Of a stretch of DNA of 30,915 nt, positions 1 through 30,915 are shown piece after piece (position 1 is the stretch's first letter; the number at the start of each line of letters is the position of its first letter). The stretch is from a virus, in the IMG/VR virus record IMGVR_UViG_3300047548_000922, positions 1 to 30,915 of that record. One strand, 5' to 3'. Under the pieces are notes generated by a model. That model did no database searches and was not told where the DNA came from. It was given only the letters and a program-made list of their open reading frames with translations. The position numbers were made by a program, and so were the translations under genes.

Positions 1-326
1 CACACTACAATAAACTTATTTCACAGGCATACGAAGTTATTGATGACGCTACTACAGCAGCTAACCTAACTGCAAAAACAACAGCAATCAAGCTAGTGCT
101 AGACATTGAGTCACGTCGTATTGATATGCTACAAAAGGCTGGCCTTCTTGAAAACAAAGAGCTTGCAGAAGAAATGCTTGAAATTGAAAAACGACAAGAT
201 ATTCTTGTGGGTATCTTAAGAGACATTGCAACTGAGCATCCAGAAATTCGTGACAAGATCATGCGACGTTTATCAGAAGCATCGAAGGAACAGGAAGTGA
301 TCACAATTGTCCACGATGTTCAGTGA
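1..326 (+). CDS. 3' part of a helical protein upstream of the terminase (partial)
   Basis: The reading frame is open from the first complete codon (base 3) and stops at the TGA ending at 326, so the gene starts outside the window. A GTG at 96 is in frame, but clear coding runs upstream of it. The visible part is charged and helical, rich in Glu, Lys and Ile (for example EEMLEIEKRQDI). It lies directly before the large terminase subunit and overlaps it by 20 bp. By position it could be a small terminase subunit or a packaging accessory protein, but no DNA-binding motif is recognisable, so this is inference only. Confidence 0.6.
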   Translation, partial: HYNKLISQAYEVIDDATTAANLTAKTTAIKLVLDIESRRIDMLQKAGLLENKELAEEMLEIEKRQDILVGILRDIATEHPEIRDKIMRRLSEASKEQEVITIVHDVQ

Positions 327-2103
327 GTTCCTGGAGGTACTCAAAGATAATCCATTTGCTGAAATACCAGTAGATGCTAAAACATTTGTTGAAGGTGAAG
401 ATTACCTTGGACAGCCACCATTGTCAGAAGTTCAGTATGACGTTGTAGAGGCAATGAGTCAAATCTATAAGAAGGAAGATCTTATGGAATTGATGGGGGC
501 AGTTGAGGGGGCAGCATACTATAAAAAGTATACTAAGAATGAGGTTATTCTCCAGCTAGGTAAGGGTTCTGGTAAAGACTTTACGTCTACCGTAGCCTGT
601 GCCTATATAGTTTATAAATTACTTTGTCTTAAAGATCCTGCACGATACTTTGGCAAACCATCTGGGGATGCTATTGATATTATTAACGTTGCTATTAACG
701 CACAGCAAGCAAAGAACGTTTTCTTTAAGGGTTTTAAAACTAAGATTGAAAAGTCACCATGGTTTGCTGGTAAGTATTATGCCAAGGCTGACTCTATTGA
801 GTTTGATCATTCTATTACTGTTTATTCTGGACACTCTGAGCGAGAATCTCACGAGGGTCTGAACCTTATTTTAGCCGTGCTTGACGAGATTTCTGGTTTT
901 GCTTCTGAGGTGGGAACGGGTAACGAACAGGGTAAGACTGCTGATAACATTTACAAAGCATTCCGTGCTTCGGTAGACTCTCGCTTCCCAGACCTTGGAA
1001 AGGTGGCACTCCTATCCTTCCCCCGTTACCCTGGTGACTTTATTTCTCAAAGGTATGATGATGTAGTACTAGAAAAAGAAGTGGTAACAAAGACTCACAA
1101 GTTTATTATGAACGAAGACTTACCAGAAGACATGGAGGGAAATTCTCTAGAGATTACCTGGGATGAAGACACAATTCTTTCATACAAATATCCAGGGGTA
1201 TTTGCACTAAAGCGTCCAACGTGGGTAGTTAACCCTACTCGTAAGATTGATGACTTTAAGCTTGCATTTTATACAGACCTTGGCGATGCCATGCAACGTT
1301 TTGCCTGTGTACCTACATACATGTCAGATGCATTCTTTAAGCAGCGTGACAAGGTTCAAAACTGTATGACAATACGTAATCCATTAGACTCACATAGAAG
1401 GTTTGACGAAACGTTTGTTCCAGATCCAGACAAAAAATATTATGTCCATGCCGACCTTGCTCAGCTACACGATAAATGTGCAGTAGCAATTGCACACGTT
1501 GAGAAGTGGGTTAATATTCAGGTAGTTAAAGATTACCAACAGGTTGCACCTATTGTTGTTGTAGATGCAGTAGCATGGTGGGAACCAAAAGTAGAAGGCC
1601 CAGTCGATCTATCAGAGGTTAAGAACTGGATTCAAAACCTTCGTCGTATTGGATTTGATATTGGCATGGTTAGCTTTGACCGCTGGCAGTCATTTGATAT
1701 TCAGAATGAACTAAAACAGGTGGGCATGAGAACTGAGACTGTTTCCGTTGCCAAGAAGCACTATGAAGATATGGCAATGCTTGTTTATGAAGAGCGACTA
1801 GTAATGCCAGCTATCGATCTTTTATTTGAGGAACTAACAGAGCTTAAGATTGTTAAGCAAAACCGTGTTGATCACCCTCGTAAAAAATCTAAAGACCTTG
1901 CGGATGCTGTATGTGGTGCTATCTTTGGTGCCATTTCTCACACTCCTAAGATTTTAAATCAAGAGGTTGAGATTCATACCTTTAGAGATAGACCAAAGCC
2001 TAACAGAGAGTTGGGCACTGGCGACAACAACGTAATCGAATTCAAGTCCAAGCCAATGCCAGATGATGTAAAAGAATATCTGGATCGATTTGGTTTACTT
2101 TAG
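307..2103 (+). CDS. terL: Terminase large subunit (DNA packaging ATPase/nuclease)
   Basis: This motor protein pumps DNA into the prohead and cuts the concatemer. The 598 residues fit the family. An N-terminal ATPase has a Walker A-like P-loop GKGSGKD at about residues 85-91 and Walker B (LILAVLDE) at about 187-194. The C-terminal RNase H-fold nuclease has candidate metal-binding Asp residues at about D383 (VHADLAQ), D458 (VSFDRW) and D533 (KDLADAV). The P-loop is unusual, with Lys-Gly-Ser before GKD. The TTG at 307 lies nine bases after AGGAAG; the ATG at 316 is the alternative but is far from that ribosome site. Ribonucleotide reductase genes follow instead of the usual portal gene. Confidence 0.93.
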   Translation: MSTMFSEFLEVLKDNPFAEIPVDAKTFVEGEDYLGQPPLSEVQYDVVEAMSQIYKKEDLMELMGAVEGAAYYKKYTKNEVILQLGKGSGKDFTSTVACAYIVYKLLCLKDPARYFGKPSGDAIDIINVAINAQQAKNVFFKGFKTKIEKSPWFAGKYYAKADSIEFDHSITVYSGHSERESHEGLNLILAVLDEISGFASEVGTGNEQGKTADNIYKAFRASVDSRFPDLGKVALLSFPRYPGDFISQRYDDVVLEKEVVTKTHKFIMNEDLPEDMEGNSLEITWDEDTILSYKYPGVFALKRPTWVVNPTRKIDDFKLAFYTDLGDAMQRFACVPTYMSDAFFKQRDKVQNCMTIRNPLDSHRRFDETFVPDPDKKYYVHADLAQLHDKCAVAIAHVEKWVNIQVVKDYQQVAPIVVVDAVAWWEPKVEGPVDLSEVKNWIQNLRRIGFDIGMVSFDRWQSFDIQNELKQVGMRTETVSVAKKHYEDMAMLVYEERLVMPAIDLLFEELTELKIVKQNRVDHPRKKSKDLADAVCGAIFGAISHTPKILNQEVEIHTFRDRPKPNRELGTGDNNVIEFKSKPMPDDVKEYLDRFGLL

Positions 2104-2120
2104 AATTGGTGGTATACTAG

Positions 2121-2499
2121 ATGTCACTAGATATTATTTTCTATTCAAATCGTTCTGGTAATACTAGAAGATTTGTCGGAAAGTTGGGGTATGAAAGAGC
2201 ATTTCATGTCTCAGAAATTCCAGTAGCTACGAGGGAGTATGTATTATTTGTTCCTACATACGGTGGGGGAGACGAAGAATACGCTGTACCAAAAGCAGTA
2301 ACAACATTCCTGAGTATTAAGACCAATGCTGATTTGCTACGTGGTGTTGTAGGGTTTGGAAATAAAAACTTTGGCATCGATTATTGCAAAGCAGCTGTTA
2401 TAATTTCCCATGAATTTGGTGTGCCTATCATTGGGAGAGTAGAACTGTTCGGTACACCAGAAGATGTGGATAGAATCCAGGAAAGGTTAGGGAAACTAA

Positions 2500-2522
<23 letters not shown>
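2121..2522 (+). CDS. nrdI: NrdI flavodoxin-like protein
   Basis: NrdI is the small flavoprotein that supplies oxidant for building the di-manganese tyrosyl radical cofactor of NrdF. The 133-residue protein has the flavodoxin start with an FMN phosphate loop ([11 protein letters not shown], about residues 8-18), the loop VPTYGGGDE (about 44-52) and GFGNKNFG (about 78-85), all typical of NrdI. A weak ribosome site GGTGG lies eight bases before the ATG. The gene overlaps nrdE by 23 bp, and the order I-E-F is the usual class Ib operon order. Identification is strong from motifs and neighbours. Confidence 0.92.
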
Positions 2523-5580
<3,058 letters not shown>

Positions 5581-5581
<1 letters not shown>

Positions 5582-5742
5582 TGGAGTTCGGTGAATGGGT
5601 AAAAGTCGGTATCGACAATGGATGGGTAAGTGAACCTTTTTGCTACACCCACGATGGCGATGCCTACATGACAGCAGAAGAAGAAGCTGAGTGGGAAGAG
5701 GGCGGAGATCCTTGCTGCCCAGTTCTAAAAATTCTTCAATAA
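5581..5742 (+). CDS. Small acidic protein (53 aa) at end of the nrd operon
   Basis: The ATG overlaps the last base of the nrdF stop, so it is probably translated by re-initiation. The product is acidic with a poly-Glu stretch (TAEEEAEWEEGG) and ends with a Cys pair (DPCCPVLK). Other features are IDNGWVSEPFC near the N-terminus and a third cysteine at about residue 21. Similar short proteins with a GWVS...FC...H-D pattern are known from actinophages, but I cannot assign a function. The consensus promoter for the tRNA block begins five bases after its stop. Confidence 0.75.
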
Positions 5743-5746
5743 GCTG

Positions 5747-5775
5747 TTGACAAAACATTTTGTCTTGTGTATACT
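5747..5775 (+). promoter_or_regulatory. Consensus promoter of the tRNA block, with palindrome over the -35 box
   Basis: TTGACA (5747-5752) and TATACT (5770-5775) are separated by exactly 17 bases, close to the vegetative sigma consensus. It sits 20 bases before tRNA-Asn. A perfect inverted repeat, GACAAAA-CA-TTTTGTC at 5749-5764, overlaps the -35 box and could be an operator. Confidence 0.85.
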
Positions 5776-5794
5776 TGATATATAAGCAAAATGA

Positions 5795-5867
5795 TGGGGT
5801 ATAGCTCAATCGGCAGAGCAGAGAGCTGTTAACTCTAAGGTTCCTGGTTCGAGTCCAGGTACCCCAG
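5795..5867 (+). tRNA. tRNA-Asn (GTT)
   Basis: A full cloverleaf is visible: acceptor TGGGGTA/TACCCCA, D-arm GCTC/GAGC, anticodon loop CTGTTAA with GTT at 5828-5830, and T-loop TTCGAGT. The discriminator is G and CCA is not encoded. It is the first gene after the promoter at 5747. Confidence 0.93.
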
Positions 5868-5895
5868 CTCATACAATTACACAGAGAAAATAAGT

Positions 5896-5968
5896 GGGGA
5901 TATCGTACAGAGGCCTAGTACCTCAGTCTTCCAAACTGATGACGGGAGTTCAAATCTCCCTATCCCCT
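5896..5968 (+). tRNA. tRNA-Gly (TCC)
   Basis: The acceptor stem is GGGGATA/TATCCCC. The anticodon stem TCAGT/ACTGA encloses loop CTTCCAA, giving anticodon TCC. The T-arm is GGGAG-TTCAAAT-CTCCC. CCA is encoded directly after the discriminator (5969-5971). Confidence 0.92.
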
Positions 5969-5972
5969 CCAA

Positions 5973-6046
5973 GGCCCTTTAGCTCAGTTGGTTAGAGCGT
6001 TGCCCTGTCACGGCAAAGGTCGCCAGTTCAAGTCTGGTAAGGGTCG
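5973..6046 (+). tRNA. tRNA-Asp (GTC)
   Basis: The acceptor is GGCCCTT/AAGGGTC (one G-T pair). The D-arm is GCTC/GAGC, and the anticodon stem TTGCC/GGCAA has loop CTGTCAC, giving GTC. The T-arm has loop TTCAAGT. It starts one base after the encoded CCA of tRNA-Gly. Confidence 0.92.
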
Positions 6047-6235
6047 CAAACAGTTCCTCGACGGGGGAGCTGGAGTATGGCAGAATCAAGCCTTGTGCCA
6101 ACAAGGGGCGAGTAATGCACGGGTGGGGACTAGCGTCCTATAGCTTAGCGGCTTAAACACTTGGTCGGACTAAAGCGGATCTTACTAAGATTTGTTGGCT
6201 TATCCGTGGTGGTAAAAGGCAATCCACCTACTCAC
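6047..6235 (+). other. Unassigned structured stretch inside the tRNA block
   Basis: About 190 bases lie between tRNA-Asp and the terminator. No complete cloverleaf and no T-loop sequence was found. Short hairpins are visible: CCTTG/CAAGG (6091-6106), GGAC-TAGC-GTCC (6126-6137), ATCTT/AAGAT (6179-6191) and GGTGG/CCACC (6208-6228). The stretch from about 6136, GTCCTATAGCTTAGCGG, resembles the 5' third of a tRNA (acceptor plus D-arm), but no partner acceptor follows. Two tiny overlapping ORFs also lie here: ATG 6077 to TAA 6115 (12 residues), preceded by GGGGGAG, and ATG 6115 to TAA 6156 (13 residues), joined as TAATG. It could be a decayed tRNA, a small RNA or a leader with attenuation. Confidence 0.4.
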
Positions 6236-6265
6236 ATCCCCTAGGGTTTTTCTCTAGGGGATTTT
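6236..6265 (+). terminator. Intrinsic terminator within the tRNA block
   Basis: A perfect 9-bp inverted repeat, ATCCCCTAG and CTAGGGGAT, surrounds a 9-base T-rich loop and is followed by TTT. It would stop transcripts reading from tRNA-Asp and the structured stretch. tRNA-Thr begins immediately after, so readthrough or separate transcription must supply the last three tRNAs. Confidence 0.8.
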
Positions 6266-6339
6266 GCCTCCTTAGCTCAGTTGGCCAGAGCAACGCACTT
6301 GTAATGCGTAGGTCATCGGTTCGAATCCGATAGGAGGCT
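6266..6339 (+). tRNA. tRNA-Thr (TGT)
   Basis: The acceptor is GCCTCCT/AGGAGGC. The anticodon stem ACGCA/TGCGT has loop CTTGTAA, giving TGT. The T-arm carries TTCGAAT. The discriminator is T and no CCA is encoded. Confidence 0.93.
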
Positions 6340-6340
6340 C

Positions 6341-6412
6341 GTTGGCCGTAGTTTAATGGTAGAACAATAGATTGTGGATCTATGAATGGGGGTTCGATTC
6401 CCCTCGGTCACC
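6341..6412 (+). tRNA. tRNA-His (GTG) with encoded G-1
   Basis: The anticodon stem ATAGA/TCTAT has loop TTGTGGA, giving GTG. The T-arm is GGGGG-TTCGATT-CCCCT. The histidine-specific extra G is at 6341 and pairs with C73 at 6412, followed by encoded CCA (6413-6415). The first acceptor pair (T6342 with C6411) is a mismatch, and one G-T pair occurs further in. Confidence 0.88.
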
Positions 6413-6416
6413 CCAA

Positions 6417-6489
6417 GGTCCTGTAGAGTAGCGGTTATCTCGTTTGCCTCTCACGCAAAAGATCACGGGTTCGAATCCCGTCAGGATCA
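6417..6489 (+). tRNA. tRNA-Glu (CTC)
   Basis: The acceptor is GGTCCTG/CAGGATC. The anticodon stem TTTGC/GCAAA has loop CTCTCAC, giving CTC. The T-arm is CGGG-TTCGAAT-CCCG. It starts one base after the tRNA-His CCA. Confidence 0.92.
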
Positions 6490-6503
6490 CAGAAAGGGGC
6501 GGT

Positions 6504-6683
6504 ATGCCAATCTATGAATACAAATGTATCGAATGTGATACAAAACAAACACTTATAAAGTCGGCAGAAGATCGAGATAATGATCTACCACCATGCAAGA
6601 CTTGCAATTCTTCAATAAAGCGTGTATACTCGAATGTAGGAGTCAGTTTCAAGGGAACTGGCTTTTATACTACCGACAAATAG
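6504..6683 (+). CDS. FmdB-like zinc-ribbon protein (59 aa)
   Basis: The protein begins MPIYEYKCIEC, the hallmark start of the FmdB/zinc-ribbon family, and has a second CxxC (PPCKTC). Cys8, Cys11, Cys31 and Cys34 make a four-cysteine zinc site. The ATG at 6504 is preceded by AAAGGGGCGG; a longer frame would run back into tRNA-Glu and is not credible. The C-terminus GTGFYTTDK is typical of the family. FmdB proteins are proposed regulators, but the role in phages is not established. Confidence 0.85.
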   Translation: MPIYEYKCIECDTKQTLIKSAEDRDNDLPPCKTCNSSIKRVYSNVGVSFKGTGFYTTDK

Positions 6684-6695
6684 AAAGGCTGTGAG

Positions 6696-6953
6696 ATGAC
6701 AGCAGTGGCAGAAAAGACAGAAGAAATTAAAAAGGAACGAGTTCTTACGCTAAGTGATCGTTGCGATGCTCACCAATGTGGTGCTGCAGCCTATGTAGAG
6801 GTTACTGGTGTCACTGGAAACCTGTTCTTTTGTGGTCATCACTTTAATAAAATTGTTAATGATCCTGTTGCCAAGGAAAAATTAATAGCTTTTGCATATG
6901 AAATTCTTGATGAACGAGAATTTCTTGAAGAAAACCGCCTCAAAGAAGACTAG
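6696..6953 (+). CDS. Small zinc-finger protein, DUF7455-like (85 aa)
   Basis: A charged N-terminus of about 15 residues leads into SDRCDAHQCGAAAYVEV and LFFCGHHFNK, giving Cys23, Cys28, Cys46 and two His residues as likely zinc ligands. This arrangement matches the DUF7455 proteins common in actinobacteria and their phages. The C-terminal third is an acidic helix. It follows the FmdB-like gene by 12 bases with AGAAAGGCTG as ribosome site. The molecular role is unknown. Confidence 0.75.
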   Translation: MTAVAEKTEEIKKERVLTLSDRCDAHQCGAAAYVEVTGVTGNLFFCGHHFNKIVNDPVAKEKLIAFAYEILDEREFLEENRLKED

Positions 6954-6981
6954 ACAGAGTATAATAAAATAAGAGGTTATT

Positions 6982-7398
6982 ATGGAATACCTAATTGGTG
7001 CTTTAGTGACTATACTTATCGTTATAGTAGTGGGTAGGTTGCTTCGTAGAAACATGCAAGAAACAGCAGATCTAAGAATTAGGTATAGCCAAAGCCACAT
7101 TTATAATTTGCTAGCACCTTTTATACCATCCAATCACGAGATGGCCACTGTAAAGCCATCACAGGGATTAAACCATTACAACAGCATGTACGTTCGTACT
7201 GTTATATTTGAGAATAAAGCTTATTGGATTAAAGAAAAAATTTTCTTTGTCGCTGATCTTGTTGATGGACAGATTGACTTAGCAAGCCAGAGAAGGGTTG
7301 ACACACTGTCTATGGATAAGGTACAATTAGATAAGATAATGTTTATTGTGGACAAGCTAACGGAAGGCAAAGACAATGATAGTGGGTATCCAAGGTAG
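6982..7398 (+). CDS. Membrane-anchored protein of unknown function (138 aa)
   Basis: One N-terminal membrane helix (about residues 4-21, LIGALVTILIVIVVGRLL) is followed by RR and a soluble domain of about 115 residues, so it is probably anchored with the C-terminus inside. A TATAAT at 6959-6964 and AAGAGG at 6971-6976 precede the ATG, suggesting its own promoter with a short leader. It overlaps the next gene by 23 bp. I do not recognise the soluble domain. Confidence 0.7.
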   Translation: MEYLIGALVTILIVIVVGRLLRRNMQETADLRIRYSQSHIYNLLAPFIPSNHEMATVKPSQGLNHYNSMYVRTVIFENKAYWIKEKIFFVADLVDGQIDLASQRRVDTLSMDKVQLDKIMFIVDKLTEGKDNDSGYPR

Positions 7399-7729
7399 TC
7401 GTAATTTTACTGACTACACCATCTACCTTCGAGCAATGGGCACAGCTCTTTCAATGCTTGATGGAGAAGATCCTGAATTTACAATAATGACTGCAGGGCC
7501 AGTTAAGATTAACGATATGGCCATGGAGTTTATCAACATTTCTGAACGCAGCCTAAAGGCTCGCGGTATTAAAACAAAAGTAGTTAAGGTTCCACCATCA
7601 TGGTTTAAAAAGAATATGCATGATGTTGATTACTTTATTTACTTTTGCTTACCGAAAGAATCGCTTTCAGAAATTGTAAGAGAAGCCGAAGATAAAGATA
7701 TAGAGGTAGGTATTTACAGATATGCTTAG
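7376..7729 (+). CDS. SLOG/DUF2493-like nucleotide-binding protein (117 aa)
   Basis: The start MIVGIQGSRNFTDY matches the phosphate-binding loop of DUF2493 (YspA-like) SLOG proteins, which usually read GSR-x-F/W-x-D. The region around ILTAGP in relatives corresponds to IMTAGPVKIND here (about residues 37-47). SLOG proteins bind or cleave nucleotide-derived ligands. The exact ligand cannot be told from the sequence. It overlaps both neighbours and is probably co-translated with them, next to a nucleotide deaminase. Confidence 0.65.
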   Translation: MIVGIQGSRNFTDYTIYLRAMGTALSMLDGEDPEFTIMTAGPVKINDMAMEFINISERSLKARGIKTKVVKVPPSWFKKNMHDVDYFIYFCLPKESLSEIVREAEDKDIEVGIYRYA

Positions 7730-8078
7730 TAGAAGCGAAAAATCGTTTCTGTCTGTAGCAAGATATCTAGCAACAAAGTCTGAGTCTAGACGGAAACATG
7801 GGGCTATCGTTGTTAAGTCTGGGAGAGTTTTGGGTACTGGATTTAACAAAGATACAAATAACCCAATCATAATGTCACCAGAGCATATTAAAACCAATTG
7901 CTCGCGTCATGCTGAAATAGAGGCAATACGAGATGCAAACTGGAATGTTAGGGGTGCAGTCCTGTATGTTGCAAGAGTCAACAATCAGGGTGTGGATCGA
8001 AATAGCAAGCCTTGCGATAGATGCCAGGTAGTTATTGAAGAAACACAAATTAAAAAAGTAATATACACAGAGAGCTAA
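7722..8078 (+). CDS. Cytidine/deoxycytidylate deaminase family enzyme (118 aa)
   Basis: The zinc-dependent deaminase signature is complete: His63-Ala-Glu65 (RHAEIEAI) and Pro97-Cys98-x2-Cys101 (KPCDRC), with KHGAIVVKSG earlier forming the substrate pocket strand. In a phage with class Ib RNR and ThyX, deamination of dCMP to dUMP to feed dTMP synthesis is the likely job; cytidine or another base as substrate is also possible. At 118 residues it is shorter than typical dCMP deaminases and lacks an obvious allosteric region. It overlaps the SLOG-like gene by 8 bp. Confidence 0.82.
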   Translation: MLSRSEKSFLSVARYLATKSESRRKHGAIVVKSGRVLGTGFNKDTNNPIIMSPEHIKTNCSRHAEIEAIRDANWNVRGAVLYVARVNNQGVDRNSKPCDRCQVVIEETQIKKVIYTES

Positions 8079-8082
8079 GAAA

Positions 8083-8292
8083 ATGCATATTACATCTTTA
8101 GAAACAATGGAACAAATTGTAGAGAACAACGACTCACTTCGGTGGGATGGTTGGACTGTTGTTAGTTCTAAGCCGACACCAACAGCTTGGACAAAGCCTA
8201 ATGGTGCCTATTCAAATGGTCAGTGGTATCTAGAAAATCGATACGTACCAGATGAAAAAGGATGGAATATACCAAACAAGTTTGTGAGGTAA
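8083..8292 (+). CDS. Hypothetical protein (69 aa)
   Basis: A small soluble protein rich in Trp, with DGWTVVSSKPTPTAWTKPNGAY in segments around residues 22-44 and a C-terminal GWNIPNKFVR. No motif points to a function. It starts four bases after the deaminase stop, and its stop lies two bases before the WhiB start, so it belongs to the same operon. Confidence 0.65.
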   Translation: MHITSLETMEQIVENNDSLRWDGWTVVSSKPTPTAWTKPNGAYSNGQWYLENRYVPDEKGWNIPNKFVR

Positions 8293-8294
8293 TC

Positions 8295-8579
8295 ATGAAT
8301 AAGAACGAGTGGAAAGACTCAGGATCTTGCAGAGATTACGATACAAATCTTTTCTTTGATAAATATGAAGAGGATGAAAACTTACGACCAGCGATAGATA
8401 AACTGTGCTCGGATTGTCCTATGGCTAAGCATTGCTTTGCTGTAGCAGTATCTCAGAAAGAATGGGGAGTCTGGGGAGGAGTTTATTTTGAAAACGGTAA
8501 GATTTCAAGAGAATTCAATAAGCATAAGAATAAAGAGGACTGGGCAAAAACCTGGTCTTACTTAACAATGGATAGTTAA
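8295..8579 (+). CDS. whiB: WhiB-family iron-sulfur transcription regulator
   Basis: The four cluster cysteines of the WhiB family are present: Cys12, Cys38, Cys41 and Cys47, with C-x2-C-x5-C spacing, followed by the turn WGVWGGVYF (about residues 57-65) and a charged C-terminus with basic residues for DNA binding. WhiB proteins hold a 4Fe-4S cluster and bind the host sigma factor; they occur only in actinobacteria and their phages. The ATG at 8295 follows GAGG. An in-frame ATG at 8262 would add 11 residues inside the preceding gene and is less likely. In mycobacteriophage a WhiB homologue (TM4 WhiBTM4) blocks host WhiB2. Confidence 0.93.
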   Translation: MNKNEWKDSGSCRDYDTNLFFDKYEEDENLRPAIDKLCSDCPMAKHCFAVAVSQKEWGVWGGVYFENGKISREFNKHKNKEDWAKTWSYLTMDS

Positions 8580-8581
8580 TT

Positions 8582-8797
8582 ATGGAAATATGGTCTTGGA
8601 TATTGGCAGCAATTGGTGTCAGCGGCATCTTTTTTGTTGGTCAAAAAACCATTTGGGGATGGCTCGTGCTACTCTCTAATGAGTTTTTATGGACAATATA
8701 TGCTATCGTAACACAACAATATGGTTTTATATTTTCAGCAATAGCATATGCTGTCGTATATATTAGATCATTTTTACATTGGAAGAAGGACACATAA
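8582..8797 (+). CDS. PnuC/SemiSWEET-like mini membrane protein (71 aa)
   Basis: Three hydrophobic helices (about residues 4-21, 25-44 and 47-65) and the motif WxxYAIVTQQYGFIFSAIAY resemble the conserved half of PnuC nicotinamide-riboside/NMN transporters. Full PnuC is about three times longer, so a single three-helix unit would have to work as an oligomer, as SemiSWEETs do. Transport of an NAD precursor is a family-based guess. A clear paralogue lies at 22537-22815. The stop overlaps the next ATG as TAATG. Confidence 0.7.
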   Translation: MEIWSWILAAIGVSGIFFVGQKTIWGWLVLLSNEFLWTIYAIVTQQYGFIFSAIAYAVVYIRSFLHWKKDT

Positions 8798-9039
8798 TGT
8801 ATACAGAATCAATGGCAAGAGCATTTCATTCTGTTTCTCATTTTGCACCAAGAAATTTTAGCTTGGCTGTTATTGATAACGACCACTTTATTACTCTGCG
8901 TGCTGGTGAAAAAGAGTTTATGTCTCTGAATTATGAGGATAAGCTACAGGCAATTCAGTACATGGTACTGGCTAAGAAAGCTCTAGAAGATCAGGGAGCA
9001 ATCGTACTACTAGTTCGTGAAGGTGGTGAAGAGCAATGA
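8797..9039 (+). CDS. Hypothetical protein (80 aa)
   Basis: The ATG at 8797 shares a base with the stop of the PnuC-like gene and is preceded by GAAGAAGGA, so it is chosen over the earlier in-frame ATG at 8779. The protein is mixed alpha/beta (FSLAVIDNDHFITLRAGEKE) with a C-terminal helix and strand. No domain is recognised. It overlaps the following gene by four bases (ATGA). Confidence 0.68.
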   Translation: MYTESMARAFHSVSHFAPRNFSLAVIDNDHFITLRAGEKEFMSLNYEDKLQAIQYMVLAKKALEDQGAIVLLVREGGEEQ

Positions 9040-9437
9040 ATGTTGCAGAATTAATTCTTTATATTGGATACTCTGTTGTTCTACTTCTACTGCTTGTTCT
9101 TAATCTTAATGCAGGCCTCAAGTATCGTAAACTATTTAAGCAGAATTCTCAGCTTACGGTAGACAATATTGCATTGATGAAACAGCTTTACGACCTGATG
9201 GAAATCAAAGACTCAAAGACAATTGAAGAGACCGATGGGTTTTTAAAGTTTGTCTCAGAGTCTCGTGACTGGGCATTTCAGTATATTGAAGATGTTCAAC
9301 GAGCCATCACAGAATATCGGGAAATAGCAGACACTGTTCCCGTTAATAAGGAAATGACAATTGAACAAGCTACAAAATTGTCAGAAGCTTATGATAAACT
9401 AGTTTCATACCTACCAAAGGAGGAATCAAATGTTTGA
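9036..9437 (+). CDS. Single-pass membrane protein with helical domain (133 aa)
   Basis: An N-terminal membrane helix (about residues 5-24, with VVLLLLLVLNL) is followed by KYRK and a largely helical, charged domain with coiled-coil character (residues about 35-130). It could be an inner-membrane-anchored accessory protein. No signal cleavage site or catalytic motif is evident. It overlaps the genes on both sides by four to eight bases. Confidence 0.68.
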   Translation: MNVAELILYIGYSVVLLLLLVLNLNAGLKYRKLFKQNSQLTVDNIALMKQLYDLMEIKDSKTIEETDGFLKFVSESRDWAFQYIEDVQRAITEYREIADTVPVNKEMTIEQATKLSEAYDKLVSYLPKEESNV

Positions 9438-9636
9438 GTTTGATAGAGCAAAAATGCCACAGGTCATTAAAAATGAACCAGTTACCACAGAAGATGGAAT
9501 AACACACATCACATACACTTCTGGGCCATGGCACTTTAATATTGGACACCCAGGCGATCTAGACCAAGATCATGCGGAAGCTACTATTTATGCTTTTGCA
9601 GCTTGGCTAGAGTTTTTACAAGAAAACAATTTGTAG
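9430..9636 (+). CDS. Hypothetical acidic protein (68 aa)
   Basis: A strong ribosome site AAAGGAGG lies directly upstream, inside the previous gene. The product has ITYTSGPWHFNIGHPGDLDQDHAEAT in the centre and a hydrophobic helix near the end (IYAFAAWLEFL). No known domain is recognised. It is the last gene of the rightward operon before the stem-loop at 9652 and the Dps promoter. Confidence 0.65.
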   Translation: MFEFDRAKMPQVIKNEPVTTEDGITHITYTSGPWHFNIGHPGDLDQDHAEATIYAFAAWLEFLQENNL

Positions 9637-9651
9637 TAAGTAGATCGAAGT

Positions 9652-9675
9652 CCTGAGCAAGACGTAAAACTGCTC
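9652..9675 (+). repeat. Copy 1 of the recurrent CCT-GAGCA/TGCTC stem-loop
   Basis: CCT is followed by GAGCA, five bases (AGACG), TAAAAC and TGCTC. GAGCA pairs with TGCTC. Four other copies lie at 26637, 27833, 28627 and 29156 on the other strand. Here it is followed by TTTAAT, so it could act as a weak terminator after the operon ending at 9636. Confidence 0.75.
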
Positions 9676-9699
9676 TTTAATCATTCAATAAAGAGGTTA

Positions 9700-9708
9700 T
9701 GGTATAAT
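9700..9708 (+). promoter_or_regulatory. Extended -10 promoter of the Dps gene (leaderless)
   Basis: TGG-TATAAT, with no good -35 box, is an extended -10 promoter. TATAAT ends exactly six bases before the ATG at 9715, so transcription should start on or next to the start codon. There is no ribosome site. Confidence 0.75.
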
Positions 9709-9714
9709 AAAATT

Positions 9715-10167
9715 ATGGAACAACTAATTGCAATGCTAAGAAAACTATTGGCAGACAACGTTGCTTTGGGTATGAAGGCTCAAGGCTATCACTGGAATGT
9801 GGAGTCAGATGACTTTCACCAACTTCACGAATTTTTTGGTGAAATCTACGAAGATTATCACGGTGCTACCGATGTGTGGGCTGAATGGATTCGAATGATG
9901 AAGGGATATGCTCCGTATCGACTAACAGACTTTTTCGATCTTTCCACCGTTGGTGAACCAATCATTGTTGGGGAGCCAGAACCAATGCTATCTGATTTGT
10001 ATGATGAAATTGAAAAGCATATTGAAGACCTAAAGAGTGCTGCTGAGATTGCAAATAATTATCGAGAGAATGGTCTCATGGACTTTCTTGCTGAAAGACA
10101 AACTGCATCACAAAAATGGTGCTGGCAACTTCGAGCTAGTATTGAAATAGAGGAAGAAGAAGAGTAA
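9715..10167 (+). CDS. dps: Dps-like ferritin (DNA protection during starvation)
   Basis: Dps proteins form 12-subunit shells that oxidise and store iron and shield DNA. The protein is 150 residues, a normal Dps length, and contains GYHWNV...FHQLHEFF...YHGATDVWAEW. The four ferroxidase residues have the family spacing: His26, His38, Asp53 and Glu57 (12, 15 and 4 apart, as in E. coli Dps). The last six residues are acidic (IEIEEEEE) rather than the basic tail used for DNA binding. It appears to have its own leaderless promoter. Its stop overlaps the next ATG. Confidence 0.88.
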   Translation: MEQLIAMLRKLLADNVALGMKAQGYHWNVESDDFHQLHEFFGEIYEDYHGATDVWAEWIRMMKGYAPYRLTDFFDLSTVGEPIIVGEPEPMLSDLYDEIEKHIEDLKSAAEIANNYRENGLMDFLAERQTASQKWCWQLRASIEIEEEEE

Positions 10168-10550
10168 TGCCATATAAGATTAGCGGTCGTGGAGATGCTC
10201 TGGGATGCAGCGGATATGGCGTACAGGATGAAAGTGGCAAAACTGTAGGATGCCACGCCACTCGTAGAGAGGCAGAGGCACAGGTTAGAGCCTTGTATGC
10301 TAATGTTCCAGATGCGTCTAAGTCTGAGGATGTTTCTCCATCCCTGGCGGTAGAGCCACGGTATCCAGGTGCTGGTATTCGTAGACCACAACAAGGTCGT
10401 TCAGCTGGCAAGGGTACAACTGGAAGCAATATTAAGAGTAAGTATGGTAAGAAGCCAAAAAATACTAGAAGGGGACGTTCTGGAGATGCCAAAGATGGTG
10501 GTCCAGGTGCTATTGGAACAAATGGTAGCACGTCAATGGGTCAACTATAA
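10167..10550 (+). CDS. Actinophage protein with GCH-x-ALYAN motif (127 aa)
   Basis: The N-terminal 45 residues contain CSGYGVQDESGKTVGCHAT and EAQVRALYANV, a pattern found beside or inside actinophage prohead protease and portal-associated proteins. The rest is low-complexity, basic and Gly/Ser-rich (KKPKNTRRGRSGDAKDGG), probably disordered. The function is not established; association with virion assembly is inferred from the motif and the next gene. Genes overlap by one base at both ends. Confidence 0.65.
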   Translation: MPYKISGRGDALGCSGYGVQDESGKTVGCHATRREAEAQVRALYANVPDASKSEDVSPSLAVEPRYPGAGIRRPQQGRSAGKGTTGSNIKSKYGKKPKNTRRGRSGDAKDGGPGAIGTNGSTSMGQL

Positions 10551-11161
10551 TGGCAGAAACATATACACCGAACGCTGGCATGAAAGCTGCAGCTCGTAGG
10601 GCACTTAAATGGAAAGAAGAAGGAAAGGCAACAGGAGCAGGTACACCTGTAGGATGGGGGCGTGCTTCCGATATTGTTGCTGGACGATCAATGTCTCTTG
10701 ATACTGTTAAACGTATGTACTCATTCTTTTCACGTCACGAGGTAGACAAGAAAGGCAAAGACTTTTACAATACAAGCAATCCGTCTAATGGACGAATTAT
10801 GTGGGACGCATGGGGCGGCGATGCAGGTTTTTCCTGGTCGCGTGCTATTGTTCGTCGTAATGAAGACAAGGCATTATTTGCTGATTTTGGTAGAGATTAT
10901 ACACAGGTAGAACAGCTTTCTGAAATCTTTAAGGCAGACAGCGTTCGTGTTGGTCAAATGGTATCCTGGAATTCTTCTGGCGGTACAGCAAGAGGAAAAG
11001 TCCGCAGGATTCTTACCAGTGGATCATACAAAGTTCCAGGCACAGAAGTAACCATTAATGCTAGCCAAGAAGATCCTGCTGTTGTTATTACTCTGTACAA
11101 TGGTGATGAGCCTACCGATACTGTCGTAGCTCACCGTCGTAGCACTCTGCGTGCTTCTTAA
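10550..11161 (+). CDS. Two-domain phage protein with C-terminal HVA1/Tudor-like domain
   Basis: Residues about 1-105 contain MKAAARRALKWKEEG, DTVKRMYSFFSRHEVDKKG and WGGDAGFSWSRAIVRR, a module seen in actinophage assembly proteins. Residues about 130-203 (VRVGQMVSWNSSGGTARGKV ... AHRRSTLR) resemble the DUF2945 hypervirulence-associated Tudor domain. The combination suggests a structural or assembly protein, but the precise role is unknown. It ends four bases before the convergent tmRNA gene. Confidence 0.7.
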   Translation: MAETYTPNAGMKAAARRALKWKEEGKATGAGTPVGWGRASDIVAGRSMSLDTVKRMYSFFSRHEVDKKGKDFYNTSNPSNGRIMWDAWGGDAGFSWSRAIVRRNEDKALFADFGRDYTQVEQLSEIFKADSVRVGQMVSWNSSGGTARGKVRRILTSGSYKVPGTEVTINASQEDPAVVITLYNGDEPTDTVVAHRRSTLRAS

Positions 11162-11165
11162 TTTG

Positions 11166-11492
11166 TGGAACAGGGCGGAGTCGAACCGCCGTCTTGATCA
11201 CTTGCCATCGTACTTCTACATGCTTAGTTAGTTCTTCATATACAGATCTAAGCCAGAACTAACAAAAGCAAAGATCAACTATATCCATCCTAAGAAGCGT
11301 CTCTTTATTTAATGAACCTGTTGCTCAGCGAGACCACTGCTGACAGGGTGCTCTGAACGGACAACCTAAGCCGCTAGAGCATACTCTTCGGGAGTATATT
11401 TTGCACTTATCCCTTGCCACCAATCAAGTGTTCGTGGCAGTCACTACATGCTTCTCCGATCACGTGTAACCAATCGATTACCCGTCTGTCCC
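11166..11492 (-). ncRNA. ssrA: Transfer-messenger RNA (tmRNA) with tag AKYTPEEYALAA
   Basis: On the minus strand the ends form a tRNA-like acceptor: GGGACAG at the 5' end (11492-11486) pairs with CTGTTCC (11173-11167). The T-arm is GGCGG-TTCGACT-CCGCC. CAA, not CCA, follows the discriminator. A tag reading frame begins with resume codon GCA at 11404, preceded by GATAAGT as in bacterial tmRNAs, and ends at TAG 11366. It encodes AKYTPEEYALAA, with the ALAA end recognised by ClpXP. The resume codon lies about 88 bases from the 5' end, as usual. tmRNA with SmpB frees stalled ribosomes and marks the nascent chain for degradation. Confidence 0.93.
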
Positions 11493-11510
11493 CTATTGAA
11501 TTATGATACT

Positions 11511-11539
11511 AGTATATCACGATTCTATATCGTTGTCAC
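11511..11539 (-). promoter_or_regulatory. Promoter of the tmRNA gene
   Basis: Minus strand: GTGACA (11539-11534) and TATACT (11516-11511) are separated by 17 bases. The predicted start lies about 12 bases before the mature tmRNA 5' end, as expected for an RNase P-processed precursor. The promoter overlaps the 3' end of the HNH gene. Confidence 0.7.
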
Positions 11540-11774
11540 GTTCATATGTACGTCGCTTGTGACAGTTAGCACAAACCACTTCACACTTAGCTACTTCTTG
11601 CCATGCAGACTCAACGCCATATTTTTTAAGAACACGATAAACATTGTCTACCTTTTTAGTTCCAGGAAGGTGGTCAAACTCTAGCATATAGTGGGGGTAA
11701 AAAAGACCGCAATCGGCACAGCCACTTTCCTCTTTGTATTTCCTGAACTCAGGAAGATAAAAACCTGGAGCCAT
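11517..11774 (-). CDS. HNH endonuclease (85 aa)
   Basis: The protein has CADCG (zinc Cys pair), the central LEFDHLPGTKK and the second pair CANCHKRRTYER, the standard His-Asn-His/Cys4 zinc HNH arrangement. It could be a homing nuclease or one assisting packaging, recombination or host DNA attack; it is a free-standing gene between tmRNA and glycosyltransferase genes. The ATG at 11774 was chosen because TATACT lies just nine bases upstream and no coding signal precedes it. Longer frames upstream run through the divergent promoter. Confidence 0.85.
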   Translation of the reverse strand: MAPGFYLPEFRKYKEESGCADCGLFYPHYMLEFDHLPGTKKVDNVYRVLKKYGVESAWQEVAKCEVVCANCHKRRTYERDNDIES

Positions 11775-11783
11775 ATTACTACT

Positions 11784-11803
11784 AGTATACCAGATGGTAT
11801 AAT
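11784..11803. promoter_or_regulatory. Divergent promoter pair: HNH (minus) and Stealth-like gene (plus)
   Basis: Plus strand: TGG-TATAAT with TATAAT at 11798-11803, six bases before the ATG at 11810. Minus strand: TGG-TATACT with TATACT at 11789-11784, nine bases before the HNH ATG. The two extended -10 boxes face away from each other across the inverted repeat TATACC-AGAT-GGTATA (11786-11801), so only one polymerase should fit at a time. Confidence 0.72.
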
Positions 11804-11809
11804 GGGTAT

Positions 11810-12493
11810 ATGGATTATGTGTATGTCTGTAGAAGTGGCGAGAACGAGGAATTAAGATATTCAATCCGATCATTAGTTAAAAACTTACCAGATGTGAATG
11901 TGTGGATCATAGGTGATGCACCTAAGTGGTATACAGGTAATATTGTTTATACCCCATCCATTGGACAAAAATATACAATTGTTAGAAGCAACCTGCAGGC
12001 ATTGACAGAGACAGATGATATTGGTGAGCATTTTGTTTTAATGAACGATGATTTCTTTGTGATGAAGCCAATGGGTGCTATTGAGACATGGCACGGAGGG
12101 ACGCTGTGGGAGGCCTACAAGCGTAGATCACAATTGGAACCATACTCTACATACACCCAGTTTTTATTACAAACTTATAAAACTATTAAACATTTAGGAA
12201 TCAAGGATCCTATTAATTATGAGCTACATACACCCCTGCCTATGACAAAATCAGCACTATCTTATGCAGTGGGACAGCCAGGTTTGTGGAGATCGATTAC
12301 AGCAAACCGTGATAACATTGGCGGCACACAACATGAGGACGTAAAGCTATATCTGCCTAGCAGTAAAATGTACCAAGAAAGAAATGATCTAGATAATCTT
12401 GCATACCTATCGAGTGATGACGGTACATTTGAGATTTTGCTAACTAAATATTTAGAAGATGCTTTCCCAGATCCATCTCCATATGAACGCTAG
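11810..12493 (+). CDS. Stealth-like (CR2) sugar-phosphate transferase
   Basis: The protein has the Stealth signature in order: ENEELRYSIRSLVKNLPD (residues about 11-28), VWIIGDAPKW (31-40) and the acidic catalytic loop HFVLMNDDFFV (74-84, NDD at 79-81). Stealth proteins transfer hexose-1-phosphate in polysaccharide or glycoprotein decoration. In a phage the target could be virion protein, DNA or host surface glycan; this is not readable here. At 227 residues it is compact and lacks the first Stealth block. It is predicted to be leaderless. Its TAG and that of the opposing gene share one CTAG. Confidence 0.78.
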   Translation: MDYVYVCRSGENEELRYSIRSLVKNLPDVNVWIIGDAPKWYTGNIVYTPSIGQKYTIVRSNLQALTETDDIGEHFVLMNDDFFVMKPMGAIETWHGGTLWEAYKRRSQLEPYSTYTQFLLQTYKTIKHLGIKDPINYELHTPLPMTKSALSYAVGQPGLWRSITANRDNIGGTQHEDVKLYLPSSKMYQERNDLDNLAYLSSDDGTFEILLTKYLEDAFPDPSPYER

Positions 12494-13542
12494 TATCGTG
12501 TACGTCGTGCTACAGTATCGATTGCACGCTGCCTATGACGATTGTTTGCTGGTTTCTCCACTGTATCGATAAACTCTGCTAAACGTTCTAGCTCAATCTG
12601 TTGACGCACGTGTAGCCACTCAGCTCGTTTTCTGGCATTTAAACTATAAAGATCGTAATTCTTTTCAATGGTATTGATCGCCATTGCTGTTGCTCCCACA
12701 TCAAGTGGTGGTACGAGAATGGCACCATCACCAATACCCTCACGAACATGAGGGGTATCAACGTGAACCGTAGGAATACCATAACCAGCAGCTTCAATGG
12801 TAGACATGCCATAAGTTTCGTACCGAGAAGGAACAAGTAGGATTTTAGTTTGTTCTAGATACTTGTGAACTTCCTCTGGTGGTACACGTGGATGTAGTTC
12901 TACGTTTGGTAATGAAGCTGCACGTTGTTCTAGATCCTTAAGGCCATGTGTTGGTTCAGCTGGGGATCTTACAATAATGAATCGTTTATCTGGATATAGT
13001 TTAGCCAGATCAAGAACTACTGTGACTCCCTTGTTTACCAAAGACGAAAGTAGGGTATATGCATCCCCACCAGTCCTTGTATTTGACGGCAGAGGGCTAA
13101 TTGGTGGATGCACAACTAGTGCATTTGGTTCTCCCCATTCTTCTGCAGCGGTACGAGTATTATAAATAGCATAATCAGTGAGACGCATAGCTTCACGAAG
13201 GTTTGCTCCATACCTAGGAGGAGTATGAACATTAACAATTGAGGTGGCACCAATTAGATTTGCAGCATGAACAGCAGCGAGAGATAATTCGTTTTGACCA
13301 ATAACTACTTTAGGTTTAATCTTTTGTAATTGTTGTGCAATGGGTGCTGGATCAGCCTTGACATTTAAAACATTCGGTGTGTTGATCTGATCAACATGAA
13401 CGCCCTCAAAAGTATAAGGTTTTTCTGTATTTGTTAAAACAAACTTTTCACCATTTAAAGCAATAAGAGTGCGATGCAATGATACTTCGCCCCCCATGTT
13501 CCATAGTGGTGGATATCCATGAGTTAACGCAGCAGTTGTCAT
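12490..13542 (-). CDS. GT4-family glycosyltransferase (GT-B fold)
   Basis: A 350-residue GT-B glycosyltransferase. The N-terminal domain has the Gly-rich acceptor loop NMGGEVSLHR (about 15-24). The C-terminal nucleotide-sugar domain has LLVPSRYETYGMSTIEAAGYG with the EX7E pair Glu242/Glu250. The start at 13542 overlaps the stop of the upstream GT2-type gene as ATGA; a longer frame to 13593 is rejected because it runs inside that gene. Co-transcription with GT2 suggests stepwise addition of two sugars. The substrate is unknown. Confidence 0.87.
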   Translation of the reverse strand: MTTAALTHGYPPLWNMGGEVSLHRTLIALNGEKFVLTNTEKPYTFEGVHVDQINTPNVLNVKADPAPIAQQLQKIKPKVVIGQNELSLAAVHAANLIGATSIVNVHTPPRYGANLREAMRLTDYAIYNTRTAAEEWGEPNALVVHPPISPLPSNTRTGGDAYTLLSSLVNKGVTVVLDLAKLYPDKRFIIVRSPAEPTHGLKDLEQRAASLPNVELHPRVPPEEVHKYLEQTKILLVPSRYETYGMSTIEAAGYGIPTVHVDTPHVREGIGDGAILVPPLDVGATAMAINTIEKNYDLYSLNARKRAEWLHVRQQIELERLAEFIDTVEKPANNRHRQRAIDTVARRTRY

Positions 13543-14225
13543 AGTCCTAGCAGTGCCTTCTTTGCCTCTTGTAAACCAGGACCGTCTCTCCATGTTTCAA
13601 AAGCCAGTCGATCATGGTCACGTTTAACCTTATCGTTAGCTTCTTCGTAAGTTTGATCGTTTGGTGCTGACTTATTCCATCGATGAAGGTGTGTAAGCTT
13701 GACATCTTTAAGATAAATAAATCTAGTAAGCTTACCAAGTTCTCTCCATGCGTTGTCTAAGAAGAGGTGACGAGATGTTGGGAGTCCGATCCACCCAAGC
13801 TTCTGATACATTTCAATTGGCACAACAACGTGTGTAGGAAGATCGGGACCGTGCAAGTTTTCAAGTCCGTCACTACCGTATACAACGCCCAGCTCATTAT
13901 TAAGGGCATCTATCATCTTTTTGTCCCATCCAACTGTTTCTGGAAGAACGTCATCACCTAGAATTGCAAGATGGGTTGCACCTGCTTCATCAGCAAGCTC
14001 TGCAAGTTCATTAACAGATGCGGTAAAGAAAATTCGGTCAGCTATAACAAACTCTGTATTTGGAATGTCTAAATTTAAATACTCAGCCGATTTTGGGTCA
14101 TCATGATCTATTCTTACCCAAAGAGTATAATCTGTTGTGCATGTTTCTGCTAGTGCGTTAGCAAGTCGTTCAATGTTGTGCGGTCTTCCACGTGATGGGA
14201 CGGCAACAGCTAGTTTAATTGTCAT
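13539..14225 (-). CDS. GT-A fold glycosyltransferase (GT2-like)
   Basis: The 228-residue protein starts with KLAVAVPSRGRP (about 4-15), the nucleotide-binding strand of GT-A enzymes. It then has RIDHDDP (38-44) and AILGDDVLP (87-95), with Asp pairs that could hold the metal and UDP/GDP-sugar. It is translated first in the GT2-GT4 pair. The ATG at 14225 has no ribosome site but has TGA-TATAAT ending six bases upstream, so a leaderless mRNA is predicted. The sugar and acceptor cannot be told. Confidence 0.82.
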   Translation of the reverse strand: MTIKLAVAVPSRGRPHNIERLANALAETCTTDYTLWVRIDHDDPKSAEYLNLDIPNTEFVIADRIFFTASVNELAELADEAGATHLAILGDDVLPETVGWDKKMIDALNNELGVVYGSDGLENLHGPDLPTHVVVPIEMYQKLGWIGLPTSRHLFLDNAWRELGKLTRFIYLKDVKLTHLHRWNKSAPNDQTYEEANDKVKRDHDRLAFETWRDGPGLQEAKKALLGL

Positions 14226-14231
14226 AATTAT

Positions 14232-14240
14232 ATTATATCA
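14232..14240 (-). promoter_or_regulatory. Extended -10 promoter of the glycosyltransferase pair (leaderless)
   Basis: Minus strand TGA-TATAAT, with TATAAT (14237-14232) six bases before the ATG at 14225. It overlaps the stop codon of the upstream small gene. Confidence 0.75.
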
Positions 14241-14375
14241 TTCTTTGGATTCTTTACGAAGTTGATTTTTAAGTTCTCTACGTTTTTTACGACGTTCCGG
14301 TTTTTTGTATGTACCAGTTTTACAGTACGGACAACTTTTTACAATTGTTTTGCAAAATCGTTTTATATTTGCCAT
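14238..14375 (-). CDS. Small basic CxxC protein (45 aa)
   Basis: A very basic protein with KSCPYCKTGTYKKP in the middle and a C-terminal run of Lys, Arg and Glu (RRKKRRELKNQLRK). The CPYC-x-TG-x-YKK pattern recurs in the 53-residue protein at 21904-22065 (CSYCTTGKYYKK). A nucleic-acid-binding role is possible from charge alone. The ATG at 14375 has TATAAT six bases upstream and no ribosome site; the longer frame to 14423 would run through tRNA-Arg. Confidence 0.68.
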   Translation of the reverse strand: MANIKRFCKTIVKSCPYCKTGTYKKPERRKKRRELKNQLRKESKE

Positions 14376-14381
14376 GATTTT

Positions 14382-14387
14382 ATTATA
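14382..14387 (-). promoter_or_regulatory. -10 box for the small CxxC gene (leaderless)
   Basis: Minus-strand TATAAT ends six bases before the ATG at 14375. No extended TG and no clear -35 box are seen, as this would fall inside tRNA-Arg. It lies just after the tRNA 3' end. Confidence 0.55.
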
Positions 14388-14396
14388 CCTTCTTTG

Positions 14397-14469
14397 TACC
14401 CTCGACAGGATTCGAACCTGCAACCGAATGGGTAGAAACCATTTACTCTATCCGTTGAGCTACGAGGGC
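14397..14469 (-). tRNA. tRNA-Arg (TCT)
   Basis: Minus strand: acceptor GCCCTCG/CGAGGGT, D-arm GCTC/GAGT, anticodon stem AATGG/CCATT with loop TTTCTAC giving TCT, and T-arm with TTCGAAT. No CCA is encoded. It reads AGA codons (and AGG by wobble), rare in GC-rich actinobacteria but common in this AT-rich phage. Confidence 0.93.
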
Positions 14470-14478
14470 ATGTATAAA

Positions 14479-15201
14479 CTAAAGTCTAATAGCTTTAGCA
14501 AATACAACTCTCGATGCCATCTTAGAGGCAGAGATAATAGCAAGTGGTGCTGCAACTGATAGAACAATACCTGCCCACATACGTGGCTCTGTTAGTTCCC
14601 AGTTCCAAAAATCGAGGGTATGGAAAGCATTAGCTCCAACTGCAATAGCGGCAAAGGCAATCATTCCCCATAGTGCACCACCAGTCTTTTCGGGCTTACC
14701 GTCATCATCTACACGAGATGCAAGAACGAGGTAGGCCACTAGGAAAATCAGGTACATTAACTCGATGAAGAAGAAGAACAGTCCTGCCATCCATGGTGCA
14801 GACAAACCTACAAACTCAGCAACAGAAGTAATACCATTAAAAGAAACGATAGCGGAAGAGACAAAAGCGATACCAACAGCAATAAGCCAAGCAAAAAGAA
14901 CAAAGCGTTGGTCAACTTGAATCTTAGGTGCTCTCTTAGATTCTTGAATTGCATATAGTTCCTCACGTTTAGAAAATTGCTTCTGAACAGGGATTTTCCC
15001 ATCGTCTTCAATCTTGGCACGTTGTTCGGCTACAAGATCATTATACTTATCCACAAGATCAGCTACGGCAACCTGTGCACTTTCTGCTTGCTCTTCTGTA
15101 ATAAGTGGTTCGCCATCAGATAGTCTAGCTGTGTTGATGGTTTCATCAAACGGCACTTCCTTTGGTGTACCGTAACCAGTTTGATCAAATTTGTCTGCCA
15201 T
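14479..15201 (-). CDS. Four-helix membrane protein, DUF2637-like (240 aa)
   Basis: An acidic cytoplasmic N-terminus of about 95 residues is followed by four membrane helices (about 100-122, 133-158, 175-195 and 207-228). The helix pattern FVLFAWLIAVGIAFVSSAIV and IELMYLIFLVAYLV resembles DUF2637/SpdB-type proteins of actinobacteria, which are linked to plasmid spread. The role in a phage is unknown. The ATG at 15201 has GGAG nine bases upstream. A longer in-frame start at 15270 has TATAAT five bases before it, so a second N-terminal form is conceivable. Confidence 0.75.
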   Translation of the reverse strand: MADKFDQTGYGTPKEVPFDETINTARLSDGEPLITEEQAESAQVAVADLVDKYNDLVAEQRAKIEDDGKIPVQKQFSKREELYAIQESKRAPKIQVDQRFVLFAWLIAVGIAFVSSAIVSFNGITSVAEFVGLSAPWMAGLFFFFIELMYLIFLVAYLVLASRVDDDGKPEKTGGALWGMIAFAAIAVGANAFHTLDFWNWELTEPRMWAGIVLSVAAPLAIISASKMASRVVFAKAIRL

Positions 15202-15283
15202 ATTATTTTGCTCCTTATATTTAAGTCTACCATAGCCTATGCGTGACCAAGCACTATTTTGTGTGTTCATATCTAATTATACA

Positions 15284-15997
15284 TTATAGGAATATCTTAG
15301 ATGTAGTAGGGAATGCCTCAGCAACTAAATCTTTAACAGCCTTAGCATAGTCTTGTATTTCTACCTGTGCATCATGCTCGATACGCTGTCGAATAAAGTG
15401 CATTACTCCATGCAGAGATACAGTCCAACGCCAACGCACATACATACCATAAGCAGGCAAGAACAAACGTGCCAGCTCAGGTGCAACACCGTCATCCATA
15501 GCAGCGTGGTAGGCTTTGGTACCAGATGCAATATGCTGAATAAGCAACTGTGTGTAGTCTGCACCAATCTCAGGATCGATTGGCTCGCCACTACCCTGCT
15601 TACTATTGGCAGGCTTGCTACGCCATTCATTCTCCATTGGTACATAGAACTGTTCATTCTCAGTAATGTAACGACGTGAAGATTCATTCCACCCGTTCTG
15701 ATCATCTATATGAGAAGATGCGACAGCATATTTCCACCATTGACGTGCTACAAACAAGGGTGCATAGACCTCAAATGTTAGAGCAGCATGACGAAATGGA
15801 GAAGTGTGCTCGTTCTCCCACAGCCAAACCATGAGTCGTTCATCACGATCCTCAAGGATCTCAATCTCTTTATCGTAAGATACACGTGCTGCATTTACAA
15901 CACTGGCATCATCCCCGAGGGTATCGACAAGACGTACATATCCTTCATCAAGTACATTAATCTTAGTAGTAATCTGCGTGCTCCTTTTCCTTAACAT
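15284..15997 (-). CDS. thyX: Flavin-dependent thymidylate synthase
   Basis: ThyX makes dTMP from dUMP with FAD and methylene-tetrahydrofolate. The central region contains HTSPFRHAALTFEV and RQWWKYAVASS...GWNESSRRY (about residues 85-110), followed by a C-terminal helix bundle (HGVMHFIRQRIEHDAQVEIQDYA). The usual RHRxxSxNExSxRY signature is altered: RHR is replaced by KYA, and about nine residues are inserted before NESSRRY. The start is uncertain: ATG 15997 or TTG 16006 lack a good ribosome site, while AAAAGGAG at 15988-15981 is ideally placed for the ATT codon at 15973. Confidence 0.88.
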   Translation of the reverse strand: MLRKRSTQITTKINVLDEGYVRLVDTLGDDASVVNAARVSYDKEIEILEDRDERLMVWLWENEHTSPFRHAALTFEVYAPLFVARQWWKYAVASSHIDDQNGWNESSRRYITENEQFYVPMENEWRSKPANSKQGSGEPIDPEIGADYTQLLIQHIASGTKAYHAAMDDGVAPELARLFLPAYGMYVRWRWTVSLHGVMHFIRQRIEHDAQVEIQDYAKAVKDLVAEAFPTTSKIFL

Positions 15998-16217
15998 TAG
16001 CGGCAATAAGACCTGCTAAAGCACCAAACAGTACCAGTAGCAGAACAAGTGTGCCAATCAATCTTCCAAAAATAAAACTAAAAACCATCAATGCTAATGC
16101 AAATAGTCCTACAAGAACTGCCATTGCAATAGGCAAACCGATAGCTCCAGCAATAACAAATGTTAAAGTTCTGTGCTCAGCATAAAAGTTTTTGAATGTT
16201 TGTTTAATCATGTGCAT
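15963..16217 (-). CDS. Two-helix membrane protein (84 aa)
   Basis: Two long hydrophobic helices (about residues 20-48 and 50-73, with VLVGLFALALMVFSFIFG and LIGTLVLLLVLFGALAGLIA) are preceded by a basic N-terminus and end in KEKEHADYY. GAGG lies seven bases before the ATG, which overlaps the previous stop as TAATG. Size and hairpin topology would fit a holin or a small membrane modulator, but no lysin is nearby and this is only a possibility. It overlaps the thyX start region. Confidence 0.7.
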   Translation of the reverse strand: MHMIKQTFKNFYAEHRTLTFVIAGAIGLPIAMAVLVGLFALALMVFSFIFGRLIGTLVLLLVLFGALAGLIAANVKEKEHADYY

Positions 16218-16573
16218 TATTGTACCTCAAGCATTTCGTCATTTAGTGGCGATTGAAAACTATTATCTATAATACGAATATAGTCTCCATACTTGTCATA
16301 CTGGTTATAACAAAAATTAAATAGTTGTTCATGATACCAGCGAATAGGTTTATTATTTTCACTACGCAACACTAATTTGGTTACAGTTTTGCTACATAGA
16401 TTGCCCCACTTTTGTAGGAGTGGGTCGTAATGTCTATGAATAACAACAAAATTCCAATTTGCACGTTCAGCTACGCTTGAGGTTGCTAAATTAATTGTTG
16501 GCCCAAGCTCAACAAATTTAGAGCCTGGAACATTGTGAATCTCTACTCGCTCTGCTGATTTTCTTCTTGCCAT
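16217..16573 (-). CDS. Hypothetical basic protein (118 aa)
   Basis: Begins MARRKSAERVEIHNVPGSKF and contains NFVVIHRHYDPLLQKWG, RWYHEQLFNFCYNQYDKYGDYIRI. It is soluble, aromatic-rich and lacks a recognised motif. Overlaps the upstream gene by 31 bp and the downstream gene by one base, consistent with a tightly packed operon. Confidence 0.65.
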   Translation of the reverse strand: MARRKSAERVEIHNVPGSKFVELGPTINLATSSVAERANWNFVVIHRHYDPLLQKWGNLCSKTVTKLVLRSENNKPIRWYHEQLFNFCYNQYDKYGDYIRIIDNSFQSPLNDEMLEVQ

Positions 16574-16746
16574 TTCTCTACCTTATCCCATAAAAATTGT
16601 TGAATATGATCAAATGCCTCAAATGCTAGGTTGAGGTTTTCAACTTCTTCTTCTGTCAACTCTACAGCTGGCAGATCGTCCCTCTCATAAGGCACAGCTT
16701 GCAGGACTGGTTCCCACTTTGCAGCACCAATATTTACTTTCATCAT
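16543..16746 (-). CDS. Hypothetical acidic protein (67 aa)
   Basis: A short acidic protein with LTEEEVENLNLAFEAFDHIQ in the middle, probably a helical hairpin. GAGAGA precedes two adjacent ATGs (16746 and 16743). No domain is recognised. It lies between two other unknown leftward genes with tight spacing. Confidence 0.62.
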   Translation of the reverse strand: MMKVNIGAAKWEPVLQAVPYERDDLPAVELTEEEVENLNLAFEAFDHIQQFLWDKVEKWQEENQQSE

Positions 16747-16761
16747 TTTTCTCTCTATCTC

Positions 16762-16980
16762 TTAGTCGTTATTTTCTTCTAAGCCTAAAATTGCATATGC
16801 CAAGCCGATACCATGTCGAACAGGTGCCGTTGACCTAAATTCTATGTTGGCTAGGGCATATTCTAAAATTTCTTTGTGCACAAATAACGTAGTGTCTGGC
16901 TGAGTTTCAAGTTCAGAGTACTCTTCTTGCCACCTATTTAGTGTGTTTAGTGCTTTAATAATTAGCTGTTCAGCATTCAT
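16762..16980 (-). CDS. Hypothetical helical protein (72 aa)
   Basis: Mainly helical (EQLIIKALNTLNRWQEEYSE, then HKEILEYALANIEF), ending with YAILGLEENND. GGAAAC lies about nine bases before the ATG. It resembles many small phage proteins of unknown role. It is separated by 40 bases from a 31-residue membrane peptide upstream. Confidence 0.62.
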   Translation of the reverse strand: MNAEQLIIKALNTLNRWQEEYSELETQPDTTLFVHKEILEYALANIEFRSTAPVRHGIGLAYAILGLEENND

Positions 16981-17020
16981 TTATATGTTTCCAATCTTCT
17001 CTCCATACACTCTATCTATT

Positions 17021-17116
17021 TTACAGTATAAAGATGATCCATGCAATAAAAATCGCAATTAATATTCCAAAAGTTTTAATTGTAGACTTTAAATTTTCAT
17101 TTTTGTAATCATTCAT
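17021..17116 (-). CDS. Very small membrane peptide (31 aa)
   Basis: The ATG at 17116 lies inside the end of the HExxH gene (8-bp overlap), so translation may be coupled. After a polar start (MNDYKNENLKSTIK) comes one hydrophobic helix, FGILIAIFIAWIIFIL, running to the C-terminus. The layout fits a membrane-bound small protein, possibly a partner of the secreted HExxH protein. It is too short for homology evidence by eye. Confidence 0.55.
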   Translation of the reverse strand: MNDYKNENLKSTIKTFGILIAIFIAWIIFIL

Positions 17117-17546
17117 CTGAACATCCCGACGCTTGTCTAGCATCCCACTCTAAATATTCTCGATTAGACACATATTCGTTTACATAGTTAATCATATTGT
17201 TTCGATCTTGGTACACGTGTCTGTTTTCATGTTTTAGTGTACACAATAATCGATCATCATCTTGTGACATTCCAAGTTCAGTAACCGTAATCGTTTTGTT
17301 TGCTACGCTATAGCAAGCTGTGACTCTTTCGCTACCCTCGCATTGTCCAATGGATATGGGGACATCAATACCAGCAGCCTTTGAAAGCATCTCCAATCGA
17401 GATTCTGGCGGTAGCTGATTGTGTGGAGTAAAAGTAACTTCTGGTTGAGAATAGGTTACTATTATTTCCTCTCTGATGTCAGTGGTTTCAGTACCATCAA
17501 TAGATGCTAGCAAAAAGAAAAAGAAAATAAACATCAATATTTCCAT
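17109..17546 (-). CDS. Putative secreted zinc metalloprotease with HENRH motif (145 aa)
   Basis: A hydrophobic N-terminus (MEILMFIFFFFLLASIDG) would act as signal peptide or anchor. Residues 106-110 read HENRH in the helix CTLKHENRHVYQDRN, a perfect HExxH zinc motif. Glu130 and Glu133 (NREYLEWDARQ), about 20-23 residues on, are candidates for the third ligand, as in gluzincins. Four Cys (69, 78, 102, 142) could form disulfides outside the cell. A role in wall digestion or modification of surface proteins is inference. I do not recognise a named family. The start overlaps the upstream gene by 13 bp. Confidence 0.6.
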   Translation of the reverse strand: MEILMFIFFFFLLASIDGTETTDIREEIIVTYSQPEVTFTPHNQLPPESRLEMLSKAAGIDVPISIGQCEGSERVTACYSVANKTITVTELGMSQDDDRLLCTLKHENRHVYQDRNNMINYVNEYVSNREYLEWDARQASGCSDE

Positions 17547-17683
17547 TCACAAACAATAGCATTAATAATACCGATGGCTTCCCGATTGTTAATAAACCCA
17601 CCATCTAGATCGGTAAGCACTTCATCAATTGCTTTCATCGGAGCCAACTGTGTGTCGAACCCCGTCATATCTATTACTGGCAT
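17534..17683 (-). CDS. Hypothetical protein (49 aa)
   Basis: GAGG is six bases before the ATG at 17683 (MPVIDMTGFDTQLAPMK), making this start better than the GTG at 17773, whose frame crosses the promoter. The product contains IDEVLTDLDGGFINNREAIG and ends CEWKY. It overlaps both the 34-residue zinc peptide upstream (in another frame) and the HExxH gene downstream. No function is assigned. Confidence 0.58.
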   Translation of the reverse strand: MPVIDMTGFDTQLAPMKAIDEVLTDLDGGFINNREAIGIINAIVCEWKY

Positions 17684-17729
17684 TGCAAACCTCGCATCTC
17701 TCATCATTACATTCTTCGCAAACGTCCAT
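17625..17729 (-). CDS. Leaderless 34-aa zinc-ribbon peptide
   Basis: The ATG at 17729 lies six bases after a -10 box (TAATAA) that has a perfect TTGACA 16 bases upstream, so it is the first codon of the leftward operon. The peptide has two CxxC pairs close together (MDVCEECNDERCEVCN), enough for one zinc, then a polar tail. It overlaps the next gene by 59 bp in a different frame. The evidence is promoter position plus Cys pattern; a search in related phages would confirm it. Confidence 0.55.
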   Translation of the reverse strand: MDVCEECNDERCEVCNASNRYDGVRHTVGSDESN

Positions 17730-17735
17730 AATTTA

Positions 17736-17763
17736 TTATTACATATAAAAATATTGCTGTCAA
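17736..17763 (-). promoter_or_regulatory. Leftward promoter of the divergent pair
   Basis: Minus strand: TTGACA (17763-17758), 16-base spacer, TAATAA (17741-17736), then six bases to the ATG at 17729. With the rightward -35 box it forms the palindrome TGTCAA-GTG-TTGACA (17758-17772). Confidence 0.72.
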
Positions 17764-17766
17764 GTG

Positions 17767-17795
17767 TTGACACGAAATTGTTTTGGATGTATTAT
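17767..17795 (+). promoter_or_regulatory. Rightward promoter of the divergent pair (leaderless)
   Basis: TTGACA (17767-17772), 17-base spacer, TATTAT (17790-17795), then six bases to the ATG at 17802. It drives the rightward small-gene operon. Its -35 box is only three bases from that of the leftward promoter. Confidence 0.82.
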
Positions 17796-17801
17796 AGATG
17801 T

Positions 17802-18032
17802 ATGAAGAGAAGAGAAGAAACAGCAATTATCAAAATAACAAAGGTGTTTTATGATGATGAACCCACACATTGGGAATGTGATGTCTATAACTCTATCGAA
17901 AAAGAAATCGGTGGAGGAACTGGACCATCATTTCACGATGTCTATGACATGGCATACGAGCTGATTGTTGGTGGGTATGACTATGATGTGCCACATAATG
18001 ATTGGATAGATTTCGATGCAAACAAACGATGA
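17802..18032 (+). CDS. Hypothetical protein (76 aa)
   Basis: First gene of the rightward operon, starting at the ATG six bases after the -10 box. The open frame extends further upstream, but that would cross the promoter. The protein contains AIIKITKVFYDDEPTHWECDVY and GGTGPSFHDVYDMAYELIVGGYDYD and looks like a compact alpha/beta protein. No function is recognised. Confidence 0.68.
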   Translation: MKRREETAIIKITKVFYDDEPTHWECDVYNSIEKEIGGGTGPSFHDVYDMAYELIVGGYDYDVPHNDWIDFDANKR

Positions 18033-18261
18033 AGAACTAACGACAATTGAATTAGAGCCAGAGAATGATTTTCAAGCTCTCGTAATGAATATTTTTATTA
18101 ACGAGGGTAGGCGTAGGGAACGTGAGGAAATTATTGAATATTTAATGAGTCTATATGATCATGGGTGTTGCTGTGATTCAGCATCATTCGGAGACCATTA
18201 TTTATCTGAAAGACAACCAGACAGTATTATTAAAATGATTAAGAGTAGAAAGATAGGATAA
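18016..18261 (+). CDS. Hypothetical protein with Cys triplet (81 aa)
   Basis: Contains a helical segment (NIFINEGRRREREEIIEYL) and a Cys triplet in HGCCCDSASFGDHY, which suggests metal binding. It overlaps its neighbours by 17 bp and one base. No domain is recognised. Confidence 0.65.
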   Translation: MQTNDEELTTIELEPENDFQALVMNIFINEGRRREREEIIEYLMSLYDHGCCCDSASFGDHYLSERQPDSIIKMIKSRKIG

Positions 18262-18503
18262 TGCCTCTATACGCAGATATCAGAATTAATGAGCATCTTA
18301 TTAAGACCATTAACATTGGTCGAATAAGGGGCGGCACACGTCCAGACGACATCAATACTTATATTGTTGTTGAGACTGAGCATGGCACTATCCCCGATTG
18401 GTGGGGAGATGATGACTCTATCACCTACGAGCATCGTTATGGTGATGGTGCTGAGATTTGTGTTCTTAAAGCACTGAAGGCATTGGGGTATGATGTTGAA
18501 TAA
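18261..18503 (+). CDS. Hypothetical protein (80 aa)
   Basis: Predicted beta-rich N-terminus (MPLYADIRINEHLIKTINIG) and the segment IPDWWGDDDSITYEHRYGDG, ending with a helix (CVLKALKALGYD). Similar short proteins with this strand-helix order occur in actinophages, function unknown. It overlaps both neighbours. Confidence 0.65.
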   Translation: MPLYADIRINEHLIKTINIGRIRGGTRPDDINTYIVVETEHGTIPDWWGDDDSITYEHRYGDGAEICVLKALKALGYDVE

Positions 18504-18747
18504 ATTCTGGGAAGATCCATACGAGGGCAACAATTGGAATAAATATATTATTCAAGCACCCTCTCAACAAGCAGCAGCACGTGAAGCGGCTAATCGTAAT
18601 TGGTGGCTACACTGTTGGGAATGGGTAGAGGGTAATGAGCTTCGGGTATTTGTTAACGAACTCTATTTAACTAATGAAATACCAAATGCAAACTTTACAG
18701 CTAATCAGAAAAAGTGGGATGGTAATGGAAGGAATTATCGAACATGA
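18490..18747 (+). CDS. Hypothetical Trp-rich protein (85 aa)
   Basis: Two adjacent ATGs (18490, 18493). The product has an Ala-rich helix (APSQQAAAREAANRN) followed by WWLHCWEWVEG, a notable aromatic cluster, and a polar Asn-rich tail. Overlaps the next gene by four bases (ATGA). No function assigned. Confidence 0.62.
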   Translation: MMLNKFWEDPYEGNNWNKYIIQAPSQQAAAREAANRNWWLHCWEWVEGNELRVFVNELYLTNEIPNANFTANQKKWDGNGRNYRT

Positions 18748-19073
18748 GTTACGCACGGTTTGGACAGGATGGATCAGATGTCTATGTATTCCTGACAAGT
18801 CGTAATAGTAGTGAAGCACTTGAGTGTTGTGCTTGCAACCTTATTGAGCCAGAGAAGTTAGAACATCCATTTACAGACATGTTTGGTTTTACACATGAAT
18901 ATGAGGGTACATTCTTTTTTGCAAACACTGCACGAGAAATGATTGATCATCTAATAGAGCATAGAGCTGCTGGTCATACAGTTAATGATGATACCATTAG
19001 TGATATTATTAATGATTTCCCCGATTTAGACAAGTCGCTTGGCGAAAGCTCGGCGGGAGAAATAAAGGGTTGA
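18744..19073 (+). CDS. Conserved actinophage protein with CCAC motif (109 aa)
   Basis: Contains SDVYVFLTSRNSSEALECCACNL and a C-terminal helix block MIDHLIEHRAAGHTVNDDTI. This layout (SDVYVF/YL, Cys triplet, HL-x-EHRAAGH) recurs in many actinophage proteins of unknown role. The Cys cluster and His residues suggest zinc binding. The end of the gene overlaps the direct repeat that precedes the next promoter. Confidence 0.72.
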   Translation: MSYARFGQDGSDVYVFLTSRNSSEALECCACNLIEPEKLEHPFTDMFGFTHEYEGTFFFANTAREMIDHLIEHRAAGHTVNDDTISDIINDFPDLDKSLGESSAGEIKG

Positions 19074-19083
19074 CAAGCAACCC
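19048..19083 (+). repeat. Direct repeat copy A (pairs with 21689-21725)
   Basis: AGCTCGGCGG at the start and GGGTTGACAAGCAACCCA at the end are identical in the two copies; the middle differs by a few bases and one base in length. The repeat carries the -35 box inside the inverted repeat GGGTT-N7-AACCC. Confidence 0.8.
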
Positions 19084-19098
19084 AATCCTCGATATACT
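19070..19098 (+). promoter_or_regulatory. Promoter upstream of the dimer glycosylase gene
   Basis: TTGACA (19070-19075) and TATACT (19093-19098) with a 17-base spacer. The transcript would have a leader of about 30 bases including GAGAGAG before the ATG at 19134. Confidence 0.85.
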
Positions 19099-19133
19099 TA
19101 TATAACAGGTAAACGTTAAACGAGAGAGATAAA

Positions 19134-19616
19134 ATGCAAACCTTCTTACCTTATAAAGACTTTAATAAATCTGCACAGGCACTTGACAATAAGCGTCTGA
19201 ACAAACAGATTCTTGAAGGCTACCAAATTCTTAAGGTTTTGAATAACCCAGATCCTAAAGCTGCATGGCGTAACCACCCTGCTGTTAAGATGTGGCGTGG
19301 ACATGAGTATGCTCTGTGGGACTACATTGCAGAGATGGTCGAGGTAGCTAACGAACGCGGTATTAAGACTGATAAGAATGTCGAGAACCTTAATAACCTC
19401 CGTGACCTTACCCAACAATTCTGGGGTAAAGGGTATCCATCGTGGTATCGTAATGATTTTATCCTTCGTAAAGTTAATGCAACGCACAAGTATAACTTGT
19501 ATGTTAAGGATCCTATTTACTACCACGATTTTTACAAGGCTGCTCTGAACAAGCACAATGAGCCTTGCTGTGTTACATGTAACTACTATTGGCCTACACA
19601 CAAGGAAGTGGCATAA
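19134..19616 (+). CDS. Pyrimidine dimer DNA glycosylase-like protein (160 aa)
   Basis: The N-terminus MQTFLPYKDFNKSAQALDNK followed by RLNKQILEGYQILKVL and AAWRNHPAVKMWRGHEYAL (about residues 44-62) matches the MSMEG_6728/Pyr_excise type of proteins related to endonuclease V, which cut the glycosidic bond at UV pyrimidine dimers. C-terminal Cys residues (PCCVTC) may bind metal. It would repair phage DNA after light exposure. The gene has its own promoter at 19070 and overlaps the next ATG as TAATG. Confidence 0.75.
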   Translation: MQTFLPYKDFNKSAQALDNKRLNKQILEGYQILKVLNNPDPKAAWRNHPAVKMWRGHEYALWDYIAEMVEVANERGIKTDKNVENLNNLRDLTQQFWGKGYPSWYRNDFILRKVNATHKYNLYVKDPIYYHDFYKAALNKHNEPCCVTCNYYWPTHKEVA

Positions 19617-19807
19617 TGAATGAAGATGAACTGGGTGAACGCATTGCAAAAGCATATGACAATGGGCAACAAGATTTATATGAGTGGATTAATTCCACGG
19701 TACAGGAATGGTATGCCCTTGGTATTACAAATGACAAAGAACACATTAAGCTACTAGAGCTGACACACGAATTAGATAAAATAGTTTATTATAAATTTAA
19801 GGATTAA
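19616..19807 (+). CDS. Small helical protein, paralogue of 20995-21192 (63 aa)
   Basis: The stretch QQDLYEWINSTVQEWYALG ... LTHELDKIVYYKFKD aligns without gaps over about 45 residues with QQELYDWMDETAKEWYDLK ... LLHEVDKKVYYNFRRE in the gene at 20995. The ATG at 19616 shares a base with the preceding stop; a longer start at 19589 lies inside the glycosylase gene. The function is unknown; the pair is evidence of local duplication. Confidence 0.72.
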   Translation: MNEDELGERIAKAYDNGQQDLYEWINSTVQEWYALGITNDKEHIKLLELTHELDKIVYYKFKD

Positions 19808-19809
19808 AA

Positions 19810-20103
19810 ATGAAACTTGTAATTAATAAATGCTATGGTGGCTTCAGTCTTTCTGAAGAGCAAGCACTGGCATATGGCATTGACAGGTCTGAGTTATATG
19901 AAAGTGTTATGGGACTAGTATACTACGGTGAGATGGATCGAACAGATCCACGTCTTGCTGCTGTAGTACAGCTTGACCTTCCCATGGCATGGGGATCTGA
20001 TTTAAGGGTTGTGGAAATCCCAGATGACTGCTATTATAAGATAGAAGAGTATGATGGTAATGAATATATCATCTGGAGTGAATCGGAGATACATTATGTC
20101 TAA
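19810..20103 (+). CDS. Conserved phage protein, MKLVINKCYGGFSLS type (97 aa)
   Basis: The first residues MKLVINKCYGGFSLSEEQAL are a highly recognisable start found in many phage hypothetical proteins, followed by an acidic C-terminal half with DCYYKIEEYDGNEYI. No biochemical function is known to me. It starts two bases after the preceding stop and overlaps the next gene by eight. Confidence 0.78.
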   Translation: MKLVINKCYGGFSLSEEQALAYGIDRSELYESVMGLVYYGEMDRTDPRLAAVVQLDLPMAWGSDLRVVEIPDDCYYKIEEYDGNEYIIWSESEIHYV

Positions 20104-20407
20104 AGAGTTTATTAAAGGTGTTGCGGTTACCGTCGGGGTATTTGCATTAGCAGGTGGCCTTATCGTAACTGCTAACACTGTTAACCTAGATGCTCGTAAT
20201 GAAATTGAAAAGCTAAAGTCAGAGCTGTCGGTATGCAAGGAAGAGGCAACTGCATGGTACAACGCTACAACAATATTGTCAGACAACATAGCACTAGCTG
20301 CACTTAAGGGTTTCCCTGCTGAGAAAGTAGACACCAACATGGCAATTCCTTTTGCTATTAAAGCACACGAACTTAACTGTATCCAACCTAAATTTCCTAC
20401 GGGGTAA
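20096..20407 (+). CDS. Membrane-anchored or exported protein (103 aa)
   Basis: Start ATG 20096 has GGAG seven bases upstream; the earlier frame start at 20051 is inside the previous gene. A basic start (MSKEFIKG) is followed by a hydrophobic helix (VAVTVGVFALAGGLIVTANTV, about 9-28) and a helical segment with two Cys (residues about 46 and 95). It could be an anchored periplasmic-side protein. The helix could equally be a signal peptide. Confidence 0.66.
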   Translation: MSKEFIKGVAVTVGVFALAGGLIVTANTVNLDARNEIEKLKSELSVCKEEATAWYNATTILSDNIALAALKGFPAEKVDTNMAIPFAIKAHELNCIQPKFPTG

Positions 20408-20409
20408 TC

Positions 20410-20634
20410 ATGAGTAAAAGAATTCAACTAGGTAAAGTAGACCTATTCATGGGTACTACCGATCACTGGGGCCTAGGGTTTGATTACACACCAGGAGAAC
20501 GTGCCTTCGTAATAGATTTTATTCATTGGTACTTTGGCATAGAGCCACACTGGGAACCAACCACATATGAACCAGAAGAATTTATTGATTATTTAGAAGT
20601 GTTAGGAAAGAAAAATGCTGACAGAGCAGAATAA
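20410..20634 (+). CDS. Hypothetical protein (74 aa)
   Basis: Beta-rich start (IQLGKVDLFMGTTDHWGLG) and an acidic, aromatic second half (FIHWYFGIEPHWEPTTYEPEE). No recognised motif. Starts two bases after the previous stop and overlaps the next gene by 20 bp. Confidence 0.64.
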   Translation: MSKRIQLGKVDLFMGTTDHWGLGFDYTPGERAFVIDFIHWYFGIEPHWEPTTYEPEEFIDYLEVLGKKNADRAE

Positions 20635-20995
20635 GAAAGACCTTGAAGAAATTACTCGACTACTTGATGAAGGACTCAAACACTATTTAACTTATGAGTC
20701 ACATTGCAAATCGGCTGAGGGACACGTTGAGGTATCTTTTAGCTTTGGTAACTCATGGGAAAGGTTTGAAGGACCTGTTGAACCTACTATGATGGTCAGT
20801 GTATACTCCTATGCTCTTGGTCCTCACCGCAACCACGACTTTGACTCTCTCGAAGAAGCACTAGAGGCTGTACGTGAATGGCACGAGGCAGAGATGAGTT
20901 TTGATCCTGAAGCAGAGGGTGAAGACGGTGTTGTAATGAAAGCACTGGCTAATATCTTTGAAGCAAAGCCTGTGGAAAAGGGAAGGGTATCGTAA
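20615..20995 (+). CDS. Hypothetical protein (126 aa)
   Basis: N-terminal helix (KKDLEEITRLLDEGLKHYL), beta segment (HVEVSFSFGNSW ... MMVSVYSYALG) and a helix DSLEEALEAVREWHEAE. The order resembles small phage accessory proteins. No catalytic motif is seen. It overlaps the following paralogue gene by one base (TAATG). Confidence 0.65.
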   Translation: MLTEQNKKDLEEITRLLDEGLKHYLTYESHCKSAEGHVEVSFSFGNSWERFEGPVEPTMMVSVYSYALGPHRNHDFDSLEEALEAVREWHEAEMSFDPEAEGEDGVVMKALANIFEAKPVEKGRVS

Positions 20996-21192
20996 TGTCT
21001 GAAGATACTCAAGAGGGTGCAATGGCTAAGCACTGGGATGAAGCACAACAAGAACTTTATGACTGGATGGATGAAACTGCCAAAGAGTGGTATGATCTAA
21101 AAATTGTGGATGATAGGCAGTATATCGCTTTGATGATGCTGCTGCATGAGGTAGATAAAAAGGTTTACTACAATTTTAGGAGAGAACAGTGA
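20995..21192 (+). CDS. Small helical protein, paralogue of 19616-19807 (65 aa)
   Basis: Shares about half of its residues over 45 positions with the gene at 19616, including ELYDW, EWYDL, LLHEVDK and VYYNF. The N-terminal 15 residues differ. The gap-free match indicates a duplication of this gene, mirrored by the repeated promoter region at 19048 and 21689. The role is unknown. Confidence 0.72.
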   Translation: MSEDTQEGAMAKHWDEAQQELYDWMDETAKEWYDLKIVDDRQYIALMMLLHEVDKKVYYNFRREQ

Positions 21193-21479
21193 CTGATTAC
21201 ACACCCACAACAGAAGAAGTACGTGAAGCAGTGATCAAACACTTCATGCCAAGCAGAGGATACTCTAGCATGTCACCTGTTGAATTTGATCGTTGGCTTA
21301 TTGCTGATCGTAAACGTGTAGCTGAAATGGCACAGGAGCGTCTGCTTTCCAAAATCACCAGAGTAACATTAGTTGACGATGATCGTGGGGGTATCCAGTA
21401 TGAACGCTATGGTATCAACGTAACCTATAGCATCCAAGACGATGGCAAGACTCTTAAACTATTTATTAAGGGTTCGTAA
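21189..21479 (+). CDS. Protein with YTPTT...FDRWL module (96 aa)
   Basis: GTG start overlapping the previous stop by four bases. MTDYTPTTEEVREAVI and VEFDRWLIADRKRVAEMA form a module common in actinophages, often in several copies per genome; another copy is at 22310-22540. The C-terminal half is predicted beta (GIQYERYGINVTYSIQDDG). The function is not known. Confidence 0.75.
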   Translation: MTDYTPTTEEVREAVIKHFMPSRGYSSMSPVEFDRWLIADRKRVAEMAQERLLSKITRVTLVDDDRGGIQYERYGINVTYSIQDDGKTLKLFIKGS

Positions 21480-21519
21480 TGATCGAGGATAGACCACCCA
21501 AAAAAGAGAATTTGTGGTT

Positions 21520-21708
21520 ATGGTAGATGAAGCAGCCAGACGCTATATCGTAGAGCAGGCCAGGGCAAACAATGCACTAGAAGGTTTGTACCCATCTCCT
21601 GAGCAGGAGGCTGGTATGGAGCTATGGATACAAGATAAGATAACTATTGAAGAGTTAATCGAACAAGCAAAGCAAAGGCACACCCAAAGCTCGGCGGTAG
21701 AGAACTAA
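21520..21708 (+). CDS. VbhA-like antitoxin-domain protein (62 aa)
   Basis: The sequence ARRYIVEQARANNALEGLYPSPEQEAG ... ITIEELIEQAKQRH, read in segments, follows the VbhA antitoxin pattern: a helix ending in LEG, PSPE, then an I-T-x-EEL helix. Such proteins inhibit Fic AMP-transferases through an (S/T)xxxE(G/N) motif; here E and G are kept but the S/T position is Asn. No Fic gene is in the window. ATG 21520 is nine to ten bases from AGAGAA; GTG 21514 is the alternative. A 15-codon ORF (21479-21526) precedes it and may couple translation. Confidence 0.6.
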   Translation: MVDEAARRYIVEQARANNALEGLYPSPEQEAGMELWIQDKITIEELIEQAKQRHTQSSAVEN

Positions 21709-21725
21709 GGGTTGACAAGCAACCC
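21689..21725 (+). repeat. Direct repeat copy B (pairs with 19048-19083)
   Basis: Near-identical to copy A, with the same AGCTCGGCGG head and GGGTTGACAAGCAACCCA tail. It overlaps the end of the VbhA-like gene and supplies the -35 box of the next promoter. Confidence 0.8.
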
Positions 21726-21740
21726 ATACCATAGTATACT
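21712..21740 (+). promoter_or_regulatory. Promoter of the leaderless gene at 21747
   Basis: TTGACA (21712-21717), 17-base spacer, TATACT (21735-21740), then exactly six bases to the ATG at 21747. The -35 box sits in the inverted repeat GGGTT-N7-AACCC. Confidence 0.85.
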
Positions 21741-21746
21741 TAATAC

Positions 21747-21917
21747 ATGATAAACTTCCTAATGGCACAAGAGGCTATAGCATCTACTGAGATCGAGATA
21801 GGTCCATTCACTGAGGTAGAGAGAATGGCTATGCTTATTGCTATGACATCTAATGGTCTATGGGATATGAAAGCTGCTACTGCATTAGCTGAAAAGATTA
21901 TTAATGAGCAGAACTAA
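21747..21917 (+). CDS. Leaderless small protein (56 aa)
   Basis: The reading frame begins MINFLMAQEAIASTEIEIG and continues with a Met-rich helical part (VERMAMLIAMTSNGLWDM) to a C-terminal helix. There is no ribosome site; the -10 box ends six bases before the ATG. It is probably cytoplasmic. It overlaps the next gene by 14 bp. No function is recognised. Confidence 0.66.
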   Translation: MINFLMAQEAIASTEIEIGPFTEVERMAMLIAMTSNGLWDMKAATALAEKIINEQN

Positions 21918-22065
21918 ACGTAAGAACTGGGAAAACAAACCCATACGTGATGGTGAGCATGGTAAGAAATGTCCTAGCGGTGGATGCAGCTACTGTACTA
22001 CTGGTAAGTATTATAAGAAACTATTTAATCGATTAACACGACGAAAGAAGATAGGCACAGAATGA
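21904..22065 (+). CDS. Small basic CxxC protein (53 aa)
   Basis: Very basic, with CPSGGCSYCTTGKYYKK (about residues 23-39) giving three closely spaced Cys and a C-terminal Arg/Lys-rich tail (RLTRRKKIG). The CSYCTTGKYYKK part resembles CPYCKTGTYKKP in the protein at 14238-14375, suggesting a family of phage zinc-knuckle-like proteins. RNA or DNA binding is plausible from charge, not shown. Confidence 0.64.
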   Translation: MSRTKRKNWENKPIRDGEHGKKCPSGGCSYCTTGKYYKKLFNRLTRRKKIGTE

Positions 22066-22313
22066 TTATTACAACTGAGTCTGGTTCTACCTACACAATT
22101 CTAGGTGACTTCTGGAAGAAGAATGATGGAATGATGAACAAGACATGGAGAAAGCACTGTATATCTGATGAAGATTTAGCTGCTGCTTCTTCTTGGCTCG
22201 ATCTTTATGATGCAGAGCAACTTCCATTACAGGTAGGACTTCGTATGCTTATTACTGCTAAAGATGAGGTTTGGCTATCTACCCCGATTGTATCGATAGG
22301 AGAAACAGAATGA
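22062..22313 (+). CDS. Hypothetical protein (83 aa)
   Basis: Contains TTESGSTYTILGDFWKKNDG, then a region VWLSTPIVSIGETE at the end. This strand-rich layout with STPI at the C-terminus is common in small phage proteins whose function is unknown. The gene overlaps both neighbours by four bases (ATGA), starting a chain of coupled genes that runs to 23358. Confidence 0.66.
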   Translation: MIITTESGSTYTILGDFWKKNDGMMNKTWRKHCISDEDLAAASSWLDLYDAEQLPLQVGLRMLITAKDEVWLSTPIVSIGETE

Positions 22314-22540
22314 GTGAGTACACACCTACAACAGGGGATGTTCGTGCTAGGTATGTCAGAGACCACGGCGCACACTTTGTAAGCGATTGGGCAGAGTTTG
22401 ACCGTTGGCTTGCTGAGGTGAAGGCAGAAGCATGGGAAGAAGGATTTGACGCTGGAGAACGTGATGTACATGAACACGAACTCACCCACTGGGACGACTC
22501 TGACTGCATTCAAAACCCCTATCGAAAAGAGAACAAGTGA
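22310..22540 (+). CDS. Second YTPTT...FDRWL module protein (76 aa)
   Basis: MSEYTPTTGDVRARYVRDHG and AEFDRWLAEVKAEAWEEGFD repeat the module seen at 21189. The C-terminus is acidic and His-rich (DVHEHELTHWDDSDC). In other actinophages such modules are followed by a variable tail. Codon choice here is visibly richer in G and C than in the genes before 22060. ATGA overlap with the previous gene, GTGA overlap with the next. Confidence 0.74.
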   Translation: MSEYTPTTGDVRARYVRDHGAHFVSDWAEFDRWLAEVKAEAWEEGFDAGERDVHEHELTHWDDSDCIQNPYRKENK

Positions 22541-22815
22541 GCCTGTGGTCTTATGCCCTAGCTGCGGTTGGAATCTTTGGACTCTACCTCGCTGGTAAGA
22601 AGAACGCCTGGGGATGGGCACTTGGCTTCCTTGTGCAAATCCCGTGGGTAGTATATGCTGTCCTGACTGAGCAGTACGGGTTTATTGTTTCCGCTATCGC
22701 GTATGGCTACGTCTACGCAAAGAATTTCCTCAGCTGGAGAAAAGAAGAACATGGCAAGATAACGAAGAACGCATCATCAAACTACTCGAAGCCAAATACG
22801 CGACCTATCCAGTAG
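22537..22815 (+). CDS. Second PnuC/SemiSWEET-like membrane protein
   Basis: The first 67 residues align without gaps to the protein at 8582, including WGWALGFLVQIPWVVYAVLTEQYGFIVSAIAYGYVY in segments, with three membrane helices. After SWRKEEHG the frame runs on for about 20 odd residues (ITKNASSNYSKPNTRP) where the other copy has already stopped; this tail is the neighbouring gene read in another frame. The DNA is more GC-rich than the first copy. The likely substrate is an NAD precursor (family inference). Confidence 0.7.
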   Translation: MSLWSYALAAVGIFGLYLAGKKNAWGWALGFLVQIPWVVYAVLTEQYGFIVSAIAYGYVYAKNFLSWRKEEHGKITKNASSNYSKPNTRPIQ

Positions 22816-22925
22816 AGAAATGGCTTGACAAGAAGGCTCTCATTCTCACACTTATTGCGCTTATCAAAGGTAGCCAGAATGTCGGGGCTGAAATAGACAA
22901 TCCGTCAGAAAGAGAGAACAAGTGA
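22734..22925 (+). CDS. Small helical protein without a normal start codon
   Basis: From about 22752 a coding-like frame reads WQDNEERIIKLLEAKYATY, then ALILTLIALIKGSQ, and ends at TGA 22925, overlapped by the GTG of the next gene as GTGA. Its C-terminal part resembles the next protein (ELIALIKGEK). No ATG, GTG or TTG exists in frame after the upstream stop; the only candidate is CTG at 22734. An ATG at 22751 is one base out of frame and stops after three codons. Either a one-base change destroyed the start, or the gene uses CTG or frameshifting. Confidence 0.5.
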   Translation: MEKRRTWQDNEERIIKLLEAKYATYPVEKWLDKKALILTLIALIKGSQNVGAEIDNPSERENK

Positions 22926-23068
22926 GTGAGAAGCTAACAGACTGGCAACTCAAGCTTGCCGAGTACGTCAAAGAACACGGGAAGCTCGACATCAAGCATG
23001 GTCGCGACTTCTACGGAGACAAGAGACGAGCTAACGAACTGATTGCACTTATCAAAGGAGAGAAATGA
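22922..23068 (+). CDS. Small helical protein (48 aa)
   Basis: GTG start overlapping the previous stop. The sequence MSEKLTDWQLKLAEYVKEHG, then KHGRDFYGDKRRANELIALI, is helical and basic. The ending ELIALIKGEK matches that of the preceding gene, so the two may be diverged copies. It overlaps the next gene by four bases (ATGA). The function is unknown. Confidence 0.68.
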   Translation: MSEKLTDWQLKLAEYVKEHGKLDIKHGRDFYGDKRRANELIALIKGEK

Positions 23069-23358
23069 TCGAGGGTATCGTAGGAATCTTCGTAATCTTA
23101 TTCCTAATCCTAGTAGTACCATACATCAAAGAATGGTATGACAAGAACGATGGTGTACAAGACGACTTTGTGGGAAACCTCATTCTAGAACGTGATGGTG
23201 TTCGCTATACGTTTAATATTGAATACGGTGAAGAGTTTCCTCCTAATCCAAACATGTTTCAAAAGTTTTTAAACACCAAAGATAACATGCTTTATAACTA
23301 TGATGGTGAACAGTGGTTGAAGTTTGTAGGATTTGAAGGAGACATTTGGCTCTGGTAA
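23065..23358 (+). CDS. Single-pass membrane protein (97 aa)
   Basis: An N-terminal membrane helix (IVGIFVILFLILVVPYI, about 4-20) is followed by a beta-rich domain (GVRYTFNIEYGEEFPPNP ... YDGEQWLKFVGFEGDIW). Last gene of the rightward operon; the non-coding region starts after its stop. No function is recognised. Confidence 0.68.
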   Translation: MIEGIVGIFVILFLILVVPYIKEWYDKNDGVQDDFVGNLILERDGVRYTFNIEYGEEFPPNPNMFQKFLNTKDNMLYNYDGEQWLKFVGFEGDIWLW

Positions 23359-23524
23359 TTTTCGGGGTATAAAGTAAGCCTATCACCATCCCTATATATA
23401 CAAACCTTACTATACTGTATTGTATTATAACGATATAGGCTTGATATTGTGATATCCCCATAGCCCCCATAGCCCCATAAAAAGGTTTGATATACCCCCT
23501 GAAAATTGGATAAAAACCTTACAT

Positions 23525-23556
23525 TTATCCACAGAATTATACACATTTTATCCACA
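23525..23556 (+). promoter_or_regulatory. Three tandem DnaA boxes
   Basis: TTATCCACA (23525-23533), TTATACACA (23537-23545) and TTATCCACA (23548-23556) all match TTATNCACA, in the same orientation, 12 and 11 bases apart. Helical phasing of about one turn is typical for cooperative DnaA binding. Confidence 0.82.
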
Positions 23557-23656
23557 AATGTCTTACTGATTATTTAATTTATGTTGGTTTGATGGTTTTG
23601 AAGGTTTTAAATGGGTAATAGAATGAATTTAAGAGGGCCTTCGTAATCCCCTGGGC

Positions 23657-23709
23657 CAAACCTCCCACCCCCAAACCTCCAAACCTCTCTATCCAAACCT
23701 TCCAAACCC
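23657..23709 (+). repeat. Dense CAAACCT repeat cluster
   Basis: CAAACCT occurs at 23657, 23672, 23680 and 23694, with CAAACCC at 23703. The same motif or its complement AGGTTT appears repeatedly from 23402 to about 24095. It has the look of iterons or protein-binding sites. Confidence 0.7.
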
Positions 23710-24011
23710 TATATATTTATAGCCCAATATCATCCAAAACCAGGCTAAAAAGGTTTGTTTATTATATATATAGGGATAAAAGATATCAAAAGATAGAGGT
23801 TTTTATTTGTTTTATATATAGGGAGAATGGTGTGTCTTTCGTAATACCCCCACGCCTGCGGCGTTGTACAAACCGGGGTATACCAAACCTTCCTGATCAC
23901 ATTCTATCAAACCATATATTAATACCTATCATCCCTATAGTAACTATAACTAATATACCTGTTATGATCCATTCCATTTATTTCTCCTATGAAGGTTTGT
24001 TAATATTCCAG

Positions 24012-24072
24012 CGATTTTTTGAAAGCTATCGTAATGTCTAAATTCCCACGATTTTTTGATGTCCATCGTAAT
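24012..24072 (+). repeat. Two-copy repeat CGATTTTTTGA-N5-ATCGTAAT
   Basis: Copies at 24012-24035 and 24049-24072, 37 bases apart, with both blocks identical and the five-base gap different. Related TCGTAAT sites occur at 23641, 23839 and 26504, so this may be a phage protein-binding site. Confidence 0.68.
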
Positions 24073-24114
24073 AAGGTTTTAAGGTTTGAGGTTTGATAAC
24101 GGTTTGATAACGAT

Positions 24115-24147
24115 GACCCGGCCCCCTGCCCTGCCATTACAGCAGGA
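24115..24147 (-). terminator. CCCGG box and hairpin after the leftward operon
   Basis: CCTGC-N7-GCAGG (24129-24147) forms a hairpin just beyond the stop at 24162, next to GACCCGGCCCC (24115-24125). No strong T-run follows, so termination is possible rather than clear. The CCCGG box recurs in five more spacers of the right arm. Confidence 0.4.
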
Positions 24148-24161
24148 CAAGGATCCTCTCT

Positions 24162-24437
24162 CTATCCGTTACGCAAGATAAACAACTCATCTAGACTCTC
24201 AAAACCCTCATCTTTGATTTCTAAGGCACTAAGCAATAGCTCGAATGTCTCGTCAATAAACATGATTGCTTTGGGTGTAGCCTCAACAATGCCACTTGTG
24301 ATAGCATATGCGAGGGGTAGACCTAAGTCATTGTATTCGATAAAGTCAGAAAACTCTGGGTCGCCCTTGTATGAAATCCATAGCTCGCCAAGTATCTCAC
24401 ACTTGCTGTCGAATGTTGTTTCTGTTTTATCTGTCAT
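24162..24437 (-). CDS. Hypothetical acidic protein (91 aa)
   Basis: Contains LGELWISYKGDPEFSDFIEY, LGLPLAYAITSGIVEATP and a long C-terminal helix (ETFELLLSALEIKDEGF). The pattern of a small all-helical protein with LA-x-AI in the middle is common in actinophages, function unknown. Last gene of the leftward right-arm cluster; overlaps the upstream gene by 11 bp. Confidence 0.68.
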   Translation of the reverse strand: MTDKTETTFDSKCEILGELWISYKGDPEFSDFIEYNDLGLPLAYAITSGIVEATPKAIMFIDETFELLLSALEIKDEGFESLDELFILRNG

Positions 24438-24618
24438 AGTCTGCTTCCTTTGCGTATCTGGCTGAGTCTGCTACTTCTTGTAGCCTGTTGTAGAGAATGG
24501 CTGGTGACATCTGAGCAATGTAAACACCTGTCAGGTCAAGGTCAAGTGTCAAGTCATTCACTTCATCAAGCAACTTCTGAGCAACTCGTTCCTCTTTGGT
24601 TAGTCTTTTTCTTCTCAT
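24427..24618 (-). CDS. Hypothetical basic-start helical protein (63 aa)
   Basis: Starts MRRKRLTKEERVAQKLLDEV and continues with LDLTGVYIAQMSPAILYNRL. Two or three helices are likely. The basic N-terminus could contact nucleic acid. No family is recognised. AGGAG lies upstream of the ATG. Confidence 0.62.
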   Translation of the reverse strand: MRRKRLTKEERVAQKLLDEVNDLTLDLDLTGVYIAQMSPAILYNRLQEVADSARYAKEADYDR

Positions 24619-24629
24619 ACTCCTCCATT

Positions 24630-24998
24630 TTACAGGTTATAGGTTACAAAGTCAAGCCATGTTTGCACGGCAGGCGGAATATTCTTGTATGTCTCTTTAA
24701 ACGAATTAGCATCAATCCAAAAGTCATTGTCAGAAATGTAGTCACCAATGATATCGCCATCGCCATATCCAAGGGTAAGTTGAGAAACCTCTTCATCAGT
24801 CAGAACCAGGTTTAGCTCATACATTTCATCACTAATAGAATAGTTATCGCCATCCCATGTTAGTCTGTATGGACACAGTACCCATTCATCATAGTACTCT
24901 TCGGGAGGAAGAATGGTAGACTCGTCAGCACCACGGTTGTAAACGTTAATGTCAAAGTTATCTTTAACTAATTCTTTAGCCATATAGGTCGTAGTCAT
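24630..24998 (-). CDS. Hypothetical acidic protein (122 aa)
   Basis: A strongly acidic protein (LTDEEVSQLTLGYGDGDIIG, ISDNDFWIDANS) with a C-terminal IPPAVQTWLDFVTYNL. The start is uncertain: ATG 24998 overlaps the upstream gene by 23 bp and has GAGTAAAG before it, while ATG 24983 has no ribosome site. Acidic small phage proteins sometimes mimic DNA, but nothing specific supports that here. Confidence 0.62.
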   Translation of the reverse strand: MTTTYMAKELVKDNFDINVYNRGADESTILPPEEYYDEWVLCPYRLTWDGDNYSISDEMYELNLVLTDEEVSQLTLGYGDGDIIGDYISDNDFWIDANSFKETYKNIPPAVQTWLDFVTYNL

Positions 24999-25365
24999 CT
25001 TTACTCATTTCACAGAATTCGCAAACTTTAATTACTTTATTATCCATTTCACGGAGGTAATCAAACCACACGTGCTCGCCAGTGATGTCGCATTCATCAG
25101 CTTGGTACATGTCAATCTCAATGTCGCCTGCCTCACCTTCCCACGGTACCTCAGTAACGTAGTAGCAAAGGCGGTTAACAAACATAGCACCATTAGTGAT
25201 TACGCTATAGTCTCCACCGTCTAGGAATGTCCAAACCCTGTTGTCCTCAATAATAGATTGAATAAACTCTAGGTCTTCACCATAAGTCTCATAGATGCGG
25301 AGACTGCCATGGTCGTCTTCGATAGGCTTGTACTTGTTGTACCACTCGTCATATTCTAGTTCCAT
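24976..25365 (-). CDS. Hypothetical acidic protein with C-terminal CxxC (129 aa)
   Basis: Contains FLDGGDYSVITNGAMFVNRLCYYVTE in the centre and CDITGEHVWFDYLREM ... CEFCEMSKDDYDLYG at the end, giving Cys pairs and a His that may bind zinc. The central region resembles actinophage proteins of unknown role. GAAGAGAGAG precedes the ATG. Confidence 0.66.
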   Translation of the reverse strand: MELEYDEWYNKYKPIEDDHGSLRIYETYGEDLEFIQSIIEDNRVWTFLDGGDYSVITNGAMFVNRLCYYVTEVPWEGEAGDIEIDMYQADECDITGEHVWFDYLREMDNKVIKVCEFCEMSKDDYDLYG

Positions 25366-25401
25366 AGTGCTCTCTCTTCACTAGTAGGTATATTCAGTTT
25401 A

Positions 25402-25626
25402 TCAGGCTACAAGCTTTTTGTCAATAAGGTCTGGTTGAAAACCTGCCCACCATTCGCCATCGTAATTCACTACAGGAGCTGCTTTGAACCCATTTTCGAT
25501 CAGGGTATCTAGAGCATCTGGATCTTTAGTAATATCAACAGTGTTATACTCTACCCCTTTCGCATCTAAATAATTCTTTGTTGCATTGCACTGTACGCAA
25601 TTAGGTTTTGTATAAACTGTGACCAT
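25402..25626 (-). CDS. nrdH: NrdH-type glutaredoxin
   Basis: NrdH passes electrons to class Ib ribonucleotide reductase. The 74-residue protein has MVTVYTKPNCVQCNATKNYL with the active CVQC at about residues 10-13, the TDP-like VDITKDPDAL, the cis-Pro region AAPVVNYDGEWWAGFQPD and the short length typical of NrdH. It should re-reduce the C-terminal CVSC of the NrdE encoded at 2500. AGGAGGAG eight bases upstream is the strongest ribosome site in the window. Confidence 0.93.
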   Translation of the reverse strand: MVTVYTKPNCVQCNATKNYLDAKGVEYNTVDITKDPDALDTLIENGFKAAPVVNYDGEWWAGFQPDLIDKKLVA

Positions 25627-25656
25627 AAGATCTCCTCCTGTGTTGTTGTTATTCTA

Positions 25657-25866
25657 TTATACTACATATGACTGTTGTATATGATCTGACGCATACCGCT
25701 GGTAATCTGCCCATGCAGTCTCGCCCCAAAAATATTTGGATCTTAATCCTGTTACATCAACACGATAATAAAAGTCACGATAGTCGTGTGCCTCGTAAAC
25801 CTCTACGCCACCTTGGTGAAAGATCCTGTGCCAATGCTGTTCGCTAGCTTTAGGCCTTGCAGCCAT
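25657..25866 (-). CDS. Hypothetical aromatic-rich protein (69 aa)
   Basis: Contains QHWHRIFHQGGVEVYEAHDYRDFYYRV and SKYFWGETAWADYQRYA, an unusual density of Tyr, Trp and His. AAGGAG, which lies just after the stop of the upstream gene, serves as ribosome site. TATAAT within its 3' end (25656-25661) might start an nrdH transcript. Confidence 0.62.
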   Translation of the reverse strand: MAARPKASEQHWHRIFHQGGVEVYEAHDYRDFYYRVDVTGLRSKYFWGETAWADYQRYASDHIQQSYVV

Positions 25867-25876
25867 TATTATCTCC

Positions 25877-26023
25877 TTATTTATTTAATGAATTAAGTTG
25901 TTGTACAGCAAGCCAACCCATTTCACCGCTAGGGTCATACTCTTGCTCACCTTCACAGATAGCACAGAATGGTGTGCAATCGTAAGCTCCCTCATGTGCA
26001 GGGCAGTCAATCATTTGAGCCAT
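25877..26023 (-). CDS. Small Cys-rich protein (48 aa)
   Basis: ATG 26023 shares a base with the stop of the upstream gene (TAATG). The protein begins MAQMIDCPAHEGAYDC and continues TPFCAICEGEQEYDPSG, with four Cys (7, 16, 20, 23) and one His in a likely zinc site, then a short helix. No named family is recognised. Confidence 0.65.
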   Translation of the reverse strand: MAQMIDCPAHEGAYDCTPFCAICEGEQEYDPSGEMGWLAVQQLNSLNK

Positions 26024-26193
26024 TAGAATTCCTCAAGTGTATCTATACAATTAGCAGGTGTCTCTTCACCAAACATAGCGTCAGCCTCTTCAGTTGTTAA
26101 CCAAATAACTCCAGGAGGGTTGGGGGTATAAAAGTATTCAGCCCTAGACATATCTAAATAAAGAACGTCTGCCTCTAACTCATTCCTCTTCAT
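26023..26193 (-). CDS. Hypothetical protein (56 aa)
   Basis: Contains ELEADVLYLDMSRAEYFYTP and PPGVIWLTTEEADAMFG. The start at 26193 overlaps the previous gene by 14 bp; in-frame ATGs at 26235 and 26223 would lie deeper inside it, and no ribosome site settles the choice. Function unknown. Confidence 0.58.
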   Translation of the reverse strand: MKRNELEADVLYLDMSRAEYFYTPNPPGVIWLTTEEADAMFGEETPANCIDTLEEF

Positions 26194-26344
26194 CTTCTTC
26201 CATTTCTTCAACGGTAATGTCATAGACTCCGTCATACATGAGTTCGTCTTCCCATTCCCAACCCTTAGCTTCTGCTTCTTCGGGGGTATCAGCTTCTACC
26301 TCGCCACAAAAGGTAACGGTAGTAGTTACATAAAACTTAGCCAT
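26180..26344 (-). CDS. Conserved small acidic protein (54 aa)
   Basis: MAKFYVTTTVTFCGEVEADTP followed by an acidic tail (VEEMEEDEEE). The beta-strand start with E-V-E-A and a Trp/Glu-rich middle is a known actinophage small-protein pattern without a function. ATG shares a base with the upstream stop (TAATG). Confidence 0.68.
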   Translation of the reverse strand: MAKFYVTTTVTFCGEVEADTPEEAEAKGWEWEDELMYDGVYDITVEEMEEDEEE

Positions 26345-26442
26345 TAGACATCCTTAAGCATTTCAAGTAGTTCGTCTACTTGTTCGTTGGATAGATTATC
26401 AATTACATCTTGATTAATAACATTAGCAAATAAGTTTTCCAT
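26344..26442 (-). CDS. Leaderless 32-aa protein
   Basis: The ATG at 26442 lies six bases after CATAAT of a well-formed promoter. The peptide MENLFANVINQDVIDNLSNE then QVDELLEMLKDV is an amphipathic helical pair. It is the first gene of the operon running left to 24162. No ribosome site is present. Confidence 0.6.
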   Translation of the reverse strand: MENLFANVINQDVIDNLSNEQVDELLEMLKDV

Positions 26443-26448
26443 ATACCC

Positions 26449-26477
26449 ATTATGGCAGATACCACTGACAATGTCAA
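26449..26477 (-). promoter_or_regulatory. Right-arm regulon promoter 1 (leaderless)
   Basis: Minus strand: TTGACA (26477-26472), 17-base spacer, CATAAT (26454-26449), six bases to ATG 26442. The -35 box starts the shared element TTGACATTGTCAGTGGTAT. Confidence 0.85.
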
Positions 26478-26546
26478 TAGATTTCTGGGAAATTTTTTGC
26501 ACTATCGTAATTAAAATTTTATGAATAACAGTCTAAATAAAAATGG

Positions 26547-26557
26547 GACCCGGCCCC
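26547..26557 (-). repeat. CCCGG spacer box
   Basis: GACCCGGCCCC on the plus strand, just after tRNA-Trp. Related boxes: 24115, 27809 (inverted), 28578, 29477 and 30297, each between a gene end and a regulon promoter. On the minus strand this copy is followed by ATTTTTATTT, which is terminator-like. Confidence 0.55.
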
Positions 26558-26563
26558 GATCCG

Positions 26564-26634
26564 CACCCCTCCGAGGAATCGAACCCCGATTTACAGATTT
26601 GGAGGCTGTCGTGTTACCATTACACTAGAGAGAT
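26564..26634 (-). tRNA. tRNA-Trp (CCA)
   Basis: Minus strand: acceptor ATCTCTC/GAGGGGT (two G-T pairs), D-arm GTGT/ACAC, anticodon stem ACAGC/TCTGT with loop CTCCAAA giving CCA, and T-arm CGGGG-TTCGATT-CCTCG. The base pair closing the anticodon loop is mismatched (C-T). No CCA end is encoded. It follows the DUF932 gene and the stem-loop at 26637. Confidence 0.85.
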
Positions 26635-26636
26635 AT

Positions 26637-26660
26637 AGGCAGTTTATTCTCATGCCTAGG
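26637..26660 (-). repeat. Copy 2 of the recurrent stem-loop (AGGCA/TGCCT variant)
   Basis: Minus strand: CCT-AGGCA-N6-TAAAC-TGCCT. The stem changes to AGGCA/TGCCT while the loop end TAAAC is kept, which is compensatory change. It lies between the DUF932 stop and tRNA-Trp. Confidence 0.75.
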
Positions 26661-26669
26661 AGTGTACCG

Positions 26670-27692
26670 TTATACGGCTACAGCGTGCTGAACTACCTTG
26701 AGTAGGCGGTTCTTCTCTGCATTGATAGCAGGGTCGAAACCACTAGCAGAGGCAAGAACAGATTCGTTGTTACCCTTGCGAGCCATGCGATACCAGTCGA
26801 GACGCTCAGTCATTGCATTGAAAGCACCCCAAGCGGTTCCAGCAATAGTGTGGTTGAACTCACCCGTGTAAATGTCTTCAATGATTTCTAGCTTGGTCTG
26901 CCACTTAGACAAAGCACCCTTAGCATCTTTCTCTGGCATAGGGTAAGCCATGCGAAGAATGTCTTGGAACTTGTCGTTAGTGATTTCCTGTTGAATCATT
27001 TCCTGAGCCAACTTATCAAACTCATCCATGTAGGCGTTAGCTAAGCCAAGAGCCTCACGAGCTGCTTGCACTTTGCCCTCAGCTGTCTGAGTGTGACGAA
27101 TCTTGAATGATTGCTTGACACCACGATTACGACCAACACCACCACCAAGAGCGAGGTTGAGAGTGTTTGCACAAACAACACGCACAGGTGTGATGCTTGC
27201 CTGAATAGCAACAGAACCGTCATGAGATGTGTTTACCAAGAGGTAGGTTTTGACCTTGTCACCAACACCCTTTTCGTCAATAATGGTCTCACGCTCAAGA
27301 GCGATTGCACCAAATACCTGACGACCACCCTTGATGCTACCAGCAGTCTCCCAGCGACCACCACCGTCTAGGATGTTGTCACCAAATGAGAACAGTTCCT
27401 CATTCTGCAATGTGCGGTAACGCTCACCAACTACACCAAGAACGTCAGTCTGAGTCTTGTCGAATGGGTTAGTGCGTGCAACAAAATAATTAGTCTTGTC
27501 ACTTGAGAAACCTTCTGGCAGGGGTACTTCTTCAAGACGTACATTCCAGTCATTGAGTGATGCCAACTCTAGCATCTTAGTTGTGTTTACTTCTTCCTCG
27601 AATACAGTTCCCAAACCATGCCATGCAGGTTCGCGGAATGATGCAAAGGTAGCTTTACCTGTAACGGAATCGATTTCTAGTTCGTGAGCCAT
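26670..27692 (-). CDS. DUF932 (phage/plasmid-like) protein
   Basis: The protein starts MAHELEIDSVTGKATFASFR and contains REPAWHGLGTVFEEEV (about 20-35), ERYRTLQNEELFSF, CANTLNLAL and a C-terminal WYRMARKGNNESVLA. This is the DUF932 / phage-plasmid primase-like TIGR03299 family found in phages, plasmids and mobile elements. At 340 residues it is a normal length. Its biochemical role is not established; links to replication or anti-defence have been suggested for relatives. ATG 27692 is eight bases from AAAGG and preferred to GTG 27701. Driven by a regulon promoter. Confidence 0.85.
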   Translation of the reverse strand: MAHELEIDSVTGKATFASFREPAWHGLGTVFEEEVNTTKMLELASLNDWNVRLEEVPLPEGFSSDKTNYFVARTNPFDKTQTDVLGVVGERYRTLQNEELFSFGDNILDGGGRWETAGSIKGGRQVFGAIALERETIIDEKGVGDKVKTYLLVNTSHDGSVAIQASITPVRVVCANTLNLALGGGVGRNRGVKQSFKIRHTQTAEGKVQAAREALGLANAYMDEFDKLAQEMIQQEITNDKFQDILRMAYPMPEKDAKGALSKWQTKLEIIEDIYTGEFNHTIAGTAWGAFNAMTERLDWYRMARKGNNESVLASASGFDPAINAEKNRLLKVVQHAVAV

Positions 27693-27732
27693 GGGCTTCA
27701 CCTTTCTTTTAGTGGACTTGCTTACTTATATA

Positions 27733-27761
27733 AGTATGACAGATACCACCGACATTGTCAA
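27733..27761 (-). promoter_or_regulatory. Right-arm regulon promoter 2 (DUF932)
   Basis: Minus strand: TTGACA (27761-27756), 17-base spacer, CATACT (27738-27733). The -35 region reads TTGACAATGTCGGTGGTAT. The leader is about 30 bases with a ribosome site. Confidence 0.86.
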
Positions 27762-27808
27762 TAGTTTTAGGAAACATTTTTTAACTTCGTAACCTGATCG
27801 TTACATTT

Positions 27809-27819
27809 GGGGCCGGGCC
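27809..27819. repeat. CCCGG spacer box (inverted orientation)
   Basis: GGGGCCGGGCC on the plus strand; its complement GGCCCGGCCCC matches the other spacer boxes. Confidence 0.5.
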
Positions 27820-27832
27820 GCCAATAGAAAGA

Positions 27833-27858
27833 GAGCAGTTTACGTGGACGTGCTCAGG
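27833..27858 (-). repeat. Copy 3 of the recurrent stem-loop
   Basis: Minus strand: CCT-GAGCA-N8-TAAAC-TGCTC. The loop is two bases longer than in the other copies; the stem is intact. It lies between the stop at 27912 and the DUF932 promoter. Confidence 0.76.
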
Positions 27859-27911
27859 TCCCTTATCGGCGGTAGGGGAAAAGAAAGGAATAAGAACCCC
27901 TACGGCCAAAT

Positions 27912-28115
27912 CTATTCTAGAACAAACTCAGCTGTTGTGTTTGCCTCGATGTGCTCTACAGTGTCTAGGTCCGCTTCAGTGATATCAAACTGAGGATAGT
28001 CATCGATATCCATGTGGCCTTGGGAGACGTGGAATATTGCAAGAGCTTCATCCTCACTATTGGCCCTCACTTCGAATGCCTCGCCACTAGTGATGTAGTA
28101 TAGGCCTTTAGTCAT
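27912..28115 (-). CDS. Hypothetical acidic protein (67 aa)
   Basis: GGAGGTG seven bases before ATG 28115 decides this start over the longer frame to 28196. The product MTKGLYYITSGEAFEVRANSE is followed by DEALAIFHVSQGHMDI and an acidic tail. The strand-strand-helix start (EVRANSEDEALAIF) is typical of small actinophage proteins of unknown role. It overlaps the upstream gene by eight bases. Confidence 0.68.
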   Translation of the reverse strand: MTKGLYYITSGEAFEVRANSEDEALAIFHVSQGHMDIDDYPQFDITEADLDTVEHIEANTTAEFVLE

Positions 28116-28251
28116 ATTGGGCACCTCCAGTGCAGTCGTCATATGGGTTTTCATTACCCTCGTTATCTTCACAGCAACAGAAACCAAACTCTTCAACCTG
28201 TGTCTTGTGAGTCAACTCAGCTAGGTCTGACCAGTACATAACCTTAGACAT
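28108..28251 (-). CDS. Small Cys-rich protein (47 aa)
   Basis: Reads MSKVMYWSDLAELTHKTQVE then EFGFCCCEDNEGNENPYDDC. A Cys triplet and a later Cys suggest metal binding, with an acidic C-terminus. It overlaps the genes on both sides by eight bases, with its ribosome site inside the upstream gene. No family is recognised. Confidence 0.62.
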   Translation of the reverse strand: MSKVMYWSDLAELTHKTQVEEFGFCCCEDNEGNENPYDDCTGGAQYD

Positions 28252-28483
28252 AGTCTGCCTCCAAAGCTTCTACTTGTTCGTCATCTCCGTCAAGCACGGC
28301 CATGATGTATTCAACACGTGTATAGTCATACATGTCGGCTGCGATTGAACGTTGTTGTTCAGTCAAGTCTTCTGGGTTATAAAGAATAATACCCTCGCCC
28401 CCATAGGAACCGTCATCACTAGCCCATGCCTGCTCAAAGTCATTGAATCGAAGGTAACCACCTTCTGGAATACGAATATCCAT
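28244..28483 (-). CDS. Hypothetical acidic protein (79 aa)
   Basis: ATG 28483 has AAAGGG seven bases upstream. Protein: MDIRIPEGGYLRFNDFEQAW, ASDDGSYGGEGIILYNPEDL, then a helical part DEQVEALEADYV. The order suggests a small beta sheet followed by helices. It is the first gene of the three-gene operon driven by regulon promoter 3. The function is unknown. Confidence 0.67.
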   Translation of the reverse strand: MDIRIPEGGYLRFNDFEQAWASDDGSYGGEGIILYNPEDLTEQQRSIAADMYDYTRVEYIMAVLDGDDEQVEALEADYV

Positions 28484-28511
28484 ATCAAACCCTTTCTTAG
28501 TTGATATATCA

Positions 28512-28540
28512 AGTATGACACATACCACGGACATTGTCAA
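28512..28540 (-). promoter_or_regulatory. Right-arm regulon promoter 3
   Basis: Minus strand: TTGACA (28540-28535), 17-base spacer, CATACT (28517-28512). The -35 region reads TTGACAATGTCCGTGGTAT. Confidence 0.86.
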
Positions 28541-28577
28541 GCATTTTCTTAAACTTTCTTAAAGGCGGATCTAGATC

Positions 28578-28587
28578 GACCCGGCCC
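28578..28587 (-). repeat. CCCGG spacer box
   Basis: GACCCGGCCC on the plus strand, between stem-loop copy 4 and regulon promoter 3. Confidence 0.5.
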
Positions 28588-28626
28588 AATCCCCAACTCT
28601 CTGGACAAACCTATGAATTGGGGTGG

Positions 28627-28650
28627 GAGCAGTTTTACAACTTGCTTAGG
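28627..28650 (-). repeat. Copy 4 of the recurrent stem-loop
   Basis: Minus strand: CCT-AAGCA-N5-TAAAAC-TGCTC. Four stem pairs remain (AGCA/TGCT). It lies just after the stop at 28669. Confidence 0.75.
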
Positions 28651-28668
28651 TTGTGACTGGGAAGGGGA

Positions 28669-29112
28669 CTAGAGGAGGTCAATCACCGTGTTGTAGGTAG
28701 TTGCCGAAACTTCTTCCTGCGAGGTCATCTTGAGAACCTTGAGGTTGCGAGTCAGCAAGTCCTTGCGAGTAGTCCAGTCACGACCAAACGATTGGGTCTG
28801 ATTTGGCTTCTCTGGTTCTTTGGGTGCTTGTGGCAAACCAAGAGCATCAGCATCTACACGAATAGATACATCACGACCATAGTTCAGGTTTACACGGATA
28901 GGTGAGTTGTATTCTTCACCAATGTTATCTGGGTTCTTGAGTGCTTCGATAACTAAACTAAGAATAGTCTGTTCGTGTGCTTTCTTTGCTTCACGGTATT
29001 CAGCAACCTTAGCAGGGTACTCAGCAATATCAGCCTCAATCTGAGCAAGAGACTTCTCAATATCAGCGATAAGAGATGCGGTAGGGATTTTCACAGCGAG
29101 TGAACGAGCCAT
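28669..29112 (-). CDS. Hypothetical protein with N-terminal coiled coil (147 aa)
   Basis: Residues about 12-55 form a long charged helix (IEKSLAQIEADIAEYPAKVA, EYREAKKAHEQTILSL). Then comes a beta-like region (SPIRVNLNYGRDVSIRVDAD) and a C-terminal part ending NTVIDLL. GAAAGGAAA precedes the ATG. The second gene of an operon whose first gene is at 29188. No function is recognised, although similar proteins occur in actinophage right arms. Confidence 0.7.
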   Translation of the reverse strand: MARSLAVKIPTASLIADIEKSLAQIEADIAEYPAKVAEYREAKKAHEQTILSLVIEALKNPDNIGEEYNSPIRVNLNYGRDVSIRVDADALGLPQAPKEPEKPNQTQSFGRDWTTRKDLLTRNLKVLKMTSQEEVSATTYNTVIDLL

Positions 29113-29155
29113 TATAGATTTCCTTTCTTATTGGCTTATTTATTTTATTAGAGTT

Positions 29156-29179
29156 GAGCAGTTTTATATCATGCTCAGG
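29156..29179 (-). repeat. Copy 5 of the recurrent stem-loop (within an operon)
   Basis: Minus strand: CCT-GAGCA-N5-TAAAAC-TGCTC, with one extra T-A pair lengthening the stem. It lies between two genes of one operon (29188 and 29112), so it is not simply an end-of-operon terminator. Confidence 0.76.
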
Positions 29180-29187
29180 ATAGGGAA

Positions 29188-29337
29188 TTACTTGACAGTA
29201 GTCCAGCGAGTGTCGCCGTTTGGCAACTGAAGACGAACACGGGCAGAGCCACTTGCGTTCTTTACGATTTCCTGAACAACACCAGTTACGCCTGAGACAG
29301 CGGTGGTGAAGGTGTTTCCGATTTCGATTGCGTTCAT
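29188..29337 (-). CDS. Conserved small actinophage protein (49 aa)
   Basis: MNAIEIGNTFTTAVSGVTGV, then VQEIVKNASGSARVRLQLPN and GDTRWTTVK. This beta-rich sequence, with SGVTG-x-VQEI and a final RWTTV, is a recognisable actinophage small-protein type; the SH3-like strand pattern suggests a binding domain, but no function is known. GGAAGC precedes the ATG. The gene is driven by regulon promoter 4. Confidence 0.76.
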   Translation of the reverse strand: MNAIEIGNTFTTAVSGVTGVVQEIVKNASGSARVRLQLPNGDTRWTTVK

Positions 29338-29396
29338 TTTTGCTTCCTTTGTTAGTGAGCCAACTTTTTATTACCAGCGGAATTGCTGATATATCT

Positions 29397-29425
29397 AGTA
29401 TGGCAGGTATCTAAACCAATGTCAA
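29397..29425 (-). promoter_or_regulatory. Right-arm regulon promoter 4 (divergent copy)
   Basis: Minus strand: TTGACA (29425-29420), 17-base spacer, CATACT (29402-29397). The core promoter is kept, but the spacer (TTGGTTTAGATACC) lacks the palindrome of the other five, so this gene may be regulated differently. Confidence 0.82.
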
Positions 29426-29476
29426 GTCTTTTTCCAAACTTTTCTTAAAAATTTTTATAACGAAACGGTAACGGTA

Positions 29477-29487
29477 GACCCGGATCC
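29477..29487 (-). repeat. CCCGG spacer box
   Basis: GACCCGGATCC on the plus strand, between the GP88 gene end and regulon promoter 4. Confidence 0.45.
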
Positions 29488-29495
29488 TGCCTCCA

Positions 29496-30215
29496 CTACT
29501 TTTTAGTAGCAGAGAACAGGATGTCATTACGAGCAAACACGCACTGTGAACAACGGACACAGGCAGAGCCATTGACACTAATCATTGGCAGCTTTTTGTT
29601 ATTCTCAGGGCAAGGGATAGGAGCCTTAGTCTGAATAACCTTGAAGTCTTCTTTACCCTCAGCAAATGTGTGGGCAAGGTATGCCAGTTTGATGTCGTAC
29701 TCAGCCTTGAGTTCCTTGCCCAATTCCTTGTTAGCTTCGTCAGTTGAGAAATAGAAACCAAGATTAGGAATGTCTTTGAGAATAGGGACAGCAAATGCAG
29801 AGCGAGTGTATGCCCAGAATTGAACGTCAGGGTAGTCACAGATAACGTCACGCCATGCCATAGTGTAGTCTTCGCTAAAGAAATCTCCGTCCCAGTGAAT
29901 ACGGAACAGTTTCTCAGCACCACGCTTGTCACAATCAGCAACAAAATCATGAATCATCTCGTGAATGAGGTTATACATGGTGAGGTAGTCTGCCTCACGT
30001 AATAGTTCCCAGTTGTGGAGTAGAGTGTTGCGAACACCCTTGAACACCTTTTCTAGCTTGCCAGCATAGCAGATAGTCTCACACACACTTGTAGCACCTG
30101 GACATGAGTACGCCTTGCCAGAGGGTAAACCAAATGTGTTAGCAACGTTAGCCTGCTTGCCATTAGGAGTGACAGAGTTAGTAACCTTACGGTCTTTGCT
30201 ACGAATGAGTTTCAT
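29496..30215 (-). CDS. GP88-like protein with cysteine clusters
   Basis: ATG 30215 with AAAGGAAAG upstream gives 239 residues starting MKLIRSKDRKVTNSVTPNGK. The signature is SCPGATSVCETICYAGK (about residues 37-53), with CPGAT-x2-C-x3-CYA, and a C-terminal CVRCSQCVFARND. Eight or more conserved-looking Cys suggest a metal or Fe-S centre. This matches the mycobacteriophage gene product 88 family (GP88), whose function is unknown. IHWDGDFFSEDY and FWAYTRS are further family-like motifs. Driven by regulon promoter 5. Confidence 0.82.
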   Translation of the reverse strand: MKLIRSKDRKVTNSVTPNGKQANVANTFGLPSGKAYSCPGATSVCETICYAGKLEKVFKGVRNTLLHNWELLREADYLTMYNLIHEMIHDFVADCDKRGAEKLFRIHWDGDFFSEDYTMAWRDVICDYPDVQFWAYTRSAFAVPILKDIPNLGFYFSTDEANKELGKELKAEYDIKLAYLAHTFAEGKEDFKVIQTKAPIPCPENNKKLPMISVNGSACVRCSQCVFARNDILFSATKK

Positions 30216-30240
30216 AAGTTTTCCTTTCCTTATATAACTA

Positions 30241-30269
30241 ATCGTACACCATACCACTGACATTGTCAA
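30241..30269 (-). promoter_or_regulatory. Right-arm regulon promoter 5 (GP88)
   Basis: Minus strand: TTGACA (30269-30264), 17-base spacer, TACGAT (30246-30241). The -35 region reads TTGACAATGTCAGTGGTAT. The -10 box is weaker than in the other copies. Confidence 0.82.
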
Positions 30270-30296
30270 TACGTAAACCAAAATAAATATTGATCA

Positions 30297-30346
30297 GGCC
30301 CGGCTACCCCAAGGGGTTGTGCGTTATTCTACAGATGTCGCACCCC
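30297..30346 (-). repeat. CCCGG box and GC-rich inverted repeat
   Basis: GGCCCGGC (30297-30304) lies beside an inverted repeat: CGCACCCC (30339-30346) pairs with GGGG-TT-GTGCG (30313-30323), with a two-base bulge. It follows the stop at 30356 and occupies the place where other spacers carry the recurrent stem-loop. No T-run follows. Confidence 0.5.
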
Positions 30347-30355
30347 TCTGTTGGT

Positions 30356-30772
30356 TTAGGCTGGTGTGAGTTTAGCACCCATATTTACAGCCAAATCATT
30401 CAATGACTCTGAAACTGAATAAGCATTGACAAAATCCTCGAATGAGACAGGCAAGGTTATTTCAGTCAGTTCACTTTGTCCCCAGAGGTATTGCTCAAGA
30501 TGAACGGTTTGTTGCTTGGAGTCAATAACTACGATAAAGTATTCGTTATCCTGCATGGTGTTTGAAATACCATACCCAGTGTCTGACTCAAGGTCACCCT
30601 CAACCATTTTACTAAACAGCATACGAGCAAGGTAGGCGTGGTCATTCCAACGCTCCCTGCGACTTAGTACCTCGCCAGCCACACGGAAATTGTCTTCACC
30701 CATCCAATGTCCATAAAGCCAAATGCGGCTGTTGTCTGGCTGTACTACTACAATATTAGAACGGTCTCCCAT
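30356..30772 (-). CDS. Conserved phage protein, MGDRSNIVV type (138 aa)
   Basis: MGDRSNIVVVQPDNSRIWLY, then GHWMGEDNFRVAGEVL and a polar beta-rich middle (GYGISNTMQDNEYFIVVID). The MGDR-x-N-I/V start followed by IWLYGHW is a frequent signature of actinophage hypothetical proteins. The function is unknown. GAAAGGAAA precedes the ATG, and the gene is driven by regulon promoter 6. Confidence 0.78.
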   Translation of the reverse strand: MGDRSNIVVVQPDNSRIWLYGHWMGEDNFRVAGEVLSRRERWNDHAYLARMLFSKMVEGDLESDTGYGISNTMQDNEYFIVVIDSKQQTVHLEQYLWGQSELTEITLPVSFEDFVNAYSVSESLNDLAVNMGAKLTPA

Positions 30773-30795
30773 TTTTATTTCCTTTCGTTTCTTTT

Positions 30796-30824
30796 ATTCT
30801 ACTACTAACCACTGACATTGTCAA
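30796..30824 (-). promoter_or_regulatory. Right-arm regulon promoter 6, inside the end of the upstream gene
   Basis: Minus strand: TTGACA (30824-30819), 17-base spacer, TAGAAT (30801-30796). The -35 region TTGACAATGTCAGTGGTTAG also encodes the last residues of the upstream protein and its stop. Confidence 0.82.
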
Positions 30825-30915
30825 GGTCAAATTTGATAATTTCTCCACCAAACATAATTATATCTTCAAGCATGTGGAGGTATCCCAATTGTTCGGGGGT
30901 AAGGTTATGAGCTGT
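30805..30915 (-). CDS. 3' end of an unknown gene (partial)
   Basis: A minus-strand frame is open from the window edge to TAG at 30807-30805, giving 36 residues including NLTPEQLGYLHMLEDIIMFG and the end FDLDNVSG. The final codons coincide with regulon promoter 6. It is too short to classify. Confidence 0.55.
   Translation of the reverse strand, partial: TAHNLTPEQLGYLHMLEDIIMFGGEIIKFDLDNVSG

Follow-up and report, generated by a model that had tools for sequence, protein, structure and literature searches.

RecA-NDp-like promoter elements arranged in one-strand rows in uncultured actinophages: a possible link to the host activator PafBC

RecA-NDp promoters are those of the bacterium's own DNA-damage regulon. 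They share the published consensus tTGTCRgtg-8nt-TannnT (PMC5656591); the recA promoter of S. rimosus reads TTGTCAGTGGC-N6-TAGggT (PMC2375139), and a primer printed for SCO6735 includes TGTCAGTGG-N7-TACGGT (PMC5087735). PafBC is activated by single-stranded DNA, recognizes a −26 motif and works by sigma adaptation (PMC11804915). No report of phages with rows of RecA-NDp promoters was found in the open-access literature searched, and the only relevant paper retrieved with the motif letters alone was that on S. rimosus (PMC2375139), the remaining matches being unrelated primers.

The stretch of viral DNA analysed here, referred to as the window, comprises the 30,915 nt of IMGVR_UViG_3300047548_000922, and all coordinates are window positions. 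Six promoters described in the first-pass annotation are present on the minus strand, each with a perfect TTGACA and a 17-nt spacer (6 of 6). They are listed with the −35 box, the spacer and the −10 box in that order:

26449..26477, minus strand, promoter 1: TTGACA-T-TGTCAGTGG-TATCTGC-CATAAT; drives a 32-aa ORF
27733..27761, minus strand, promoter 2: TTGACA-A-TGTCGGTGG-TATCTGT-CATACT; upstream of the DUF932 gene
28512..28540, minus strand, promoter 3: TTGACA-A-TGTCCGTGG-TATGTGT-CATACT; C at the R position, the poorest match among the five
29397..29425, minus strand, promoter 4: TTGACA-N17-CATACT; TTGACATTGGTTTAGATACC, without the TGTCRGTGG element; plain sigma-A type
30241..30269, minus strand, promoter 5: TTGACA-A-TGTCAGTGG-TATGGTG-TACGAT; full TGTCRGTG-N8-TAnnnT match
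30796..30824, minus strand, promoter 6: TTGACA-A-TGTCAGTGG-TTAGTAG-TAGAAT; full TGTCRGTG-N8-TAnnnT match

The genes that these promoters serve, together with a marker of the host, are as follows:

26442-26344, minus strand: 32-aa ORF behind promoter 1, with its ATG 6 nt after the −10 box (leaderless-type)
26670..27692, minus strand: DUF932 (PF06067) gene, served by promoter 2
28244..28483, minus strand: 79-aa gene behind promoter 3, function unknown
29496..30215, minus strand: GP88 (PF17338) gene, served by promoter 5
30356..30772, minus strand: 138-aa gene, phrog_31860, of unknown function, served by promoter 6
8262..8579, plus strand: WhiB-family gene (PF02467), which marks the host as actinobacterial

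The five element-bearing copies do share bases beyond the promoter core, as had been noted earlier: all carry TTGACAATGTCAGTGGTAT with 0–2 mismatches, compared with 0.00 expected in shuffled sequences, and the window holds exactly five occurrences of the pattern TGTCNGTGG-N7-YANNNT, against 0.03 expected by chance. Promoter 4, which keeps the core and has TTGACATTGGTTTAGATACC but lacks the element, provides the natural contrast that had been suggested for it.

In both bases and spacing the phage sites agree with the published consensus and with the S. rimosus recA promoter. TGTC is present in all five window sites and is followed by R in four of them (C in one); gtg comes next, and then exactly 8 nt lead to the −10 box in the five sites. 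The −10 box has the form TAnnnT in two sites and CAnnnT in three; the CAnnnT boxes count against a role of PafBC, as do the C at the R position, the frequent A before TGTC and the consensus −35 box of the window copies. Among 461 distinct sites the first position of the −10 box is T in 98%, a value to be read in light of a search that allowed only T or C and of the many loci selected on TATAAT. The base before TGTC, t in the consensus, is A in four window sites and T in one; among the relatives it is A in 66% and T in 26%. Taken at the level of sequence, the case for assigning the phage motif to the RecA-NDp class is strong. The composite of TTGACA and the element was matched 3 times in 84,980 cellular genomes, never in Actinobacteria and at a frequency estimated to be about that of chance.

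The same element is found in at least a hundred related virus contigs, often in many copies each. Exact spacing was seen in at least 120 IMG/VR stretches, compared with 34 for a spacing one base shorter and 19 for one base longer. In 118 newly fetched loci with exact spacing, TANNNT lies at that distance from 405 of 409 TGTCRGTGG occurrences, a count that includes one selected copy per locus; beyond those, all but 4 of about 291 fit. A leave-one-out analysis of the relatives shows TGTC to be nearly invariant (261 versus 0–2 exceptions) and R to be present in 261 of 280 sites, with 9, 32, 40 and 64 exceptions at the following G, T, G and G, respectively; at shifted spacing the same analysis yields next to none. 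The sites form one-strand rows, with 435 of 438 on a single strand per locus and up to 19 copies per 15 kb. The distances to ATG across sites peak at 6 nt after the −10 box, an internal sign that these are real start sites. Upstream of DUF932 orthologues, TGTC-N12-YANNNT is present in 59 of 62 distinct regions and TTGACA in 4 of 62; in many of them TGTC is retained although gtgg is degenerate, which counts against PafBC as the reader.

The row does not end with the window. The last 127 bases of the window are the first 127 bases of IMGVR_UViG_3300047548_000785, and the first 4 kb of that contig hold nine further TGTCRGTGG-N7-TANNNT sites, all on the minus strand and mostly without a −35 box; the TGACA arm is missing from most of these nine copies.

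The constraint between the −35 and −10 boxes supports the earlier proposal of one regulator for a set of small genes. The pattern that the first-pass annotation had named as speaking against a shared operator, namely relatives that keep TTGACA and the −10 box with free variation in between, is the opposite of what the relatives show. Promoter copies 1–4 are probably related by descent, because about 53 nt of their flanks are alike at 66–79% identity. The same likeness could be put down to ordinary strong sigma-A promoters that resemble one another through recent duplication and answer to no regulator, an account we find scarcely credible, since other sigma-A promoters of the window (5747 and 17767, 19070 and 21712 on the plus strand, 25424 on the minus strand) have free spacers and TGTC is fixed in the 461 distinct sites while the −35 box is free.

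The shared bases had also been interpreted as a palindrome, TGACA-W-TGTCA, overlapping the −35 box. Three of the five copies carry it in full; it is broken in those at 27733 (TGTCG) and 28512 (TGTCC). A phage repressor bound over the −35 box at a TGACAWTGTCA operator, or at an L5-type stoperator, would follow the usual design and would fit the three intact copies. We nevertheless regard it as very improbable, as the relatives nearly always lose the −35 arm and keep the 3' half: TGACA occurs in only 2 of 407 unselected sites, the two arms show no covariation, most copies of the adjoining contig have lost TGACA, and the conserved GTGG lies outside the palindrome. As a conserved unit the palindrome was rejected; both it and TTGACA come and go among relatives. 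The stoperator itself, the 13-bp asymmetric GGTGGMTGTCAAG, has no match in the window at ≤1 mismatch, compared with 14 in Trixie by the same test.

Another earlier suggestion was that the phage WhiB acts together with the sigma factor. The WhiB gene is real, and 28 of the 79 records in the motif-bearing sets have one, versus 0 of 50 off-spacing controls, a distribution that marks the motif-bearing records as actinophages; cultured Planktophila phages carry whiB as well (PMC10202952). WhiB bound to sigma-A region 4 might be the protein that reads the element. This seems improbable to us, given that WhiB is a mark of any actinophage, that Streptomyces relatives also carry a homologous WhiB while the stretches checked, those of Francob and Karimac, hold no element, and that many long motif-bearing records without WhiB were found (for example G002, G009 and G060). 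The sigma-factor half of the suggestion, taken as a phage-encoded factor, is weakened further: sigma-70 region 2 (PF04542) is absent from the window, from its neighbour and from the rest of a set of 21 records.

The element could also be read at the same place by a different activator with PafBC uninvolved, such as a SiwR-like WYL regulator, ClgR or an unrecognised phage protein. SiwR, also a WYL activator, works at the −26 region (PMC10693628), ClgR has been reported at the P1 motif (PMC5656591), and the genes in the rows mostly lack a known family, so a phage factor of this kind is conceivable. SiwR, however, binds as a homodimer to an imperfect palindrome of 19 bp (PMC10693628), whereas the PafBC consensus is not palindromic and is fitted by the phage element in its bases, including the R position, in its graded conservation and in its 8-nt spacing. 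A phage-encoded WYL activator is disfavoured, as none of 67 records has a WYL domain (66 related ones, some longer than 107 kb, in addition to the window). We therefore consider a different activator unlikely.

These observations lead us to propose that the phage rows are probably promoter arrays activated during infection by the PafBC of the host or a close WYL relative. We infer that this host protein reads the element and that single-stranded DNA arising in infection is the inducer. TGTCRGTG(G), lying 8 nt ahead of the −10 box of sigma-A, would constitute the "−26 element", the site that the PafB half of PafBC recognizes. PafBC, a WYL-domain activator, stays inactive until bound to single-stranded DNA; the active form then slots between the promoter and region 4 of sigma-A, which is called sigma adaptation, and transcription starts. 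With one promoter for each small gene or short operon, and every promoter in the same orientation, the appearance of single-stranded DNA would turn on the whole arm as one regulon. The five window copies, because of their consensus −35 box, are expected to keep some sigma-A activity even when the activator is absent, and the adjoining-contig copies, most of which lack that box, are expected to depend on the activator. The arrangement suggests that the phages have tied their genes to the alarm with which the host answers DNA damage. Whether host PafBC serves as the master switch of the accessory gene arm throughout a large group of WhiB-carrying, low-G+C actinophages is, in our judgement, evenly balanced; in such phages, single-stranded DNA from phage replication or from host-genome damage would activate PafBC and simultaneously switch on a dozen phage promoters or more, making the host alarm the timing signal of the phage.

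If this is true, a common phage group is wired to the host sensor of single-stranded DNA and PafBC gains a role in infection, while the element serves to tag, by sequence, accessory-arm genes in uncultured actinophages. It would also offer a clean system for studying how PafBC combines with a −35 box, because the same phage has copies with and without that box and one copy without the −26 element.

The closest annotated phages gave no megablast match to the window, and BLAST of a 30-nt consensus against annotated phages gave chance-level matches only, in phages of other hosts. The element is absent from the stretches examined of Karimac, Francob, Dorin and Trixie, which counts against the involvement of PafBC. 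The leftward arm of Stanwilliamsviridae (e.g. Karimac) has orthologous DUF932 and GP88 genes near each other, and the terminases of Streptomyces phages such as Karimac are about 54% identical; in contrast to the window, Karimac has no TGTCNGTGG in its first 13 kb, and its DUF932 gene is preceded by a plain promoter of the TTGACA type. The L5/Fromanvirus stoperators (e.g. Trixie) are likewise short repeated sites in a leftward arm with TGTCA and GGTGG pieces, and a GP88 gene is common to the Trixie-type arm and the window arm. Their order and orientation differ (GGTGGMTGTCAAG), and they are tied to the immunity repressor. The SiwR-dependent promoter of M. smegmatis (msmeg_1357-56) resembles the phage promoters in having a WYL activator at −26, between the −35 and −10 boxes; it differs in its palindromic, homodimer-bound site, the phage element being non-palindromic outside the window copies. 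The RecA-NDp/P1 promoters of Mycobacterium and Streptomyces, which belong to the PafBC regulon and include those of recA (P1) and SCO6735, have in common with the phage sites the TGTCRGTG core with a purine in fifth position, the 8 nt to a TAnnnT −10 box, the lack of a palindrome and, in most phage copies, no need of a −35 box. The phages differ in that TGTC is mostly preceded by A, not t; a consensus −35 box, which is not in the published consensus, is added in the window copies, three of which have CAnnnT −10 boxes; and the phage copies are many, set in one-strand rows and serving small phage genes.

All six leftward promoters that the first-pass annotation had proposed in the right arm (at 26449, 27733, 28512, 29397, 30241 and 30796) were correctly placed, and every one has a TTGACA with a 17-nt spacer. 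Five of the six have TTGACAWTGTCNGTGG in common; the pattern TGTCNGTGG-N7-YANNNT occurs five times in the window, always on the minus strand, compared with 0.03 expected from shuffled sequences. The promoter at 29397, singled out earlier as a natural contrast, proved to be one, with its -35/-10 frame kept and the TGTCRGTG(G) element absent; its flank is partly common with the other copies (66% over 53 nt). The 32-aa ORF at 26344–26442 (minus strand) has its ATG 6 nt past the -10 of the promoter at 26449, and its message is probably leaderless. The element is not general to the sigma-A promoters of the phage, as the other TTGACA-N17-(-10) promoters in the window have unrelated spacers:

5747, plus strand, sigma-A promoter with unrelated spacer
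17767, plus strand, the same
19070, plus strand, the same
21712, plus strand, the same
25424, minus strand, the same

Two of these rightward promoters (19070–19098 and 21712–21740, both plus strand) contain TTGACAAGCAACCCA, possibly a second promoter class in the phage.

A first set of relatives was picked solely for TTGACAWTGTCNGTGGT and retained where a -10 followed; TANNNT lies exactly 7 nt past TGTCRGTGG in 90 of 110. Scanning IMG/VR with TGTCRGTGGT-N6-TATAAT matched at least 120 stretches, with 34 at the N5 and 19 at the N7 spacing. In 118 newly retrieved loci of the exact (N6) spacing, 405 of 409 TGTCRGTGG fit the -10 spacing, or about 287 of 291 when the one copy per locus selected by the search is left out. 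Among unselected sites in the leave-one-out comparison, T, G, T and C were each found 261 times versus 0–2 exceptions, the R position is kept in 261 of 280, and the following G, T, G and G have 9, 32, 40 and 64 exceptions; next to no sites occur at shifted spacing. That these promoters have no dedicated regulator is very hard to credit beside such constraint. The -35 TTGACA is present in 34 of 461 relative sites. The complete 11-bp palindrome occurs in three of the five element-bearing copies of the window. Of 407 unselected sites in relatives, 2 have its TGACA arm, and a repressor binding the palindrome is also very improbable.

A motif-independent sample of 80 DUF932 orthologues, collected by protein, gave 62 distinct upstream regions. 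TGTC-N12-YANNNT is present in 59 of the 62, which are related and do not represent 62 independent cases; TTGACA is present in 4, and TTG is kept in 51, mostly as TTGCAT. By this comparison the gtgg half is dispensable and TGTC indispensable, because many of these promoters (loci L272–L351) read TTGCAT-W-TGTCAG followed by CC in place of TGG. Upstream of GP88 orthologues the full element occurs in 4 of 6 distinct regions, and one further region has a single change. In the parts of Karimac, Francob, Dorin and Trixie that were examined, TGTCRGTG does not occur at the right spacing.

The sites have the hallmarks of promoters. Across the 80 loci that hold at least three copies, 435 of 438 sites lie on one strand per locus, at a median spacing of about 800 nt and with a maximum of 19 copies per 15 kb. 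The median distance to the following start codon is 28 nt, and 371 of 461 sites, versus 106 of 461 random positions, lead into an ATG ORF that has a Shine-Dalgarno-like sequence. ATG offsets peak sharply 6–7 nt past the -10 (62 of 453 sites), as would be expected of leaderless messages beginning at +1. TG ahead of the -10 and A at the expected start are both enriched.

The window, an IMG/VR virus record of about 41% G+C, encodes a terminase that shares about 54% identity with its counterparts in Streptomyces phages (e.g., Francob, Riptide and Yaboi), together with WhiB, tRNAs, a tmRNA, ribonucleotide reductase and thymidylate synthase. Its right arm contains DUF932 and GP88 genes, the latter also present in Streptomyces and Mycobacterium phages. 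Positions 30789–30915 are identical to the first 127 bases of the 67.7-kb record IMGVR_UViG_3300047548_000785, which extends the leftward arm; this overlap is most likely an assembly-graph junction within one phage. The first 4 kb of that record contain nine TGTCRGTGG-N7-TANNNT, all on the minus strand and most without TTGACA, and a zero-mismatch scan of the combined 98 kb found no further site. Other features of the window are:

11165–11492, minus strand, phage-borne tmRNA gene with tag AKYTPEEYALAA
19134–19616, plus strand, DNA-repair gene for a pyrimidine dimer DNA glycosylase (PF03013), not part of the arm
26563–26634, minus strand, tRNA-Trp
26637–26658, 27832–27860, 28627–28650 and 29156–29179, hairpin-like repeat GAGCAGTTTTATATCATGCTC, 3' of several arm genes
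24116, 26548, 27812, 28579, 29478 and 30299, ACCCGGCCC / GGCCGGG element, present in most of the gaps that separate units

The tRNA-Trp follows the DUF932 gene, ahead of the next promoter, and may therefore be transcribed from the promoter at 27733. The GAGCAGTTTTATATCATGCTC repeat is possibly a common 3' end or processing signal of the arm genes. The copy of the ACCCGGCCC / GGCCGGG element at 26548 is a minus-strand hairpin resembling a terminator.

WhiB, described as confined to Actinobacteriota and as a key marker of actinophages (PMC10202952), was found in 28 of 79 motif-set records versus none of 50 off-spacing records, with one of 14 control genomes positive (Corynebacterium). The phage WhiB is nevertheless an unlikely reader of the element. 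No WYL protein was detected in the window or 66 related records, nor sigma-70 region 2 in 21 records, so that a host activator acting with host sigma-A would be the simplest reader. A SiwR-like WYL activator or ClgR might fill that role, a less probable choice than PafBC but the most plausible of the alternatives. PafBC reads promoters of the TGTCRgtg class; ssDNA switches it on, its PafB half sits on the -26 motif and its PafC half on region 4 of sigma-A (PMC11804915). We infer that ssDNA arising during infection activates PafBC, which would then start the genes of the arm as one set. Those window copies that keep a consensus -35 would probably also fire at a basal level by sigma-A alone, and copies lacking it should depend on the activator.

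Taken together, the comparisons show that these phage promoters, which lie in rows on one strand, contain an element of the PafBC class that is constrained, fixed in spacing and not palindromic. The promoter class is already known; dense phage rows of it are apparently new, as we found no report of them in the open-access papers searched. The phage motif, TGTCRGTG-N8-TAnnnT, can be set beside the consensus of LexA/RecA-independent DNA-damage promoters, tTGTCRgtg, 8 nt, TannnT (PMC5656591), the S. rimosus recA promoter, quoted as TTGTCAGTGGC-N6-TAGggT (PMC2375139), and TGTCAGTGG-N7-TACGGT within a primer upstream of SCO6735 (PMC5087735). At the phage sites TGTCR is more strongly conserved and gtg more weakly, in parallel with the upper- and lower-case letters in which that consensus was published (PMC5656591).
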